Assembly: GCA_947364365.1 (NCBI GenBank) | Contig: CANASP010000005.1 | Span: forward strand, 62,001 to 126,000 | Direction: 5' to 3' | DNA: 64,000 nt | DNA from: an uncultured Alistipes sp. | GTDB lineage: Bacteria; Bacteroidota; Bacteroidia; Bacteroidales; Rikenellaceae | In this document: positions 1 to 64,000 of the stretch, one piece after another | Layout: each line of letters begins with the position of its first letter | Position numbering within the stretch: position 1 is the stretch's first letter | Position numbers and translations under genes: made by a program | The notes under the pieces: generated by a model | Seen by the model: the letters and a program-made list of their open reading frames with translations, nothing else | What the model was told of the DNA's origin: nothing | Databases searched by the model: none

Positions 1-195
1 TCGCTCAAGCGCGCCATGCGGCGTCTGGAGATTCTCTGGCAGGAGACCGAGGAGCTCTACGCGAAGAGCAAGCCCAACCGCGAGTTGTGCGAGCTGCGCA
101 ACACGATCGCCGTGGCCTACCTGGTCATCAAGCAGGGCCGCGAGATCAAGGAGTCGGTCGGCTGCCACTACAATGCGGACTACCCCAAGGCATAG
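1..195 (+). CDS. nadB: L-aspartate oxidase, C-terminal end (partial)
   Basis: Only the last 64 codons are present; the gene begins beyond the left edge. L-aspartate oxidase is a cytosolic FAD enzyme that oxidises aspartate to iminoaspartate, the first step of de novo NAD synthesis. The visible part is the C-terminal helical region: an arginine-rich helix, then ELRNTIAVAYLVIKQ, then ES followed by CHYNADYPK, which fits the usual NadB ending (ESRGxHxxxDYP) with the RG changed to VG. The frame closes with TAG three bases before the next gene's expected ATG. The call rests on this tail alone but the motif order is characteristic. Confidence 0.85.
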   Translation, partial: SLKRAMRRLEILWQETEELYAKSKPNRELCELRNTIAVAYLVIKQGREIKESVGCHYNADYPKA

Positions 196-198
196 GCG

Positions 199-797
199 AT
201 GGAACTGCAAACGATCCGGGAAAAATCCACGAAATCCGCGGCCAGCGCGTGATGCTCGACTTCGATCTGGCGGCACTCTACCAGGTGGAAACAAAGCGAC
301 TGAAAGAAGCCGTGCGACGCAACATCGAACGCTTCGAAGGCGAAGATTTCATGTTCGAGCTGACGGCCGATGAATATAACTCGCTGTTATTCAGATTAAG
401 GTCACAATCTGTGATCTCAAACGACCAATCGCAGCGCGGCGGAACCCGCTACATGCCCTTCGCCTTCACGGAGCAGGGCGTGGCGATGCTGTCGAGCGTG
501 CTGCGATCGAAGACGGCGATCGAAATCAACCGCGGAATCATGCGGGCTTTCGTGCGCATGCGCGAATACCTGACTTCGCAACAGGCGCTGACGGCCGAAC
601 TGGCCGAACTGCGCAACCGCCTGCTGCTCGTCGAACGCGACACGCACGACAACCTGGAGGCGGTGAACGATCTGTCGGAGGACCTGCGGCGCGACATCGA
701 CGCGATCTACGACGCGATCGGGGCGCTGTCGGTAAAACTGCCGCAGGCCGGCAAGACCCGGCGTCCGATCGGCTTCCGGACCGAGAGCGATTCGTAG
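199..797 (+). CDS. ORF6N domain protein with apparent frameshift near its start
   Basis: The body encodes an ORF6N (KilA-N-like) DNA-binding domain: RGQRVMLDFDLAALYQV, then VRRNIERF and FTEQGVAMLSSVL, followed by a coiled-coil-like C-terminus. Such proteins occur in phages and as scattered chromosomal genes, presumably as regulators. ATG at 199 starts a good family N-terminus (MELQTIREK), but an A5 run at about 228-232 puts it out of frame with the body. A sixth A would give an uninterrupted MELQTIREKIHEIRGQ. As sequenced, translation could only start at ATG 252 inside the domain. It is either a recent pseudogene or a homopolymer sequencing error. The longer frame opening at 87 overlaps nadB and does not look like protein. 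Confidence 0.7.
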
Positions 798-898
798 CCC
801 TTCGCCACACCCCAAATAACGGACCGCCCGGACCCGGACGTCCGCAACCGTACCGCGAACGGCCTCACGCCGCCCCCGACCGACGATGCCCGCCGGCT

Positions 899-920
899 CT
901 CAATTTTCAACTTTCAACTC
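899..920. repeat. AT-rich ATTTTCAA heptad tract upstream of prfC
   Basis: Two to three copies of a TTTTCAA heptad form an AT-rich island in otherwise G+C-rich DNA. It ends about 30 bp before the -7 box of prfC. The same tract type recurs near 9410, 9474, 16138 and 42321. Confidence 0.6.
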
Positions 921-950
921 CCCGCGTTCCGCTTTTTCGCCCGAAGTCGT

Positions 951-958
951 TATCTTTG
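951..958 (+). promoter_or_regulatory. prfC promoter, -7 box TATCTTTG
   Basis: This matches the Bacteroidetes primary sigma -7 consensus TAnnTTTG. It lies 25 bp before the prfC ATG, predicting a leader of roughly 20 nt. No clear -33 TTTG is seen. Confidence 0.7.
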
Positions 959-983
959 CACTCCGTAAAACAACGACAACCCC

Positions 984-2567
984 ATGACCCAACAGGAAGA
1001 GATCACACGCCGGCGCACCTTCGCCGTCATCGCCCACCCCGATGCGGGTAAGACGACCCTTACCGAAAAACTGCTCCTCTTCGGCGGCGCCATCCACGTG
1101 GCCGGCGCCGTCAAGAGCAACAAGATCAAGAAGGGCGCCACGTCGGACTTCATGGAGATCGAGCGCCAGCGCGGCATCTCGGTCGCCACGTCGGTCATGG
1201 GATTCGAGTACCAGGGCGCCAAGATCAACATCCTCGACACCCCGGGCCACGAGGATTTCGCCGAGGACACCTACCGCACGCTCACGGCCGTCGACTCGGT
1301 GATCATCGTCATCGACGGCGCCAAGGGCGTCGAGGCGCAGACGCGCAAGCTCATGGAGGTGTGCCGCATGCGCTCCACGCCAGTCATCGTCTTCATCAAC
1401 AAGCTCGACCGCCCGTCGAAGGAGCCCTTCGACCTGCTGGACGAGGTCGAGCGGGAGCTGCGCATCGGTGTGCGGCCGCTCGCCTTCCCCATATCGAACG
1501 GTCCGACCTTCAAGGGGGTCTACAACCTCTACGAGAAACACCTCTCGCTCTTCACCTCCGACGAGAAGCTCACGGCCGACGCCTCGACGGTGGAGATCTC
1601 CGACCTCTCGTCGGCCGAGCTCGACGCGCACATCGGGCCGAAGTTCGCCGACCAGCTGCGGCAGGATGTCGAGCTGGTCGAGGGGGTCTACGATCCGTTC
1701 GACCGCGAGGCCTACCTGCGCGGCGAGGTCGCCCCGGTCTTCTTCGGCTCGGCGGTCAACAACTTCGGCGTGAGGGAGCTGCTCGAATGCTTCATCCGCA
1801 TCGCCCCCTCGCCCCGCCCCGCCCCCACGGCCACGCGCACGGTCGAGCCGTCGGAGCAGAAGATGACGGGCTTCGTCTTCAAGATCCACGCCAACATGGA
1901 TCCCAACCACCGCGACCGCATCGCCTTCCTGAAGATCTGCTCGGGCACCTTCGAGCGCAACCGCAACTACCTCCACGTCCGCTCGGGCAAGCAGATGAAG
2001 TTCTCGTCGCCCACGGCCTTCATGGCCGAGAAGAAGTCGGTGATCGACACCGCCTTCCCGGGCGACATCGTGGGCCTGCACGACACGGGCAACTTCAAGA
2101 TCGGCGATACCTTCACCGAGGGCGAGCCGCTCAAGTTCACGGGCATCCCGTCGTTCGCCCCCGAGCAGTTCCGCTACATCGAGAACGCCGACCCGATGAA
2201 GTTCAAGCAGCTGGCCAAGGGCATCGACCAGCTCATGGACGAGGGCGTGGCGCAGCTCTTCACCTCGGCCCTCAACGGCCGCAAGATCATCGGCACGGTG
2301 GGTGCCCTGCAGTTCGAGGTGATCCAGTACCGCCTGGCCCACGAGTACAACGCCTCGTGCCGCTGGGAACCCATCTCGATCTACAAGGCCTGCTGGATCG
2401 AGTGCGACGACGCGGCGCAGCTGGCCGACTTCAAGCGCCGCAAGCACACCAACATGGCCGTCGACAAACACGGACGCGACGTCTTCCTGGCCGACACGAG
2501 CTACGCCCTGGCCCTCGCGCAGGAGAACTTCAAGGCGATCCGGTTCCACTTCACATCGGAATTCTGA
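984..2567 (+). CDS. prfC: Peptide chain release factor 3
   Basis: RF3 is the ribosome-bound GTPase that recycles RF1/RF2 after termination. The 527 residues match the family length. The G domain shows the P-loop AHPDAGKTT (about 17-25), the switch I region around [14 protein letters not shown] in G3 and NKLD in G4. The EF-Tu-like domain II follows (about 290-390), then the RF3 C-terminal domain. The start follows a -7 box by 25 bp. The gene stands alone, closed by a terminator at 2612. RF3 differs from EF-G by its short C-terminus, as seen here. Confidence 0.95.
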
Positions 2568-2611
2568 CCCGGCGTCCCGGGCCATCGTGAAGAACGGCAC
2601 GCCGGAAAACG

Positions 2612-2648
2612 AAAGCCGCGACCTCCTGAAAAGAGATCGCGGCTTTTT
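2612..2648 (+). terminator. Intrinsic terminator after prfC
   Basis: GCCGCGA pairs with TCGCGGC across a short loop and is followed by five T. It separates prfC from the converging pirin gene. Confidence 0.8.
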
Positions 2649-2682
2649 CACCGGCGCTGCCGGCCGGCCAACCCGCCGCCTC

Positions 2683-3414
2683 TCACACGAGCGGCAGCTC
2701 CACGAGCAGCAGGCGCGCCGGCGACAGGCCACCCACGGTCAGCTCCCCGACACCCCGCAGGGCCATCCCGTCGCGGGGACCCAGCTCGGCACCCGCCGCC
2801 TCGACCGCCCCGTCGACGACGAAGAGGTAGAGGCCGTCGTCCGCTGCCTTGAGGCGATAGGTCGTCTCGCAGCCGGGATCGAGGTCCAGCGTGTAGATCC
2901 ACACCTGCTGGCGGATGCGCGCCACATGGCGGTTGGCATACTCCTCGGGGGCGACGATCGGACGCAGGGCATTGCGCCGCGGCGCCGGCAGAGCGACCTG
3001 CTCGTAACGGGGCGCATGATCGCCCGAGGCCGACCGGAACCAGAGCTGAAGGTAGCTCACCGGGCGGTCGGCGCTGCCGTTGTATTCGCGGTGGAGCATC
3101 CCCCGCCCCGTCGATACCACCTGCACGTCGCCCGGAGCCAACAACCCCGCATAGCCGTTGTCGTCGCCGTGGCGCAGCACCCCCTCCAGCGGAAGGGTCA
3201 CGATCTCCATGTCGGCGTGGGGAGAGGCGCCGAACCCCTCGCCGGGCGCCACGCAGTCGTCGTTAAGCACGCACAACGGACCGAATCCCGTGCGCGAAGG
3301 GTCGGAAAAACGGCCGAAGCTGAAGGTGCGGAAGCTCTCCATCCATCCCAGGTCGGCATGGCCCCGCGCCGCCGCGCGGTAGATCGTCGTATCGGTTGCA
3401 AGCGTCGTCTCCAT
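2683..3414 (-). CDS. Pirin family protein
   Basis: Pirins are bicupin metalloproteins (iron or nickel; some have quercetinase activity); the physiological role in bacteria is uncertain. The N-terminal cupin contains GWMESFRTFSFGRF and the metal-ligand signature PHADMEIVTLPLEG with a later H (LRHGDD). GRGMLHREYN follows, then a weaker C-terminal cupin, giving 243 residues. The ATG at 3414 was chosen because similarity begins there and GGAGGGG lies just upstream; the longer upstream reading is low-complexity arginine-rich shadow. It is the last gene of a leftward run beginning near 9323. Confidence 0.88.
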   Translation of the reverse strand: METTLATDTTIYRAAARGHADLGWMESFRTFSFGRFSDPSRTGFGPLCVLNDDCVAPGEGFGASPHADMEIVTLPLEGVLRHGDDNGYAGLLAPGDVQVVSTGRGMLHREYNGSADRPVSYLQLWFRSASGDHAPRYEQVALPAPRRNALRPIVAPEEYANRHVARIRQQVWIYTLDLDPGCETTYRLKAADDGLYLFVVDGAVEAAGAELGPRDGMALRGVGELTVGGLSPARLLLVELPLV

Positions 3415-3494
3415 ACCCCTCCGACGTGCAAACCGCGTGCCGCACGGCCACGAGGGAGGGACGGCCGAACCGCACCTTCCGCCCGGCGGCCCTG

Positions 3495-4292
3495 TCAGCG
3501 GCGGCCGCCGAAGGTCAGCACGGCCTCCACGGGCCGGTGGTCCGACGCCACGGCCTCGCGCCCGACCCGCGTCCGCCGCACGGCCGCACACGGCTCCGCC
3601 GGCTCGTAGAGGGCGATGTAATCGAGGCATTCGTCGGGCCGTCCGGCCGGGAAGGTGGGCTGCGCCGTGTCGGTCACGATGCGGAAGCCCGCCTCACACA
3701 GCCGCCCGACGAACGCGTCGTCGGGATGGGCGTTCCAGTCGCCCGCCAGCACGAACGGCTTGCCGCTGCGCGCCGCCTCGGCACGAATCTTCTCCACCGA
3801 GGCCATGCGGTCCTCCTCCGTAAGCGACAGGTGGACGCAGCCCAGCACGAAATCGTCGAATTCGGCGACGAGCAGCAACCGCTCCTCCTCGCGCCCCGGC
3901 AGCGGGATACGCCGCACCGCGAGCGGCTCCTCGCGGCAGAGGATGCCGATGCCGTAGGCCCCGCCGTCGTAGGCGATCGCCTGGCCGAACACCGGGAACA
4001 TGCCCGCCTCCCGGGCGATCTCGCCCAGCACGTAACGGCCGCTGCTGCGGTGCGTCGCGCTGTCGACCTCCTGAATCGCCGCCACGCGGGCGCCGCTCCG
4101 CCGCACGAGCCGCCCGATGCGGGCGTAGTCGCGCACATCGTCCAACCCCAGCCCGTTGTGGACGTTGTAGGAGAGGACCTTCACCCGCCCGGTGCGGGTC
4201 GATCGGGGGCTCTTCGCCTGCGCGAGAGCCGGGGCCGCCGCCAGACACAGGACCAGCAGCCGGCCGAGAAGAGCAGATAATCTCATATTCAT
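3495..4292 (-). CDS. Secreted endonuclease/exonuclease/phosphatase family protein
   Basis: 265 residues, beginning with a signal peptide (LLGRLLVLCLAAAPALA, about 8-24) ahead of an EEP metal-dependent phosphodiesterase fold. Visible motifs in order: LSYNVHNG, IQEVDS (metal-binding Glu), GDWNAHPDD (catalytic Asp/Asn) and the closing ASDHRPV (catalytic His). Substrates of the family range from nucleic acids to phosphoinositides and sphingomyelin, so the exact substrate is unknown; the signal peptide places it in the periplasm or outside. Start chosen at the first of two closely spaced Met codons before the signal peptide. It lies 22 bp downstream of malQ and is probably cotranscribed with it. 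Confidence 0.88.
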   Translation of the reverse strand: MNMRLSALLGRLLVLCLAAAPALAQAKSPRSTRTGRVKVLSYNVHNGLGLDDVRDYARIGRLVRRSGARVAAIQEVDSATHRSSGRYVLGEIAREAGMFPVFGQAIAYDGGAYGIGILCREEPLAVRRIPLPGREEERLLLVAEFDDFVLGCVHLSLTEEDRMASVEKIRAEAARSGKPFVLAGDWNAHPDDAFVGRLCEAGFRIVTDTAQPTFPAGRPDECLDYIALYEPAEPCAAVRRTRVGREAVASDHRPVEAVLTFGGRR

Positions 4293-4314
4293 CGTTTTAG
4301 GTTCGTTTCGATCG

Positions 4315-6981
4315 TTACGACCGTCCGCTCGCGGCGATTGCCTCGCGCAGACGGGCATTGAAGCCGTCGGCCGCCAGCAGCTCCTCGAGCCGCAAGTGCA
4401 TGCGGTAGCGCCAGTAGTGGCGCGCCACGGCGGGGATGTTGATCCGCTCGGCGGCCGGATCGGCCGCCCGCAGCGCGCCGTCGACCGACAGCCAGTCCTG
4501 CAACGGCAGGATCGCCAGCATGGCGGGCGACGAGAGGTGCATCGCCACGATCCGGCGGCACACCTCCGCCGTGCACTCCTGCGGCGGCTCGCCCTCGCCT
4601 CGCAGCACCTCGTGCCAGAAGGCGCGCGTCTGCCCGCGGTCCTCCTCCCACCACGCCCGCAGCGGGTTCATGTCGTGGGTCGAGGTGGTGCAGACCGACA
4701 GGTAGGGATAGCGCGCCGGATCGGCGAAGCGCTCGCCCGGCCCCTTGGGCATGCGCTGGATCTCCAGCGAGAGGATCCTCAGGCGGCGCATCGTCTCGGG
4801 GACGCAGGCAGGAATCATCCCCAGGTCCTCGCCGCAGGCGAGCATTCCCGTCGCCGCGAGCAGCGCCGGGAGCTTCCGCTCGGCCGACTCCTGCCAGAAG
4901 CGGTCGTGGCGGCGGTAGAAGAAATCGTCGTGCAGGCGGTCGAACGCCGCACGGTGCGCCGCGTCGAGTGCCGCATAGGAGCGGGTCGCCTGCCCGCCGA
5001 TGCGCGGATGGTAATAGCCCTCGCGACGCGGATCCTCCACGAACAGCACATCGTCCAACAGCGCCAGGAACCCTTCGCGCAGCCGCGTCGAGCGTTCGTC
5101 GGCATCTGCGAACAGGGCCGCCGCACGGCGCTGGGTCGCCACCTCGGGGCGCAGCTTCCCGCCGTCGAGACACTCCCGGCGCACCTCGTCGGACCAATCG
5201 CCGAAAAACAGGCGCAACGTCTCCTCGTCGGTCGGCGGGGTCGTATAGCGTCCCCCGGCCATGTCGAATCCCTCGGCGCGCAGTTCGGCGGCCGAGAGGG
5301 GCAGCGCCGGGTTGAAGTGGCCCGTCAGGCCGTGGATCGCCTCCGCGGGAATCTCCCAGATGCGGAAGAACCCCAGGATGTGGTCGATGCGGAAGGCATC
5401 GAAATAGTGGGCCATCTTGCCCAGCCGCGCACGCCACCAGGCATAGCCGTCGGATGCCATCCGCTCCCAGTCGTAGGTCGGGAAGCCCCAGTTCTGCCCC
5501 TCGGCCGCGAAGGCGTCGGGCGGCGCGCCGGCCTGCGAGTCGAGGCGGAAGAGCGCGGGGGCGCACCAGGCGTCGCAGCTCGTGCGGCTCACGCCGATCG
5601 GCAGGTCGCCCTTCAGCACCACGCCGCGCGAACGGGCATAGCGGCACGCCTCCGAGAACTGGAGGTGGAGGTGGTACTGGACATAGCAATGGAAGTCGGT
5701 CGAAGCGCGGTTCTCGCGGCAGAAAGCCTCGACCGTCGCGGCATCGTAGCGGGCGTAGGGGCCCCACGTCGCAAAATCGGCCGTCCCGAAACGATCGCGC
5801 AGGGTGCAGAAGGCGGCATAGGGGACGAGCCACGCGCGGTTGGCCTCGCAAAAGGCCCGGTATCCGGGGCTGGCGAGCGTCTCCGCACCGCACCGCTCGA
5901 AGGCCCGGCGCAGCAGCCGCTGCTTGGCTTCGTTGACCCGCACGTAGTCGAGCGCCGGCAGCGCATCGAGCTCATCGCGCAGGCGGCGGTAGGCGGCATC
6001 CTCCTCCACGCCCGCCTCGGTCAGGCGGATGAACTGCGGGTGGAGCGCGAACGACGAGGTGGCGTTATAGGGGTACGAATCCTCCCATCCCCCCGTCATC
6101 GTCGTATCGTTGACGGGCAGCAGCTGGATAATGCGCTGGCCCGTCGCCACGGCCCAGTCGACCAGCAGTTTCAGATCGGCGAACTCCCCGACGCCGAAAC
6201 TGCGCTCCGAGCGGAGCGAGAAGAGCGGCACGGCGGTGCCGGCACCGCGCCACCGGCTCTGCTCCAGACGCGGACGGAGCGACGCCTCGACAACCCTCTC
6301 GTCCGCGGCGGGAAGGAGCTCCCAGCGGCGGTCGGGGCCCTCCTCCCAGCGGCGAACGGCCCCGGTCGCGCGATCCGCCACGACGAATTTCCAGGCGAAG
6401 GGCCCGCAGGCCGGAAGTTCGAGGCTCCACTCCGGGAACCGGCTGTCGTCCATCGCGACCGCGCGGCGCCACGCCTCCATGCCGGGCCCGTCGCCCGCCA
6501 CGGCCAGCACTTCGTCGGGCCGCACGTCGGGAAAGACGACCCGCAGCACGGCACGGCCCGCTCCGAAGCGTCCGCCCCCGGCAGCGGCGATCTGGGCGCA
6601 CTCCGTGGCGACCGCCTCCCCGGCCCCCGCATCCTGCGCGGCGGGCGCGGCGGCGCTCCCGCGGCCGAAGATCCCGCGCGTAAAGGCCGTGGTGAGCAGC
6701 GGCGCATCGTCATCGCGCTCGATCCAGCGGTCGAAAACACGCACCGTGCCGGAGGCACCGACGCGCGGCAGGCGGTGGGACCCCTCCTCGCAGCGCACCG
6801 TGCAGCCGTCGCAGCGCACCTCGTAAGCGTATTCGCACGCGGCGGCGTCCGCCCCGGTCTCCGCCTCGCAGCGCCAGCAGTCGCCCTCCGACCACTCCAT
6901 CGCGATCGTCCGGTCGCCCCACCGCAGGACGAGCTGCTCGCCCCAGCGCGTGCGGTATGTCACATTGAACGCTATCTTCAT
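4315..6981 (-). CDS. malQ: 4-alpha-glucanotransferase (amylomaltase) with N-terminal starch-binding domains
   Basis: This GH77 enzyme transfers alpha-1,4-glucan segments in maltodextrin and glycogen metabolism. At 888 residues it is the long, DPE2-like form: two N-terminal CBM20-type modules (about 1-105 and 130-250) precede the catalytic barrel. GH77 marks include the PVND region of the substrate loop, FRIDHILGFFRIW (nucleophile Asp), CGEDLGMIP (acid/base Glu) and TTSTHDMNPLRAWW (third Asp). There is no signal peptide, so it acts in the cytoplasm. It sits 12 bp downstream of the carbonic anhydrase gene in the same leftward run. Confidence 0.95.
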   Translation of the reverse strand: MKIAFNVTYRTRWGEQLVLRWGDRTIAMEWSEGDCWRCEAETGADAAACEYAYEVRCDGCTVRCEEGSHRLPRVGASGTVRVFDRWIERDDDAPLLTTAFTRGIFGRGSAAAPAAQDAGAGEAVATECAQIAAAGGGRFGAGRAVLRVVFPDVRPDEVLAVAGDGPGMEAWRRAVAMDDSRFPEWSLELPACGPFAWKFVVADRATGAVRRWEEGPDRRWELLPAADERVVEASLRPRLEQSRWRGAGTAVPLFSLRSERSFGVGEFADLKLLVDWAVATGQRIIQLLPVNDTTMTGGWEDSYPYNATSSFALHPQFIRLTEAGVEEDAAYRRLRDELDALPALDYVRVNEAKQRLLRRAFERCGAETLASPGYRAFCEANRAWLVPYAAFCTLRDRFGTADFATWGPYARYDAATVEAFCRENRASTDFHCYVQYHLHLQFSEACRYARSRGVVLKGDLPIGVSRTSCDAWCAPALFRLDSQAGAPPDAFAAEGQNWGFPTYDWERMASDGYAWWRARLGKMAHYFDAFRIDHILGFFRIWEIPAEAIHGLTGHFNPALPLSAAELRAEGFDMAGGRYTTPPTDEETLRLFFGDWSDEVRRECLDGGKLRPEVATQRRAAALFADADERSTRLREGFLALLDDVLFVEDPRREGYYHPRIGGQATRSYAALDAAHRAAFDRLHDDFFYRRHDRFWQESAERKLPALLAATGMLACGEDLGMIPACVPETMRRLRILSLEIQRMPKGPGERFADPARYPYLSVCTTSTHDMNPLRAWWEEDRGQTRAFWHEVLRGEGEPPQECTAEVCRRIVAMHLSSPAMLAILPLQDWLSVDGALRAADPAAERINIPAVARHYWRYRMHLRLEELLAADGFNARLREAIAASGRS

Positions 6982-6993
6982 CTTCGTTCCGGT

Positions 6994-7539
6994 TTATTGT
7001 CCGATCGGCTCCAGCGCGCCGGTCGTCGAATCCATGATGTAGCCCTTGACCACCACGTCGGCGGGCACGAGCGGATGGTTGCGCACCAGGTCGACCGTTT
7101 CCAGAATCGCCGCCTCGGTGTCGTCGAAGCCGTGGAGCCAGCTGTCCAGATCGATGCCGCAGTGCTTCATCAGCGTGATGTGCTGCTCGGGAATCCCCCG
7201 CCCGCGCATCAGGCGCTGCATCTCGGCGCTGTCCATCCCCTGCACGCCGCAGCCCGTGTGGCCGACGATCATCACCTCCTCGACCCCCAGTTCGTAGATC
7301 GCCACCAGCAGGCTGCGCACCGTACTGTCGAACGGATGGGTGATCGTGCCGCCGGCGTTCTTGATGATCTTCACGTCGCCGTTGCGGAATCCCAGCGCCG
7401 CGGGCAGCAACTCCACGAGCCGCGTGTCCATGCAGGTGACGATCGCGATCCTGCGGTTGGGGTATTTGTCCGTAATGAATTTCTCGTAGCCCTTTTCCGC
7501 CACGAAGCGTTTGTTGAACGCCAGAATCTCGTCTATCAT
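6994..7539 (-). CDS. Beta-class carbonic anhydrase
   Basis: Interconverts CO2 and bicarbonate in the cytoplasm. The 181-residue protein has all beta-class zinc and catalytic residues: C36-x-D38-x-R40 in CMDTR, and H94 and C97 in GHTGCG, plus the NAGG segment near 61-64. The short single-domain length fits the bacterial type also seen in mycobacterial Rv1284-like enzymes. It lies 15 bp downstream of the MFS gene and 12 bp upstream of malQ; nothing in the neighbours suggests a specific carboxylase partner. Confidence 0.93.
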   Translation of the reverse strand: MIDEILAFNKRFVAEKGYEKFITDKYPNRRIAIVTCMDTRLVELLPAALGFRNGDVKIIKNAGGTITHPFDSTVRSLLVAIYELGVEEVMIVGHTGCGVQGMDSAEMQRLMRGRGIPEQHITLMKHCGIDLDSWLHGFDDTEAAILETVDLVRNHPLVPADVVVKGYIMDSTTGALEPIGQ

Positions 7540-7554
7540 ACTAATCCGTCTCGT

Positions 7555-8733
7555 TTATTCCTTCGTCGCCGCGGTCAGCGCCAGCGACGCCGCAGTCAGC
7601 AGCACGCCCGTCCAGACCACGCCGTCCCACCCCCGGGCGACCCACGCCACCCCCGAGAGGAGGGTTCCGAAAGCGCCGCCCGCGAAGAAGATGCTCATGA
7701 AGATCGTATTGATGCGGTTCGAGGCCGCGGGGTCGAGGTCGAACAACAGCGCCTGGTTGCTCAGCTGGATGCACTGCATGCCGATATCGATCACCACGAT
7801 ACCCGCCACCAGGGCGACATAGCTGTCGGCCCACACGCCGAAGAGCCCCCAGGCCGCCAGGTGCAGCGCGCAGCCGACGAAGTTGAACCGCCGCACCCCC
7901 GCACGGGCGACATAACGCCCCACGACGCTCGCCGTGAGGGCCCCCGCCACGCCGCAGAGCCCCAGCAGCCCCACCACGTCGCTCCCGGCATAGTAGGGCG
8001 CCTCGGCCATCCTGAAGGCGAGCGATGCCCAGAAACACATGAACGACCCGAAGGCGAAGGCGGCCCGCACGGAGTTGCGCCGCAGCACGGGATAGCGCCG
8101 CACGAGGGTCGCGAGCGACCGCATGAGCGCCCCGTACGACCCGGCGAAGTTGGGCCGCTCGTCGGGCAGCCACGCGGCGATCGCACCGGCCGCCGCGACC
8201 ATCAGTCCGGCGGCGATCCAGTACATCGTCCGCCAGCCGAACCACTCGCCGACGGCACCGCTCACCACCCGCGAGGCGAGAATGTCCACCAGCAGCCCCG
8301 ACAGGACGATCCCCACGTTGCGCGTCTTCCGCTCGGGCGTCGAATACTGCGCCGCCAGCGGCATGAACAGATGGGGCATCACCGACGAAAGGCCCACGAC
8401 GAACGAAAGCCCCTGCATGACCCGCACGTCGGTGGCGAGCGCCGTGGCGACCAGCGCCGCGATCAGCAGCGCCAGGTTCACGAAGATGATCCGCCGCCGG
8501 CTCACCCGGTCGGCCAGCGGGATGACGGTGAAGAGCCCCAGCGCATAACCCACCTGCGCGTAGAGCGCGATGCGGTTGGCCGCCAGCGTCGTTGTATGCA
8601 GCTCGACGCGCAGCATCTCCAGCAGGGGCTGGTTGTAGTAGAGATTAGCCACCGAGACCCCGGCGATCACGGCCAGCATCCCGAGCAGGCGGCCCGAGAT
8701 GCCCGCCCCCTCGCGCAACATCGACCGGCTCAT
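7555..8733 (-). CDS. MFS transporter
   Basis: 392 residues with about twelve hydrophobic segments, typical of a major facilitator inner-membrane transporter. The first segment carries NLYYNQPLL, characteristic of the arabinose-efflux/DHA1-like branch; the loop between TM2 and TM3 has DRVSRRRI, the usual MFS basic motif. A substrate cannot be assigned. The ATG at 8733 overlaps the stop of the preceding flavin reductase gene (ATGA), so the two are translationally coupled. The longer upstream reading is a shadow of the flavin reductase gene. Confidence 0.9.
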   Translation of the reverse strand: MSRSMLREGAGISGRLLGMLAVIAGVSVANLYYNQPLLEMLRVELHTTTLAANRIALYAQVGYALGLFTVIPLADRVSRRRIIFVNLALLIAALVATALATDVRVMQGLSFVVGLSSVMPHLFMPLAAQYSTPERKTRNVGIVLSGLLVDILASRVVSGAVGEWFGWRTMYWIAAGLMVAAAGAIAAWLPDERPNFAGSYGALMRSLATLVRRYPVLRRNSVRAAFAFGSFMCFWASLAFRMAEAPYYAGSDVVGLLGLCGVAGALTASVVGRYVARAGVRRFNFVGCALHLAAWGLFGVWADSYVALVAGIVVIDIGMQCIQLSNQALLFDLDPAASNRINTIFMSIFFAGGAFGTLLSGVAWVARGWDGVVWTGVLLTAASLALTAATKE

Positions 8734-9323
8734 CGCTCCGCCGTTTTCTTTCCGCCCGCGGGTTTCCGGCGCACCGACCAGCCGAACTTGCCGACCGCCT
8801 CCGCGAGGGTGAAATATTCGCCGTGGGAGTAGGCCAGCAGGTCGGCGCGCTCCAGGCAGAAGCGCCCCGTCGCGGGGTCGATCAGCTCGCTGTCGGCCTG
8901 CACGGCCAGGACTTCGGCCAGGAACATGTCGTGCGACCCCAGAGGAAGGATCTGCCGCACGCGGCACTCGATGTTGACGGGCGACTCGGCGACGACGGGA
9001 GCCGCGACCTTCAGCGCCGGCGCGGCCGTGAGCCCCATCTCGGCGAACTTGTCGTAATCGCGGCCCGAACGGACGCCGCACCAGTCGGTCGCGCGCGCCA
9101 GGCGGCGCGTCGTGAGGTTGATGACGAACTCGCCCGTGCGGCGGATGATGTCGTAGGAGTGGCGCTCGGGGCGCACCGAAATGTAGCACATCGCCGGATC
9201 GGTACACACCGTACCGGTCCACGCCACCGTCAGCAGGTTGCGCTCCTCCTCCGTCGCCCCGCAGCTCACCAGCACGGCCGGCAACGGATAGATCAGCGTT
9301 CCGGGTTTCCAGCTCTCTTTCAT
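8730..9323 (-). CDS. Flavin reductase family protein
   Basis: A 197-residue FMN-binding split-barrel protein of the flavin reductase-like family, which reduces flavins with NAD(P)H or binds FMN. Family features: the early PAVLVSCGATEEERNLLTVAWTG region, DPAMCYISVRPERHSYD, EFVINLTT, and a later GSHDMFLAEVLAV strand. Met at 9323 is the first reasonable start, 28 bp from the -7 box. It is the promoter-proximal gene of the leftward run and overlaps the MFS gene by 4 bp. The physiological electron partner is not evident. Confidence 0.88.
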   Translation of the reverse strand: MKESWKPGTLIYPLPAVLVSCGATEEERNLLTVAWTGTVCTDPAMCYISVRPERHSYDIIRRTGEFVINLTTRRLARATDWCGVRSGRDYDKFAEMGLTAAPALKVAAPVVAESPVNIECRVRQILPLGSHDMFLAEVLAVQADSELIDPATGRFCLERADLLAYSHGEYFTLAEAVGKFGWSVRRKPAGGKKTAER

Positions 9324-9350
9324 CGTTTCCTTGTTTTTATTTCTCGGTGT

Positions 9351-9359
9351 GCAAAGATA
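9351..9359 (-). promoter_or_regulatory. Promoter of flavin reductase operon, -7 box TATCTTTGC
   Basis: Good TAnnTTTG match reading leftward, about 28 bp before the flavin reductase ATG. It probably serves the whole flavin reductase-MFS-carbonic anhydrase-malQ run. Confidence 0.7.
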
Positions 9360-9473
9360 CGAATTTACACGACACGTTCCCACTCCTGCCGACACCTTGG
9401 ACTGCCCCTTCCATTTTCAACTTCCAATTTTCCATTCCCGCGCCCGGGCGCGCTCCGCCTCCCCCGCCTCTCT

Positions 9474-9517
9474 CATTTTCAATTTTCAATTTTTAATTCT
9501 TAATTTTCAATTTTCCG
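9474..9517. repeat. AT-rich TTTTCAATT heptad tract upstream of xerC
   Basis: About six imperfect heptads of the form TTTTCAA/TTTTTAA/TTCTTAA occur in a row, ending about 12 bp before the xerC -7 box. A smaller relative lies at 9409-9434. The position would suit an UP-element-like contact or intrinsic DNA bend. Confidence 0.6.
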
Positions 9518-9528
9518 CGTTCCTCCCC

Positions 9529-9536
9529 TATCTTTG
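9529..9536 (+). promoter_or_regulatory. xerC promoter, -7 box TATCTTTG, apparently leaderless
   Basis: Perfect TAnnTTTG match whose last G is only 5 bp before the xerC ATG. Transcription should begin at or next to the A of the start codon. Confidence 0.65.
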
Positions 9537-9540
9537 CATC

Positions 9541-10443
9541 ATGCTCGACCGCTTCATCCGCTACCTCCAGGCCCAACGCCGCTACTCGCCGCTCACCGTG
9601 CGCAACTACCGGCGCGACATCGAACGGTTCGTCGCCTGGCTGGGATTCACATGGGAGGGATTCGATCCCGCGCGGGTCACCACCGACGACATCCGCAACT
9701 GGGTGGTCCACCGCACCGACGAGGAGCACCTCTCCCCCGCCTCCATGAACCGCGAGCTGGCCTCGCTGCGCTCGCTCTTCCGCTATCTCCGTCAGACCGA
9801 CGCCGTAGCGCGCGACGTCTGCCGCGCGGTCCCCACGCTGCGCACCTCGCGCCATCTGCCGGCCTTCGTCCCCGAGAGCCGCATGGGAGGCATCGTCGAC
9901 GACTGCGAAACGACGACCGACGATTTCACGACCGAGCGCGACACGCTGATCGTGCTGCTCCTCTACACCTGCGGGCTGCGCCTTGCGGAGCTCGTCGCCA
10001 TCGACCGCGACGCCCTCTCCGACGACTGCCGGTCGCTCACCGTGCGCGGCAAGGGCGACAAGGAGCGGCTGGTCCCCCTGCTGGAAAACGTGCGTGAAAA
10101 AATACTTCACTACCTTGCGATCGTCGAACGGCAGAATATTTGCATTTCCGGAGAAAAAGCGCTATTTTTAACACGTAAAGGAGCGCGCATCTCGCGCAGC
10201 GTCGTCTACCGCCTCGTGCGGGACCAGCTGACGCAGGCGGGCGTGCAGGGCAAGAAGAGCCCCCATGTCCTGCGGCATACGTTCGCCACGCACCTGATGA
10301 ACGGCGGCGCCGACATGCGCGAGATCCAGGAGCTCATGGGCCACGCTTCGTTGCAGGCCACCCAGGTCTACACCCACAACAGCATCGCCCGGCTCCGCGA
10401 GGCATACGCGAAGGCCCATCCCCGCGAAAAGGGAGGCAAGTAA
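9541..10443 (+). CDS. xerC: Tyrosine recombinase XerC/XerD family
   Basis: 300 residues, the usual length of the chromosome-dimer resolvases. N-terminal SAM-like core-binding domain (1-about 100), then the catalytic domain with all residues present: R147 in CGLRLAE, K171 in RGKGDKE, H242 and R245 in PHVLRHTFATH, H268 in MGHAS and Tyr277 in QVYTH. The recombinase resolves chromosome dimers at dif with FtsK. Choice between XerC and XerD is not possible from sequence alone; the hpf neighbour is common for the Bacteroidales copy annotated XerC. Start fixed by the N-terminal RYLQAQRRYSPLTV match; no upstream ATG is available. Confidence 0.92.
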   Translation: MLDRFIRYLQAQRRYSPLTVRNYRRDIERFVAWLGFTWEGFDPARVTTDDIRNWVVHRTDEEHLSPASMNRELASLRSLFRYLRQTDAVARDVCRAVPTLRTSRHLPAFVPESRMGGIVDDCETTTDDFTTERDTLIVLLLYTCGLRLAELVAIDRDALSDDCRSLTVRGKGDKERLVPLLENVREKILHYLAIVERQNICISGEKALFLTRKGARISRSVVYRLVRDQLTQAGVQGKKSPHVLRHTFATHLMNGGADMREIQELMGHASLQATQVYTHNSIARLREAYAKAHPREKGGK

Positions 10444-10468
10444 GTTTAACCCCAAAAACCGCAAGGCT

Positions 10469-10765
10469 ATGAACGTACAGATTCAATCGGTGAAATTCGA
10501 CGCCGACAAGCGACTCATCGAATTCGTAGAGGCCAAAATGGCGAAGCTGGATCGTTTCGCAGAGCGCTCGACGGGCGCCGAGGTGATCCTCAAATTAGAT
10601 AAGGACCACGAGAAGGGCAACAAGATCGCGACCCTCACGCTGCACATGCCGGGCGAGGAGCTGGTGGCCACGCAGCAGGCCAAGAGCTTCGAGGAGGCGG
10701 TCGACGACGCCATCGACGCCCTCAAGCACCAACTCGACAAGTTCAAGAGCAAGACCGAAAAATAA
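10469..10765 (+). CDS. hpf: Ribosome hibernation-promoting factor, short form
   Basis: 98-residue HPF/RaiA-type protein. It binds the 30S decoding region in stationary phase and promotes inactive 70S or 100S particles. The beta-alpha-beta-beta-beta-alpha fold is readable: MNVQIQSVKF, the helix FVEAKMAKLDRF, the acidic HEKGNKIATLTLHMPG strands and the basic-acidic final helix SFEEAVDDAIDALKHQLDKFK. It lacks the C-terminal dimerisation domain of long HPF. It follows xerC by 25 bp and ends at a terminator at 10786, so the two form one unit. Confidence 0.93.
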   Translation: MNVQIQSVKFDADKRLIEFVEAKMAKLDRFAERSTGAEVILKLDKDHEKGNKIATLTLHMPGEELVATQQAKSFEEAVDDAIDALKHQLDKFKSKTEK

Positions 10766-10785
10766 TCCCGGCCACCGCATGCGCA

Positions 10786-10814
10786 CGGCCGCCCTTTCCG
10801 GGGCGGCCGTTTTC
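10786..10814 (+). terminator. Intrinsic terminator after hpf
   Basis: CGGCCGCCC pairs with GGGCGGCCG, followed by TTTT. The remaining spacer to 11013 shows no gene. Confidence 0.8.
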
Positions 10815-11013
10815 GTTCCGCACCGCATAGGTCCCCGGCCTCGCCCCTGCGACCGGCGCCCCTCGGCAGGATAAGCCCTCCGGGCCGAAAGGAGCGAAAG
10901 CAGGCCCGCAGCCGGCCAGCGCAGACGTCATCCGCCGATCGGCGCAACCCGACCTAACGAACGAAGCCGGAAGGGCCGACTGCCCACGGCAAACCGGGGC
11001 GCGGCCGATAAAC

Positions 11014-11051
11014 GAAAAAAGGCTCGGCAATCAAATGATTACCAAGCCTTT
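11014..11051 (-). terminator. Intrinsic terminator after tRNA-Pro
   Basis: Leftward hairpin: AAGGCTTGGTAATCA pairs almost fully with TGATTGCCGAGCCTT and is followed by six T, just beyond the tRNA 3' end. Confidence 0.8.
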
Positions 11052-11058
11052 CCTTCAG

Positions 11059-11133
11059 TCGGGGTGACTGGATTCGAACCAGCGACCACACGCCCCCCAG
11101 ACGTGTACTCTAACCGGACTGAGCTACGCCCCG
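11059..11133 (-). tRNA. tRNA-Pro(GGG)
   Basis: 75-nt cloverleaf reading leftward: acceptor CGGGGCG/CACCCCG, D arm GCTC/GAGT, anticodon loop CTGGGGG (anticodon GGG, preceded by U33 and followed by G37 as expected for tRNA-Pro), and T loop TTCGAAT. The C1-G72 pair and A73 are proline identity features. The acceptor stem contains one C6-A67 mismatch. CCA is not encoded. It has its own promoter and terminator. Confidence 0.9.
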
Positions 11134-11180
11134 ATTACCGAAACCGGGCTTCACGAGTGAAGAACTCCCGCTTTCGGAGT

Positions 11181-11189
11181 GCAAATATA
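11181..11189 (-). promoter_or_regulatory. tRNA-Pro promoter, -7 box TATATTTGC
   Basis: TAnnTTTG match reading leftward about 48 bp before the mature tRNA 5' end, within an AT-rich stretch. Confidence 0.65.
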
Positions 11190-11330
11190 GTGTCTTTTTC
11201 TTAAAAACAAGAATTTCGAGCAATATTTTTTCATCCAATGCCGAAATCGCCCGTTTTTCCGCCCCACTCGCACCGCAGAGGCCCCGCAAAAAGACCCCGC
11301 CCAACGGTCGGGACATCGCCGTCCCGGCCG

Positions 11331-12332
11331 CTACGCCAGAAAGGGAAGCCGCTGCGCCGTGTCGCGGGCCACGCTGCGCGCCGGATTGAGCGTCCGCCCC
11401 TCCAGCACGCGCTCGTAGCAGGCCACATAACGCTCGGCCATCACCCGCGCGTTGAAGCAGTCGCGGGCATATTCGTGGCAGCGCACGGCCGAATAGCCCG
11501 CCCAGCCCGCCATCGCCTCACGCAGCTCGGCGGCCGAAGCCGAAAGGAACCCCACGTCGGAGGGGATCAGTTCGGGAAGCGACCCGTAGGGCGTTCCGAA
11601 GACCGGCGCCCCGAACCACAGGCTCTCGGTCATCGCCAGCCCGAAGGGCTCGTGCCACCGCACCGGGAAGAGCAGGCCGCGCGAGTGGCGCATGACCGAA
11701 CTCTTGACCCTCTGGTCGGCCATGCCGAAGAAACGCACGCGCGGCGAGAGCGTCAGACGGAATCCCATCTTGAAGTTGAGGCGCGTGCCGCCCAGCACCG
11801 CGAGCCGCTCGCCCGGCATGCCGCGCACGACGTCGATGGCCCCCTGCACGTTCTTCACGCGCCAGGCCGCCTTGCCCAGAAAATGGAAGTAGGTCCGGCC
11901 GTTGGCCGCCGAAAGGTCGGGCTTCCCGTAGTCGTCCCAGTCCAACCCGTTATAGACGAAGGCTTCGGCCCCGTGGCGTCGCGCATGGTCGCGGCTGACG
12001 AACACCGTGTTCTCGCCGATCTCGCCCGGCTCGTTTCCGTGTAGGGTCGTCACGACAGGCACCCCGGCCTCCGCCCGCTCTTCGGGCGAGAAGACGCCGT
12101 TTCCCAGGTGGAAGTGGGCGATGTCGATGTCGCGCGGCAGCTGCTCCGTAAGGCGGCGCACAGGGTCGATCGCCACCACCCGGGCGAAGGGGCACACCGT
12201 ACCGGGCCGCGCCATGAGCGTCACGCGATGGCCCATGCGGTCGAGCTCGCGCGCGAGGCACCACACCACGCGTTCCGTACCGCCGTAGCGGGTCACGGGC
12301 AACAGGAAATCAGCCAACAGGAGAATACGCAT
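11331..12332 (-). CDS. Glycosyltransferase family 4 protein
   Basis: 333 residues with the GT-B fold of GT4 retaining transferases. The N-terminal half opens MRILLLADFLLPVTRYGGTE, the usual GGxE acceptor loop, followed by LARELDRMGHRVTLMA. The C-terminal half shows the donor site: GLLFPVRWHEPFGLAMTES (E-P-F-G motif with the catalytic E7 region) and PVFGTPYGSLPELI. The gene probably contributes to cell-surface glycan synthesis, but donor and acceptor are unknown. Met at 12332 is chosen because the GT4 beta-1 strand begins there; the extra upstream residues are hydrophobic read-through of the AT-rich spacer. It is monocistronic and converges on the tRNA-Pro gene's upstream region. Confidence 0.88.
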   Translation of the reverse strand: MRILLLADFLLPVTRYGGTERVVWCLARELDRMGHRVTLMARPGTVCPFARVVAIDPVRRLTEQLPRDIDIAHFHLGNGVFSPEERAEAGVPVVTTLHGNEPGEIGENTVFVSRDHARRHGAEAFVYNGLDWDDYGKPDLSAANGRTYFHFLGKAAWRVKNVQGAIDVVRGMPGERLAVLGGTRLNFKMGFRLTLSPRVRFFGMADQRVKSSVMRHSRGLLFPVRWHEPFGLAMTESLWFGAPVFGTPYGSLPELIPSDVGFLSASAAELREAMAGWAGYSAVRCHEYARDCFNARVMAERYVACYERVLEGRTLNPARSVARDTAQRLPFLA

Positions 12333-12429
12333 CTTCGTATGAAATAAAAGTACGGGAAACAAAATTAACATTCTTTCCCTTTTGCTCCTCTTTTTTCATC
12401 GTTTTTTTTGCGCAAGAAACTTTTTTACT

Positions 12430-12437
12430 TACCTTTG
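12430..12437 (+). promoter_or_regulatory. tRNA-Glu promoter, -7 box TACCTTTG
   Basis: TAnnTTTG match with a -33 TTTG at 12408-12411, 18 bp upstream; one of the few sites here where both elements are clear. Confidence 0.75.
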
Positions 12438-12480
12438 CACCGCTAAAGCCGCCCTCTCGGGGGTCCGGCGATAGCGGTAA

Positions 12481-12552
12481 GGCCCATTCGTCTATCGGTT
12501 AGGACGCAAGATTTTCATTCTTGAAAGAGCAGTTCGATTCTGCTATGGGCTA
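12481..12552 (+). tRNA. tRNA-Glu(TTC)
   Basis: 72-nt cloverleaf: acceptor GGCCCAT/ATGGGCT (G1-U72 wobble), D loop TATCGGTTAGG, anticodon loop TTTTCAT with anticodon TTC, T loop TTCGATT, discriminator A. No terminator is visible directly after it, so it may be cotranscribed with rpsT 184 bp downstream. Confidence 0.92.
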
Positions 12553-12736
12553 CGAAACGGCGCCCCGGGGCCGCATGAAACCCGCATCCGATCGGAGATC
12601 GAGGAGGAGCGGCGAGCGGCACGAAGGGTGACGGACGGTATTTTTATCGAGGAGCGGGCGCAGGCCCATCCGACAGCGGCCACGGCCGACGCGAACTGAA
12701 ACCGAAAAAGTATAAAAATATTAACTCAAACGAATT

Positions 12737-12988
12737 ATGGCAAACCATAAGTCATCGAAGAAGCGGATTCGTCAGACCCTGACCAAGCGGGCCCACAACC
12801 GTCTGTTCCACAAGACCGCGCGCAACGCCGTGAAGGCCCTGCGCAACACCACCGAGAAGAGCGCCGCCGAGGCTCTGCTTCCCAAGGTAACGGCCATGCT
12901 GGACAAGCTCGCCAAGCACAACATCGTGCACAAGAACAAGGCTGCGAACCTCAAGAGCGCCATCCAGCTCCACGTCAACGCATTGTAA
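12737..12988 (+). CDS. rpsT: 30S ribosomal protein S20
   Basis: 83-residue, strongly basic three-helix protein that binds 16S rRNA. Family signatures are the N-terminal MANHKSSKKRIRQ, then RAHNRLFHKTARNAVKALR, and the C-terminal HKNKAANLKSAIQLHVNAL. The 184-nt stretch between tRNA-Glu and the ATG contains no other gene and could hold an autoregulatory leader. A clear terminator follows at 13012. In many bacteria S20 represses its own translation, but no regulatory structure could be recognised here. Confidence 0.97.
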   Translation: MANHKSSKKRIRQTLTKRAHNRLFHKTARNAVKALRNTTEKSAAEALLPKVTAMLDKLAKHNIVHKNKAANLKSAIQLHVNAL

Positions 12989-13011
12989 GCGATTCCGCTT
13001 CGCAGAAGATC

Positions 13012-13043
13012 GACTCCCGGCTTTGAAAGTCGGGAGTTTTTTC
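13012..13043 (+). terminator. Intrinsic terminator after rpsT
   Basis: GACTCCCGGC pairs with GTCGGGAGT around a TTTGAAA loop, followed by six T. Confidence 0.85.
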
Positions 13044-13122
13044 ATAAATTGCGTTCCCCCGACAAACGAAACGGGCCGATCGTTACGTTCTGTTCGAAAC
13101 ACCCACTCGAAACCCGACGACC

Positions 13123-14310
13123 ATGAAGAGACCCATCGCCATGCGCCTGCTCCCGTTGTTGGCAGCGGCCCTGCTCCTCGGAGCACCGGTATCGGCCCAG
13201 AAAGCCGACGAAAAGGAGAACCGACGATCGTCGAGGCAGACCGAGCAGAACCGCCGGCGGACCGGGCATCCCGACCGCACCCCCGACGGCAGTCGCCGAC
13301 GTCCGGCATCGAAGCCGGAGAAGGAGCGGCGCCCGGACGCCCATCCCGAAACGCAACGACCGAACGGAGGAGTGCGTCCCGGCGACAACCGCCCGCCGAA
13401 ACCCGACGAGGAATCCCGGCCGGAAACCGCCCGGCCGCCGCACCGCCCCGAAGGCAATCCGCGCCCCGCAGCTCCCGACGCAAATCACCGCCCCACAGTT
13501 CCCGACGCAAATCACCGTCCCGCAGTTCCCGGAGTTCCCGGAGCACCCGGAGTTCCCGGAGCACCCGGAGTTCCCGGAGCACCCGGAGTTCCCGAAATTC
13601 CCAGAGTTCCCGGAGTTCCCGGTGTCCCCGAACCCGCCCGTCGGCCGGCATCCCCCGTTCATCGCGGCCGGCCTTCGCGCCCTCTCCCCGGCAACCGCAG
13701 TCCCTTCACCGCGCCGGACAGCTACCGCCCCTCCTTCCGGCTGCCTCATGTCACGCACGACCGATACGTCCGCCGCGGCGACCGCATCTACTTCGGCGAC
13801 CGGCCTCTGGCGGGGGTTTCGCACCTCCGTTTCACGATCCTCGGCAACGGCTATGCCGCCGACCCGTGGGCCGTCTACTTCTGCGGTCGCAAGATCGCAG
13901 GGGCCTCGCCCTCCGATTTCCATCTGCTCGGCGACGGTTATGCCGCCGATCCCTGGACCGTCTACTACTGCGACCGGAAAGTCGCCGGGGCGTCGGCCGC
14001 GAGCTTCCGCGTAATCGGCGACGGCTATGCCGCCGACCCATGGACCGTATACTATTGCGGCAAGAAAATCGCGGGAGCCTCGGCCTCCGGGTTCCGGTCG
14101 CTCGGCGACGGCTACGGCGTCGATGCGTGGTCGGTCTATTTCCGCGGCCGCAAGATCGCGGGGGCCGACGCGGCGAACTTCCGCTACCCCAACCACCCGA
14201 ATCTCGGCTACGCCTTCGACGGCCGGCGGCTCTATTTCGAGGGCGAAGTCTGCACGGGCTATTACACCACGACGGATGTTCTGGACGAGGGCGACGCCTT
14301 CGACTACTGA
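13123..14310 (+). CDS. Secreted protein with collagen-like linker and DKNYY repeats
   Basis: 395 residues. A signal peptide (RLLPLLAAALLLGAPVSAQ, about 8-26) is followed by a roughly 180-residue arginine- and proline-rich low-complexity region that includes a G-V-P-G-A-P collagen-like stretch. The C-terminal half is four to five tandem DKNYY-type repeats of about 28 residues, each with GDGYAADPWTVYY followed by GRKIAGAS and a closing F. DKNYY proteins are predicted secreted proteins with unknown function. It stands alone between rpsT and a repeat-filled spacer. The reading frame is secure because the DKNYY repeats are in this frame; the other long open frames here are shadows. Confidence 0.85.
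   Translation: MKRPIAMRLLPLLAAALLLGAPVSAQKADEKENRRSSRQTEQNRRRTGHPDRTPDGSRRRPASKPEKERRPDAHPETQRPNGGVRPGDNRPPKPDEESRPETARPPHRPEGNPRPAAPDANHRPTVPDANHRPAVPGVPGAPGVPGAPGVPGAPGVPEIPRVPGVPGVPEPARRPASPVHRGRPSRPLPGNRSPFTAPDSYRPSFRLPHVTHDRYVRRGDRIYFGDRPLAGVSHLRFTILGNGYAADPWAVYFCGRKIAGASPSDFHLLGDGYAADPWTVYYCDRKVAGASAASFRVIGDGYAADPWTVYYCGKKIAGASASGFRSLGDGYGVDAWSVYFRGRKIAGADAANFRYPNHPNLGYAFDGRRLYFEGEVCTGYYTTTDVLDEGDAFDY
13505..13632 (+). repeat. 18-bp tandem repeats encoding G-V-P-G-A-P
   Basis: Unit GGAGTTCCCGGAGCACCC is repeated about three times perfectly, flanked by decayed 9-bp half units (GGAGTTCCC). The repeat keeps the reading frame of the secreted protein, so copy number change would only lengthen or shorten its linker. 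Confidence 0.8.
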
Positions 14311-14324
14311 TCGGGTGGAACGGG

Positions 14325-14765
14325 ACCCGCCGCGACGCCCTCCAGCACCGCCCTGCTGCATCACGCCCCGGCCACACCCTACCCCGGCAGTCCCCGCCGA
14401 CGCCACCCAGCTCCGCCCGGCCCAACCGTAGCCCCCCGCAAACCATCCGCTCCGCTGCGGCACGCTCGCGACAGCACCCCGCCACGACGCCCTCCAGTAC
14501 CGCCCTGCTGCATCACGCCCCGGCCCGGCAGCCCCCGCCGACACCATCCAACTCCGCCCGGCCCAACCGTTGTCCCCGCAAACCATCCGCTCCGCTGCGG
14601 CACGCTCGCGACGGCACCCCGCCGCGACGCCCGCCAGCACCACCCTGCGGCATCACGCTCCTGCCACACCCTACCTCGGCAGTCCCCGCCGACGACACCC
14701 AGCTCCGCCCGGCCCCGCAGTCCCCGGCCCGCACCATCTTCGTCACTCGCCGATCACCCCGGCAG
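14325..14765. repeat. Three imperfect ~140-bp tandem repeats in the DKNYY-rplI spacer
   Basis: Starts of copies at about 14325, 14475 and 14614. Shared blocks are GACGCCCTCCAG, CATCACGCCCC, CCAGCTCCGCCCGGCC and CCGCTCCGCTGCGGCACG; the third copy lacks the last block. The 460-bp stretch holds no convincing gene; it is stop-poor in several frames only because it is so G+C-rich. Confidence 0.7.
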
Positions 14766-14772
14766 TAAAACG

Positions 14773-14806
14773 AAAACCCCTCTCTGCGATGCAGAGAGGG
14801 GTTTTA
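14773..14806. terminator. Bidirectional terminator between DKNYY gene and rplI
   Basis: ACCCCTCTCTGC and GCAGAGAGGGGT form a perfect stem with a GAT loop, flanked by A4 and T4, so it can stop transcription from both sides. Confidence 0.85.
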
Positions 14807-14824
14807 TAGAAAAAAGCCTGCGCC

Positions 14825-15265
14825 TTATTCGGCAGCCACGACCTGGAACTTGATCGTAGCCTTCACGTCGCGGTGCAGACGGGCCGTAGCCTCGTACTCG
14901 CCGACGGTCTTGATGGCCTCGACGACGATCTGCTTGCGATCGACCGTGATGCCCTTGCCGGCCAGCGCCTCCGCCAGGTCGGTAGCGGTCACCGTACCGA
15001 AGAGCTTGCCCTCCTCGGCCTTGACGGCCAGCGACAGCGGCAGGTTCTGGATCGTCTCGGCCAGCGCCTGGGCGTCGGCCAGGATCTTGGCGTCCTTGTG
15101 GGCGCGCTGGCGGAGGTTCTCGGCCAGCACCTTCTTGGCCGAAGCCGTAGCGGCCTTGGCGAAGCCCTGGGGGATCAGGTAGTTGTTAGCGTAACCGGGC
15201 TTCACGTTGACGATGTCGTTGGCGTAGCCCAGATTCTCGATGTCCTTGATAAGAATGATTTCCAT
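14825..15265 (-). CDS. rplI: 50S ribosomal protein L9
   Basis: 146 residues with the two-domain L9 layout: N-terminal RNA-binding domain (EIILIKDIENLGYANDIVN, VKPGYANNYLIPQGFA), a long connecting helix rich in Ala, Lys and Glu, and the C-terminal domain with KLFGTVTATDLAEAL and RLHRDVKATIKFQV. It is the last gene of the rpsF-rpsR-rplI operon, 19 bp after rpsR, and ends at the terminator at 14773. Confidence 0.97.
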   Translation of the reverse strand: MEIILIKDIENLGYANDIVNVKPGYANNYLIPQGFAKAATASAKKVLAENLRQRAHKDAKILADAQALAETIQNLPLSLAVKAEEGKLFGTVTATDLAEALAGKGITVDRKQIVVEAIKTVGEYEATARLHRDVKATIKFQVVAAE

Positions 15266-15284
15266 AGTCCCTGTCCTCCTTTAA

Positions 15285-15563
15285 TTATTTCATGCAATCG
15301 GTTACGAAGGGCAGGATGGCGAGGTGGCGAGCACGCTTCACGGCCTGAGCGACCTTCTTCTGGAACTTCTGCGAAGTACCCGTCAGACGGCGGGGAAGGA
15401 TCTTGCCCTGCTCGTTGAGGAACTTCTTGAGGAACTCGCCGTCCTTGTAGTCCACATACTTGATGCCGAGCTTCTTGAAGCGGCAGTACTTCTTCTTCTT
15501 GACGTCGACCGATACCGGGTTGAGGTAGCGGATTTCGGATTGTGCTTTGTTCTCCTGTGCCAT
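15285..15563 (-). CDS. rpsR: 30S ribosomal protein S18
   Basis: 92 residues. The conserved core is [48 protein letters not shown], split here only for display; the single KKYC cysteine belongs to the zinc-free type. S18 pairs with S6 on the 30S platform, and its gene lies 3 bp downstream of rpsF, as expected for coordinated synthesis. Confidence 0.97.
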
Positions 15564-15566
15564 GGT

Positions 15567-15911
15567 TTACTCCTCCTGCTTGTTAGAAAGTTTCGCACGA
15601 CGCTTTGCCGAGTACTCCACGGCGAACTTGTCCTGCTTGAAAGTTAAGAAACGGATCACGCGCTCGTCGCGGCGGAACTGCGTCTCAAGGGTGTTGATGA
15701 TCGTCCCCTCGCCGGCGAACTCGATGAGGAAGTAGAAACCGGTGGTCTTCTTCTGAATCGGATAGGCGAGCTTCTTGAGGCCCCACGCTTCCCGGTTCAC
15801 GATCTGACCGCCGTTTTCGGTGATGACACCCTGGAATTTGTCAGCGACCTCCTGTACCTGCTGATCGGACAGAACCGGCGTGACAATGAAAACGGTTTCG
15901 TAGTTGTTCAT
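15567..15911 (-). CDS. rpsF: 30S ribosomal protein S6
   Basis: 114 residues beginning [15 protein letters not shown], with [19 protein letters not shown] and [13 protein letters not shown], which define the S6 fold. Start set at 15911 because the family begins at M-N-x-Y-E; the longer frame reads through the promoter. First gene of rpsF-rpsR-rplI, about 40 bp from a strong -7 box. In several bacteria the S6:S18 complex represses this operon by binding a leader motif; the leader here is only about 35 nt and no such structure was recognised. Confidence 0.97.
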
Positions 15912-15950
15912 AACGTTTGAAATTAGTTTGTTTCCCTTTATTTCGGGGCT

Positions 15951-15959
15951 GCAAAGATA
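15951..15959 (-). promoter_or_regulatory. rpsF operon promoter, -7 box TATCTTTGC
   Basis: TAnnTTTG match reading leftward in an AT-rich stretch, giving a leader of about 35 nt for rpsF-rpsR-rplI. Confidence 0.75.
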
Positions 15960-16137
15960 GGAAGAATAATTCGGATTTAAAAATCGAGGCACTAAAAAAT
16001 CGACTGTCGGGCGCGGCGCACCGTCGTCCGCGGCCGGCAGGCCCCCGACATCCCCGCCGTCGGGGCGGGGCCGCCCCGTCCGCGTCGCGGGCGAAAGGCC
16101 GTCACTCCGAACGCACGAACGCCTCACCCGCTCGCCG

Positions 16138-16164
16138 CAATTTTTAATTCTTAATTTTTAATTG
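16138..16164. repeat. AT-rich TTTTTAATT heptad tract at the end of thiL
   Basis: Heptads TTTTTAA/TTCTTAA overlap the last codons of thiL and the bases just after its stop. This copy is at a 3' end rather than upstream of a promoter. Confidence 0.55.
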
Positions 16165-17203
16165 CTGTCTCTCCCTCCGGGAATCCCTGCGCCTTGAGGC
16201 GGATCTCGCCGCCGTCGGGCGTCACAAGGAAGCAGCCCGTCGAGGCGGGGGTGATGTGGCCGATGACATCCACCAGACCCGATTTCATGATCTGTTCCTG
16301 CATCACCAGTGGCACGGTGAAGAGCAGCTCGTAGTCCTCGCCGCCGTGCAGGGCGGCCACCACGGGATCGGCGTGCATCTCCTCGGCCAGCGCCGAGGTC
16401 TGCCGTGCGATGGGCAGGCGGTCGAGGTAGATGCGCACGCCGCACTGCGACGCCCGGCAGACCTGCAACAGGTCGCTCGCCAGCCCGTCCGTCAGGTCGA
16501 TCATCGCCGTGGGGAGGATCCCCTCCGTGCGGAGCGCCTCGACGATGTCGGTGCGCGGCCGCGGCTTGAGGTAGCGTTCGAGCAGGTACTCGTAGCCGCC
16601 GAACTGCGGCTCGGGATTCGCCACGCCCGCAAGCACGCGTTTCTCGCGCTCCAGCAGCCGCAGGCCCATGTAGGCGGCCCCGAGGTTTCCGGTGATGCAG
16701 ACCAGGTCGTTGGCCTGCGCGCCGCCGCGCCCCACGATCCGCTCGCGGGGGGCATGGCCCAGCGCCGTGGCAGAGATCACCAGACCGGTCATCGAGGCGC
16801 GCGTGTCGCCGCCCACCAGATCGACCCGCGCTTCGCGGCACGCCAGGCGCACCCCTTCGTAGAGGTCGTCGAGCGCCTCGACGGGCAGTTTCGACGAGAC
16901 GCCGAGCGAGAGCAGCAGCTGCGACGGGGTGGCGTTCATGGCCAGAATGTCGCTCACGGCCGCCGTCACGACCTTGTAGCCCAGGTGCTTGAGCGGAAAA
17001 TAGGTCAGATCGAAATCCACCCCTTCGTACAGAGCGTCCGTCGTGCAGAGCACGGTCTCGCCCGCAGGCGGTGCGATGACGGCGGCGTCGTCGCCCGCGC
17101 CGCGCAGCGACGAGGCGTCGGCGAGGGGGAAATCGCGGGTCAGCCGCTCGATGAGTCCGAATTGCCCGAGCGCGGCGATCTCGGTGCGCGTCTTTTTTTC
17201 CAT
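16151..17203 (-). CDS. thiL: Thiamine-monophosphate kinase
   Basis: 350 residues. ThiL phosphorylates thiamine monophosphate to the active diphosphate using ATP. Family motifs: GAGDDAAVI (about 36-44), [13 protein letters not shown] (metal-binding Asp), [26 protein letters not shown] in the centre, [11 protein letters not shown], and [13 protein letters not shown] near the C-terminus. These place it in the PurM/ThiL ATP-binding fold. Start at 17203 ([21 protein letters not shown]) follows a plausible -7 box; the extra upstream residues come from the divergent adk promoter region. No TPP riboswitch is visible. Confidence 0.96.
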
Positions 17204-17218
17204 GGTCTCAATTTTCGA

Positions 17219-17226
17219 CAAAACTA
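17219..17226 (-). promoter_or_regulatory. thiL promoter, -7 box TAGTTTTG
   Basis: TAnnTTTG match reading leftward, 16 bp before the thiL ATG. It is divergent from the adk promoter 33 bp away. Confidence 0.55.
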
Positions 17227-17258
17227 ACGATTCTTGGCCGTTTCCCAAAAAAATAACG

Positions 17259-17266
17259 TATTTTTG
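17259..17266 (+). promoter_or_regulatory. adk promoter, -7 box TATTTTTG
   Basis: TAnnTTTG match 25 bp before the adk ATG. Confidence 0.65.
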
Positions 17267-17290
17267 CGCGTACAAACAAACCGCATCGCT

Positions 17291-17866
17291 ATGATCAATA
17301 TCGTCTTATTCGGTGCTCCCGGGTGCGGGAAAGGCACGCAGGCCCAGCGCCTGAAGGAGCACTACGGCATCGACCACGTCTCGACGGGCGAGGTCATCCG
17401 CGACCACATCCGCCGCGGGACGGAGCTCGGCCGCAGCATGGAGAGCTACATCGCCGCCGGCAAGCTGGCCCCCGACCAGATCGTCATCGACATGATCGCC
17501 GACTACGTCGCCTCGCATACCCAGAGCGCCGGATGCCTCTTCGACGGCTTCCCCCGCACCACGGTGCAGGCCGAGGAGTTCGACCGCATTCTGGAAAAGC
17601 ACGGGCTGAAGGTGGACCTGATGGTCGACATCCAGGTGCCGGAACCGGAACTGATCCAGCGCATCCTGCTGCGCGGCAAGGAGTCGGGACGCGCCGACGA
17701 CGCCTCGGAGGAGGTGATCCGCGGCCGACTGGAGGTCTACCACGCCCAGACGGCCGTCGTGTCGGACTACTACGCCGCACGCGACAAGTACGCCTCGGTC
17801 GACGGCGTGGGCACGATGGACGAGGTCTTCGGCCGCATCGTCGAGGTGATCGACCGCGTGAAATAG
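17291..17866 (+). CDS. adk: Adenylate kinase
   Basis: Catalyses ATP + AMP to 2 ADP. 191 residues, the short form with no zinc-finger LID insertion. Motifs: P-loop LFGAPGCGKGTQ (6-17), STGEVIRDHI at the AMP site, LFDGFPRTTVQAEEFD, and the short LID with RADDASEEVIRGRLEVYH. Start at the MINIVLFG residue that begins the first strand. A very strong terminator follows at 17888. The hypoxanthine phosphoribosyltransferase gene that is often next to adk in relatives is not present here. Confidence 0.97.
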   Translation: MINIVLFGAPGCGKGTQAQRLKEHYGIDHVSTGEVIRDHIRRGTELGRSMESYIAAGKLAPDQIVIDMIADYVASHTQSAGCLFDGFPRTTVQAEEFDRILEKHGLKVDLMVDIQVPEPELIQRILLRGKESGRADDASEEVIRGRLEVYHAQTAVVSDYYAARDKYASVDGVGTMDEVFGRIVEVIDRVK

Positions 17867-17887
17867 GCTGCCTGGACTTTAACGGCA

Positions 17888-17924
17888 AAGGCCGGGTACG
17901 GATCGTCCGTACCCGGCCTTCTTT
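17888..17924 (+). terminator. Intrinsic terminator after adk
   Basis: Long perfect stem GGCCGGGTACGGA/TCCGTACCCGGCC with a TCG loop, followed by TTCTTT. Confidence 0.9.
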
Positions 17925-18102
17925 GTCGATTTTGTCGATCGCAGCGCCCCGAGCCGGCAGACAGCAGCCGCTCCCGACGAAGCGCCGCACGACAAGCGTG
18001 CATTGCCGCAATCCGGCTCCTCGGGAGCCGGCAGACAGCAGCCGCTCCCGGGCGGAGAGTATGTGCGGCGGGCACCTGCACGCTCTTCCGAAGAACCGGG
18101 CC

Positions 18103-18196
18103 GCAGCCGGCGGAGGGTGCATACGAGCACACGCGAGCCAGCGGCCCTCCGCGCCGGGTGGCTGCGGGCCGCCACGCTCCGGACCCGTCCGGAGCG
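18103..18196 (+). repeat. Double-hairpin intergenic element, copy at 18.1 kb
   Basis: Hairpin 1 (18103-18165): GCAGCC closes with GGCTGC, and an inner stem GCGGAGGG pairs with CCCTCCGC; the 3' side carries an unpaired GCCGGGT bulge. Hairpin 2 (18175-18196): CGCTCCGGA pairs with TCCGGAGCG. Same layout as four other copies in this window. The 313-bp spacer 17925-18237 holds this element and no gene. Confidence 0.7.
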
Positions 18197-18237
18197 CGTT
18201 CGCCAACGACACGAAAAAGCCGACGGCACGCCGCCCC

Positions 18238-19233
18238 TCAACGCCCCTCCTCGCCCGGCGGCGGACAGTCGGGGAAGTAGCGCATGTACTGCACCCGCTG
18301 GAGCAGCTCGCCGCCCGCAGCGTCGTAGTCCATGCGGCCGCGGAAGGCGTCGAGCGTGTCGAAGCCGTGGCGCGCGGCCCACTGGTCGACGAAGGCGCCG
18401 ATCGAGGCGATCGCCCCGTAGCCGTCGCGGTGGATCGCCGTGCAAAGCTGCACGACCTGCGCACCGCACAGCAGCGCCTTGACCGCGGCCGGGCCGTCGT
18501 GGACGCCCGACGAGACGGCCACGTCGAGCTGCGGCAGGGCATGGGTGCAGAGGGCCGTCCAGCGGAGGACGTTGCGCAGTTCGCCGGGAGCGCTGAAGGG
18601 GTCGCCCGCGACGAAAGCGAGCCGCTCGATGTCGATGTCGGGCTCGAAGAAGCGGTTGAAGAGCACCACGCCGCGGGCGCCGCGTCCCAGCAGGGCGCCG
18701 GCCGTGGCCAGGACATTGGTCAGGCGCATGGGCAGTTTGACCGAGACGGGCACGGGAACCGCCTCGGCGACCTGCCGCACGATATCGGCATAGGTCCGTT
18801 CGATCTCGTCGGAGGAGGCATGGCGATCGGTAGGCAGCAGGAAGATGTTGAGCTCCAGCGCCGACGCCCCCGCATCGACCAGCGAGAGGGCGTATTCGAT
18901 CCAGGCGCCGGCCGCCGCGAAGCAGTTGATGCTGGCGATGACGGGAAGCCCCGTCGCGCGGGCGTCGGCCACCAGACGGCGGTAGTCGGCGCGGTAGGCC
19001 TCGCCGAGATAGCGTTCGAGGTATTCGCCCGCATCGCCCATGCCGGCGCCTGCGGAGGCGCAGTCGAGCGCCGCGGCGTGGCGGAGGATCTGCTCCTCGA
19101 AGATCGACTTGAGGACGACGGCGCCCGCACCGGCGGCGGCGCACTGCGCGATGCCGGCGGGCGTGGCCGTGAAGGGCGAGCTGGCGACGATGACGGGGCT
19201 CGCGAGCGGGAGCCCGAGGTAGGTGGTTTTCAT
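18238..19233 (-). CDS. Dihydroorotate dehydrogenase-like FMN protein
   Basis: 331-residue TIM-barrel protein of the DHOD/PreA superfamily, close to the Bacteroidetes group called dihydroorotate dehydrogenase-like rather than to PyrD. Readable elements: MKTTYLGLPLASPVIVASSP at strand 1, a central VSVKLPMRLTN (the FMN-contacting Lys strand), GVVLFNRFF, VSSGVHDGPAAVKALLCGA and a QLCTAIHRDGYG helix at the phosphate site. The usual catalytic Cys/Ser loop could not be located, so pyrimidine synthesis is not asserted. Start at Met 19233; the reading upstream passes through the gcvT terminator. It lies alone between that terminator and the 18.1 kb structured element. Confidence 0.85.
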   Translation of the reverse strand: MKTTYLGLPLASPVIVASSPFTATPAGIAQCAAAGAGAVVLKSIFEEQILRHAAALDCASAGAGMGDAGEYLERYLGEAYRADYRRLVADARATGLPVIASINCFAAAGAWIEYALSLVDAGASALELNIFLLPTDRHASSDEIERTYADIVRQVAEAVPVPVSVKLPMRLTNVLATAGALLGRGARGVVLFNRFFEPDIDIERLAFVAGDPFSAPGELRNVLRWTALCTHALPQLDVAVSSGVHDGPAAVKALLCGAQVVQLCTAIHRDGYGAIASIGAFVDQWAARHGFDTLDAFRGRMDYDAAGGELLQRVQYMRYFPDCPPPGEEGR

Positions 19234-19300
19234 GGAGGGAAAGCGTTTTCCCGCGATCGCAGCGATTATCGTGCCACACCCTCCTGCGGCGGCCGGCACG

Positions 19301-19332
19301 CAAAAAGGGTGCGCCCGTGCGGGCGCACCCTT
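19301..19332 (-). terminator. Intrinsic terminator after gcvT
   Basis: Leftward hairpin AAGGGTGCGCCCG/CGGGCGCACCCTT followed by TTT on the minus strand. Confidence 0.85.
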
Positions 19333-19354
19333 CGTCTCGTCGCGGGGAGGCCCG

Positions 19355-20455
19355 CTATACGAACGGCAGCTTGACCACCTCGGCGCGCAGCAGACGGCCG
19401 CGCACCGCGACGGCGATCTCCGTCCCCGGCTTGGCATAGGCCGCGGCGACGTAGCCCAGGCCGATGCCCACCTTCAGGCAGGGCGACACGGTGCCCGACG
19501 TCACGCAGCCGATCTCCTCGCCCGACGGGGCGGCCAGCACGTAGCCGTGGCGCGCCACGCCGCGGTCGATGAGTTTGAAGCCCACGAGCTTGCGCGCGAC
19601 GCCCTCGGCCTTCTGGCGCTCCATGTACTCGCGGTCGATGAAGGCTTTGCCCTCGGCGAACTTGGTGATCCAGCCCAGCCCGGCCTCGATGGGCGACGTC
19701 GTATCGTCGATGTCGTTGCCGTAGAGGCAGAAACCCTTCTCCAGACGCAGCGTGTCGCGCGCGCCCAGACCGATGTTCTTCAGTCCGTACTCCTCGCCGG
19801 CCTGCCACAACGCCTCCCACAGCTTGTCGGCATCCTCGTTGGCCACGTAGATCTCGCAGCCCCCGGCACCCGTGTAGCCCGTGATCGACAGGATCGCGTC
19901 GCACCCGGCGACGGGCATTTTCTTAAAGGTATAGTACTCCATCTGCTCCACCGGCTCGGCGCACATCTTCTGCACGATCTTCATCGCCAGGGGGCCCTGC
20001 ACGGCCAGCTGGCAGATCTCGTCCGAGGCGTTGTAGAGCTCCTTGCCGTGGCCGGCCTCCATGCCCATCTTCGCCCCCTCGGCGCAGATGTGCTGCCAAT
20101 CCTTGTCGACGTTGGCGGCGTTGACCACCAGCAGGTAGCACTCCGCGTCGATGCGGTAGACGAGGATGTCGTCGACGATGCCGCCGCGGCCGTTGGGCAT
20201 GCACGAGTACTGCACCTTGCCGTCGTAGAGCTTCGCGACGTCGTTCGAAGTGATGCGCTGCAACAGGTCGAGCGCCTTGGGACCCTTGACCCAGATCTCG
20301 CCCATGTGGCTCACGTCGAAGACGCCGGCGCCTTGGCGCACGGTCATGTGCTCGTCGTTGATGCCCGAGAACTCGATGGGCATGTCGTAGCCGGCGAATT
20401 CGGCCATCTTGGCCCCTGCGGCGTGGTGGTACTTGTTGAATGCGGTTGTTTTCAT
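19355..20455 (-). CDS. gcvT: Glycine cleavage system aminomethyltransferase (T protein)
   Basis: 366 residues. GcvT releases ammonia from the aminomethyl-lipoyl H protein and loads the one-carbon unit on tetrahydrofolate. Motifs: HHAAGAKMAEFAGYDMPIEF (N-terminal), FDVSHMGEI (catalytic Asp region), GGIVDDILVYR, SITGYTGAGGCEIY and GLGARDTLRLEKGFCLYG in the folate site, and the C-terminal barrel with PSGEEIGCVTSGTVSPCL. Start at 20455. It is the last of three leftward genes after the GNAT and thioredoxin-barrel genes. No gcvH or gcvP is in the window and no glycine riboswitch is visible upstream. Confidence 0.96.
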   Translation of the reverse strand: MKTTAFNKYHHAAGAKMAEFAGYDMPIEFSGINDEHMTVRQGAGVFDVSHMGEIWVKGPKALDLLQRITSNDVAKLYDGKVQYSCMPNGRGGIVDDILVYRIDAECYLLVVNAANVDKDWQHICAEGAKMGMEAGHGKELYNASDEICQLAVQGPLAMKIVQKMCAEPVEQMEYYTFKKMPVAGCDAILSITGYTGAGGCEIYVANEDADKLWEALWQAGEEYGLKNIGLGARDTLRLEKGFCLYGNDIDDTTSPIEAGLGWITKFAEGKAFIDREYMERQKAEGVARKLVGFKLIDRGVARHGYVLAAPSGEEIGCVTSGTVSPCLKVGIGLGYVAAAYAKPGTEIAVAVRGRLLRAEVVKLPFV

Positions 20456-20493
20456 CTTATGTTGAGTTTTAGGTTCTTTCATTTCCCGGGGAT

Positions 20494-21582
20494 TCATTTT
20501 CCCCAGAGCAGCGCGAGCCCCACGGTCAGCGATTCGTTGCATCCGCCCGCGGCGAAGCAGTCGACCAGCCCCCGGCGGTAGAGCGCCGAAAGGCGGAACG
20601 AACCCACCTCGAAGCCCACGCCGCAGCGCACGCCGGCATCCCAGCGGCGGGGTTCCCGCCCCGCAGGGGCCGACACGCCGACGCGGCAGGCGCCGTAGAG
20701 GCCGCCGACGAGGAAGAGGTCGGCGCCCACCCCCTGCCGGCGCGAGATCGGCAGGCGGCACAACTTGTAGTGGAGCTCCGCGGGAAGCGACAGGTAGTAG
20801 CTGCGCAGCGGCTCGTCGCCCGCGATCCGGCCGCCCAGGGCCTCCAGCGTCAGCCCCGTCTCGACCTGCCAGCGGCGGGCGATGATGTAGTCGGCCGTAG
20901 CCGCGACGTAGAAGCCCGTGCGCCAGGCGTCGGCCGGCGAATCGGCAATGCGCGAGAAGGCGACGCCGGCACCCGCATCGAGGCTCCAGCGCGAGTAGAA
21001 GAGACGCTGCGAGAAGGGCATGCGCTCGGGTGCGGGAGCGGCGGCGAAAGCCGGCGACGCACCGGAGGCGTCGGCCGTACCGGCTTCAAGGCCGGCCTCC
21101 CCGGACGACACGAGTGACACAGGCGACACGGCCCGCCCGCCATCGGACGAAGCGGTCAGAGCGGCCGGCTCCCCGGCGGCGAAGGCCGCGCGGAGGAACT
21201 CCTCGGTGGCGGCGGGATCCTTGTCGTAGCCGCATTTCGAGGCGCTGCGACTCCCGTCGGCCGCGACCCACACCAGCTCGGGCACTCCGCCGCCCGACGA
21301 TCCGATCCGCGCGTGGAGCACCTTGCCCGCAGGGGTATCGACGTCGACCTTGCGCACGTCGAACCCGCGCAGGAGCGCCGCGACGCCCGCGTCGCGCAGG
21401 GTGATGCGCTCGACGGCGCGGCAGGGGCCGCACCACGAGGCGCCGAAGAGGTAGAGCACCGGACGCGCCGCGAGCGAATCGGCCCCCGGCCGTTCGGCGG
21501 CGAGGGCGGGAGCCAGACCGAGCGGCAACAAGCAGAGCGACACGACAAGGCGTCGCAGACAGGAAGCGAATGACGGCATCAT
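20494..21582 (-). CDS. Thioredoxin-fold domain fused to an outer-membrane-type beta-barrel
   Basis: 362 residues. A signal peptide (about 1-28, ending APALA) precedes a thioredoxin-like domain (about 38-135) with the redox motif WCGPC at 50-54 and a later VPELVWV (cis-Pro region). A roughly 50-residue Ala/Ser/Pro linker follows. The C-terminal half (about 190-362) alternates polar and aromatic residues in strands such as SLDAGAGVAFSRI, YVAATADYIIARRWQVETGLTLEALGG and YYLSLPAELHYKL, and ends SLTVGLALLWGK. It resembles the PF13568-type porin-family barrel of Bacteroidetes. Start is the MM pair at 21582, 11 bp after the GNAT gene. Function unknown; a periplasm-facing disulfide or thiol reductase held at the outer membrane is an inference. 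Confidence 0.75.
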   Translation of the reverse strand: MMPSFASCLRRLVVSLCLLPLGLAPALAAERPGADSLAARPVLYLFGASWCGPCRAVERITLRDAGVAALLRGFDVRKVDVDTPAGKVLHARIGSSGGGVPELVWVAADGSRSASKCGYDKDPAATEEFLRAAFAAGEPAALTASSDGGRAVSPVSLVSSGEAGLEAGTADASGASPAFAAAPAPERMPFSQRLFYSRWSLDAGAGVAFSRIADSPADAWRTGFYVAATADYIIARRWQVETGLTLEALGGRIAGDEPLRSYYLSLPAELHYKLCRLPISRRQGVGADLFLVGGLYGACRVGVSAPAGREPRRWDAGVRCGVGFEVGSFRLSALYRRGLVDCFAAGGCNESLTVGLALLWGK

Positions 21583-21593
21583 ACGAATACGGT

Positions 21594-22808
21594 TCAAGCC
21601 TTCTCCTCGCGCCGCTTGACACCCAGCCGCGGGCAGCGGCGGAACTCCCGCTCGCGGTCGAACAGATAGCGGTAGGTGGTGTGCATCTTGTGGCGCGTGG
21701 CGCAGACGTAGTGCTCGATCATGCGGTTCATCACGGGGTTGAAATCGCCGATCCACGCCAGCTCCAGCGTCTTGTAGCGCGTCTGCTGTTCCATGAGGAA
21801 GTGCCAGTACTTGACCATGATGGCCGACTCGACCCCCTTGCCGTGGTACTCGGGCGCGATGCCGAAGATCAGGCCGAAGATGCGGTCGCTGCGCTTGCGC
21901 ACCTTCAGCTCCCACAGCAGCTGCAACTTCTGCCACCAGCCGAAACGGCCCTCGAAGCGGCCGATGATGCGGTTGAGGTCGGGTACCGTCACGAAGAAAC
22001 CGATCGGCTCGTCGTTGAAGTAGGCGAAGAAGAGGATATCGGGATCGATCAGCGGCTTCATCGTCCGCAGCAGGTGGTGCGCCTCCTCGCGCGTCATGGG
22101 CTTCACGCCCGAGAAGAGCGCCCAGGCCTTGTTGTAGACCAGGCGGAAATTCTCGGCCGCCTCTTCGAGGTTGCGCATGTCGATCGGCTCGACGCGGTAG
22201 CCCGGCGTGGCGTAGAGGTGCTCGGCGCGGTCGAAGATGCGCGAGTTGGCCTCCGAAATGTTGGCGCGCCAGATGTAGCTGTTCTGGTTGAAATAGTTGC
22301 GGAACCCGTAGCGTTCGAACAGCTCCTTATAATAAGGCGGGTTGTAGGGGTTGCGGTAGAGGGGCTGGAACTCGTAGCCCTCGACCAGCAGGCCCCACCA
22401 GTCGCTGCGCTGGCCGAAGTTGATCGGGCCGTCCATCGCCTCCATCCCCCTGCCGGCGAGCCACATGCGCGCGGCGTCGAACATCATGTCGGCGACCCGC
22501 TGGTCGTCGATCGACTCGAAGAAGCCGCAGCCGCCCGTGGGCTGCTCCTCGAGCGCGGCCTTCTCGCGGTTGTAGAAGGCGGCGATGCGCCCCACCGTCT
22601 CGTCGCCGCGGCAGACGATCCAGCGTATGGCCTCGCCGTCGGCGAACAGTTCGTTTTTCCGGGGATCGAACACCGCACGGATGTCGGCGTCGAGCGGGCA
22701 GACCCAGTTGCGGTTGCCGCGGTATATCTTTTTGGGAAGGTCGAGCCAGGCGCGCTCCGCCGCCGGCGTGTCGACCTCGCGAAGGGTAAGGGATTCTTCG
22801 GTTTTCAT
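21594..22808 (-). CDS. GNAT-like acyltransferase family protein
   Basis: 404-residue cytosolic protein of a Bacteroidetes-wide GNAT-related family. The N-terminus has LDLPKKIYRGNRNWVCPL and the middle PINFGQRSDWWGLLVEGYE. The C-terminal part shows acetyltransferase features: FAYFNDEPIGFFVTVPDL (strands 4) and GLIFGIAPEYHGKGVESA (acetyl-CoA loop, with degenerate R/Q-x-x-G-x-G as YHGKGV). The substrate is unknown. The ATG at 22808 lies only 5 bp from the -7 box, and the family N-terminus needs these residues, so the mRNA appears leaderless. Upstream partner of the thioredoxin-barrel gene. Confidence 0.8.
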   Translation of the reverse strand: MKTEESLTLREVDTPAAERAWLDLPKKIYRGNRNWVCPLDADIRAVFDPRKNELFADGEAIRWIVCRGDETVGRIAAFYNREKAALEEQPTGGCGFFESIDDQRVADMMFDAARMWLAGRGMEAMDGPINFGQRSDWWGLLVEGYEFQPLYRNPYNPPYYKELFERYGFRNYFNQNSYIWRANISEANSRIFDRAEHLYATPGYRVEPIDMRNLEEAAENFRLVYNKAWALFSGVKPMTREEAHHLLRTMKPLIDPDILFFAYFNDEPIGFFVTVPDLNRIIGRFEGRFGWWQKLQLLWELKVRKRSDRIFGLIFGIAPEYHGKGVESAIMVKYWHFLMEQQTRYKTLELAWIGDFNPVMNRMIEHYVCATRHKMHTTYRYLFDREREFRRCPRLGVKRREEKA

Positions 22809-22812
22809 GTTC

Positions 22813-22820
22813 CAAAGATA
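22813..22820 (-). promoter_or_regulatory. Promoter of GNAT gene, -7 box TATCTTTG, apparently leaderless
   Basis: Perfect TAnnTTTG match reading leftward; its last G is 5 bp before the A of the start codon, the same spacing as at xerC. Confidence 0.65.
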
Positions 22821-22840
22821 GGTTTTTTTTCTTTTATTCG

Positions 22841-22848
22841 TACATTTG
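22841..22848 (+). promoter_or_regulatory. Promoter of receiver/ATP-grasp gene, -7 box TACATTTG
   Basis: TAnnTTTG match 26 bp before the ATG at 22874, divergent from the GNAT promoter. Confidence 0.65.
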
Positions 22849-22873
22849 TAAGGAAACAAAAAAGCGCGACGCC

Positions 22874-25852
22874 ATGAACCAAAGCCTCGAAAAGACACTC
22901 GCCGAAAACGGCGGCACGGCCTACCGATTCATGAAGTATAGAATCCACAAGATCCTGCTCGTGTGTTGCAGCTACGACGGCTACATTCTGGAGGAGGACG
23001 GCCACATCGAATCGCAGATCAACCGCGAGTACCTCGACCTGAACATGTCGAACCCGCCGTCGCTCACGCGCGTGAGCTCGACCTCCGAGGCGCTCGCGCT
23101 GCTCGCGGCCGACGACTCGTTCGACTTCATCCTGACGATGTACAACGTGGGCGAACCCGACGTCTTCGCGTTCGGGCGCATCGTCAAAGAGCGCCACCCC
23201 CGGATCCCCGTAGCGCTGCTCACCTCCTTTTCGAAGGACATCTACCGCCGCATCGAGGAGCAGGACCGCTCGGGCATCGACTACATCTTCTGCTGGCACG
23301 GCACGACGGATCTGATCATCGCCATCATCAAGCTTGTCGAGGACCGCATGAACGCCGCCGAGGACATCGGACAGGGCGGCGTGCAGGCGATCCTGCTCGT
23401 CGAGGACTCGATCCGCTTCTACTCGACCTACCTGCCCGAGCTCTACAAGCTCATCCTCTTGCAGAACACCGAGTTCCTCAAGGACGCCTTCAACGAGCAG
23501 CAGCAGGTGCTGCGCAAACGCGCGCGCCCCAAGATCCTGCTGGCAACGAGCTACGAGGAGGCGGCCGAGCTCTACGGCCGCTACAAGCAGAACCTGCTGG
23601 GGGTGATCTCCGACGTGGGGTTCGCCATGCACCGCAACGATCCGCCCGAGAGCGAGCGGTCGGACGCGGGGATCGAGCTCTGCCGCCGCATCAAGGCCGA
23701 CAATCCGCTCATGCCGGTGCTGCTGCAGTCGTCGCAGACCGATTTCGAACAGCAGGCCCGGGCCCTGGGCGCGGGATTCATCGCCAAGAACTCCGAGCGG
23801 CTGCTCTCGCAGCTGCGCGACTACATCTCGACCGAGCTCGCCTTCGGCGACTTCGTCTTCCGCGATCCGGCGACGGGCGCCGTGACGGGGCGGGCCCGCG
23901 ACCTGAAACAGATGCAGGAGATGATCGCCTCGATCAGCGACGAGGCCTTCGAGTACCACACCTCGCAGAACCACCTGTCGAAGTGGCTCTACTCGCGCGG
24001 TCTGTTCCCGCTGGCGGCAGCCATACGCCGCTACAACAAGGACCACTTCCCGACGGTGGAGGAGCACCGCCGCGTGCTGGTCGACCTCATCCGCGACTAC
24101 CGCACGCTGCTCGGGCAGGGCGTCGTGGCGCGGTTCGACACCGAGACCTACTCCGACGCGGTGGCCTTCGCCCGCCTGGGCGAGGGGTCGCTGGGCGGCA
24201 AGGCCCGCGGCCTGGCCTTCATGAATTCGATGCTCATCAAGCACCGCCAGTACGACAAGCACGAGGGGGTGCGGATCATGATTCCGCGGACGGTGGTGAT
24301 CGCCACGGGCTATTTCGACGAGTTCATCCGCCTCAACGGGCTGGAACACATCATCGCCCAGGAGGCCTCCGACGAACAGATCCTCTCCGAGTTCGTCGCC
24401 TCGCGCCTTCCCGAGAAGCTGCTCGACGAACTGCGGGTCTACATCCGCACCGTGCGCACGCCGCTGGCCGTGCGTTCGTCGTCGAAGCTCGAAGACTCCC
24501 ACTACCAGCCCTTCGCCGGCATCTACTCGACCTACATGATCCCACACGTCGACAACGAGGACCAGATGCTGCGGCTGGTGATGCGGGCGGTCAAGAGCGT
24601 CTACGCCTCGGTCTACTTCGCCGCGTCGCGGGCCTACATCGCCACCTCGCAGAACCTGCTGTCGGAGGAGAAGATGGCGGTCATCCTCCAGGAGGTGTGC
24701 GGCACCGAGCAGGAGGGGCTCTACATGCCCACCTTCTCGGGTGTGGCGCGCTCGATCAACTGCTACCCCATCGGCGACGAGCGGCCCGAGGAGGGGGTGT
24801 GCAACGTGGCGATGGGGCTGGGCAAACTGGTCGTCGACGGCGGGCGCACGCTGCGCTTCTCGCCCCGCTATCCGCAGCGGGCGCTGCAAACCTCGACGGC
24901 CGAGCTCGCGCTGCGCGACACGCAGCAGGAGGTGCTGGCGCTCGATCTGCGCCCCGAGGAGTTCCGCACGTCGATCGACGACTCGGTCAACCTGCGCCGG
25001 CTCGACCTGACACAAATCGCACCGCTACGCCACACGCAGTACGTCGCCTCGGTGTGGGACCGCGAGAGCGAACGCATCTCGGACAGCCCCTTCGACCGAG
25101 GACGCAAAGTCATCACCTTCAACTCGATACTCAAATACAACACCTTTCCGCTGGCCGCCATCGTCACCGACATCCTGGCCCTCGGCACCGAGGAGATGCG
25201 CTGCCCGGTGGAGATGGAGTTCGCCGTGAACATGGACGTCGCCGAGGGGCGCGGGCGGGTCTTCAACCTGTTGCAGATCCGGCCGATCATCGACAGTCAG
25301 GAGAACCGCTCGGTCGACTGGAGCCGCATCGACACCTCCCGGGCGCTCGTCTACGGCGAGCAGGCGCTGGGCGTGGGACGCATGGAGGGGATCACCGAGC
25401 TGGTCTACGTCCGCGAGCAGACCTTCGACTCGCTCTCGACGGAGCGGATCGCCGAGGAGCTGCTCGCGCTCAACGCCCGCATGCGCAGCGAAGGGCGCAA
25501 CTACGTCCTGGTGGGGCCGGGCCGCTGGGGGTCGTCGGATCCCTATCTGGGCGTGCCGGTCAAGTGGTCGCACATCTCCGAGGCGAAGGTGATCGTCGAG
25601 TGCGGCATCGCCCGCTTCCAGGTCGAACCGTCGCAAGGCACCCACTTCTTCCAGAACGTCACCTCGCTGGGCGTAGGCTACCTGACGATCAACCCCTTCC
25701 GCGGCGACGGGGTATTCCGCGCCGACCTGCTCGACGCCATGCCCGCCTACTGGGAGGGCGACTACCTGCGGCACATCCGGTTCGACCGGCCGCTGGAGGT
25801 GTCGATCGACGGACGCTCGAACCGGGGAATCGTCAGCACGGGCGAACGATAG
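22874..25852 (+). CDS. Two receiver-like domains plus PPDK_N ATP-grasp domain (PEP synthase-like)
   Basis: 992 residues, usually annotated phosphoenolpyruvate synthase or PEP/pyruvate-binding protein. The N-terminal third holds two CheY-like folds: the first (about 24-155) lacks the phospho-acceptor Asp; the second (about 170-325) keeps VEDS, an Asp in ISDVGF and a Lys in AKNS. The middle is the ATP-binding domain of PEP synthases: LGGKARGLAFMNSML, PRTVVIATGYFDEF, TPLAVRSSSKLEDSHYQPFAGIY. The phosphohistidine swivel (TxGGxxxH) and the PEP/pyruvate barrel are absent; the C-terminus instead has GPGRWGSSDPYLGVPVKW. True PEP synthase activity is therefore doubtful, and a regulated ATP-dependent kinase is possible. 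Confidence 0.8.
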   Translation: MNQSLEKTLAENGGTAYRFMKYRIHKILLVCCSYDGYILEEDGHIESQINREYLDLNMSNPPSLTRVSSTSEALALLAADDSFDFILTMYNVGEPDVFAFGRIVKERHPRIPVALLTSFSKDIYRRIEEQDRSGIDYIFCWHGTTDLIIAIIKLVEDRMNAAEDIGQGGVQAILLVEDSIRFYSTYLPELYKLILLQNTEFLKDAFNEQQQVLRKRARPKILLATSYEEAAELYGRYKQNLLGVISDVGFAMHRNDPPESERSDAGIELCRRIKADNPLMPVLLQSSQTDFEQQARALGAGFIAKNSERLLSQLRDYISTELAFGDFVFRDPATGAVTGRARDLKQMQEMIASISDEAFEYHTSQNHLSKWLYSRGLFPLAAAIRRYNKDHFPTVEEHRRVLVDLIRDYRTLLGQGVVARFDTETYSDAVAFARLGEGSLGGKARGLAFMNSMLIKHRQYDKHEGVRIMIPRTVVIATGYFDEFIRLNGLEHIIAQEASDEQILSEFVASRLPEKLLDELRVYIRTVRTPLAVRSSSKLEDSHYQPFAGIYSTYMIPHVDNEDQMLRLVMRAVKSVYASVYFAASRAYIATSQNLLSEEKMAVILQEVCGTEQEGLYMPTFSGVARSINCYPIGDERPEEGVCNVAMGLGKLVVDGGRTLRFSPRYPQRALQTSTAELALRDTQQEVLALDLRPEEFRTSIDDSVNLRRLDLTQIAPLRHTQYVASVWDRESERISDSPFDRGRKVITFNSILKYNTFPLAAIVTDILALGTEEMRCPVEMEFAVNMDVAEGRGRVFNLLQIRPIIDSQENRSVDWSRIDTSRALVYGEQALGVGRMEGITELVYVREQTFDSLSTERIAEELLALNARMRSEGRNYVLVGPGRWGSSDPYLGVPVKWSHISEAKVIVECGIARFQVEPSQGTHFFQNVTSLGVGYLTINPFRGDGVFRADLLDAMPAYWEGDYLRHIRFDRPLEVSIDGRSNRGIVSTGER

Positions 25853-25858
25853 GGCGAC

Positions 25859-25903
25859 AAAAAAAGGGAAGAGCCGCCGGTATCCGGCGGCTCTTCCCTT
25901 TTC
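25859..25903. terminator. Bidirectional terminator between receiver/ATP-grasp gene and pgi
   Basis: Long stem AAGGGAAGAGCCGCCGG paired with CCGGCGGCTCTTCCCTT around a TAT loop, with A-run and T-run flanks. Confidence 0.9.
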
Positions 25904-25944
25904 CGTTGCAGGAGTCCCGGACGCCCCGGGCCCCGGCCGCAATC

Positions 25945-27276
25945 CTACAGCCGCGCCTTGATCGCCTTCGAAGCCTCCTCGTAGCCCGGCTTGTCGAGCA
26001 GGGCGAACATATTCTTCTTGTAGGCCTCGACGCCCGGCTGGTCGAAGGGGTTGACACCCAGCATATAGCCGCTGATGCCGCAGGCGCGCTCGAAGAAGTA
26101 GAGCAGCGAGCCGATCGTCGCGGCGTCGATCGAGGGGATCTCGATGCGCAGGTTGGGCACGCCGCCGTCGACATGGGCCAGCTGCACGCCCAGCTCGGCC
26201 ATGCGGTTGACCTCCGAGATGCGCTTGCCGGCCAGGAAGTTCAAGCCGTCGAGGTTGTCGCGGTCGGCCTCGATACGCACCTCGTGGGCGGGCGAGGCGA
26301 CCGAGATGATCGTCTCGAAAAGGGTGCGCTCGCCCTCCTGGATATACTGGCCCATCGAGTGGAGATCGGCCGTCAGCGTGACGCTCGCAGGGAAGATGCC
26401 CTTGCCCTGCTTGCCCTCGCTCTCGCCGTAGAGCTGCTTCCACCACTCGTTGACATATTGCAACTGGGGTTCGTAGGAGCCCAGGATCTCGATCTTCTTG
26501 CCCGAGGCGTAGAGTGCGTTGCGGGTAGCCGCGTAGATCGCCGCGGGATTCTCGTCGAAGGCCACGCCGGTGCCCGTCGCAGCCTCCATGGCCTGCGCTC
26601 CGGCGACCAGCGCGCGGATGTCGACGCCGGCGACGGCCAGCGGCAGCAGCCCCACGGGGGTGAGCACCGAGAAGCGGCCGCCCACGTCGTCGGGGATGAC
26701 GAAGGTGGGATAGCCCTCGTCGGTGGCCAGCGTCTTGAGCGCGCCGCGGGCCTTATCCGTCACGGCGACGATGCGCTCGGCGGCCTCCTGCTTGCCGTAG
26801 CGCTGCTCCAGGGCGGCCTTGATGAAGCGGAAGGCGATGGCCGGCTCGGTCGTCGTGCCCGACTTCGAGATGACGATCGCCGCCACCGAGTGCTCCTCCG
26901 AGGCCTTCATCAGCGCGTGGATGTAGTCCTCCGAGATGTTCTGCCCGGCGAAAACCACCGTGGGGGCCGACTGCTCCTTGTGCAGCAGCTTGAAGGGATC
27001 GCTCATCGCCTCGAGCACCGCCTTGGCGCCCAGATACGACCCGCCGATGCCGATGCAGACCACCAGATCGGCCTTGGCGCGCAGCTTGGCGGCGGCGGCC
27101 TCGATGGCGTCGAGGTCGGCCGGGGCGATCGACGAGGGGAGGTGCACCCACCCCAGGAAGTCGTTGCCTGCCCCCTCGCCCGACTCCAGCAGGGCGTTGG
27201 CCGCCTGGGCACGGGCCTTCATGTCGTCCGAAATCGCGATGCCCGATTTCGAAATGTCGATTTTCAACGTTTTCAT
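25945..27276 (-). CDS. pgi: Glucose-6-phosphate isomerase
   Basis: Interconverts glucose-6-phosphate and fructose-6-phosphate in glycolysis. 443 residues, the short bacterial (Bacillus-like) form. Motifs: [18 protein letters not shown] at the phosphate site, [32 protein letters not shown], and the C-terminal [21 protein letters not shown] with the catalytic Lys region. It ends next to a shared terminator and begins 6 bp downstream of gpsA, forming a two-gene leftward operon. Confidence 0.97.
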
Positions 27277-27282
27277 TATCTG

Positions 27283-28290
27283 TCAGATTAACTTGGTTGT
27301 CAGTTCCTTCATCCGCCGGCGGGCCGGAGCGCCCCGATAGAGCACGTCGTAGACCATCTCGGCGATCGGCATCTCGACCTTGTGGCGGATGTTGATGTGG
27401 CGGATGCAGTCGGCGGCGAAGTAACCCTCGGCCACCATCGTCATCTCGTTCAGCGCGCTCTTGACCGTGAAGCCGCGGCCGACGAGCAGCCCCAGCCGCC
27501 GGTTGCGGCTGTAGACCGAGTAGCAGGTGACCAGCAGGTCGCCCAGATAGGCCGACACCTGCGTATCGCGCTCGGCCGGATAGCTCCCGGCCAGAAAACG
27601 CGTCATCTCGCGGGCGCCGTTGGCGATCAGCACTGCCAGGAAGTTGTCGCCGTAGCCCAACCCCACGGCGATGCCCACCGACAGGGCGTAGATGTTCTTG
27701 AGGATGGCGGCGTACTCGATGCCGTAGAGATCGGTCGAGTAGCTCAGGCGGATATAGGGCGTGGAGAACTTCTCGCCGAGCAGCCGCGCGTTGTCGGGGT
27801 CGGTGCAGACCATCGTCAGGTAGGAGAGCTTGCCGCGCGAGACCTCCTCGGCGTGCGAGGGGCCCGTGACGAGTCCCAGCTGCCCGTAGGGCAGATCGTA
27901 GCGGTCGTGGAGGTATTCGACGACGGTCTGGTAGTCGCCCGGGACGATGCCCTTGATGGCCGACACGACGAACTTGTCGGCGAGCGGCACGGTGAGCGGT
28001 TCGAGAAAACACTTCAGATAGGCCGAGGGGCAGGCCAGGATCAGGATATCGGCGTCGCGCACCACGGCATCGAGGTCGTCCGAGGGCGCGATACGCGCAC
28101 GGTCGAACTCCACATCGCTCAGATAGCGGGGGTTGCGCCCCTCGGCGAGGAGCTGTTCGAGCACCTCGGGATTGCGGACGTACCACCCCACCCGCGCCTC
28201 GTTGGCGGCCAGCACGCCGACGATGGCCGTCGCCCAGCTGCCGTGGCCGATGACCGCGCAGCGGGCCCCCTTTCCGATCTTGTATTCCAT
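27283..28290 (-). CDS. gpsA: NAD(P)H-dependent glycerol-3-phosphate dehydrogenase
   Basis: Reduces dihydroxyacetone phosphate to sn-glycerol-3-phosphate for phospholipid synthesis. 335 residues: Rossmann motif CAVIGHGSWATAI near the N-terminus, then SAIKGIVPG (catalytic Lys region), VTGPSHAEEVSRG, EYAAILKNIYALSVGIAVGLGYGDN and the helical domain with GSYPAERDTQVSAYLGDLLVTCYS. The canonical GxGxxG reads GHGSWA, as in the family. Start at Met 28290; ten extra residues upstream are not conserved. First gene of gpsA-pgi, divergent from mreB. Confidence 0.96.
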   Translation of the reverse strand: MEYKIGKGARCAVIGHGSWATAIVGVLAANEARVGWYVRNPEVLEQLLAEGRNPRYLSDVEFDRARIAPSDDLDAVVRDADILILACPSAYLKCFLEPLTVPLADKFVVSAIKGIVPGDYQTVVEYLHDRYDLPYGQLGLVTGPSHAEEVSRGKLSYLTMVCTDPDNARLLGEKFSTPYIRLSYSTDLYGIEYAAILKNIYALSVGIAVGLGYGDNFLAVLIANGAREMTRFLAGSYPAERDTQVSAYLGDLLVTCYSVYSRNRRLGLLVGRGFTVKSALNEMTMVAEGYFAADCIRHINIRHKVEMPIAEMVYDVLYRGAPARRRMKELTTKLI

Positions 28291-28317
28291 GTCGTATGAC
28301 GTGTTTGGTTGAGACAA

Positions 28318-28325
28318 CAAAAGTA
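28318..28325 (-). promoter_or_regulatory. gpsA promoter, -7 box TACTTTTG
   Basis: TAnnTTTG match reading leftward, 28 bp before the gpsA start, in an AT-rich divergent spacer. Confidence 0.6.
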
Positions 28326-28371
28326 AGAAAAAATTAACAATAATAATGAAAAAAGTTCGCGGGCTTTTTCG

Positions 28372-28379
28372 TAACTTTG
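28372..28379 (+). promoter_or_regulatory. mreB operon promoter, -7 box TAACTTTG
   Basis: TAnnTTTG match giving a leader of about 90 nt before the mreB start at 28473. It would drive the cell-shape operon. Confidence 0.6.
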
Positions 28380-28472
28380 TCGCGATCCGTCGACCTGCGA
28401 TCCGCCCGTGCGGATACGGGGCGGGAAGAGGCCGGCGGGAATTTTACGCAACTTATTGGCATCTATCATATT

Positions 28473-29492
28473 ATGGGAATGTTTTCGCTCACGCAGGAGT
28501 TGGCCATCGACCTCGGCACGGCCAACACGCTGATTATCTATAACGGGAAAGTGGTCGTCGACGAGCCGTCGATCGTGGCGCTCGACGTGCACACGGGCCG
28601 GCTGGTGGCCATCGGGCACCAGGCGCGCCAGATGCACGAGAAGACCAACCCCAACATCAAGACCATCCGCCCGCTCAAGGAGGGCGTGATCGCCGACTTC
28701 AACGCCACGGAGCTCATGCTGCGCGGGATGATCAAGAAGGTCAAGACCTCGGGCAGCCTCTTCGCCCCGTCGCTGCGCATGGTGATCTGCATCCCCTCGG
28801 GCTCGACCAACGTCGAAATCCGCGCCGTGCGCGACTCGGCCGAGCACGCCGGCGGCCGCGAGGTCTACATGATCTACGAGCCTATGGCGGCCGCTCTGGG
28901 TGCCGGTCTGGACGTCGAGGCTCCCGAGGGCAACATGGTGATCGATATCGGCGGCGGTACGTCGGAGATCGCCTGCATCTCGCTGGGCGGCATCGTCTGC
29001 TCGGAGTCGATCAACGTCGCCGGCGACGTCTTCACCGAAGACATCCAGAGCTACGTGCGCCAGCAGCACAACATCCGCATCGGCGAGCGCACGGCCGAGG
29101 CGATCAAGTGCGCCATCGGCGCGGCGGTGCCCGAGCTGGAGGAGGAGCCCGAGGATTTCGTGGTGACGGGCCCCAACATGCTCACCGCCCTGCCGCAGAC
29201 CGTCTCGCTGTCGTACAGCGAAATCGCCTATGCGCTCGAAAAGTCGCTGCTGAAGATCGACGTGGCGCTGATGAAGGTGCTCGAATCGATGCCCCCCGAG
29301 CTCTACGCCGACATCGTCAAGAACGGCATCTACCTGGCCGGCGGCGGCGCCCTGATCAAGGGCCTCGACCGGCGTCTGAACGAGAAGACCGGTCTCCCGT
29401 TCCACATCGCCGAGGATCCGCTGCGCGCCATCGCACGCGGCACGGGCACGGCGCTCAAGAACATCAACCGTTTCTCGTTCCTCATGAAGTAA
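28473..29492 (+). CDS. mreB: Rod shape-determining actin homologue MreB
   Basis: 339 residues. Bacterial actin that organises lateral wall synthesis beneath the inner membrane. Motifs: TQELAIDLGTANTLIIYNGK (phosphate 1), VDEPSIVALD, CIPSGSTNVEIRAVRDSAEHAGGREV, IYEPMAAALGAGLDV, MVIDIGGGTSEIACIS (phosphate 2) and LAGGGALIKGLDRRL (adenosine). The two N-terminal Met codons (28473 and 28479) are both possible starts. First gene of mreB-mreC-mreD-mrdA-rodA. Confidence 0.97.
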   Translation: MGMFSLTQELAIDLGTANTLIIYNGKVVVDEPSIVALDVHTGRLVAIGHQARQMHEKTNPNIKTIRPLKEGVIADFNATELMLRGMIKKVKTSGSLFAPSLRMVICIPSGSTNVEIRAVRDSAEHAGGREVYMIYEPMAAALGAGLDVEAPEGNMVIDIGGGTSEIACISLGGIVCSESINVAGDVFTEDIQSYVRQQHNIRIGERTAEAIKCAIGAAVPELEEEPEDFVVTGPNMLTALPQTVSLSYSEIAYALEKSLLKIDVALMKVLESMPPELYADIVKNGIYLAGGGALIKGLDRRLNEKTGLPFHIAEDPLRAIARGTGTALKNINRFSFLMK

Positions 29493-29543
29493 CGCCGCGC
29501 GAAACGGGCGCGCCGCGGGGCTTCGCTCCGGCAGCCGCCCGAG

Positions 29544-29552
29544 GTGCGCGAA
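29544..29552 (+). repeat. G9 homopolymer between mreB and mreC
   Basis: Nine G followed by TCT and five C, so it can also fold as a short GGGGG/CCCCC hairpin. The 143-bp mreB-mreC gap contains nothing else recognisable. Confidence 0.7.
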
Positions 29553-29635
29553 CGGGGGGGGGTCTCCCCCGCGGGTATTCACCGATGGGATTGCGGGCTG
29601 TCGTGTCCGCAATCTTCGAATTTGACAGGGGAGCC

Positions 29636-30511
29636 GTGCGAAAACTCATCGAATTCATACGCAGCGTCTACGTCGTCGTGCTGTTCGTCGTGCTGGAGGC
29701 GGTGGCCGTGAACTTCTACGCCCACTCGACCGCCTATACCCAGGCGCGGCTGCTCACGCGGTCGAACCGGCTCCTGGGCGACGCCCACGGCCTGGTCGGC
29801 GACATCGGACGCTACTTCACGCTGGGGCGCGAGAACCGCCGCCTGATCGAGCGCGTGGCCGAGCTCGAGGAGCGGCTGGCGGCCTACGCCGAGGCGGAGA
29901 ACGCCGAGCGGCTCGAATCGTACATCGACTCGGAGCAGGATCCCAAATACCGCATGACCACCGCGACGCTGGTGGGCGGAGCGGTCAACCGCTCGCAGAA
30001 CCTGCTGACGCTCAACCGCGGATACCGCGACGGGATCTCGGTCGGGATGGGCGTGTTGTCGCCCTCGGGGGCGATGGTGGGGTTCGTGGTCGACTGCTCG
30101 GAGCGTTACGCCGTGGCGATGCCCGTGCTCAACACCTCGTTCCGGTCGAGCGGCCGGCTGGCGGGAACCGACTACTTCGGATCGATCTCGTGGGACGGAC
30201 GCGACGCCGAGACGGTGCAGCTGAGCGACATCTCCAAATACGCCGAACCCCGCGAGGGGCAGGAGGTGGTGACCACCGGCTTCTCGCAATATTTCCCCGA
30301 GGACGTGCTGATCGGCTGGGTCGAACGCGCCGAGCTCAACGAGACCCGCACCACCTACACGGTCCACGTGCGCCTGGCGGCCGAAATCTCGCGGCTGCGC
30401 GACGTGGTGCTGGTAGGCAACCGCGACCGCGAGGTCGTGGGCGACCTGCAGGAGCAGGTGCGCCAGAACGGCGGGGCGATCTCCCCGGACCGAAGCGCAA
30501 CCACCAACTGA
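29636..30511 (+). CDS. mreC: Rod shape-determining protein MreC
   Basis: 291 residues from a GTG start. A single N-terminal membrane helix (YVVVLFVVLEAVAVNFY, about 12-28), a coiled coil (RENRRLIERVAELEERLAAYAEA split over about 60-85) and the two beta domains in the periplasm, with NLLTLNRGYRDGISVGMGVLSPSGAMVG at the usual position. MreC couples MreB to PBP2 and RodA. GTG at 29636 is preferred because the family begins M-R-K/N-L right before the helix and a CAGGGGAG precedes it; an in-frame ATG at 29585 is the alternative. Confidence 0.93.
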   Translation: MRKLIEFIRSVYVVVLFVVLEAVAVNFYAHSTAYTQARLLTRSNRLLGDAHGLVGDIGRYFTLGRENRRLIERVAELEERLAAYAEAENAERLESYIDSEQDPKYRMTTATLVGGAVNRSQNLLTLNRGYRDGISVGMGVLSPSGAMVGFVVDCSERYAVAMPVLNTSFRSSGRLAGTDYFGSISWDGRDAETVQLSDISKYAEPREGQEVVTTGFSQYFPEDVLIGWVERAELNETRTTYTVHVRLAAEISRLRDVVLVGNRDREVVGDLQEQVRQNGGAISPDRSATTN

Positions 30512-30520
30512 CGCCGAGCC

Positions 30521-31039
30521 ATGTACAGAACCTATCCATACGCCCTGCTCTTTGCCACGACGACGCTGTTGCAGGTTTTCCTGTTCGACAACCTCTCGCT
30601 GAGCCTCTATCTCGACCCGCTGGTCTACCTGGCGTTCATCCTGCTGCTGCCGCTCGACATCCCCGCGGCGGTGCTGCTCGGCGCCGGCCTGGCGACGGGC
30701 GTCGCAATGGACATGACGATGGGCGCGGCGGGGATCAACACCATCTCGACGCTGCTGGCGGCCTTCGTGCGGCCGGCGATCGTCGGCTTCTGCTACGGTT
30801 CCGAGAACGCCCGCGAAGGGGGCACCCCCTCGCCCGAGCGGATGGGACGCCGCGCCTTCGTGCGCTATGCGGCGATCGTCATCCTCATCCACCACTCGGT
30901 CTTCTTCACGCTCGAGGCGCTGTCGCTGGCACACACGCTCCATAACCTCGCGCGGATCGTCGCGAGCAGCACGGCGACCTTCGCCGCCACGTGGCTGCTC
31001 ATGCGCCTGTTCACCGCCAAACTCCCCCTGCGCATATGA
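30521..31039 (+). CDS. mreD: Rod shape-determining protein MreD
   Basis: 172-residue inner-membrane protein with about five hydrophobic segments (for example YALLFATTTLLQVFLFDNL and LVYLAFILLLPLDIPAAVLL). It is identified mainly by its position between mreC and mrdA and by the D-x-T/M-G-A-A-G-I-N-T central motif (DMTMGAAGINTIS) typical of Bacteroidetes MreD. Starts 9 bp after mreC and its stop overlaps the mrdA start (ATGA). Confidence 0.93.
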   Translation: MYRTYPYALLFATTTLLQVFLFDNLSLSLYLDPLVYLAFILLLPLDIPAAVLLGAGLATGVAMDMTMGAAGINTISTLLAAFVRPAIVGFCYGSENAREGGTPSPERMGRRAFVRYAAIVILIHHSVFFTLEALSLAHTLHNLARIVASSTATFAATWLLMRLFTAKLPLRI

Positions 31040-32865
31040 TCGGACGCGAGGAGGGACACGTGCGCATGCGCACGCTGCAATGCGTGGTGCTGCTCGTCTT
31101 CGCGCTGCTGCTGGGCCGCGCGGGCTACCTCCAGCTCGTCGACCGCCGCTACGTCGAGCTGGCCAAGGCCAACGTGTTGCGCCACGTGGTGCAGTATCCG
31201 CCGCGCGGCGAGGTCTTCGACCGCCGGGGCGAATACCTGGTGCAGAGCCGCGAGTGCTACGACCTGATGGTCATCTCGCGCGAGATCGGGAAGCAGGGTT
31301 TCGACACGGCGCGCATGTGCGAAGTGCTGGGGCTGCCGCGGCCGCGTCTCGAACGCGAGCTGGCCAACGCCCGCATGCGCCCCCGCGCCCCGCACCTCAT
31401 AGCCAGCTACATCTCCAAGGAGGACAAGCTGCGCTTCGACGAGTGCAACTTCCCGGGCTTCTACACCGTCTTCCGCACCGTGCGCCAGTATCCGCGCAAG
31501 ATCGGCGGCAACCTGCTGGGCTACGTGGGCGAGGTCAACGCCGACATGCTCAAGCGCTACCCGTCGTACCGCGCGGGCGACTACGCCGGGATGAGCGGCG
31601 TGGAGCTCGCCTACGAACACTGCCTCAAGGGCGAAAAGGGGGTCCGGATCCAGGAGATCGACACCCACGGCGCCGTCAAGGGGTCGTACATGAACGGGAT
31701 GTACGACTCGCTGCCCGAGCCGGGACGCTATCTGGTGAGCACGATCGACGCGCGGCTGCAACTGCTCGGCGAGGAGCTCATGCGGGGCAAGGTGGGGGCC
31801 GCCGTGGCGATCGAGCCGGCGACGGGCGAGATCCTCATGATGGTCTCGTCGCCCTCGTACGACCCCGACGAGCTGGTGGGACGCGAGCGCGGCAACAACT
31901 ACATGAAGATGCTCTACAACAAGCGGCGGCCGCTGTTCAACCGCGCCGTGAAGGCCAAGTACCCCCCGGGGTCGACCTTCAAGCTGGTGCAGGGGCTCAT
32001 CGGTCTGCAGGAAGGGGTGCTGCGCCCGTCGGACACCCACTCGTGCAACATGGGCTACCAGGTGGGCCGCCTGAAGATGGCGTGCCACGCCCACGCCTCG
32101 CCGCTCGACCTGCGCTTCGCCGTGGCCACCTCGTGCAACGCCTACTTCTGCTACGTCTTCCGCGACATCCTGGAGAACCGCAAATACGGCGGCGTGAAGG
32201 AGGGCTTCGACACGTGGCGCGACTACGTGGAGAGCTTCGGCTTCGGCCGCAAGCTGGGGTCGGACTTCCTCGACGAGGGGAGCGGCTACGTCCCCGACCG
32301 CGCCTACTACGACCGCAAGTACCGCAAGTCGTGGAACGCGCTGACGGTGCTCTCGCTCTCGATCGGCCAGGACGCGCTGGGCTGCACGCCCCTCCAGCTG
32401 GCCAACCTGGCCTGCATCGTCGCCAACCGCGGCTACTACTACATCCCCCACATCGTCAAGCGCATCGAGGGGCAGGATTCGCTCGACCGCCGCTTCTACG
32501 AGCGCCACTACACCAAGGTCGACCCCAAGCACTTCGAACCGATCGTCGAGGGCATGTGGCGGGGCGTCAACGTGGGCGGCACCTCGACCGCGGCGCGTCT
32601 CGACGGCTGGGACGTCTGCGGCAAGACGGGCACGGCGCAGAATCCCCACGGACGCGACCACTCGACCTTCCTCTCCTTCGCCCCGAAGGACAACCCGCGC
32701 ATCGCCATCTCGGTCTACGTCGAGAACGGCGGCTTCGGCGCCACGATCGCCCTGCCGATCGCCAGCCTGCTCGAGGAGTACTACCTCACCGACACGATCC
32801 GCCGCCCGGAACTGTTCGAACGGGTCAAGAACATGCAAATCTACTATCCCAGCTATGACCGGTAG
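31036..32865 (+). CDS. mrdA: Penicillin-binding protein 2 (elongation transpeptidase)
   Basis: 609 residues, class B PBP that cross-links peptidoglycan during elongation together with RodA. One N-terminal membrane anchor (LQCVVLLVFALLLGRAGYL), the dimerisation domain with PPRGEVFDRRGEYL, and the transpeptidase domain with all three motifs: STFK (nucleophile Ser about residue 313), SCN in ATSCNAYF, and KTGT in CGKTGTAQNP. The start ATG overlaps the mreD stop; the C-terminus overlaps rodA by 11 bp, implying translational coupling. Confidence 0.96.
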   Translation: MIGREEGHVRMRTLQCVVLLVFALLLGRAGYLQLVDRRYVELAKANVLRHVVQYPPRGEVFDRRGEYLVQSRECYDLMVISREIGKQGFDTARMCEVLGLPRPRLERELANARMRPRAPHLIASYISKEDKLRFDECNFPGFYTVFRTVRQYPRKIGGNLLGYVGEVNADMLKRYPSYRAGDYAGMSGVELAYEHCLKGEKGVRIQEIDTHGAVKGSYMNGMYDSLPEPGRYLVSTIDARLQLLGEELMRGKVGAAVAIEPATGEILMMVSSPSYDPDELVGRERGNNYMKMLYNKRRPLFNRAVKAKYPPGSTFKLVQGLIGLQEGVLRPSDTHSCNMGYQVGRLKMACHAHASPLDLRFAVATSCNAYFCYVFRDILENRKYGGVKEGFDTWRDYVESFGFGRKLGSDFLDEGSGYVPDRAYYDRKYRKSWNALTVLSLSIGQDALGCTPLQLANLACIVANRGYYYIPHIVKRIEGQDSLDRRFYERHYTKVDPKHFEPIVEGMWRGVNVGGTSTAARLDGWDVCGKTGTAQNPHGRDHSTFLSFAPKDNPRIAISVYVENGGFGATIALPIASLLEEYYLTDTIRRPELFERVKNMQIYYPSYDR

Positions 32866-34297
32866 CCGCAACACCTCGATCTTCTACGGCGTCGACCGCC
32901 TGGCCGTGCTGCTCTATGCGGCGATCGTCGCAGCGGGCTTTTTCTTCATCACGGCCGCCTCCTACGAGGAGGGGACGGGCGACCTGCTCTCCTTCTCGCA
33001 CTTCTACATGAAGCAGGCGGTGTGGATCGGCGTGGCGGGCGTCGTGGCGCTCGTGGTGCTGCTGCTCGACGACCGCTACTACCACATGCTGGCCTACCCC
33101 GCCTACATCGGAGGTCTGCTGCTGCTCGTCGCCGCGCTGCTCTTCGGCCGCGAGGTCAACGGCGCCAAGGCGTGGTTCGAGTTCGGCTCGGTGCGCATGC
33201 AGCCCGTCGAGTTCGCCAAGATCGCCACGGCGCTGGCCCTCGCGCGCGTGATGAGCGAATATTCGTTCTCGATCGACCGTCCCTCGGACCTCGTCCGCGT
33301 GGGGACGGTGATCTGCCTGCCGCTGGCGATCATCGTCCTGCAGAACGACACCGGATCGGGCATCGTGCTCGGCTCGTTCCTCTTCGTACTCTACCGCGAG
33401 GGGTTGAACAAGTGGCTCTGCATCCCCGTGCTGCTCATCGCCACGCTCTTCATCGTCTCGTTCCTGCTCTCGCCCCTCACGCTGCTCGTCCTGTCGATCA
33501 TCGCCTGCACGCTCTCCGAGGCGATGATGAACGGCCGCTGGCGCTCGCGCATCATCTACCTGGCCACGGTGGCGCTGGCGAGCATCCTCCTCGCGGCGCT
33601 CACGGCGCTCACGATGCCCGACGGAGGGCTCGGACTCTACGGCAGCCTGCTCGCCGTGACGCTGCTGTCGCTCGTCGGCGTGGTCATTTACGCCGTCCGC
33701 GCGCAGCTGGGCAACACGCTGCTCGTCGTGGCGCTCTTCGTCGGGTCGATGATCTTCCTGCCGACGACCGACTACATCTTCAACTCGATCCTCAAGGAAC
33801 ATCAGCGCAACCGCATCCTCAGCTTTCTGGGCATCGTCAGCGACCCGCTGGGTACCGACTACAACGTCAACCAGTCGAAGATCGCCATCGGCTCGGGCGG
33901 CTTCTGGGGCAAGGGGTTCCTGGAAGGGACCCAGATCAAGTACGGCTTCGTCCCCGAGCGCCACACCGACTTCATCTTCTGCACGGTGGGCGAGGAGTGG
34001 GGATTCGTCGGCGTCGGAGCGGTCCTCGCGCTGCTGTGCCTGCTGATCCTGCGCCTGATGCGCATGGGCGAGCGGCAGCAGGAGCCCTTCGGCCGCATCT
34101 ACTGCTACTGCGTGGCGGCGATCCTGCTCTTCCACGTGCTGGTCAACGTGGGCATGACCGTGGGGCTGATGCCCGTGATGGGCATCCCGCTGCCCTTCCT
34201 GAGCTACGGCGGCTCGTCGCTCATCGCCTTCACCATCCTGTTGTTCATCGCCGTGCGGCTCGACGCCTCGACACGGCAATTCTCACCCTCTATCTGA
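32855..34297 (+). CDS. rodA: Peptidoglycan glycosyltransferase RodA
   Basis: 480 residues, SEDS-family polytopic protein that polymerises glycan strands with PBP2. Key family stretches: GAKAWFEFGSVRMQPVEFAKI (W-x-x-x-G/P-E-F/K signature), LQNDTGSGIVL (catalytic Asp in extracellular loop), HTDFIFCTVGEEWGFVG and MPVMGIPLPFLSYGGSSL. Longer than E. coli RodA because of an extra hydrophobic stretch in the middle (about 200-290), as in other Bacteroidetes. Followed after 1 bp by the P-type ATPase gene. Confidence 0.96.
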   Translation: MTGSRNTSIFYGVDRLAVLLYAAIVAAGFFFITAASYEEGTGDLLSFSHFYMKQAVWIGVAGVVALVVLLLDDRYYHMLAYPAYIGGLLLLVAALLFGREVNGAKAWFEFGSVRMQPVEFAKIATALALARVMSEYSFSIDRPSDLVRVGTVICLPLAIIVLQNDTGSGIVLGSFLFVLYREGLNKWLCIPVLLIATLFIVSFLLSPLTLLVLSIIACTLSEAMMNGRWRSRIIYLATVALASILLAALTALTMPDGGLGLYGSLLAVTLLSLVGVVIYAVRAQLGNTLLVVALFVGSMIFLPTTDYIFNSILKEHQRNRILSFLGIVSDPLGTDYNVNQSKIAIGSGGFWGKGFLEGTQIKYGFVPERHTDFIFCTVGEEWGFVGVGAVLALLCLLILRLMRMGERQQEPFGRIYCYCVAAILLFHVLVNVGMTVGLMPVMGIPLPFLSYGGSSLIAFTILLFIAVRLDASTRQFSPSI

Positions 34298-34298
34298 C

Positions 34299-36992
34299 AT
34301 GAACCCTTCGGAGATCCGGGGCCTCTCGACGCAGGAGGTCCTCCGCAGCCGCGCCGACCACGGCGATAACGTCATCACGCCGCAGGCCGAGGAGTCGGCC
34401 TGGCGGCTCCTCGCCGAGAAGTTCCGCGACCCGCTCATCCGCATCCTCATCGTCGCCGCGGCGCTCTCGCTGGCGATCGCCGTCGTCGAGCGCGACTTCA
34501 CCGAGCCCGTCGGCATCCTCTGCGCCATCGTCCTGGCCACGGGGGTGGGATTCTGGTTCGAATGGGATGCCCGCTGCCGTTTCCGCCGCCTCAACCGCGT
34601 CAACGACGAGGTTCCGGTCAAGGTCCTGCGCGACGGCGCCGTCGGTGAGATCCCGCGCCGCGAGGTGGTCGTGGGCGACATCGTCTACGTCGAGAGCGGC
34701 GAGACGGTGCCGGCCGACGGCGAGATCGTGGAGGCCGTGTCGCTCAAGATCGACGAGTCGACCCTCACGGGCGAACCCGAAGTGGACAAGACGGCCGACC
34801 CCGCGCATTTCGACCCGGAGGCGACCTACCCCTCGAACATCCTGCTGCGGGGCACGCGCGTGGCCGACGGCTACGGCGCGATGCGCACGACGGCCGTGGG
34901 CGACCGCACCGAGGCGGGCCGCGTGACCGAGCAGGCCACCGTGCGCAACGACGACCCCACGCCGCTCGACAGCCAGCTCGAACGGCTCTCGAAGTGGATC
35001 GGGCGCGCGGGGATCGGTCTGGCGGCGGCGATCTTCTGCACGATGCTCGCCAAGGCGCTGCTCGTCGAGGGGCTGGCGGAGCTCCCGTGGCTCGACGCCG
35101 CGCAGCGGATCCTCCATATCTTCATGGTCTCGGTGGCGATCATCGTCATGGCCGTTCCCGAGGGGCTGCCGATGGCCATCACGCTGTCGCTGGCCATGTC
35201 GATGCGGCGCATGCTGCGCACCAACAACCTCGTCCGGCGCATGCACGCCTGCGAGACGATGGGGGCCGTGACGGTGATCTGCACCGACAAGACCGGCACG
35301 CTCACGCGCAACCGCATGCGCACCGAGGAGCTGGTGCGCTACGACGACGGGATGTCGCTGCGCGAGCTGGCCGAGACCATAGCGGCCAACTCGACGGCCC
35401 ACCTCGACGCCGAAGGGGGCATCATCGGCAACCCCACCGAGGGGGCGCTGCTGGCCTACCTGCGCGAGAAGGGCGAGGCCTACGAGACGCTGCGCGCCGG
35501 GGCCCGGATCATCGACCGCATGACCTTCTCGACCGAGCGCAAGTACATGGCCACGCTCGTCCGCAGCGGTGTGACGGGGCGCCGCCTGCTCTGCGTGAAG
35601 GGAGCCCCCGAGATCGTGCGGGCGATGTGCATCCCCGACGGGCGCGAGGAGGAGGTGGCCGCGACGCTCGCGGGCTACCAGCGGCGCGCCATGCGCACGC
35701 TGGCGCTGGCCTGGGCCGAGACCGAGGCGGCCGACTGCGCCGGGGCGATCGCGGACGGAGGCCTGCGCTTCGCCGCCGTGGCGGCGATCGCCGACCCGGT
35801 GCGCGACGACGTGCCCGAGGCCGTGGGACGCTGCCTCGGGGCGGGCATCTCGATCAAGATCGTCACGGGCGACACCGAGGCCACGGCGTGCGAGATCGCC
35901 CGCCGGATCGGATTGTGGGGCGACGCCGACGGCGCACGCAACCGCATGACCGGCACCGAGTTCGCCGCCGCGACCGACGAGGAGCTCCTCGACCGCGTGG
36001 CCGACCTCAAGATCCTCTCCCGCGCGCGGCCGCTCGACAAGCAGCGGCTCGTGCGGCTGCTGCAACGGCGCGGCGAGGTGGTGGCCGTGACGGGCGACGG
36101 GACCAACGACGCCCCGGCGCTCAACTTCGCCAACGTGGGGCTCTCGATGGGCTCGGGCACGTCGGTGGCCAAGGACGCCTCGGCCATCACGCTGCTCGAC
36201 GACTCGTTCGCCTCGATCGCCACGGCCGTCCTGTGGGGCCGCTCGCTCTACCGCAATATCCAGCGCTTCGTGCTCTTCCAGCTCACGGTCAACCTCGCGG
36301 CGATCCTCGTCTGCCTGGTCGGTGCGCTCGCCGGATCGGAGATGCCCCTCACGGTGGTGCAGATCCTCTGGGTCAACATCATCATGGACACCTTCGCGGC
36401 GATGGCCATGGCCTCGCTGCCGCCCCGCGGGGAGGTGATGGGCGAACGGCCGCGGCGGCGCGACGCCTTCATCGTCACGCCTGACATGGCCCGCACGATC
36501 TTCACGTGCGGCCTCGCGATGGCCGCGGTGCTGCTGGCCATGCTCTTCCGCTGGAGCGGCGACGCGGAGGGGCTGACGCTCCGCCGTCTGACGATATTCT
36601 TCACGACCTTCGTCTTCATGCAGTTCTGGAACATGTTCAACGCAAAGGGATTCGAGGCGCGCCGCTCGCTCTTCGCCTCGCCCCGGGGCTGCCGCGAGTT
36701 TTTCCTGATCCTGGCCCTGATCGCCGCAGGGCAATGGGCCATCGTCACCTTCGGCGGCGAGGTGTTCCGCACCGAACCCCTCGCCTGGCGCGAGTGGGCG
36801 TGGATCGTGGGCGGCACGTCGCTCATGGCCATCGGCGGCGAGGTCGTCAGGGCGCTGCGCCGGCGGACGGCGAAGGTCCTGACCGCGATCGCGGCGCTGG
36901 TGCTCCTCACCGCATCGGCAGGGGCGCAAACGACTGATTCTACAACGCTTTCGCAGCTACCCCCCCCCAACGGGCTTCATCGCACGCGCTGA
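34299..36992 (+). CDS. Calcium-translocating P-type ATPase (PMCA type)
   Basis: 897 residues, P2-type cation ATPase of the inner membrane. N-terminal cation-ATPase domain, actuator loop (IDESTLTGEPE), phosphorylation motif DKTGTLT, nucleotide domain (KGAPE), hinge GDGTNDAPALNFANVG, and TM4 MAVPEGLPMA with the P-E-G-L-P typical of calcium pumps. The protein should end near RRRTAK, but it runs on through a signal-peptide-like segment (VLTAIAALVLLTASAGA) and stops just after a C9 tract, 1-2 residues of frame away from the PAP2 gene. Start 1 bp after rodA, so it belongs to the cell-shape operon. Substrate calcium is by family, not shown. Confidence 0.92.
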   Translation: MNPSEIRGLSTQEVLRSRADHGDNVITPQAEESAWRLLAEKFRDPLIRILIVAAALSLAIAVVERDFTEPVGILCAIVLATGVGFWFEWDARCRFRRLNRVNDEVPVKVLRDGAVGEIPRREVVVGDIVYVESGETVPADGEIVEAVSLKIDESTLTGEPEVDKTADPAHFDPEATYPSNILLRGTRVADGYGAMRTTAVGDRTEAGRVTEQATVRNDDPTPLDSQLERLSKWIGRAGIGLAAAIFCTMLAKALLVEGLAELPWLDAAQRILHIFMVSVAIIVMAVPEGLPMAITLSLAMSMRRMLRTNNLVRRMHACETMGAVTVICTDKTGTLTRNRMRTEELVRYDDGMSLRELAETIAANSTAHLDAEGGIIGNPTEGALLAYLREKGEAYETLRAGARIIDRMTFSTERKYMATLVRSGVTGRRLLCVKGAPEIVRAMCIPDGREEEVAATLAGYQRRAMRTLALAWAETEAADCAGAIADGGLRFAAVAAIADPVRDDVPEAVGRCLGAGISIKIVTGDTEATACEIARRIGLWGDADGARNRMTGTEFAAATDEELLDRVADLKILSRARPLDKQRLVRLLQRRGEVVAVTGDGTNDAPALNFANVGLSMGSGTSVAKDASAITLLDDSFASIATAVLWGRSLYRNIQRFVLFQLTVNLAAILVCLVGALAGSEMPLTVVQILWVNIIMDTFAAMAMASLPPRGEVMGERPRRRDAFIVTPDMARTIFTCGLAMAAVLLAMLFRWSGDAEGLTLRRLTIFFTTFVFMQFWNMFNAKGFEARRSLFASPRGCREFFLILALIAAGQWAIVTFGGEVFRTEPLAWREWAWIVGGTSLMAIGGEVVRALRRRTAKVLTAIAALVLLTASAGAQTTDSTTLSQLPPPNGLHRTR
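36960..36968 (+). repeat. C9 homopolymer at the ATPase/PAP2 junction
   Basis: Nine C followed at once by an 8-nt spacer and hairpin-forming sequence. With ten C the ATPase and PAP2 frames would be one continuous ORF. Candidate site for slippage or -1 frameshifting. Confidence 0.75.
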
Positions 36993-37162
36993 CGCAGCGT
37001 AACGGGCGAAAAATCGTCCGGGCGGCCGCCCGGACGCTGCCCCTGCTGGCGATCGGCACGGGACTGCGGAGCTGCGACGGGGAGTTCAACACGCTGCTGC
37101 GGAGCTGGGCCCCGGGATTCCGCCACACCTACGACAACTACCTGCAATACGCCCCCGCCGCC

Positions 37163-38104
37163 GTGATGGTGGGGCTGAAAAGCTGCGGCTACCGAAGCCG
37201 CAGCGCATGGGGCCGCATGCTCGTCTCCGACGCCATCGCGGCAGGCGTGATGGCCACGGCGGTCAACGCCTGCAAATACACGGTGGCGACGATGCGCCCC
37301 GACGGCTCGACACGCAACTCCTTTCCCTCGGGACATACGGCCACGGCGTTTCTCACGGCGACGATGCTCGCCAAGGAATACGGCCCGCGCAGCCCGTGGT
37401 TCGCCGTGGGCGGCTATGCCGCGGCGACCGTCGTGGCCCTCTCGCGCCAGCTCAACAACCGCCACTGGATGAGCGACACGGTGGTCGGAGCCGGCATAGG
37501 GATCCTCGCCGCCGAGGCGGGCTACCTGCTCGCCGACCTGATCTTCGGGGAAAAGGGGCTGAACGCATTCGACCCGCTGCCGGCGATCGGACGCTACGAC
37601 CGCCCCTCGTTCTGCGGGATCGACCTCGCCGTGACGACCATAGAGGGGCGCTACGCCGCACCCGACGGACAGGAGCTGTCGTTCGGCGCGGGGGCCGCGG
37701 TCCGGGCCGAAGGGGCCTGGTTCCTCACGCCCTACCTCGGCGCGGGCGGGCGGCTGGCGCTGTCGGGCGCCGACGTGCGTCTCGGCGGCCGCTACGCGGG
37801 CAAGCTGGAGACGCTGTCGGCCACGGCCGGGCTCTACCTCTCGTGCCCGCCGGCAGAACGCTGGCGCCTGGGGGCGAGGGTCGCGGCCGGGTGGGAACGC
37901 TCGCTGGCGTGCACGACGCCGGCCGGGCGGATCGGCGGCCGCGACGGGCTGGCATTCGGCACGGGGATCGCCGCGACCTGCATCGCCGGGGAGCGCGTCG
38001 GCATACGCCTCGCGCTGGACTACGACCTCTCGCCCGCGGCGGTGACGGGCGGCGGACGACTCCACCGGCTGTCGCTGGGAGTGGGCGTCGTGGCGATGTT
38101 CTGA
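37163..38104 (+). CDS. PAP2-family phosphatase with C-terminal beta-barrel region
   Basis: At least 313 residues. PAP2/acid-phosphatase motifs: KYTVATMRPDG (motif 1), PSGHTATAF (motif 2) and SRQLNNRHWMSD (motif 3, catalytic His). After residue 140 the protein becomes beta-rich (for example GIDLAVTTIEGRY, GAGAAVRAEGAWFLTPYLGAG, RLALDYDLSPAAV, RLSLGVGVVAMF) like an eight-stranded outer-membrane barrel. The matching frame is open upstream to 36938 and reads plausible protein (RTLPLLAIGTGLRSCDG), but contains no ATG, GTG or TTG, so the true N-terminus probably lies in the ATPase frame across the C9 tract. Probable substrate: a lipid or undecaprenyl phosphate, unproven. Confidence 0.82.
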   Translation: MMVGLKSCGYRSRSAWGRMLVSDAIAAGVMATAVNACKYTVATMRPDGSTRNSFPSGHTATAFLTATMLAKEYGPRSPWFAVGGYAAATVVALSRQLNNRHWMSDTVVGAGIGILAAEAGYLLADLIFGEKGLNAFDPLPAIGRYDRPSFCGIDLAVTTIEGRYAAPDGQELSFGAGAAVRAEGAWFLTPYLGAGGRLALSGADVRLGGRYAGKLETLSATAGLYLSCPPAERWRLGARVAAGWERSLACTTPAGRIGGRDGLAFGTGIAATCIAGERVGIRLALDYDLSPAAVTGGGRLHRLSLGVGVVAMF

Positions 38105-38192
38105 CGCGGAGGCTGCCGGGCCCGCGGACACGCCTACGCGACCGGCGGCGACACCGCGCGGCACGGCACGGCACGTATGGCGCACGGACGAC

Positions 38193-38225
38193 AAAACGGG
38201 TCCGGCCTTTCGAGGCCGGACCCGC
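38193..38225 (-). terminator. Intrinsic terminator after DUF4840 gene
   Basis: Leftward hairpin CGGGTCCGGCC/GGCCGGACCCG followed by TTTT on the minus strand; it also separates the convergent PAP2 gene. Confidence 0.85.
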
Positions 38226-38246
38226 TTGCATTACGCAGAGGTCGCG

Positions 38247-38837
38247 CTACTGCTTGCGGACGGTGAACCGCAGCTCGTTGACCAGGTCGAACGGCGCCCC
38301 GGCCGACGCCCCCTCGCCCAGCTGGCACTGCGTCGTGCGGAGCGCGAAGGTCAGCACCCCCTCCCCGGTATAGCGGAGCGTGTCGGGGGCCTCGATGGTG
38401 ATGAGCACCACGAGCACGCCGCCCACGTCGAGGCGCAGCACGGGGGTCGTGAGCGCGGCGGTCAGCGTCTCGCTGTCGGCTGTCGGCGTGCCGATCGGTG
38501 CGGCGTAGGTGATCTTGCCGAGCATGGGGAGCAGCCCTGCGGCACCCTCCTCGCCCACCAGCGCCTTCACGAGCGTCGCGGCGGGGAACTCGGGGAAGAG
38601 CACCTCGCCGTTCTCGACTCGCAGGTCGACGGCGACGCCGCGCTCGGGCACGGGCGCGGGGTTCAGGTCGCTCGGCGCGGGAGTGAAGTCGAACGTACCG
38701 ACGTAGGAGCCCTCCAGGTCGGCGAGGGTCAGGGGCGCGGCCGGCTTCTCGTCGTCGCTGCATGCGGCGACGAATGCCGCGGAGCACAGAAGCGCTGCGA
38801 AGAGCGCCTTGCGGAGGAGTTTTTCGATCGTGTTCAT
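38247..38837 (-). CDS. DUF4840-type surface lipoprotein
   Basis: 196 residues. Type II signal peptide (ALFAALLCSAAFVAAC) with the lipid-accepting Cys followed by SDDE, matching the Bacteroidetes lipoprotein export signal, so surface display is likely. The rest is a small beta-rich domain with LEGSYVGTFDFTPAP at the start and LRYTGEGVLTFALRT near the end, resembling DUF4840 proteins; function unknown. Start at Met 38837 directly before the signal peptide. Upstream, 164 bp away, begins a 10-bp minisatellite. A weak promoter candidate (TTACTTTG, reading leftward) lies near 38863-38870. Confidence 0.75.
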   Translation of the reverse strand: MNTIEKLLRKALFAALLCSAAFVAACSDDEKPAAPLTLADLEGSYVGTFDFTPAPSDLNPAPVPERGVAVDLRVENGEVLFPEFPAATLVKALVGEEGAAGLLPMLGKITYAAPIGTPTADSETLTAALTTPVLRLDVGGVLVVLITIEAPDTLRYTGEGVLTFALRTTQCQLGEGASAGAPFDLVNELRFTVRKQ

Positions 38838-39000
38838 GTCGTTTTTCTTTTGATCCGGCACAAAGTAAAACGACACGGCGGACCGATGCAAATCGATTCA
38901 ACGGAGCCGGGGATTCCGACAATGGAAAGGCGGTTTTTCATCACGGGACGGAGAGCGGGAAACCGGGAAACGGGCCCGATGCGGCCGCCGGCCCGCCGGA

Positions 39001-39170
39001 AGGCAACGGAAGGCAACGGGGAACAACGGGAGGCAACGGGGAGCACCGGAAGGCACCGGAAAGCACCGGAAGGCACCGGGAAGCAACGGGAGGCAACGGG
39101 AGGCAACGGGAGGCAACGGGAGGCAACGGGAGGCAACGGGAGGCACCGGGAGGCAACGGGGAGCACCGGC
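39001..39170. repeat. 10-bp purine-rich minisatellite, 17 units
   Basis: Unit AGGCAACGGG repeats in exact 10-bp register for 170 bp, with variants AGGCACCGGA and GAGCACCGGA in the left half and five perfect units in a row on the right. Lies in the 389-bp spacer between the DUF4840 gene and gdhA; the spacer contains no gene. Confidence 0.9.
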
Positions 39171-39172
39171 AC

Positions 39173-39203
39173 AAAAAAGGCCGCGCCCCTCGTGGAGCGC
39201 GGC
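39173..39203 (-). terminator. Intrinsic terminator after gdhA
   Basis: Leftward hairpin GGCCGCGC/GCGCGGCC with a short loop, followed by six T on the minus strand; abuts the minisatellite. Confidence 0.85.
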
Positions 39204-39226
39204 CCGCGGTTGGCGATCGAACGGGG

Positions 39227-40564
39227 TTAGAGAATACCCTGCTCGACCATCGACTTGGCGACCTTCATAAAGCCGGCGATGTTGGCGCCCTTCATGTAGT
39301 TGATGTAGCCGTCCTTCTCGGTGCCGTATTCGAGGCAGGCCGAGTGGATCGACGACATGATCTGGTGCAGCTTGGCGTCGACCTCCTCGGCCGTCCAGCC
39401 CAGCTTCTGCGAGTTCTGCGTCATTTCGAGACCCGACGTGGCGACACCGCCGGCGTTGACCGCCTTACCAGGACCGTAGGGGATCTTGGCGGCGATGAAG
39501 GCGTCGATGGCCTCGGGGCGGCAACCCATGTTCGAGACCTCGGCGACGATCTTCACGCCGTTGGCCAGCAGCTGCTTGGCATCCTCGCCGCCCAGCTCGT
39601 TCTGCGTGGCGCAGGGCATGGCGATGTCGACCTTGACCTCCCAGGGCTTGCGGCCGGCGAAGAACTGCGAGCCGGGGAACTTGTCGGCATAGGGAGCCAC
39701 CACGTCGTTGTTCGACGCGCGCAGCTCGAGCATGTAGGCGATCTTCTCGGCGTCGAGGCCGGCGGGATCGTAGATGTAGCCGTCGGGACCCGAGATCGTC
39801 ACGACCTTGGCGCCCAGCTCGGTGGCCTTCGTCGCGGCACCCCAGGCCACGTTGCCGAAGCCCGAGATGGCGATCGTCTGGCCCTTGATGTCCATGCCGG
39901 CCTTTTCGAGCATCTGGCGCAGGAAGTAGACGGCGCCGAAGCCCGTGGCCTCGGGACGGATGAGCGAGCCGCCGTAGGTCATGCCCTTGCCCGTCAGGAC
40001 GCCCGTGTTCTCGCGCGCCAGCTTGCGGTACATGCCGTAGAGGTAGCCGATCTCGCGGCCGCCCACGCCGATGTCACCGGCCGGAACGTCGGTCTCGGGG
40101 CCGATATGGCGCCACAGCTCGGTCATGAAGGCCTGGCAGAAGCGCATCACCTCACGGTCGGACTTGCCCTTGGGGTTGAAGTCCGAGCCGCCCTTGGCGC
40201 CGCCCATCGGGAGCGTCGTCAAAGCGTTCTTGAAGATCTGCTCGAAACCGAGGAACTTGAGGATCGAGGGGTTGACCGAGGGGTGGAAACGCAGGCCGCC
40301 CTTGTAGGGGCCGATGGCGTTGTTGAACTGGAAACGGTAACCGGTGTTGACCTGCACCTCGCCGCGGTCGTCGACCCAGACGACCTTGAAGGTGAACGAG
40401 CGGTCGGGCTCGACGATACGCTCGGCGATGCGGTTGGCCTCGAACTCGGGGTGACGGTTGTAGGCCTCCTCGACGGTCATGAGCACCTCGCGTACGGCCT
40501 GAAGGTATTCGCTCTCGCCCGGGTGCTTGCGCTCGAGCTCGGTCATCAGTTTGTTAACATCCAT
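39227..40564 (-). CDS. gdhA: NADP-specific glutamate dehydrogenase
   Basis: 445 residues, hexameric family I enzyme that makes glutamate from 2-oxoglutarate and ammonia. Motifs: GYRFQFNNAIGPYKGGLRFHP, GFEQIFKNALTTLPMGGAKGGSDF with the catalytic Lys, GVGGREIGYLYG, GKGMTYGGSLIRPEATGFG, and Rossmann AISGFGNVAWGAA. Length and motifs fit the ammonia-assimilating NADP form. Start at Met 40564 about 35 bp from a -7 box; the longer frame extends into repetitive DNA. Confidence 0.97.
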   Translation of the reverse strand: MDVNKLMTELERKHPGESEYLQAVREVLMTVEEAYNRHPEFEANRIAERIVEPDRSFTFKVVWVDDRGEVQVNTGYRFQFNNAIGPYKGGLRFHPSVNPSILKFLGFEQIFKNALTTLPMGGAKGGSDFNPKGKSDREVMRFCQAFMTELWRHIGPETDVPAGDIGVGGREIGYLYGMYRKLARENTGVLTGKGMTYGGSLIRPEATGFGAVYFLRQMLEKAGMDIKGQTIAISGFGNVAWGAATKATELGAKVVTISGPDGYIYDPAGLDAEKIAYMLELRASNNDVVAPYADKFPGSQFFAGRKPWEVKVDIAMPCATQNELGGEDAKQLLANGVKIVAEVSNMGCRPEAIDAFIAAKIPYGPGKAVNAGGVATSGLEMTQNSQKLGWTAEEVDAKLHQIMSSIHSACLEYGTEKDGYINYMKGANIAGFMKVAKSMVEQGIL

Positions 40565-40598
40565 AGTGTTTTGAAGTTTTTGGGTTGCTTTACTGTTA

Positions 40599-40606
40599 CA
40601 AATATA
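40599..40606 (-). promoter_or_regulatory. gdhA promoter, -7 box TATATTTG
   Basis: TAnnTTTG match reading leftward, 35 bp before the gdhA ATG, at the edge of the repetitive spacer. Confidence 0.7.
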
Positions 40607-40710
40607 ACAATATTTCCGATAGAGTGTAATCCGGCGACGTTTTTTTTCGAAAAAAGAGGAGAGACGGGAGCGAAGCGGAGGTGAAGCGACCGCATTCGGC
40701 ACGGCCGGGC

Positions 40711-40893
40711 TCGGGAGGTCGTGGCGGGAGGCCTTGGGGGGGGGTAGTGACGGGAGATCATGGCGGGAGATCATGGTGGGAGGCGGTGACGGGAGGTCGT
40801 GGCGGGAGATCATGGCGGGAGGAGGGAGGAGGGAGGCAGTGACGGGAGGTCGTGGCGGGAGACATGGCGGGAGACATGGCGGGAGGCGGTGAC
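40711..40893. repeat. 13-bp degenerate minisatellite upstream of gdhA
   Basis: Units of the form GGCGGGAGATCAT and GACGGGAGGTCGT repeat about ten times, interrupted by a G9 run at 40736-40744 and a GGGAGGA triplet block. The + strand is purine-rich with many GGG runs. It starts 147 bp upstream of the gdhA ATG. Confidence 0.8.
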
Positions 40894-40979
40894 TCCTTCG
40901 GGAGCCGGCGGGCCGCAGCCTCCTCCCGGCGAAGGCCCGCAACTTCGCTCTCCGCCCGTTGCCTTCCTTCGCAGGCTGC
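40891..40979 (-). repeat. Double-hairpin intergenic element, copy at 40.9 kb
   Basis: Reading leftward: GCAGCCT...AGGCTGC outer stem, inner GCGAAGG/CCTTCGC stem and CGGGAGG bulge (40915-40979), then hairpin 2 GGCTCC/GGAGTC with a CGAA loop (40891-40906). The inner stem differs from other copies by paired changes (GGAGG/CCTCC to GAAGG/CCTTC). Confidence 0.65.
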
Positions 40980-41013
40980 GACCCGAATGCGAAGACGATC
41001 CGACAGCGAAATA

Positions 41014-41103
41014 GCGGCTCGAAGAGCCGCACAGCCCGCAGCCGCCCCCGGGCGGAGGGCTGTTTTATTCGCAAGCGCTCGCAAAACAGCCTCCGCCGGC
41101 TGC
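41014..41103 (-). repeat. Double-hairpin intergenic element, copy at 41.0 kb
   Basis: Reading leftward: GCAGCC/GGCTGC outer stem, CGGAGG/CCTCCG inner stem, extended here by CTGTTTT/AAAACAG, with a CCCGGGGGC bulge (41038-41103), then hairpin 2 GCGGCTC/GAGCCGC with a TTC loop (41014-41030). Confidence 0.7.
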
Positions 41104-41160
41104 GTGCTCGCAAATTCGCTTTTATCTGCGCATCAATCCGCAACGAATTATGCCGAATAG

Positions 41161-41251
41161 TGCGGCTCTTCGAGCCGCACAGAGAGCAGCCACCCGGCGC
41201 GAAGGGCTGCATTCTCTCGCATCCGCCCGGAAAACACCCTCCGCCGGCTGC
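41161..41251 (-). repeat. Double-hairpin intergenic element, copy at 41.2 kb
   Basis: Reading leftward: GCAGCC/GGCTGC outer stem, GCGGAGGG/CCCTTCGC inner stem with one G-U, GCCGGGT bulge (41186-41251), then hairpin 2 TGCGGCTC/GAGCCGCA with a GAA loop (41161-41179). Confidence 0.7.
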
Positions 41252-41264
41252 GGACTGACAGGCC

Positions 41265-41339
41265 CTCAACGCAATCCGGCCCGACCTCCCTCCCGGATTT
41301 TCGATTTCAGAGAAGCAGATTTGCGCTTAAACGAAGCAA
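41265..41339. repeat. Long direct repeat, copy 1
   Basis: About 74 bp, nearly identical to 41382-41455. Shared content includes CAACGCAATCCGGCCCGACC near the left end and GCAGATTTGCGCTTAAACG near the right end. Confidence 0.85.
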
Positions 41340-41381
41340 AGCGCGGTGGGGATTTTCGACAGATCGCGGAGCAGGTTTCGA

Positions 41382-41455
41382 CTCAACGCAATCCGGCCCG
41401 ACCTCCCTCCCGGATTTCCGATTTTAGAGGAGCAGATTTGCGCTTAAACGAAGCG
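41382..41455. repeat. Long direct repeat, copy 2
   Basis: Second copy, 117 bp after the first, differing at only a few positions in its middle. Its right end runs straight into the hairpin at 41455. Confidence 0.85.
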
Positions 41456-41498
41456 GGACGCGGATGGGTAGTACCGAAGTACGTCCCATTCGCGCCCC
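41455..41498. repeat. 20-bp inverted repeat with CGAA loop
   Basis: GGGACGCGGATGGGTAGTAC faces GTACGTCCCATTCGCGCCCC across CGAA; 17 of 20 positions pair, one as G-U. There is no T-run on either side, so it is not a normal terminator, although it lies 40 bp beyond the yebC stop. The whole spacer 40607-41538 consists of repeats and hairpins and holds no gene. Confidence 0.75.
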
Positions 41499-41538
41499 GC
41501 GAGAGCAAGTGCGAAGATGCCCTATAAAATCGAAAAGC

Positions 41539-42261
41539 CTACTCTTCGGCCTCCTTCATATTGTGGTAAACATTGGTCACGTCGTCGTCCTCCTCCAGAC
41601 GCTCGATGAGCTTCTCGACCGACTCGCGGCCCTCGGCGTCGAGCTCCTTGGTGTCGACGGGCAGGTAGGCCGACTCGCCCGATACGATCTCGAAGCCCTT
41701 GTCGTCGATCCACTTCTGGATGGCACCGAAGGCGTCGTAGGAGGCGTAGACGGTGATGCCGTCCTCCTCGGGGTAGAACTCGTCGACGCCCAGGTCGATC
41801 ATCTCCAGTTCGAGCTCCTCGGGATCGGCACCCTCCGCGGCGCGGAACTTGAAGATGCACTTGTGCTCGAACATGAATCCCACCGAGCCGCTGTTTCCCA
41901 GCGTACCGCCGCACTTGTTGAAGTGCATGCGCACGTTGGCGACGGTGCGGTTGGTGTTGTCGGTGGCGGTCTCCACGAGGAAGGCGATGCCGTGGGGGCC
42001 GTAGCCTTCGTATACGACCTCCTTGTAGTCGGCGGCGTCCTTCTCGGTGGCACGCTTGATGGCGCGCTCGACGTTCTCCTTGGGCATATTCTCGGCCTTG
42101 GCGTTCTGCATCAGGATGCGCAGACGGGTGTTGCCCGACGGATCGGGACCGCCGGCCTTGACAGCGATTTCGATCTCCTTACCGATTTTGGTGAAGACGC
42201 GGGCCATGTGTCCCCAACGCTTCATTTTCCGCGCTTTGCGGTATTCAAAGGCTCTTCCCAT
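41539..42261 (-). CDS. yebC: YebC/PmpR-family protein
   Basis: 240 residues of the widespread YebC/TACO1 family, first described as transcription regulators and more recently linked to translation of difficult peptide stretches. N-terminus MGRAFEYRKARKMKRWGHMARVF is the family variant of the usual A-G-H-S-K-W region; then GGPDPSGNTRLR, AENMPKENVERAIKRA, YEGYGPHGIAFLVE and the acidic C-terminal domain ending DDVTNVYHNM. Monocistronic, with a -7 box at 42299. Confidence 0.93.
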   Translation of the reverse strand: MGRAFEYRKARKMKRWGHMARVFTKIGKEIEIAVKAGGPDPSGNTRLRILMQNAKAENMPKENVERAIKRATEKDAADYKEVVYEGYGPHGIAFLVETATDNTNRTVANVRMHFNKCGGTLGNSGSVGFMFEHKCIFKFRAAEGADPEELELEMIDLGVDEFYPEEDGITVYASYDAFGAIQKWIDDKGFEIVSGESAYLPVDTKELDAEGRESVEKLIERLEEDDDVTNVYHNMKEAEE

Positions 42262-42298
42262 GACGTTCTATTTTTTATCGTTATTTTCTTTAGTGCCA

Positions 42299-42306
42299 CA
42301 AAGGTA
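42299..42306 (-). promoter_or_regulatory. yebC promoter, -7 box TACCTTTG
   Basis: TAnnTTTG match reading leftward, 38 bp before the yebC start. Confidence 0.65.
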
Positions 42307-42320
42307 TAAAATTCGTCAGG

Positions 42321-42347
42321 AAAAATTAAAGATTGAAAATTAAAAAT
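42321..42347. repeat. AT-rich TTGAAAATTAAAAATT tract upstream of VOC gene
   Basis: Reverse-orientation form of the TTTTCAA/TTTTTAA heptad tract, ending directly at the -7 box at 42348. Confidence 0.55.
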
Positions 42348-42355
42348 TACTTTTG
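42348..42355 (+). promoter_or_regulatory. Promoter of VOC-tsaC-thioesterase operon, -7 box TACTTTTG
   Basis: TAnnTTTG match 24 bp before the ATG at 42379, immediately downstream of an AT-rich heptad tract. Confidence 0.65.
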
Positions 42356-42378
42356 CATCGTACAAAACGACCGGACCG

Positions 42379-42762
42379 ATGGAAATCAAAAGCAGATTCG
42401 ACCATTTCAACATCAATGTCACCGATCTCGACCGCTCGCTGGCCTTCTACGACGCGGCCCTGGGGCTCAAGGAGATCAAGCGCAAGGAGGCCGCCGACGG
42501 CTCGTTCGTGCTCGTCTACCTGGGCGACGGGCAGACGGGCTTCCGTCTGGAGCTGACGTGGCTGCGCGACCACGCGGCCGCGCCCTACGAGCTGGGCGAG
42601 AACGAGAGCCACCTCTGCATGCGCGTCGCGGGCGACTACGACGCCATACGCGAATACCACCGCCAGATGGGGTGCGTATGCTACGAGAACCACGCGATGG
42701 GGCTCTACTTCATCAACGATCCCGACGACTACTGGATCGAGATCCTGCCGATAGTAAAATAA
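42379..42762 (+). CDS. VOC-superfamily protein, lactoylglutathione lyase-like
   Basis: 127 residues with the two beta-alpha-beta-beta-beta modules of the vicinal oxygen chelate fold: FDHFNINVTDLDRSLAFYDAALGL at the start (metal ligand His8-type), RLELTW in strand 4, HLCMRVAGDYDAIREYH, and the closing DPDDYWIEILP (metal ligand Glu). The layout is that of glyoxalase I, but Bacteroidetes lack glutathione in many cases, so methylglyoxal detoxification is only likely. First gene of a three-gene operon, 5 bp before tsaC. Confidence 0.85.
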   Translation: MEIKSRFDHFNINVTDLDRSLAFYDAALGLKEIKRKEAADGSFVLVYLGDGQTGFRLELTWLRDHAAAPYELGENESHLCMRVAGDYDAIREYHRQMGCVCYENHAMGLYFINDPDDYWIEILPIVK

Positions 42763-42767
42763 GCGAC

Positions 42768-43358
42768 ATGGCACAGACACCCAAGGAGAGCGACCTGCAA
42801 CGCGAGGTCGCGCTGGCCGCCGAGACGCTGCGCGCGGGCGGCATCGTGCTCTACCCCACCGACACGGTGTGGGGGCTGGGCTGCGACGCGACGAACGCCG
42901 AGGCCGTGGCGAAGATCTACGCGCTCAAACGGAGCGAGAACAAGAAGTCGATGCTCGTGCTCTGCGCCTCGGCCGACATGGTGGTGCGCTACGTCGACCG
43001 CGCACCGGGCATCGCCTTCGAGGTGATGGAGATGGCCACCTCGCCGCTGACGCTCATCCTGCCCGGCGCCCGGGGGCTCGCCGCGAACCTCATCCCCGAC
43101 GAGGGGACGCTCGGCGTGAGGGTCCCCGACCACGCCTTCTGCCAAAGGCTGCTGCGCGCGCTGGGGCGGCCGATCGTCTCGACGTCGGCCAACCGATCGG
43201 GCGAGGCGACGCCCGCGGGATTGCAGGAGGTGGCGCGCGAGATCGTCGACGGCGCCGACTTCGTGGTCAACCCCCGTTTCGAGGGGCATCCGACGCGCCG
43301 GGCCTCGTCGATCATCGCCTTCGGCGAGGGGGGCGAAGTGAAGGTAATACGCGAGTAG
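42768..43358 (+). CDS. tsaC: L-threonylcarbamoyladenylate synthase
   Basis: 196 residues, Sua5/YciO/YrdC fold. Makes threonylcarbamoyl-AMP from threonine, bicarbonate and ATP for the t6A37 modification of ANN-decoding tRNAs. Motifs: GGIVLYPTDTVWGLGCDA, YALKRSENKKSMLVL (K-R binding motif), TLILPG, LGVRVPDH and RPIVSTSANRSGEATP. It is the short TsaC type without the Sua5 C-terminal domain. Start at the MAQTPKESD Met; the next gene begins 1 bp after its stop. Confidence 0.94.
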   Translation: MAQTPKESDLQREVALAAETLRAGGIVLYPTDTVWGLGCDATNAEAVAKIYALKRSENKKSMLVLCASADMVVRYVDRAPGIAFEVMEMATSPLTLILPGARGLAANLIPDEGTLGVRVPDHAFCQRLLRALGRPIVSTSANRSGEATPAGLQEVAREIVDGADFVVNPRFEGHPTRRASSIIAFGEGGEVKVIRE

Positions 43359-43359
43359 G

Positions 43360-43755
43360 ATGGCACGCACGATCGAAACCCCGATCCAGCTGCGGTTCTC
43401 CGACCTGGACCCCTTCCACCACGTCAACAACGTGGCGCAGCAGATGTATTTCGACGTCGGCAAGACCGACTACTACGAGCGCGTCGTCGGCGAGGATATA
43501 CTCGCGGACCGGCAGCGCCTGGTCACCGTCTCGACGGCGACCTCCTACATGGGGCAGGTGCGCATGCACGACCGGCTGCGCGTGAGGACCACCTGCGAGC
43601 GGATCGGAAACAAGAGCCTCACGCTCCTGCAACAGCTTCTCGCGGGCGACGAGGTACGCAGCGAGAGCCGCTCGGTGATGGTCGCCTTCGACTTCGAGGC
43701 GCAACAGAGCGTAGTCGTCCCCGACCGCTGGCGGGAGCGGATGACGGCGGAGTGA
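43360..43755 (+). CDS. Acyl-CoA thioesterase, 4HBT family
   Basis: 131-residue hot-dog fold protein. Signature near the N-terminus: RFSDLDPFHHVNNVAQQMYFD, with the catalytic Asp of the 4-hydroxybenzoyl-CoA thioesterase family (D-x-D/x-x-x-H-V-N-N). The rest is the long helix and five-stranded sheet (TSYMGQVRMHDRLRVRT, SRSVMVAFDFEAQQSVVVP). Likely cleaves acyl-CoA; chain length unknown. It is coupled to tsaC by a 1-bp gap and closed by the terminator at 43757. Confidence 0.88.
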   Translation: MARTIETPIQLRFSDLDPFHHVNNVAQQMYFDVGKTDYYERVVGEDILADRQRLVTVSTATSYMGQVRMHDRLRVRTTCERIGNKSLTLLQQLLAGDEVRSESRSVMVAFDFEAQQSVVVPDRWRERMTAE

Positions 43756-43756
43756 C

Positions 43757-43790
43757 GAAAACGGCCGGACCCCTAGGTCCGGCCGTTTTC
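43757..43790. terminator. Bidirectional terminator between thioesterase gene and cca
   Basis: AAAACGGCCGGACC and GGTCCGGCCGTTTT form a near-perfect stem around CCTA. The cca stop lies in the right flank. Confidence 0.9.
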
Positions 43791-45192
43791 ATTCGGGACG
43801 CTTCTCCAGCCCACGGTCGGCGGCCAGACGCTCCATGAGGGCGTAGGCGGCGTCGTAGTCGTTGGGGATCGCACCGTCCAAGATGGCGTTCTTGATCGCC
43901 TCCTTGATCTCGCCGATCGCGCGGCAGGGCGGGATGCCGTAGGTCTGCATGATGATCTCGCCGGTGATCGGGGGCTGGAAGTTGCGGATGCGGTCGCGCT
44001 CCTCCAGATCCTTCATCTTGCGGCGCACCAGCTCGAAGTTGGCCAGGTAGCGCCGCACCTTGGCGTCGATGCCCGAGGTGATGTCGGCCTCGCAGAGCGT
44101 CATGAGCGCCTCGACGTCGTCGCCCGCCTCGAACAAGAGGCGCCGCACGGCCGAGTCGGTGACCAGATCCTCCGAGAGGATGATGGGCCGCAGGTGGAGG
44201 AAGACGAGTTTCTGCACGAACTTCATGTGTTCGCCCAGCGGCAGTTTCATCCGCCGGAAGATCGCCGGCACCATCTTCGACCCCAGGGTCTCGTGGCCGT
44301 GGAAGGTCCAACCCGCGCGCGGATCGTAGGCCTTGGTCAGCGGCTTGGCGATGTCGTGGAGCACGGCGGCCCAGCGCAGCCACAGATCGTCGGAACGGCG
44401 CGCGACGTTGTCCAGCACCTTGAGCGTGTGGACGAAATTGTCCTTGTGGGCGTGGCGGCCGCGGCGCTCGACGCCCTTCAGACGGTGCATCTCGGGGAAT
44501 ATGCGCTCCAGCAGCCCCGTGAGGTCGAGCAGCTCGAAGCCCAGCGAGGGCACGGGCGAGAGGACGATCTTGTTGAGCTCGACGATGATCCGCTCGCGCG
44601 AGACGATGGCGATGCGCGGGGCGTTGCGGCGGATCGCCTCGAAGGTCTCCTCCTCGATCGTAAAGCCCAGCTGGGCGGCGAAGCGCACGGCGCGCATCAT
44701 GCGCAGCGGGTCGTCGTCGAAGGTGATGTCGGGGTCGCACGGCGTGCGGATGATGCCCCGCTCGAGATCGTACATGCCGTCGAAGGGGTCGACCAGCTCG
44801 CCGAACGAGGCCTCGTTGAGCGACCAGGCCAGGGCGTTGATCGTGAAGTCGCGGCGCCGCTGGTCGTCGTCGAGCGTGCCGGCCTCGACCTGCGGCTTGC
44901 GCGAGTCGCGGGTGTAGGATTCGCGGCGGGCGCCGACGAACTCGACCTCGACGCCGCCGCGCGTGCGGACCATCGCCGTGCCGAAGGTCTTGAAGACCGA
45001 GACCTTGGCCCGCAGTTCGCGCCCCAGCGCCTCGGCCAGGGCGATGCCGCTGCCGACGACCACCACGTCAATGTCGGTCGAGGGGCGGCCGAGGTAGTGG
45101 TCGCGGACGTAGCCGCCCACGACGTAGGCGCTGACGCCCTGGGCGTCGGCCAGCCGCCCGATACGGCGGAAGATGGGATCGGAGAGCGGCAC
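43789..45192 (-). CDS. cca: CCA tRNA nucleotidyltransferase with HD domain
   Basis: 467 residues. Adds or repairs the 3' CCA of tRNAs, needed here because neither tRNA gene in the window encodes CCA. Class II nucleotidyltransferase head: YVVGGYVRDHYLGRPSTDIDVVV (GG and DxD motifs), RRESYTRDSRKP, RRRDFTINALAW, DPLRMMRAVRFAAQLGF, then a central helical part and an HD domain with AVLHDIAKP. Last gene of the leftward pdxJ-GDSL-cca unit, 3 bp after the GDSL gene. Confidence 0.95.
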   Translation of the reverse strand: MPLSDPIFRRIGRLADAQGVSAYVVGGYVRDHYLGRPSTDIDVVVVGSGIALAEALGRELRAKVSVFKTFGTAMVRTRGGVEVEFVGARRESYTRDSRKPQVEAGTLDDDQRRRDFTINALAWSLNEASFGELVDPFDGMYDLERGIIRTPCDPDITFDDDPLRMMRAVRFAAQLGFTIEEETFEAIRRNAPRIAIVSRERIIVELNKIVLSPVPSLGFELLDLTGLLERIFPEMHRLKGVERRGRHAHKDNFVHTLKVLDNVARRSDDLWLRWAAVLHDIAKPLTKAYDPRAGWTFHGHETLGSKMVPAIFRRMKLPLGEHMKFVQKLVFLHLRPIILSEDLVTDSAVRRLLFEAGDDVEALMTLCEADITSGIDAKVRRYLANFELVRRKMKDLEERDRIRNFQPPITGEIIMQTYGIPPCRAIGEIKEAIKNAILDGAIPNDYDAAYALMERLAADRGLEKRPE

Positions 45193-45195
45193 GGG

Positions 45196-45846
45196 CTATT
45201 TCACATAGGGGGCCACGGCATCCCTCCAGACGAGGTAGCCCTCGCCCGTCAGATGCAGGCCGTCGTTGGTATAGCGCTTGTCGAGCAGCCCCTCGCCGTC
45301 GGCGAGCACCGGCGTAAGGTCGAGGAACAGGACGTTGCGGCGGCGCCAGCAGAGCTTCTCCAGCAGCAGGTTCGTCTCGCGGATCTCGGCCTTGCGGCGC
45401 CAGTGGCCCCACGAGACGCCCTCGATGCGGTCGTTGACCGGCAGGACGCTCTGCACGTAGATCTTCGTGCGGGGCGACTCGGCGGCGAAGCGGTCGATCA
45501 GCCGGGCGACGTTGGCCACGACCGACCGGGGCGAAAGGCCCGCCGCGAGGTCGTTGGTGCCGATCATGAGGAACACCTTTTTGGGACGGCCCGCAACGAT
45601 CGGGTCGAGGCGGTCGAGCAGCCACGACGAGCGGTCGCCGCTGATGCCGCGGTTGAGCACGCGGTGCCGGTCGAAGAGCTCGGCCCACTCGCCCCCGTCG
45701 GTGATGCTGTTGCCCACGAAGACGATGTCGGACGAGCGGACGGGAAGCGCCTCGAAGAGGCTGCTGCGCTGGCGGTAGTAGGTGCCCTGCGCCAGGGCGG
45801 CGGAGGCGACGAGCAGCGCCGCCGAAAGGAGGAGGAGTCGTTTCAC
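45196..45846 (-). CDS. Secreted SGNH/GDSL hydrolase
   Basis: 216 residues with a signal peptide (LLLLSAALLVASAALAQ, about 4-20). SGNH blocks are readable: VGNSITDGGEW (block I, nucleophile Ser), GISGD (block II Gly), GTNDLAAG (block III Asn) and DGLHLTGEGYLVW (block V Asp/His). Family members deacylate lipids, carbohydrates (including sialate or xylan acetyl groups) or PAF-like substrates; the target cannot be chosen. Sits 12 bp after pdxJ and 3 bp before cca in a leftward operon. Confidence 0.9.
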   Translation of the reverse strand: MKRLLLLSAALLVASAALAQGTYYRQRSSLFEALPVRSSDIVFVGNSITDGGEWAELFDRHRVLNRGISGDRSSWLLDRLDPIVAGRPKKVFLMIGTNDLAAGLSPRSVVANVARLIDRFAAESPRTKIYVQSVLPVNDRIEGVSWGHWRRKAEIRETNLLLEKLCWRRRNVLFLDLTPVLADGEGLLDKRYTNDGLHLTGEGYLVWRDAVAPYVK

Positions 45847-45858
45847 GGAGCGGATGAT

Positions 45859-46569
45859 TTAAAGTTGGCGGCGGTAGAGGGCCACCGTGTTTTCCATGCC
45901 GTAGATCCAGGCGTCGCAGACCAGCGCGTGGCCGATCGACACCTCGTCGGTCCAGGGGATGCGTTCGAGGTAGTAGCGCAGGTTTTCCAGCGAGAGGTCG
46001 TGGCCGGCGTTGAGCCCCAGCCCCCGGCGGCGGGCCTCCTCGGCGGCGGCGACGTAGGGGGCCACGGCGGCCTCGCGGTCCGCGGCATAGCGGCGCGCGT
46101 AGGCCTCGGTGTAGAGCTCGACGCGGTCGGCGCCGCACGCCGCGGCTCCGGCGACCATCGCCGGATCGGGATCGACGAAGATCGAGACGCGGATGCCCCG
46201 CTCGCGGAAGCGGGCGGCGATCCCCGAGAGGAAGTCGCGGTGGGCCAAGGTGTTCCACCCCGCGTTGGAGGTGAGGGCGTCGGGGGCGTCGGGGACCAGC
46301 GTCACCTGCGCGGGAGCGGCCTCCAGCACCAGGGAGACGAATGCCTCGGTGGGGTTGCCCTCGATGTTGAGTTCGGTGGAGAGCACCCGCCGCAGCGCGT
46401 GCACGTCGTCGGGGCGGATGTGGCGCCCGTCGGGACGCGGATGGACCGTGATGCCGTCGGCGCCGAAGCGCTCGATCGCCGTCGCCGCACGCACCAGGTC
46501 GGGACGACCGCCGCCGCGCGCGTTGCGCACCAGGGCGATCTTATTGATGTTTACGCTCAGTTTTGTCAT
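45859..46569 (-). CDS. pdxJ: Pyridoxine 5'-phosphate synthase
   Basis: 236 residues. Condenses 1-deoxyxylulose-5-phosphate with 3-amino-2-oxopropyl phosphate in the DXP-dependent vitamin B6 pathway. TIM-barrel motifs: SVNINKIALVRNARGG at strand 1, ADGITVHPRPDGRHIRPDDV, LNIEGNPTEAFV, SIFVDPDP, ELYTEAYA and LGLNAGHDLSLENL (phosphate site). Start at Met 46569 directly before the first strand. Divergent from nadK, an arrangement common in Bacteroidales. Confidence 0.96.
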   Translation of the reverse strand: MTKLSVNINKIALVRNARGGGRPDLVRAATAIERFGADGITVHPRPDGRHIRPDDVHALRRVLSTELNIEGNPTEAFVSLVLEAAPAQVTLVPDAPDALTSNAGWNTLAHRDFLSGIAARFRERGIRVSIFVDPDPAMVAGAAACGADRVELYTEAYARRYAADREAAVAPYVAAAEEARRRGLGLNAGHDLSLENLRYYLERIPWTDEVSIGHALVCDAWIYGMENTVALYRRQL

Positions 46570-46575
46570 AAAAAC

Positions 46576-46583
46576 GTTATCTT
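46576..46583 (+). promoter_or_regulatory. Probable nadK promoter, -7 box TATCTTTG
   Basis: Perfect TAnnTTTG reading rightward, giving an unusually long leader of about 85 nt before nadK. It lies only 7 bp from the divergent pdxJ start, whose own promoter is unclear. Confidence 0.55.
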
Positions 46584-46667
46584 TGCCTGACCAACCCCCG
46601 CCCGGACGCAGTCGCATGCCGCGCGAAGGCGTGGTAAAGTTACGTTATTTTTTCGAATACTCCGCCG

Positions 46668-47546
46668 ATGAGAATCCTACTTTTTTCCCGACCGCAGACC
46701 GGAGCGGGCCCCGAGGGGCTCCGCCGCCTGATCGGAACGATCCGCCGCCACGGCTTCGACTGGGCCGCCAACGACGAGATCGCCGACGAGGTGGCCCGGG
46801 CCACGGGCGAGCGGCCCGACGCCGCACGGCGCTACGGCGGGCGCATCGACGCCGGCGAGCGGGCGCAGCTGATGGTCTGCTACGGCGGCGATGGCACGCT
46901 GCTCGAAGGGGTCCACCGCCTGGGCGGCGCGCCGATCCCCGTGCTGGGGATCAACGCCGGCCACCTGGGATTCCTGACCGGCTCCCCCGACGACGACCTC
47001 GACCGGCTCTTCGCCCGCATCGCCGCGGGCGACTTCGCGGTGGAGGCGCGGGCGATGCTGGAGGTGACGGGCGACTTCGCCTCGGAGCCCGACTCGCGGC
47101 TGGCGCTCAACGAGTTCACGATCCAGCGCCACGGCGCCGAGATGATCTCGGTGGAGACCTACGTCGACGGACAGATGGTGGCCACGTACCACGGCGACGG
47201 GGTGATCGTCTCGACGCCGACCGGCTCGACGGCCTACGCCCTGAGCGCCGGCGGTCCCGTCGTGGCCCCCACGTGCGCCTGCCTCGTCATCTCGCCCCTG
47301 GCGCCCCACAACCTCACGATGCGGCCGGTGGTGATTCCCGACACGGCCCGCATCGAGCTGCGCATCCGCGCCCGCCGCGCCGAGCGGTTCGTGACGCTCG
47401 ACAACCGCACCTACGCCGTGGGGCCGGCGGCCGTTTTCACGGTCCGCCGGGCCGAAGAGCGTATTTTGCTGGCTCTTCCGCACAATATATCCTTCTACGA
47501 CACGTTAAGGAACAAGATGATGTGGGGAATCGACCTGCGGAGCTAA
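46668..47546 (+). CDS. nadK: NAD kinase
   Basis: 292 residues. Phosphorylates NAD to NADP. Motifs: CYGGDGTLLEGVHRL (GGDG ATP site), GINAGHLGFLTG, LNEFTIQR, and GDGVIVSTPTGSTAYALSAGGPVVAP in the substrate site. The N-terminus begins directly with the first strand (MRILLFSRPQ). First gene of nadK-uppS-bamA-skp-skp, though uppS has its own -7 box. Confidence 0.96.
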   Translation: MRILLFSRPQTGAGPEGLRRLIGTIRRHGFDWAANDEIADEVARATGERPDAARRYGGRIDAGERAQLMVCYGGDGTLLEGVHRLGGAPIPVLGINAGHLGFLTGSPDDDLDRLFARIAAGDFAVEARAMLEVTGDFASEPDSRLALNEFTIQRHGAEMISVETYVDGQMVATYHGDGVIVSTPTGSTAYALSAGGPVVAPTCACLVISPLAPHNLTMRPVVIPDTARIELRIRARRAERFVTLDNRTYAVGPAAVFTVRRAEERILLALPHNISFYDTLRNKMMWGIDLRS

Positions 47547-47585
47547 TCTTTCGCCGATTTTTCGGCCCGGTTCCGAGATTTTTCC

Positions 47586-47593
47586 TATATTTG
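47586..47593 (+). promoter_or_regulatory. uppS promoter, -7 box TATATTTG, near-leaderless
   Basis: TAnnTTTG match whose last G is 9 bp from the uppS ATG, predicting a leader of only a few nucleotides. Confidence 0.65.
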
Positions 47594-47601
47594 CACCCTA
47601 T

Positions 47602-48339
47602 ATGGCTACAACGAGCGAACAGAAACGCACGCCGCAGCACGTCGCCGTCATCATGGACGGCAACGGCCGGTGGGCCGAGATGCGCGGCAAGGAGCGTTGC
47701 GAAGGACACGTCGCGGGCGTGGAATCGGTGCGCACGACGCTGCGCGCAGCCCTGCGCAACGGGGTGAAATACCTGACGCTCTACACCTTCTCGACCGAGA
47801 ACTGGGGCCGGCCCGCCGCCGAGGTCGACGCGCTGATGGAGCTTTTCTGCCGCTGCGTCGCGGGCGAGACCCCCGAACTGATCGAGAAAGGGGTGCGCAT
47901 CCGCATGATCGGCGACCGCAGCCGCTTTTCGGAGCAGGTGCGAGAGGCGCTCTCCGAGGCCGAACGCCTGACCGCCGCATGCGACCGCCTGACGCTGATC
48001 CTGGCGCTCAACTACTCGTCGCGCGACGAAATCACGCGGGCCGTGCGGAGGCTGGCCTCCGAGGTCGCCGCCGGCAGCCTCGCCCCCGCGGCGATCGACG
48101 AAACGGCGATCGCCCGCGCGCTCGACACGGCCGAATACCCCGACCCCGACCTGGTGATCCGCACCAGCGGCGAGTGCCGGCTGAGCAACTTCCTGCTCTG
48201 GCAGGCCTCCTACGCCGAACTGCTCTTCACGCCGGTGCTGTGGCCCGATTTCACGGAGGAGGAGTTCGACCGCGCGCTGGAGGAGTACGCCCGCCGGGAC
48301 CGGCGTTTCGGACTGGTGAAGCAGACCGCAGAGAACTGA
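47602..48339 (+). CDS. uppS: Undecaprenyl diphosphate synthase
   Basis: 245 residues, cis-prenyltransferase that makes the C55 lipid carrier for wall and surface glycans. Motifs: HVAVIMDGNGRWAEMRG (catalytic Asp), GHVAGVESVRTTL, YLTLYTFSTENWGRP, LNYSSRDEI, and PDPDLVIRTSGECRLSNFLLWQASYAELLF. The canonical R-x-x-G-E-x-R-x-S-N-F region is complete. Followed after 29 bp by bamA. Confidence 0.96.
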   Translation: MATTSEQKRTPQHVAVIMDGNGRWAEMRGKERCEGHVAGVESVRTTLRAALRNGVKYLTLYTFSTENWGRPAAEVDALMELFCRCVAGETPELIEKGVRIRMIGDRSRFSEQVREALSEAERLTAACDRLTLILALNYSSRDEITRAVRRLASEVAAGSLAPAAIDETAIARALDTAEYPDPDLVIRTSGECRLSNFLLWQASYAELLFTPVLWPDFTEEEFDRALEEYARRDRRFGLVKQTAEN

Positions 48340-48368
48340 ACTTGAATTTGAAGAACAGAACCAATTAG

Positions 48369-50903
48369 ATGAATCGTATCGGCAAGCTATTCGCGGCGCT
48401 GGCCCTTCTGCTCGCCGCCCTCTGTCCCGCGGCATCGGCCCGGACGCAGCGCGACGCGGACACCACCCAGCGGACCACCTTCCCCGAAGACGCCCCCATG
48501 ATGCGCCCGGAGAGCCGGCAGAAGCTGTACTACATCCGCAAGATCGACATCCACGGCGTGGACTACGACCACAACATCATCCGCTCGTCGGCGGGTCTGA
48601 TCCCCGGCGACTCGGTCTTCCTGCCCAGCAACTTCATCTCGTCGGCCGTCGAACGCCTGTGGAGCCAGACGATCTTCGCCGACGTGAAGATCGGCGCCGA
48701 GATCGAGGGCGACAGCCTCGACCTGCACGTCTTCCTCAAGGAGCGCCCGCGGGTGAACAACTGGGACTTCGCCGGGATCACCAAGGGCAAGAAGCGCGAC
48801 CTGATGGAGAAGCTCAAGCTGCGTCGCGGCGGCGCCCTGTCGGACTACATCATCGAGAAGAACAAGCAGCTCATCAAGCAATACTGGGCCGAGAAGGGCT
48901 TCCGCAACGCCGAGGTCGAGGTGCGCATCGACAACGACACGGTGCGCGAGCGCATGGTCAACGTGACGTTCGACATCGACCGCAAGGAGCGCGTGAAGAT
49001 CGGCAAGATCAACTTCGCGGGCAACGAGCAGTTCGACGCCAAGCGCCTGCGCCGCACCTTCAAGAAGACCCACCAGAAGAGTATCAACATCTTCCGCGGC
49101 ACGAAGCTCAACGAGAGCGACTACTCCGACGACAAGGAGCTGCTCATCGACTTCTACAACTCGAAGGGCTTCCGCAACGCCTCGATCGTGCGCGACTCGA
49201 TCTATCCGATCAACGAGAAGCGCCTGGGCATCGACATCGAGGTGGCCGAGGGCAACAAATACTACATCCGCGACGTGAAGTGGGTGGGCAACTCGGTCTA
49301 CGACACCGACTACCTCCAGAACATGTTCGCCGTGAAGAAGGGCGACACCTACGACAAGAAGTCGATGCACAAGCGCCTGGGCATCGGCAAGGAGATGGAT
49401 CTCGAAGGGATGTCCGTCTCGTCGCTCTACCAGAACAACGGATACCTCATGTCGCAGGTCGAGCCCGCGGAGACGATCATCGGGGCCGACTCGATCGACC
49501 TGGAGGTCAAGGTATTCGAAGGCAAGCAGTTCACCATCAACGAGGTGGGCATCACGGGCAACCAGCGCGTCGACGACGAGGTGATCCGCCGCGAGCTGGA
49601 CACCTACCCGGGCGAGCTCTACAACCGTTCGCTGCTCATGCGCACGATGCGCATGCTCAGCTCGATGCAGCACTTCAACCCCGAGGCGATCGTCCCCGAC
49701 GTGAAGCCCGTGTCGAACGAGCTGGTCAACATCAACTGGCCGCTCGAGGAGCAGGCGTCGGACCAGTTCAACGTGGCCGGCGGCTGGGGCTCGGGCACCT
49801 TCGTGGGATCGGTGGGCATCACGCTCAACAACCTGTCGATCAAGAATTTCTTCAAGAAAGGATCCTGGCACCCCTACCCCATGGGACAGAACCAGAGGCT
49901 GTCGCTCTCGGCGCAGACCAACGGCACCTATTACAAGGCCTTCTCGATGAGCTTCACCGACCCGTGGCTGGGCGGCCGCAAACCCAACTCGTTCACCTTC
50001 TCGGCCCACTTCTCCGAGCAGAACAACGCCTACTACATCTGGCAGACCAGCACGCAGCACTTCCGCACCTACGGCGTGGCCGCCGGTCTGGGCAAGCGTC
50101 TGAACTGGCCCGACCCCTACTTCACGCTCTACGCCGAAGCCAGCTACGAACGCTACTCGCTCAAGGACTGGAACTACTTCGTCATGCAGAACGGTTCGGC
50201 CAACCTGCTCTCGTTCAAGCTGGCCTTCGCCCGCAACTCGGTGGACCAGCCGATCTATCCGCGCCGCGGTTCGGAGTTCAGCGCCTCGGTGCAGGCCACG
50301 CTCCCCTACTCGCTGTGGGACGGCAAGGATTATGCCGACCAGTCGATGCCCGACGAGGAGCGCTACAAATGGATCGAGTTCCACAAGTGGCAGTTCAAGG
50401 CCCAGTGGTTCCAGTCGTTCCTGCGCAACTCGAACCTCGTGCTGATGCTCCGCGCCGAGATGGGTTACCTGGGCAGCTATAATAAGAACAAGGTATCGCC
50501 CTTCGAGCGGTTCGAGGTCGGCGGCGACGGCATGTCGGGATATAACATATACGGTATCGATGTGATCGCCATGCGCGGTTACGAGGACGGCGCGCTCGAT
50601 CCCATCACGGAGCGTTACTCGAGCGCCTACAACAAGTACACGGCCGAGCTCCGCTACCCGATCATCCTCAAGCCCTCGTCGCAGATCTACGTGCTGGCGT
50701 TCCTCGAAGGCGGTAACGCGTTCAAGTCGTGGAAAGAGTTCTCCCCCTTCAAGATCAAGCGTTCGGCCGGTGTCGGCGTGCGTCTCTACCTGCCGGTGGT
50801 CGGCATGCTCGGTATCGACTGGGGTTACGGATTCGACGCGCCCGCAGGCTCGACGCGCAAGAGCGGCAGCCAGTTCCACTTCGTCATGGGCCAACAGTTT
50901 TAA
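48369..50903 (+). CDS. bamA: Outer membrane protein assembly factor BamA
   Basis: 844 residues. A signal peptide (FAALALLLAALCPAASA) is followed by five POTRA domains (about 50-430; repeated Y-x-x-G-F/Y-x-x-A pattern such as YWAEKGFRNAEVEV, FYNSKGFRNASIV and LYQNNGYLMSQVEP) and the C-terminal Omp85 barrel with GGDGMSGYNIYG, the IAMRGY lid-lock type motif and a closing FHFVMGQQF with aromatic C-terminus. Inserts beta-barrel proteins in the outer membrane. Placed before two Skp-like periplasmic chaperones. Confidence 0.97.
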   Translation: MNRIGKLFAALALLLAALCPAASARTQRDADTTQRTTFPEDAPMMRPESRQKLYYIRKIDIHGVDYDHNIIRSSAGLIPGDSVFLPSNFISSAVERLWSQTIFADVKIGAEIEGDSLDLHVFLKERPRVNNWDFAGITKGKKRDLMEKLKLRRGGALSDYIIEKNKQLIKQYWAEKGFRNAEVEVRIDNDTVRERMVNVTFDIDRKERVKIGKINFAGNEQFDAKRLRRTFKKTHQKSINIFRGTKLNESDYSDDKELLIDFYNSKGFRNASIVRDSIYPINEKRLGIDIEVAEGNKYYIRDVKWVGNSVYDTDYLQNMFAVKKGDTYDKKSMHKRLGIGKEMDLEGMSVSSLYQNNGYLMSQVEPAETIIGADSIDLEVKVFEGKQFTINEVGITGNQRVDDEVIRRELDTYPGELYNRSLLMRTMRMLSSMQHFNPEAIVPDVKPVSNELVNINWPLEEQASDQFNVAGGWGSGTFVGSVGITLNNLSIKNFFKKGSWHPYPMGQNQRLSLSAQTNGTYYKAFSMSFTDPWLGGRKPNSFTFSAHFSEQNNAYYIWQTSTQHFRTYGVAAGLGKRLNWPDPYFTLYAEASYERYSLKDWNYFVMQNGSANLLSFKLAFARNSVDQPIYPRRGSEFSASVQATLPYSLWDGKDYADQSMPDEERYKWIEFHKWQFKAQWFQSFLRNSNLVLMLRAEMGYLGSYNKNKVSPFERFEVGGDGMSGYNIYGIDVIAMRGYEDGALDPITERYSSAYNKYTAELRYPIILKPSSQIYVLAFLEGGNAFKSWKEFSPFKIKRSAGVGVRLYLPVVGMLGIDWGYGFDAPAGSTRKSGSQFHFVMGQQF

Positions 50904-50937
50904 TGGGAGTTAAAACTGCTGCCCACAGGGGCGATAC

Positions 50938-50976
50938 AGACAATCCCCCTAAATCCCCCTTTGAGAAGGGGGACTT
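50938..50976. repeat. CCCCCTAAATCCCCC hairpin element
   Basis: CCCCCTT (50955-50961) and AAGGGGG (50966-50972) pair around TGAG, preceded by AATCCCCCTAAAT. It resembles a short element I recall from many unrelated bacterial genomes. It lies in the 202-bp bamA-skp gap, which has no gene. Confidence 0.6.
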
Positions 50977-51064
50977 CGAGGAGAAAGGCCGGGCGGGCGG
51001 CGGAGGATCGGCGCGAAATCCGCATTTTTTCGGCACCGTGGCAATAAATTTGAAAGAAAGGTGT

Positions 51065-51072
51065 TATCTTTG
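51065..51072 (+). promoter_or_regulatory. skp promoter, -7 box TATCTTTG
   Basis: TAnnTTTG match giving a leader of about 30 nt before the first skp-like gene. Confidence 0.7.
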
Positions 51073-51105
51073 ATATAACCGATCTTCGAACAAAAAAGAA
51101 AAACT

Positions 51106-51609
51106 ATGAAACGGCTCATACTCCTTGCGGCACTCGTGCTGGGCATCGGAACGGTCTCGGCACAGAATTGCATCGTGGTCGACAGCGAAAAGATCTTCAA
51201 GTCGATCGACGCCTACAACCAGGCCATCACCGAACTGGACCAGCTGGCCGAAGAGTACCAGAAGCTCGTCGACGCCAAATTCGAAGCCGTCGAACAGCTC
51301 TACCAGAACTACGTGGCGCAGCGCGCCTCGCTGACGGCGTCGACCCGCCAGTCGCGCGAGAATGCGATCCTGGCCCAGGAACGCGCTGCGCAGGAGTATC
51401 AGGAGGGAATCTTCGGCAAGGAGGGTACGCTCATGAAGCGCCGCGTGGAACTCATCGAACCGATACAGAAGCGCGTGTTCGCCGCCATCGAGGCCTACGC
51501 CAAGCAGGCGGGGGCCGACGCGGTGATCGACTCGGCCAACAACCCCACGCTGCTCTTCACCGCCCCCGCGGCCGAGCGCACGCAGCAGATCATCGAACTA
51601 CTCCGATAG
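51106..51609 (+). CDS. skp: OmpH/Skp-family periplasmic chaperone (first copy)
   Basis: 167 residues. Signal peptide (LILLAALVLGIGTVSAQ), short beta segment NCIVVDSEKIFKS, then long charged helices of the Skp tentacle (DQLAEEYQKLVDAKFEAVEQLY, cut for display) and a C-terminal strand region ADAVIDSANNPTLLF. Skp chaperones deliver unfolded outer membrane proteins to BamA, which is the upstream neighbour. A second copy follows 29 bp later. Confidence 0.9.
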   Translation: MKRLILLAALVLGIGTVSAQNCIVVDSEKIFKSIDAYNQAITELDQLAEEYQKLVDAKFEAVEQLYQNYVAQRASLTASTRQSRENAILAQERAAQEYQEGIFGKEGTLMKRRVELIEPIQKRVFAAIEAYAKQAGADAVIDSANNPTLLFTAPAAERTQQIIELLR

Positions 51610-51638
51610 GACATCGAACAATTAACCAATAAGAAACC

Positions 51639-52166
51639 ATGAAAAAAGTACTCAAACTGACCCTCGCGCTCGCCCTCATGATGAGCGCATCGTCGCTCTT
51701 CGCCCAGAAGTTCGGGCGGATCGACACCTCGGCGCTGCTCGTAGCCATGCCCGAGACCAAGGAGATGCAGGCCTCGATGGAGACCTTCGTCAACGGACTG
51801 CGCGAAACGCTCGAGACCATGCAGGTCGAATACAACAACAAGCTCCAGGAGTACCAGAAGAACCTCAACACCTGGTCGGACGGCATCCGTCAGGTCAAGG
51901 AGAAAGATCTGGTAGACCTCCAGGGTCGTATCCAGGAGTACCAGCAGGCTGCGTCGCAGGATATCCAGAACAAGGAGATCGAGCTGCGCAACCCGATCAT
52001 CGAGAAGGCCAAGGCCGCGATCGACAAGGTGGCTGCCGCCAACGGTTACCTGGCCGTATTCGACATCTCGATGGGTTCGCTGGCCTTCTACGACGAGGCG
52101 GCGCTGACCGACATCTCGCCGCTGGTTCGCGCCGAGCTGGGCATCACCGAGGAGGCTGCCAACTAA
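51639..52166 (+). CDS. skp: OmpH/Skp-family periplasmic chaperone (second copy)
   Basis: 175 residues. Signal peptide (LKLTLALALMMSASSLFAQ), then KFGRIDTSALLVAMPETKEM as the head strand, long amphipathic helices rich in Glu, Gln and Lys, and the strand VAAANGYLAVFDISMGSLAFYD. Closer to canonical Bacteroidetes Skp than the first copy. Terminated at 52192. Tandem skp genes after bamA are usual in the phylum. Confidence 0.93.
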   Translation: MKKVLKLTLALALMMSASSLFAQKFGRIDTSALLVAMPETKEMQASMETFVNGLRETLETMQVEYNNKLQEYQKNLNTWSDGIRQVKEKDLVDLQGRIQEYQQAASQDIQNKEIELRNPIIEKAKAAIDKVAAANGYLAVFDISMGSLAFYDEAALTDISPLVRAELGITEEAAN

Positions 52167-52191
52167 CCGCCGCAAGGCCGGAAGGCATAAG

Positions 52192-52224
52192 GGCCGGTGT
52201 GTCGGAATGACACACCGGCTTTTT
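52192..52224 (+). terminator. Intrinsic terminator after skp pair
   Basis: GCCGGTGTGTC pairs with GACACACCGGC around GGAAT, followed by five T. Confidence 0.9.
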
Positions 52225-52350
52225 CGTTGCCGGAAACGGGAGGGCCGGAAAGGAGGCAGAAAAGGATGCCGGAGAGACGGCCGGAGAGGAGAGAGGAGCC
52301 CGGCGCAAAAGACGGGTGTCAAAAACGAGGCGAGAATCGCGGCGGGAGAA

Positions 52351-52415
52351 GGGAACGGGAAAAGGGAACGGGAAAAGGGAACGGGAAAAGGGAACGGGAA
52401 AAGGAAGCGGGAAAA
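52351..52415. repeat. 13-bp purine minisatellite upstream of AraC gene
   Basis: Unit GGGAACGGGAAAA occurs four times perfectly plus one variant (GGAAGCGGGAAAA). The 350-bp gap 52225-52574 holds this array in a broad purine-rich stretch and no gene. It ends 192 bp before the AraC-family ATG. Confidence 0.9.
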
Positions 52416-52574
52416 GGGCTGCAAGAGGCGACGATCGAGAACGGAGGAGAAGGCGACCGCGGGAGACGACACGAAGAAACGGGAAAGGGGCGGAGCGCTA
52501 TCCGGGAAGGCGCGACTGTTGTTCGAAAGCTCCACGGATCGGAGGAATCGGAGAGCCATCGGGGCGATTATCGC

Positions 52575-52582
52575 TATATTTG
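52575..52582 (+). promoter_or_regulatory. AraC-family gene promoter, -7 box TATATTTG
   Basis: TAnnTTTG match 25 bp before the ATG at 52607. Confidence 0.65.
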
Positions 52583-52606
52583 GGATCGAAACCAACGAAA
52601 CGGAAC

Positions 52607-53509
52607 ATGACAGACAACGGCATCACCGCATTCACGCTCGACAAGCTCTTTTCGCTGGCGGGGCAGACCGACCGCCGGGGCGTTCAGCGCGGGCTGATCG
52701 TCGCCGACCGCTATTCGCAGCTGGAGGCCTTCCGCTTCCCGTGCCGCATCGAAGCGATCATCATCGGGATCGGCATCGAGGGCGAAACCACGGTGCAGTT
52801 CAACCTGAACGAATACCGGCTCAAGAAGGATACGCTCTTCTGGTTCGGTCCGCAGAACATCCTGCAAACCATGTCGGACGAGGGGTTCCACGCCCACGTC
52901 ATCGCCATATCCACCGACCTGCTGCAACGGGTCAACATCGACACGTCGCAGATGCTGCCCCTCTTTCTCCAGTTCGGTGCCCATCCGGTGCTCGACATCG
53001 CACCCGAGGAGAGCGCCCCGCTGCACGAACTGCTCCAGTTCATCGAGCGGGAGGTCCGCCAGCCCCAGCAACGGTTCGGCGACGAGATGATCGGGCAGCT
53101 GCTCGCGGCGCTGATCTACAAGACGGGCAACATCCTCGACCGCCAGCTGACCCGGCATCCCGAAACGCACACCCGCACGCAGGACCGGGCCGAAACCTAC
53201 TTCCGCAACTTCATTCCGCTGCTGGGCAAGCACTTCCGACGCGAGCGCAGCGTGGGATTCTACGCCCGTCAGCTCTGCATCACCCCCAAATACCTCACCA
53301 CGCTCATCAAGCGCGTGAGCGGCAAATCGGTCTCGGAGTGGATCGACATCTACGTGACGCTGGAGGCCAAGACGCTGCTGCGGTTCTCCGACCGCAGTAT
53401 CCAGGAGGTCGCCTACGCGCTCAATTTCCCCAACCAGTCGTTCTTCGGCAGCTACTTCCGCCGCACGACCGGCATGTCGCCCTCGGAGTTCCGGGCAACG
53501 AAAGGTTAA
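52607..53509 (+). CDS. AraC-family transcriptional regulator
   Basis: 300 residues. N-terminal cupin-like sensor region (FRFPCRIEAIIIGIGIEGET, VQFNLNEYRLKKDTLFWF), a linker, and the C-terminal AraC double helix-turn-helix (about 200-300): SVGFYARQLCITPKYLTTLIK with KRVSGKSVSEWID, then SIQEVAYALNFPNQSFFGSYFRRTTGMSPSEFR. The sensor half has no recognisable ligand motif. No cotranscribed target is adjacent (it faces tamL tail to tail), so its regulon is unknown. The start is supported by the -7 box; longer readings pass through the minisatellite. Confidence 0.93.
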   Translation: MTDNGITAFTLDKLFSLAGQTDRRGVQRGLIVADRYSQLEAFRFPCRIEAIIIGIGIEGETTVQFNLNEYRLKKDTLFWFGPQNILQTMSDEGFHAHVIAISTDLLQRVNIDTSQMLPLFLQFGAHPVLDIAPEESAPLHELLQFIEREVRQPQQRFGDEMIGQLLAALIYKTGNILDRQLTRHPETHTRTQDRAETYFRNFIPLLGKHFRRERSVGFYARQLCITPKYLTTLIKRVSGKSVSEWIDIYVTLEAKTLLRFSDRSIQEVAYALNFPNQSFFGSYFRRTTGMSPSEFRATKG

Positions 53510-53522
53510 GCCCCCGAAACCG

Positions 53523-55898
53523 TCAGAACGGATACCCCACGCCGAAGTTGAGCGCCGTATTCTTCCAGCGGAAGTCGTGGATCCACCGCTCGCCGTGGGG
53601 GCGGTTGGGATCGTGGAGCTGAATGCCCCAGTCGAGGCGCAGGATCACCAGCTTGATATCGATGCGGATGCCGAGTCCCGTGTTGAAACCCAGCTGCTTG
53701 TAGAAGTCGCGGGCGTAGAAGACCGCCTCGTCGGCATACTCCTCGGGGTTGCGCTTGAGAAACCAGATGTTGCCCGCATCGAAGAAGGTGGCAGCCTGAA
53801 CGATACCCCACACGGGAAAGCGGAATTCGAGATTGGCCTCGAGCTTCACGTCGCCCAGTTGCGTGGGGAACGACGTATCGGGACGGGGGACCGAACCGGG
53901 CCCGAGCGTGCGGGGCGCCCAGCCGCGCATGCTGTTGCCGCCGCCGGCGTAGAAAAGGCGGTCGAAGGGCACGGAGGTCGAATTGCCGTAGGCCATCGCC
54001 ACGCCGCCGTAGAGGCGCCCGGCGAGGGCCGTTTTCTCGCCCAGCATGATCTTGCGGCTCAGGCTGAGGTCCGTGCGGAAATATTGCGAATAGCGGATAC
54101 CGAAGATCGTATAGTAGTCCTCGCCCTCGCGGGGATGCGAGAAGAGGTGTTCGAGACCGCCGACCAGGTTGCCCGCCGTCTCGGCGTTGAAGCGGATGAC
54201 CGTGGCGTTGCGTCCCATGTGCTTGAGCTGGTTGTTGTAGCCGTAGCTCAGCGAGAGGCCCGAGATGAACTGCGTCTTGTAGCTGTTGACCAGATAGAGG
54301 TTCTCGGTATCCTTGAGGAAGTCGGGATCGAGGTAGCTGACGTCGACGACATTGATATCCACCGGACGCAGCGAGAAGGTCGAGTAGCGGGCGTTGCTCC
54401 ACTGGTAGGTGAGCCCGGCGCTCGACAGCGTGCGGCGGTAGTAGGGACGGTCCTGGAAGTTGACCGAGAGTTCGAGTTTGGTCCGGGGCTGGTTGACCGA
54501 GCGGGCCGATTGCCGCCACGGCAGCAGGAAGCGCGGGAAGGTGAGCCCCGTGGTCACACCGAACTCCGTGGCGCGCCGCTTGCGCGCATCGCGCGACTTC
54601 ATGAATTCGTAGCCGGCCGTGAACGAGGCGTCGAACGACTCGGCGCCGCGGAAGATGTTGCGGTTCTGGTAGCCCACCGTGGCCTTGAGGCCGTAGAAGC
54701 TCGACGTGGTGCTCCCCTCCAGGTCGACCTTGAAACTCTGGCGCAGCGTGGGCGTGCAGAGGATGTTGCACGTAAGGTAGCTCTCGCGCGTGAGACGCGT
54801 GGAGGTGGAGTCGGCCCCCTCGCCGATATACGACACGAGGTTGGTCGAGTCGGTCTGCTGCGGCTGCTCGTGGAAGGAGATGCGCGCGCTCTTGAAGTAG
54901 CCCAGCGCCATCAGATCGGTATAGGTGCGGCTCACGCGGTCGGCGTCGTAGACATAGTTGGGATAGAGGGGCACAGCGCCGCGCAAAATCCGCGGGCGCA
55001 GGTTCGGACGCCCCTCGTGGACGATGTTCAGACCGCGGTAGTAGGTCGTGTCGAGCCGCGAGGCGAGCAGCGTGTCGGAACGCATGGTCGCAGCGTCGTA
55101 GTCGGGCAGGATGTTGATCTGGCCGATACGGTAGACGCGGTTGTTCTCGCGGATCGGTTCGCCGTGGATGTCGTAGCCTCCGAGATGCTGGTCGACGACG
55201 ACCTTGAGCCCCACGCCGAAGTCGCTCGCGAGCGTATCGGCCGAGAAGCGGACGTTGCTCACCGAGAAGTCGTAGTAGCCGCGGGCACGCAGGTAGGCGG
55301 TGATGCGTTCGCGCTCGCTGTCGAGTCGCGCGATGTCGAAGATGTCGCCCGGATGCAGCAGCGTATTGGCCGTATCGGCCAGCAGGATGGGTTCGAGGAA
55401 GCGGTCGCGGAACTCGTAGGAGATCGTGTCGATGCGGTAGGGCCGGCCCTGCCGCGTGCGATAGGTCACCCGGGCCCGGCGGCGGCGCGAAAGGGTGTCG
55501 ACCTCGAACGCGACCTGCGACGAGAAGAACCCGCGCGTATCCATGTAGACCTTGAGATTCTGGAGGCTGCGCCGCGTGAGCTCCATGTCGAGCAGCACGG
55601 GCGCCTCGCCCAGCCGGCGCTTCCAGTCGTTCCACTTGTTGTGCTTCGACGAGTCGGCCTGCTGGTAGAGCCACACATAGAAGTTGGTGCCCAGCAGCCG
55701 CTTGTTGGGGGTCTGACGCACGTATTTCTCCAGCTCGGCCGCCGTGATACGTTCGCGGCGCGAGAGCGAGTCGTCGGCGACGATACGCACCTTGTCGAGC
55801 AGGTAGCTCCCCGCCGGCAGGCGGCGCGTGACGCTGCACGCCGTGCCGAACAGCACGGCCGACACGACGACAAGACAGAGGCGAGGGAAACGGCGCAC
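53523..55898 (-). CDS. tamL: TamL-type BamA/TamA-family outer membrane lipoprotein
   Basis: 791 residues. Lipoprotein signal (VVVSAVLFGTAC, lipidated Cys about residue 21) replaces the signal peptide of TamA, the hallmark of Bacteroidetes TamL. POTRA-like repeats follow (about 30-370; ITAYLRARGYYDFSVSNV), then an Omp85 barrel with FDRLFYAGGGNSMRGWAPRTLG (substrate-recognition R-G-W motif) and a final GVGYPF. TamL works with TamB in outer-membrane biogenesis. No tamB gene is adjacent. The Cys is followed by SVTRR, not an acidic export signal. Overlaps nothing; nitroreductase and dapF lie upstream in the same unit. Confidence 0.9.
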   Translation of the reverse strand: MRRFPRLCLVVVSAVLFGTACSVTRRLPAGSYLLDKVRIVADDSLSRRERITAAELEKYVRQTPNKRLLGTNFYVWLYQQADSSKHNKWNDWKRRLGEAPVLLDMELTRRSLQNLKVYMDTRGFFSSQVAFEVDTLSRRRRARVTYRTRQGRPYRIDTISYEFRDRFLEPILLADTANTLLHPGDIFDIARLDSERERITAYLRARGYYDFSVSNVRFSADTLASDFGVGLKVVVDQHLGGYDIHGEPIRENNRVYRIGQINILPDYDAATMRSDTLLASRLDTTYYRGLNIVHEGRPNLRPRILRGAVPLYPNYVYDADRVSRTYTDLMALGYFKSARISFHEQPQQTDSTNLVSYIGEGADSTSTRLTRESYLTCNILCTPTLRQSFKVDLEGSTTSSFYGLKATVGYQNRNIFRGAESFDASFTAGYEFMKSRDARKRRATEFGVTTGLTFPRFLLPWRQSARSVNQPRTKLELSVNFQDRPYYRRTLSSAGLTYQWSNARYSTFSLRPVDINVVDVSYLDPDFLKDTENLYLVNSYKTQFISGLSLSYGYNNQLKHMGRNATVIRFNAETAGNLVGGLEHLFSHPREGEDYYTIFGIRYSQYFRTDLSLSRKIMLGEKTALAGRLYGGVAMAYGNSTSVPFDRLFYAGGGNSMRGWAPRTLGPGSVPRPDTSFPTQLGDVKLEANLEFRFPVWGIVQAATFFDAGNIWFLKRNPEEYADEAVFYARDFYKQLGFNTGLGIRIDIKLVILRLDWGIQLHDPNRPHGERWIHDFRWKNTALNFGVGYPF

Positions 55899-55910
55899 GA
55901 CGCAGCGGGA

Positions 55911-56657
55911 TTACTGGTTGAAGAACCCGCGCTCGCGCAAGAGCTCGAAGTAGGAGCGGGCGATCGAGAGGTTGTCCTCCTTGACGTAGCGGCGCTCGGT
56001 GAAGATCCGCGCGAGGTTCGGAAGGCCGTTCTCCTCCAGCAGCCGCTGCGTGAGCGGCGACTCCTCGCGCTCGGCCCACAGCTCGTCGATCTCGGCGGCC
56101 GTGTAGTCGGTGTAGCGCTCGTAGTGGACCACCGCCTCGAGCGGCAGGCGGTCGGTGAGCGCGGGCTCCTCGTCGGGGTAGCCCACCACGACGGTCGTGA
56201 GCGGCACCACCCCCTTCGGGAGGCGGAGGATGCGGGCGATCTGGCCGGCGGTGTAGAGCGTCGTGCCGAGGATGCAGATCCCCAGGCCGTGCGCCTCGGC
56301 GGCGATGCAGAGGTTCTGCGCGGCGAGCAGGGCGTCGGTCGCGGCATTGAGGAACCAGGCGAAGTTGTCGTAGGCGGGCTCGGCTCCGCGCTGGCGGCAC
56401 CACATCGAGAAGCGGTGGATGTCGGCGCAGACCGTCACCAGACAGGGGGCCTGCGAGACCATCGGCTGGTTGAAGTGGCAGGGGGCGAGCTCGGCGCGCA
56501 GCGCGGCGTCGCGCGTCACGACGAGCGAGTAGAGCTGCATGTTGCCGCACGTCGAGGCGCGCGTGGCCGCTTCGAGCAGCTCCGAGAGCAGCTTGTCGGG
56601 AATGGGCGTCGACCGGTATTTGCGGATCGAACGGTGTTTGAGAAGCGTATTTTTCAT
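55911..56657 (-). CDS. Nitroreductase-family FMN oxidoreductase
   Basis: 248 residues, NfsA/FRP-like branch. FMN-binding N-terminus KHRSIRKYRSTPIPDKLL and AATRASTCGNMQLYS, then APCLVTVCADIHR, NAATDALLAAQNLCIAAEAHGLGICILG (dimer and FMN phosphate site) and LRLPKGVVPLTTVVVGYPDE, the usual P-x-x-x-x-G-Y-P motif. Reduces nitro compounds or quinones with NAD(P)H. Start at Met 56657, where the family begins; 12 bp before tamL and 23 bp after dapF. Confidence 0.92.
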   Translation of the reverse strand: MKNTLLKHRSIRKYRSTPIPDKLLSELLEAATRASTCGNMQLYSLVVTRDAALRAELAPCHFNQPMVSQAPCLVTVCADIHRFSMWCRQRGAEPAYDNFAWFLNAATDALLAAQNLCIAAEAHGLGICILGTTLYTAGQIARILRLPKGVVPLTTVVVGYPDEEPALTDRLPLEAVVHYERYTDYTAAEIDELWAEREESPLTQRLLEENGLPNLARIFTERRYVKEDNLSIARSYFELLRERGFFNQ

Positions 56658-56680
56658 CGGTCCTCTTGGTATGGATTCGG

Positions 56681-57625
<945 letters not shown>

Positions 57626-57648
57626 CGCTGTCGAAGGGTTAAGCAGGG

Positions 57649-57656
57649 CAAAGATA
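57649..57656 (-). promoter_or_regulatory. dapF promoter, -7 box TATCTTTG, with upstream palindrome
   Basis: Reading leftward, TTTG is followed by 21 bp and TATCTTTG, matching both Bacteroidetes elements. Just upstream (57675-57690) lies GCAAATTTATTTGC, a palindrome around the -33 region. Confidence 0.7.
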
Positions 57657-57891
57657 CGAATAAGGCGAGAGCAAAAGCAAATTTATTTGCATTTTGCCGA
57701 GCCGGAGTATCTAAGGCGAAGCCAAAAATAGGAATAAAACGGGAGCCGGCAAAGTCCCGGGGCGATTCTTCGCCGCAAAAAGGCGCTGCGGGGAGGCGGC
57801 GCGGCAATTTTTTCGGGACAAAGCGAGCGGAATATCGAAAAAAATACATAACATTGCAAAGGTAAACAGCCATACGTTTCACGACACTGCC

Positions 57892-58083
57892 ATGAAAACG
57901 CCCAGAGGAGCCCGCCCCGGCGATCGCTCCGACGAACCTCGCAAGGCCAAACGGCTCGACCCCATCCGCAAAAGCGGCAAGGAGCGCCACGCGCTGTACA
58001 GCAACCTCCGCGACGAGGAGGACGACGAACCGATACGCCCGCGACGCGAATCGGCCTTCGATTACTTCGACGACGAGGAGTAG
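57892..58083 (+). CDS. Small conserved acidic/basic protein of unknown function
   Basis: 63 residues, highly charged: a basic N-terminal half ([19 protein letters not shown]) and an acidic tail (DEEDDEP, then [10 protein letters not shown]). No signal peptide or membrane segment. I recognise the LDPIRKSGK and FDYFDDE pattern from small uncharacterised Bacteroidales proteins but know no function. An imperfect -7 box (TAACATTG, 57849-57856) lies about 36 bp upstream. The spacing to the alpha/beta hydrolase (134 bp) makes cotranscription uncertain. Confidence 0.7.
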
Positions 58084-58217
58084 CGCACGCGACGCCATCG
58101 GAACGGCGCCGGAACGGGAGTTGCCGGCCGCGCGCAGGAGGAGGTGGTGAAGGCGACTCGCGAAACGGGTACCGCCCGGAGGCGGTATGCGCGGCTGCGA
58201 CAGCTATACGAAAGATC

Positions 58218-59018
58218 ATGACCGAAAAGTTCATCATGGCCGGCGACACGGCCCTGCACGTCTGCGACTCGGAAGCGGGCGAACGCTGCATCGTGCTGCT
58301 GCACGGATACCTCGAATCGATGCTCGTCTGGGACGACTTCACCTACCTGCTGCGGCCGCACGCCCGCGTGGTGACGCTCGACCTGCCGGGCCACGGGATC
58401 TCGGAGGTGAAAGGCGAGGTGCACACGATGGAATTTCTGGCCGACACGGTGGCCGCGGGGCTCCGCACGCTCGGCATCGAACGCTGCACCGTGGTCGGCC
58501 ACTCGATGGGCGGCTACGTGGCCCTCGCGCTGTGCGAACGCCACGCGGACCTGCTCGACGGAGTGGTGCTACTCAGCTCGACGCCCAACGCCGACACCGA
58601 GGAGAAGGCCGCCGCTCGCCGCCGCGAAATCGAGCTCGTGCGCGCGGGCAAAAAGGAGCTGCTCTGCCGCACGGCGCCCGCCGCAGGCTTCGCCGAGCGC
58701 AACCGCACGCGGTGCCGCGAGGCGATCGACGACCTCGCGGAGCAGGTGGTCGTCACCGAGGACGAGGGGATCGTGGCGCTGCTGGGCGGCATGATCGCCC
58801 GCCCCGACCGCAACGCGATGCTGCGCGCGACGAAGGTGCCCGTACTCTTCATCCTGGGGCGAGAGGACGGCTACATCCCCGCCGAAGCGGCCGAGAGGAT
58901 GGTGGCCGACCACCCCGAGGCCGAGGTCGTCTGGCTGGAAAACGCGGGACACATGGGATTCATCGAGGAGCCCGAGACGACGGCCCGGGCGATCTTGGCA
59001 TTCGTCGGAAAGGAGTAA
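58218..59018 (+). CDS. Alpha/beta hydrolase
   Basis: 266-residue cytosolic alpha/beta hydrolase. Oxyanion region [14 protein letters not shown], nucleophile elbow GHSMGG (Ser about 96), acid Asp in LGREDGYIP and catalytic His in [12 protein letters not shown] cap region with many charged helices lies between (about 130-190). Family members include esterases, lipases and C-C hydrolases; no substrate can be assigned. Followed after 10 bp by a lipoprotein gene. Confidence 0.92.
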
Positions 59019-59028
59019 AAACGCATTT

Positions 59029-59928
59029 ATGAAAAAAATCTGCATACCGGCGACGGCGCTGCTCGTCGCCCTGACCGCCTGCAACGGCGGCAAAGAGATC
59101 GTGATCCCCACGCCCGAAGAGGATAAGGTGACCGTCTACGAATGGCTCCCGGCACCGGGACAATACATCGGCGACCGCCAGACGGGCGGCATGTCCGGCG
59201 ACGAAACGACGGCCGAGAAGGCCCGCGCATGGGCCGAACGGCGGCTGGCCGAACGGCAGTTCGTCTCGCTGGGCGGATTCGGCGGCTACATCGTCATGGG
59301 GCTCGGCCGCCCGATCCGCGCCGCGGCGAGCGGTTACGACTTCGTGGTGCTGGGCAACCAACTCGATACCAGCTCCGAGCCGGGGATCGTCTACGTGATG
59401 GAGGACACCAACGGCAACGGCCGTCCCGACGACACGTGGTACGAGCTGCGCGGCAGCGAGAGCGACAAGACCTCGACCGTGCGCGACTACGCCGTCACCT
59501 ACTACCGCCCCGAGGCCGCAGCCAGCCCCGTGCGCTGGCGCGACAGCGAAGGCACCGAGGGGCAGATCGACTACATCGCCGCGCACCACCGGCAGGAGAG
59601 CTACTACCCCGCATGGATCGGGGAGGCCAGCTACACGCTGCGCGGAACGCGGATCGAGGCCCGCAACGAGCAGGACCCGACGACGGGCGAATGGGACAAC
59701 CGCCCCTACGACTGGGGCTATGCCGACAATGCGGGCGAGGACCGGGTGGCGGGGACGCCGCCGGGCAACGGCTTCCGCATCGCCAACGCCGTGGACGCCG
59801 CGGGACGGAGCGTCACGCTGGAGCAGATCCATTTCGTCAAGGTGCAGACCGGCGTGAACGCCAAGAGCGGCCCCCTGGGCGAGCTCTCGACCGAAGTCTG
59901 CGGACTGACGGCACCCGCGGCCGAATAG
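59029..59928 (+). CDS. Cell surface lipoprotein, BtuG-locus-associated family
   Basis: 299 residues. Lipoprotein signal (IPATALLVALTAC, Cys about 18). The body resembles the surface proteins found beside cobalamin-uptake genes in Bacteroides: VYEWLPAPGQYI, SLGGFGGYIVMG, DFVVLGNQLDTSSEPGIVYVMEDTNGNG, a calcium-like D-x-N-x-N-x-x-x-D loop, WYELRGSE, YYPAWI, YDWGYADN and IHFVKVQTG near the end. No btuB, btuG or other B12 gene is adjacent, so a B12 role is only suggestive. The Cys is followed by NGGKE, a weak export signal. Confidence 0.75.
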   Translation: MKKICIPATALLVALTACNGGKEIVIPTPEEDKVTVYEWLPAPGQYIGDRQTGGMSGDETTAEKARAWAERRLAERQFVSLGGFGGYIVMGLGRPIRAAASGYDFVVLGNQLDTSSEPGIVYVMEDTNGNGRPDDTWYELRGSESDKTSTVRDYAVTYYRPEAAASPVRWRDSEGTEGQIDYIAAHHRQESYYPAWIGEASYTLRGTRIEARNEQDPTTGEWDNRPYDWGYADNAGEDRVAGTPPGNGFRIANAVDAAGRSVTLEQIHFVKVQTGVNAKSGPLGELSTEVCGLTAPAAE

Positions 59929-59941
59929 CGAAAAAAAATGT

Positions 59942-59949
59942 TATCTTTG
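59942..59949 (+). promoter_or_regulatory. M48 protease gene promoter, -7 box TATCTTTG
   Basis: TAnnTTTG match directly after the preceding stop, 18-36 bp before the two possible start codons. Confidence 0.7.
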
Positions 59950-59984
59950 CATCCGTTTTCTGACAAATGCAACATTCAAGTAAC

Positions 59985-60803
59985 ATGAAACACCTTTTCT
60001 TTGCATGCGCAGCGCTGCTCGTCAGCCTGCTCTGTCCCCAGGAATCGGCCGCCCAGCTGCGTATCGGCGGCAAAAAGCTCAACACCGGCAAGCTGCTCAA
60101 CGCCGGCGCCGACGTGGTGAAGGCCGCGACGCTCACCGACGCGCAGATCGCCGAACTTTGCCGCGAGTCGGTCGCATGGATGGACGAACACAACCCCGTA
60201 GCGGCCGATGACGACGAATATGCCATCCGCCTCAAGCGCCTGACCGAAGGGATCACCGACGCCGACGGGCTGCCGCTCAACTTCAAGGTCTACCTGGTGG
60301 TCGACGTCAACGCGTTCGCCTGCGGCGACGGCTCGATCCGCGTCTTCTCGTCGCTCATGGACCTGATGACCGACGACGAGCTGATGGCGATCATCGGCCA
60401 CGAGATCGGCCACGTCATCCACTCCGACGTGAAGCATGCCATGAAGAACGCCTACCTGGCATCGGCCGCCCGCAATGCGGCAGGCGCCGCCGAGGGGTCG
60501 ACGCTCGCCAAGCTGAGCGACTCGGAGCTGGGCAACGTCGTGACGGCATTCACCGACGCGCAGTTCTCGCAGAAGCAGGAGTATGCTGCCGACGAATACG
60601 GCTTCCAGTTCTGCGTGGAGCACGGATTCAGCCCCTACGGCATGGCCCAGAGCCTCGAGAAGCTCGTCGAGCTGTCGCAGGGCGCCAAGGCCTCGACCGT
60701 GCAGAAGATGTTCTCGTCGCACCCCGACAGCGAGAAGCGCGCGGCCCGCGTGCGCAAGATGGCCGAGGAGTACGAGGCGGCCCACCCGAGCCAGCAGGAG
60801 TAA
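59985..60803 (+). CDS. Secreted M48-family metalloprotease
   Basis: 272 residues from Met 59985 (an in-frame ATG at 59967 would add six residues before the signal peptide). Signal peptide HLFFACAALLVSLLCPQESAAQ, then a helical segment and the zinc-protease core: IIGHEIGHVIHSD (HExxH) and QKQEYAADEYGF, where the third zinc ligand Glu sits in E-x-x-A-D. The C-terminal SSHPDSEKRAARV matches the family's substrate-loop motif. Likely a periplasmic quality-control protease resembling BepA or LoiP. Confidence 0.93.
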   Translation: MKHLFFACAALLVSLLCPQESAAQLRIGGKKLNTGKLLNAGADVVKAATLTDAQIAELCRESVAWMDEHNPVAADDDEYAIRLKRLTEGITDADGLPLNFKVYLVVDVNAFACGDGSIRVFSSLMDLMTDDELMAIIGHEIGHVIHSDVKHAMKNAYLASAARNAAGAAEGSTLAKLSDSELGNVVTAFTDAQFSQKQEYAADEYGFQFCVEHGFSPYGMAQSLEKLVELSQGAKASTVQKMFSSHPDSEKRAARVRKMAEEYEAAHPSQQE

Positions 60804-60829
60804 TCCGCCCGCGGAATCGGATACAGCCG

Positions 60830-60868
60830 AACGCCGGACCCTTACGCAGGGTCCGGCGTTCGTTTTCT
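60830..60868 (+). terminator. Intrinsic terminator after M48 protease gene
   Basis: ACGCCGGACCC and GGGTCCGGCGT pair around TTACGCA, followed by TCGTTTTC. Confidence 0.85.
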
Positions 60869-60964
60869 TGTCAAGAAGGCGGGGCAGCCTCCGTCCGTAT
60901 GTGCGCGCATTGCGGGTCCCGGGCTCGGCCAAGGCCGGGGCCGGGCGACCCGTTTCTGTCGGGC

Positions 60965-61053
60965 GCAGCCTGCGGGGCCCGCATACCCGCAGGAGTCGCG
61001 GGCCTCCGCACCCGGGAGGCTGCGGCCCGCCACGCTTCGGAATCATCCGAAGC
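60965..61053 (+). repeat. Double-hairpin intergenic element, copy at 61.0 kb
   Basis: Hairpin 1 (60965-61023): GCAGCCT/AGGCTGC outer stem with the inner GCGGGGCCCGC/GCGGGCCTCCGC stem and an ACCCGGG bulge. Hairpin 2 (61034-61053): GCTTCGGA/TCCGAAGC. Relative to the 18.1 kb copy, hairpin 2 has a paired C-G to T-A change. Confidence 0.65.
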
Positions 61054-61091
61054 ATGCGACATCCTCCGGATACCTCCCCGCCCGGTCCGGA

Positions 61092-63131
61092 TCATTCCAA
61101 CCGCCAGACGCAGCGATCCTCCAGCGTCGTCGCGCCGTCGCGGGCCACCGCCTCGACGAGGTTGTCGCCCGGCCGCAGGGCGACGTCCTCGAAGGTGCAG
61201 ACGCACACCTCGTCGGGCCGGGCCGAGGCGACCGTGCGGCCGTTGACCCGCAACTCGACCTCGCGGCAATTGGAGAAGACCCTGACCGTCGTCACCGGCC
61301 GCACGCGCCGGTCGTTGCGCCGCCCCTCGATGCGGACCATCGGCTCGGGGTTCCAGTTGGCCTTGTAGAAATAGAAGGCATCCTTGCGTACCCGACGGTC
61401 GTGGGTCACGAGGCCCTTGTCGTTGATACCCGGGCGGTCGCCCTCGGTGCGATGGGCGGCACCGAAATCGAACATGTTCCACACGAACGAGCCCCAGACA
61501 TAGGGCCGCGCACGGATGATCCGCCAGTTGCGGATATGATATTCGGTCTGCCAGTTTTCGGGATGCCACCAGCTGTCGGGCACGGGCTGCACGAGCGAAT
61601 CCTGCTGGTGGAGGATGCTGGCGCCGGCACCGTACTCGCTGATGCCGATCTTCAGCCCGGGGTGTGCCCCGTGCGTGGCGTCGAGCCACGAGGCCAGCGT
61701 CGCGGGCGTGGCGCCGTACCAGCCGTCGTAGCGGTTCCAGGCGATGAGGTCCGTGAGCAGGTTGAGCGCACCGCTCTGGTTGCTCGCGGCGACGGTCGGC
61801 CGCGACGCATCCTCGGCATGGGCCAGCGAGTCGAGCTCACGGACGTAGTCCACAGGGTTGTCGCCCGACTCCTTGAGCTCGTTGAAAAGCCCCCAGAAAC
61901 AGATGCTCGGGTGGTTGTAGTGCTGGCGGATCATCTCGCGCAGCTGCTCGCGCCCGTTGGCCCGGAAGGCCGGCGAGTCGACGAAGCCCTTGTCGGCATA
62001 GCCGCCGGGACCAACGAAGGGGATCTCGGCCCACGCGATCATGCCGAGGCGATCCGTCCGATCGTAGACATACTCCGCCTGAGGATAGTGGGCCAGGCGC
62101 ACGGCATTGACCCCCATCTCCTCCATGATCCGGAGATCCTCGTCGTGGTGCTCGCGCCGCAGGGCATTGCCCACCCCGGCCCGCTCCTGGTGGCGGCAGA
62201 CGCCGCGCAGCGGCAGGTGGCGGCCGTTGAGAAAGAATCCCTCGTCGGGGTCGACCGAAAAATAGCGCAGCCCCAGCGGCTGCTCGACGCGGTCGACCTC
62301 CGCGCCGTCGCACAGCAGCACGACCTCGGCCCGGTAGAGGAAGGGATCGTCGACACCGTCCCAGAGGTGCGGCCGGTCGATCGCGAAGTCGATGCGCTCC
62401 TCTTGCACGGCGGTGTGCGGTGCGACGACGACAGGGCGCTCGGTCTCGAAAACCGTGCGGTCGCCGTCGGCGATGCGCAGGCGCACGACGACGCGGCGCG
62501 GCTCCGCGGCAGCGTTGGATAGGTCGACGCGGGCGCGCACCTCGGCCCGCTGCCCGCTCACGGACAACTGGTCGAGAAACACGCCGGGCGAGGCGCAGTT
62601 CAGCGGCGAGATGCACACCGGGTCGGTCACGATCAGATGGACATCGCGATAGATGCCTCCGTAGAAGTTGAAGTCGCCGACCAGCGGCATGACGTCGAGC
62701 TGCTCGCTGTTGTTAACGCGCACGTCGATCGTGTGCGCGCAGCCGCAGACGACGCGGTCGGTGATCTCGAAGACGAAGGCGGTATAGCCGCCGCGGTGCT
62801 CGCCCGCATGGCGGCCGTCGACGAACAGATCGGCCACGCTGTTGGCCCCCTCGAAGCGGAGAAAGAGGCGCTTGCCCGCCCATTCGGGCCGGATATACAG
62901 CCGTCGGGTATAGTTGCCTATCCCGCGTTTGTAGTCGGGACGCCCCGCGAGGGCATCCTGCGCATTCCAGGTGTGGGGCAGATCGACGCGGCGCGCTGCG
63001 GCAGGGTCGACCTGGTGCGAAAAACGAAATTGCCAGTCGTTGTTGAGCAGCACATCCTGCCGCTGGGCTACGGCCGGAGCGACGCACGAGGCAGCGAGCA
63101 GAAGCAGGCAGAGGATTCGGAAACGGTTCAT
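61092..63131 (-). CDS. Secreted glycoside hydrolase family 2 enzyme (beta-galactosidase-like)
   Basis: 679 residues. Signal peptide (LLLLAASCVAPAVAQ), then the GH2 sugar-binding domain (NDWQFRF, RVDLPHTWNAQD, RRLYIRPEWAGKRLFLRFEG), an immunoglobulin-like domain, and the TIM barrel with GVCRHQERAGVG, the acid/base Glu in FWGLFNELKES and the nucleophile Glu in GISEYGAG. It ends with a second small beta domain. Likely substrates are beta-galactosides or related host or dietary glycans; GH2 also includes glucuronidases and mannosidases. Upstream is a LytTR regulator gene in the same orientation. Confidence 0.92.
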   Translation of the reverse strand: MNRFRILCLLLLAASCVAPAVAQRQDVLLNNDWQFRFSHQVDPAAARRVDLPHTWNAQDALAGRPDYKRGIGNYTRRLYIRPEWAGKRLFLRFEGANSVADLFVDGRHAGEHRGGYTAFVFEITDRVVCGCAHTIDVRVNNSEQLDVMPLVGDFNFYGGIYRDVHLIVTDPVCISPLNCASPGVFLDQLSVSGQRAEVRARVDLSNAAAEPRRVVVRLRIADGDRTVFETERPVVVAPHTAVQEERIDFAIDRPHLWDGVDDPFLYRAEVVLLCDGAEVDRVEQPLGLRYFSVDPDEGFFLNGRHLPLRGVCRHQERAGVGNALRREHHDEDLRIMEEMGVNAVRLAHYPQAEYVYDRTDRLGMIAWAEIPFVGPGGYADKGFVDSPAFRANGREQLREMIRQHYNHPSICFWGLFNELKESGDNPVDYVRELDSLAHAEDASRPTVAASNQSGALNLLTDLIAWNRYDGWYGATPATLASWLDATHGAHPGLKIGISEYGAGASILHQQDSLVQPVPDSWWHPENWQTEYHIRNWRIIRARPYVWGSFVWNMFDFGAAHRTEGDRPGINDKGLVTHDRRVRKDAFYFYKANWNPEPMVRIEGRRNDRRVRPVTTVRVFSNCREVELRVNGRTVASARPDEVCVCTFEDVALRPGDNLVEAVARDGATTLEDRCVWRLE

Positions 63132-63221
63132 ATCTCGGAAAAGCTATTGTAGATCTAAAGATCGCAAAAAATAAGGAATCCGCCAAATCCCGGCCGCACG
63201 GCACGCAAGAAACGTGCACGC

Positions 63222-63956
63222 TCAGAGGAGCGTGCCGCCAGCGACGGAGTTCGCACCCCTTCCCCGAAGCCGTGCCAGGGCTCCCTCGCGGTATTTGCGC
63301 GAAAGCTCCAGCCGAACGTCGCCCAGCACGACCGTCTGCCCTCGCACATCGGTCACGCGGTCACGATTGACGATATAGGCGCGGTGGATGCGGACGAATC
63401 CGTCGTCGAGCAGGCGCTCCCACTGCGAAATGCGGGTCCGGGTGCGATAGACCGTCCCGTCGGCGGCATGCAGCGACACCTCGCTGTCGTTGGACTCGAC
63501 ATAGACGATCACCTCGAACGGAAGCGTCACCCTCCGCCGCTCGGAGACGAACGTCACGCTGCGCGAGGCGGGAAGCCGCCGGCGGAGCCACCGCGAGAGC
63601 AGCTCGGCGGGGACGACGAAGGCCACGAGCAGGACAAGCAGGAAGATCGGATTGGAGAAGAGCGGCGGGAAGCCGCAGCCCGGACCGACGGCGGTTCGCG
63701 AACAGAAGCTAGCCAGCAACATGCCGACCCACACCACGACGAGCGCACCGGCTCCGACGCACAGCGTGGCGACGCCCCGGCGCCGAGGCGTCGCAATGGC
63801 TCGGGGCAGGAAAAACTGTCCGCAGAGCAGGCCGGGCAACATCGACGAGGCGACGAACAACGCGCGGGCGAGGCCGTAATCGAAACTCGCCAGCACGGCA
63901 GCCAACAGCACAAGGGCCGAGATCCAGTAGCCCGATATCGCCAAGTATCGCATCAT
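63222..63956 (-). CDS. Membrane-anchored LytTR-family regulator
   Basis: 244 residues. About four N-terminal membrane helices (ALVLLAAVLASFDYGLARALF, LLVLLVAFVVPAELL) followed by a cytosolic LytTR DNA-binding domain (about 140-235): FEVIVYVESNDSEVSLHAADG, TRISQWERLLDDGFVRIHRAYIVNRDRV with the typical R-I-H-R-x-Y-I-V-N motif, and LGDVRLELSRKYRE. Such membrane-tethered LytTR proteins are common in Bacteroidetes; the signal is unknown. The MM pair at 63956 is the chosen start. It may control the adjacent GH2 gene, an inference from position only. Confidence 0.88.
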   Translation of the reverse strand: MMRYLAISGYWISALVLLAAVLASFDYGLARALFVASSMLPGLLCGQFFLPRAIATPRRRGVATLCVGAGALVVVWVGMLLASFCSRTAVGPGCGFPPLFSNPIFLLVLLVAFVVPAELLSRWLRRRLPASRSVTFVSERRRVTLPFEVIVYVESNDSEVSLHAADGTVYRTRTRISQWERLLDDGFVRIHRAYIVNRDRVTDVRGQTVVLGDVRLELSRKYREGALARLRGRGANSVAGGTLL

Positions 63957-64000
63957 CGTTCGGAAAAATATAAAATCACCCCGCACACCGCAACGGTCTG

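What the first reader, a model, noticed from the sequence alone, without database searches (positions are those of the whole stretch)
40891..41251. Five-copy family of ~90-nt double-hairpin intergenic elements
Three copies in a row on the minus strand (40891-40979, 41014-41103, 41161-41251) plus single plus-strand copies at 18103-18196 and 60965-61053 share one layout: an outer GCAGCC/GGCTGC stem, an inner GC(G/A)AGG/CCT(C/T)CGC stem, a 7-9 nt 3'-side bulge containing CCGGG or CGGG, a conserved GAG in the loop, then a second hairpin 7-10 nt later. All are 89-94 nt. Inner-stem sequences differ between copies by changes on both sides that keep pairing. All copies are intergenic. I do not recognise the family; it could be a non-autonomous mobile element, a regulatory RNA, or a protein-binding site.
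Basis: seen in the sequence. Interest (0 to 1): 0.75.

Follow-up and report, generated by a model that had tools for sequence, protein, structure and literature searches.

The report
Repeated hairpin elements in Alistipes relatives
The five hairpins belong to a family of about 100-base repeats scattered by the hundred between ordinary genes of this gut bacterium and its relatives, with a conserved fold; they look like small passengers of the chromosome, and what copies them is unknown.

Summary
A model from 27 copies gives 139 matches in the 2.15 Mb draft genome. The layout recurs in eleven other Rikenellaceae-type MAGs and in the cultured Rikenella microfusus DSM 15922, where 149 of 150 scored candidates match. 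A second model matches 16 of 151 genomes of the window's genus and none of 197 others drawn from the order. Own copies are intergenic (0 of 145 inside genes), rarer between divergent genes, and show no orientation preference (29 vs 28). R. microfusus holds near-identical copies, flanked by a palindrome and lying also between prophage genes. No Rfam match, target-site duplication or phage copy was found, and no intact Y1 transposase in 16 carriers. Best reading: a REP/BIME-like non-autonomous dispersed element with an unusual fold and unknown mobiliser. A strand-specific cis-regulatory RNA is disfavoured. Expression and present movement are untested.

The parts
40891..40986 (-). copy 1 (subfamily 2: GCAGCCTGCGAAGG...GGCCTTCGC-bulge-AGGCTGCGGCCCGCC + second hairpin)
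   Evidence: R1 40907-40983 (-), 49.2 bits, E 5.6e-7; second hairpin in the fold
41013..41107 (-). copy 2 (subfamily 3 type: Y ACAGCCC / Z GGGCTGT, second hairpin GCGGCTCTTCGAGCCGC)
   Evidence: R1 41030-41107 (-), 77.3 bits, E 3.5e-12
41161..41255 (-). copy 3 (subfamily 4 type: Z begins TCTCT and does not pair with Y)
   Evidence: R1 41178-41255 (-), 70.7 bits, E 5.8e-11
18096..18198 (+). copy 4 (subfamily 1: Y GCGGCCC / Z GGGCCGC, second hairpin CGCTCCGG..CCGGAGCG)
   Evidence: R1 18099-18173 (+), 70.1 bits, E 7.5e-11
60958..61056 (+). copy 5 (subfamily 2 type: Y GCGGGCC / Z GGCCCGC, second hairpin CACGCTTCGG..CCGAAGCATG)
   Evidence: R1 60961-61031 (+), 39.5 bits, E 3.5e-5
18013..18059 (-). 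probable truncated sixth copy (inner-stem 3' arm, bulge, outer-stem 3' arm, second hairpin), back to back with copy 4
   Evidence: by eye; not reported by R1 at E<=1

Best explanation
The copies belong to a Rikenellaceae family of about 100-bp non-autonomous interspersed elements of the general REP/BIME type. Shown: the layout X-P1-P2-(apical stem)-Y-P2'-bulge-P1'-Z-second hairpin, covariation in P1 and P2 and (more weakly under the tree-aware control) Y:Z, copy numbers above a hundred, intergenic and orientation-neutral placement, and near-identical copies at different sites in R. microfusus. Inferred: new copies are made by a trans-acting enzyme, not identified here, that recognises the folded plus strand as single-stranded DNA or RNA, so structure is kept across subfamilies while individual copies drift. 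Any effect on termination or mRNA stability at single sites is secondary and unproven. Y:Z would be an alternative pairing used at a recognition or copying step (inferred).
Against: No mobiliser was found: of 16 carriers tested for Y1 transposase 15 have none and one has two fragments with stops. No fixed target-site duplication in the window's genome: 3.96 vs 3.74 shuffled; wider windows gave small excesses above all 30 shuffles (4.48 vs 4.27, 5.67 vs 5.37), which may be local composition and tandem arrays. No empty site could be compared; long matches to genus relatives were about 65-81% identical. In the window's genome nearest-copy identity is at most 92%, median 79%, so recent movement there is not shown, and stems intact at such divergence could also mean selection on each copy. 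In all 142 parsed own copies G.T and A.C are equal in P1, P2 and Y:Z (71 vs 65).
Confidence: 0.66

Rival explanations
1. Cis-regulatory RNA or transcription terminator family acting on the adjacent mRNA (attenuator, 3'-UTR stabiliser, intrinsic terminator through the second hairpin).
For: Commoner between convergent than divergent genes (61 vs 17); weak T enrichment after the second hairpin (0.37-0.45 at positions 3-6, background 0.17); some copies in relative G012 carry clear hairpin-T-tract terminators.
Against: In tandem gene pairs the orientation is 29 vs 28 and 15 vs 23 in a second genome; only 13 of 113 second hairpins have 5 or more T in the next 8 nt.
Confidence: 0.15
2. DNA-level binding site (nucleoid, gyrase or repair protein), kept because the chromosome uses it, as proposed for some BIMEs (recalled).
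For: On average about one match per 15 kb; intergenic; orientation neutral for genes and for local GC skew; a palindrome beside many R. microfusus copies.
Against: Patchy inside the genus, 16 of 151; wobble polarity in P1 and P2 points to a single-stranded fold, though not in every count.
Confidence: 0.12
3. RNA copied by a reverse transcriptase (a bacterial SINE-like element).
For: RVT_1 domain in 11 of 16 carriers vs 38 of 135 non-carriers (Fisher p=0.003); single-strand fold; no clear target-site duplication.
Against: The window's genome and four other carriers have no RVT_1 hit; no convincing element in 16 RT loci, one match at E 0.44; the shared RT looks DGR-like (motif recalled) and the correlation may be phylogenetic. 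R. microfusus was not tested for RVT_1.
Confidence: 0.04
4. Chance GC-rich inverted repeats.
For: The window is 66% GC.
Against: The same sequences and layout recur 139 times and across many genomes; reversed control pattern 26 vs 106 places; 0 of 197 other genomes of the order.
Confidence: 0.01

Closest known systems
REP / BIME elements (GTAG- and CGTC-tagged families; Di Nocera 2013, PMC3733652, abstract and passages seen)
   Same: High-copy, intergenic, palindromic, mainly between unidirectional and convergent genes, subfamilies with complementary stem changes
   Different: About 100 nt instead of 20-40; bulged hairpin plus second hairpin; extra Y:Z helix; no GTAG or CGTC tag; no intact Y1 gene in 16 carriers tested
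CGTC REPs lacking a dedicated transposase (same paper)
   Same: Dispersed palindromes with no known mobiliser; reported also in Bacteroidetes
   Different: CGTC occurs in only 17 of 142 upstream and 20 of 142 downstream stretches
BrickBuilt MITEs of Porphyromonas gingivalis (PMC4596501, title and start of abstract in a search listing only)
   Same: Small non-autonomous repeats in Bacteroidales
   Different: Described as MITEs with a minisatellite; no minisatellite seen inside this element, and its second hairpin lies outside the inverted repeat
IS200/IS605-derived ends (PATE-like; recalled)
   Same: Hairpins on one strand; no clear target-site duplication
   Different: No intact Y1 transposase found; no fixed cleavage tetranucleotide noticed (not tested)

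Membership tests
REP (GTAG or CGTC superfamily) | unpaired GTAG or CGTC tag at the foot of the hairpin | tested here: not met
   GTAG in 3 of 142 upstream and 5 of 142 downstream stretches, CGTC in 17 and 20 of 142
REP (GTAG) mobilised by RAYT | Y1 tyrosine transposase (PF01797) in the genome | tested here: not met
   0 of 41 genus genomes, four of them carriers; 10 of 11 other carriers none, one with two fragments holding stops; 0 in R. microfusus; most are incomplete drafts
REP-like dispersed repeat (broad sense) | many intergenic palindromic copies, mostly not in divergent promoter regions | tested here: met
MITE of a DDE transposon | target-site duplication of fixed length | tested here: not met
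   window's genome; in R. microfusus the flanking palindromes of one copy are no more alike than those of different copies (9.91 vs 9.87 of 12)
MITE of a DDE transposon | terminal inverted repeats | tested here: inconclusive
   in the window's genome the second hairpin lies outside the inverted repeat; in R. microfusus a degenerate AACCGTACGGTT lies on both sides in 35 of 80 copies
any Rfam 15 RNA family | match at the gathering score | tested here: not met
   none at elements in the window; on 20 loci at E<=1 none at elements; one sub-threshold Burkholderia sRNA match, 15.9 vs 48 bits
integron attC site | RYYYAAC and GTTRRRY boxes (recalled) at the feet of the fold | tested here: not met
   0 of 142 copies hold such a pair near their ends
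structured RNA (transcribed) | expression of the plus strand | not testable with these tools
   no RNA data at hand

The most novel reading that the evidence does not exclude
A lineage-specific non-autonomous element whose spread depends on a single-stranded three-strand fold (Z pairs with Y or with the foot strand X), in Rikenella amplified together with a flanking palindrome, and mobilised by an enzyme class not yet linked to REP-type repeats, neither a Y1 transposase nor a phage function.
Probability: 0.2. Interest if true: 0.75.

Novelty: new variant of a known kind. Interest (0 to 1): 0.53.

Why it matters
REP-type repeats are usually discussed together with Y1 transposases. Here is a dense family in a major gut lineage with a more elaborate conserved fold and no such enzyme found, so either another mobiliser exists or such repeats spread without one. 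A cultured type strain, Rikenella microfusus DSM 15922, carries 149 or more matches, many near-identical, so the question can be tested at the bench. The patchy distribution in one genus (16 of 151) allows a search for the enzyme by comparing carriers with non-carriers. The repeats also form arrays that could mislead assembly and RNA-motif discovery.

Tried and rejected
Y1/RAYT transposase as mobiliser: not found intact. Reverse transcriptase: commoner in carriers, but absent from the window's genome and unlinked. Autonomous parent next to low-copy elements (G007, G145, G155, G002, G159, G148): of 20 neighbouring proteins 14 match ordinary families and 6 none, no mobile gene. Ten genes lying between two own copies are ordinary chromosomal genes. 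Ten ORFs bounded by the palindrome in R. microfusus: six with families (SRP54, radical SAM, DUF58, a class II tRNA synthetase, phage portal, DUF6712), four with none, no transposase. Phage carriage: no match of the first pattern in viral contigs; one match of a GGAGCC-type pattern, which on reading is low-complexity GC repeat, not the element. Boundaries from near-identical copies in G012: not resolved, because its intergenic spaces are mosaics of repeat modules. Empty-site comparison: not possible. Bistable switch: the Y:Z fold is about 14 kcal/mol weaker than the long hairpin, which was lower in 190 of 194 copies. X:Z as a covarying helix: 74% of cells pair, but no pair is significant in the tree-aware test. 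My first X:Z test used the wrong register. A first gene finder picked wrong strands and was replaced after Pfam checks. Replication-strand bias: none by local GC skew, a weak test. Literature: the searches listed nothing that I could see to describe this family; only open-licence papers are held.

Limits of counts: one search scored 150 candidates, 150, only 32 per genome, so copy numbers are lower bounds. From 153 matches five of the weakest were left out and 148 analysed; six failed parsing; one search used the 145 with 37 bits or more, ten of which had no gene called on one side. One search used 247 distinct copies after quality filters and no R. microfusus copies. The Dyella hit was dropped as chance. 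The pattern fixes most of P1 and P2, so for those copies only free positions bear on covariation. The 320 kb of R. microfusus were chosen for dense matches.

Full report
Observation. The five copies were read from the sequence and folded. A covariance model (R1) from 27 copies recovers all five in the window at E 3.5e-12 to 3.5e-5, by construction. In the whole draft genome (2,151,012 bases, 38 contigs, 87% complete) it finds 139 matches at E<=0.01, a lower bound because 150 candidates were scored. A 20-base core pattern with up to two mismatches gives 106 places against 26 for the same pattern read backwards. In 40 relatives R1 matched two of 24 genomes of the same genus (33 and 1 copies) and none of 16 from other families.

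Anatomy. From 148 own copies, 142 of them parsed, the unit reads: X (in subfamily 1 about TTTTCGGnCC), P1 (GCAGCC plus one base), P2 (GCGGAGG or GCGAAGG), an apical stem-loop, Y (7 nt), the P2 3' arm, a bulge, the P1 3' arm, Z (7 nt), then a second hairpin. X to the end of the second hairpin measures 99 nt at the median (82-122). The second hairpin is found in 113 of 140 copies against 27 of 140 upstream control stretches and 18 of 140 shuffled ones, most often starting right after Z (59 of 113). Subfamilies differ in concert in P1, P2, Y, Z and the second hairpin.

Relatives. The titles are uncultured Alistipes, uncultured Rikenella, Rikenellaceae bacterium, Candidatus Rikenella faecigallinarum, Bacteroidia bacterium PG1894_159 and, among the ten not listed at first, Rikenella microfusus DSM 15922, plus one Dyella marensis record that looks like chance. 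Two of these MAGs agree in contig length with genomes of the window's own genus (G104:C4, 90862 bases; G124:C33, 20454 bases). A second model (R2) from 44 cross-species copies matched 16 of 151 genomes of the genus, the window's included, and none of the 197 other genomes drawn from the order (only 21 rows were shown, one of them of the same family).

Which strand, which state. In the 247 copies G.T exceeds A.C in P1 (32:8), P2 (38:10) and X:Z (158:44), not clearly in Y:Z (32:24). With all 142 parsed own copies, including degenerate ones, there is no difference in P1, P2 and Y:Z together (71:65). Related copies are not independent, so these ratios are indicative only. The long hairpin (X-P1-P2) is about 14 kcal/mol more stable than the Y:Z fold with RNA parameters and 9 with DNA parameters. 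Y:Z and P1/P2 are used either at different moments or together in a pseudoknot; the data do not decide.

Context. With a gene finder trained on Pfam-verified genes, 0 of 145 own copies lie inside a predicted gene. For the 135 with genes on both sides: 61 convergent, 57 tandem (29 with the genes, 28 against), 17 divergent. For comparison, window gaps of 100 bases or more are 6 convergent, 13 tandem, 5 divergent. A second genome gives 0 of 64 inside genes, 12 convergent, 15 and 23 tandem, 5 divergent, 9 at locus edges. There is no preference relative to local GC skew. Neighbours examined are ordinary chromosomal genes or ORFs without a family.

Mechanism. Many copies, intergenic, orientation-neutral, patchily distributed and, in R. 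microfusus, recently multiplied: the elements behave like REP-type passengers. The enzyme was not found. Of 16 carriers tested for Y1 transposase 15 have none and one has two fragments with stops. Reverse transcriptases are commoner in carriers (11 of 16 vs 38 of 135), but the window's genome and four other carriers have none, and 16 RT loci hold no convincing element. No fixed target-site duplication was found in the window's genome.

Comparison. The distribution matches that described for REPs by Di Nocera and colleagues (PMC3733652; abstract and passages seen), but size, tags and enzyme do not. I call this a new variant of a known kind, with function and mobiliser open.

Noticed in passing
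window 40712-40893: G-rich minisatellite (13-base unit CGGGAGGTCGTGG, 13.5 copies; also read as a 52-base period) directly beside the three-copy cluster, next to glutamate dehydrogenase.
   Followed up: no
window 41265-41351 and 41382-41468: An 87-base direct repeat, 90% identical, between the cluster and yebC; a different repeat family.
   Followed up: no
L285-L320 (Rikenella microfusus): Degenerate palindrome AACCGTACGGTT beside most elements, shared between neighbouring units in arrays; its role is unexplained.
   Followed up: partly
L217-L242 (genome G012): Intergenic spaces are mosaics of several repeat modules up to about 500 bases shared between loci, including a TTTGCCTCAGAATGACAAG-type repeat and hairpin-T-tract terminators joined to the element.
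   Followed up: partly
L259-L262, L264, L265: A reverse transcriptase of about 397-407 aa, 82-96% identical, shared by genomes G007, G009, G012, G076, G122, G131, and by its profile coordinates probably G155; DGR-like by a recalled motif.
   Followed up: partly
L045 2422-2496 (-): Sub-threshold Rfam match to suhB/mmgR (32.2 bits, cut-off 41, E 0.0084), away from the element.
   Followed up: no
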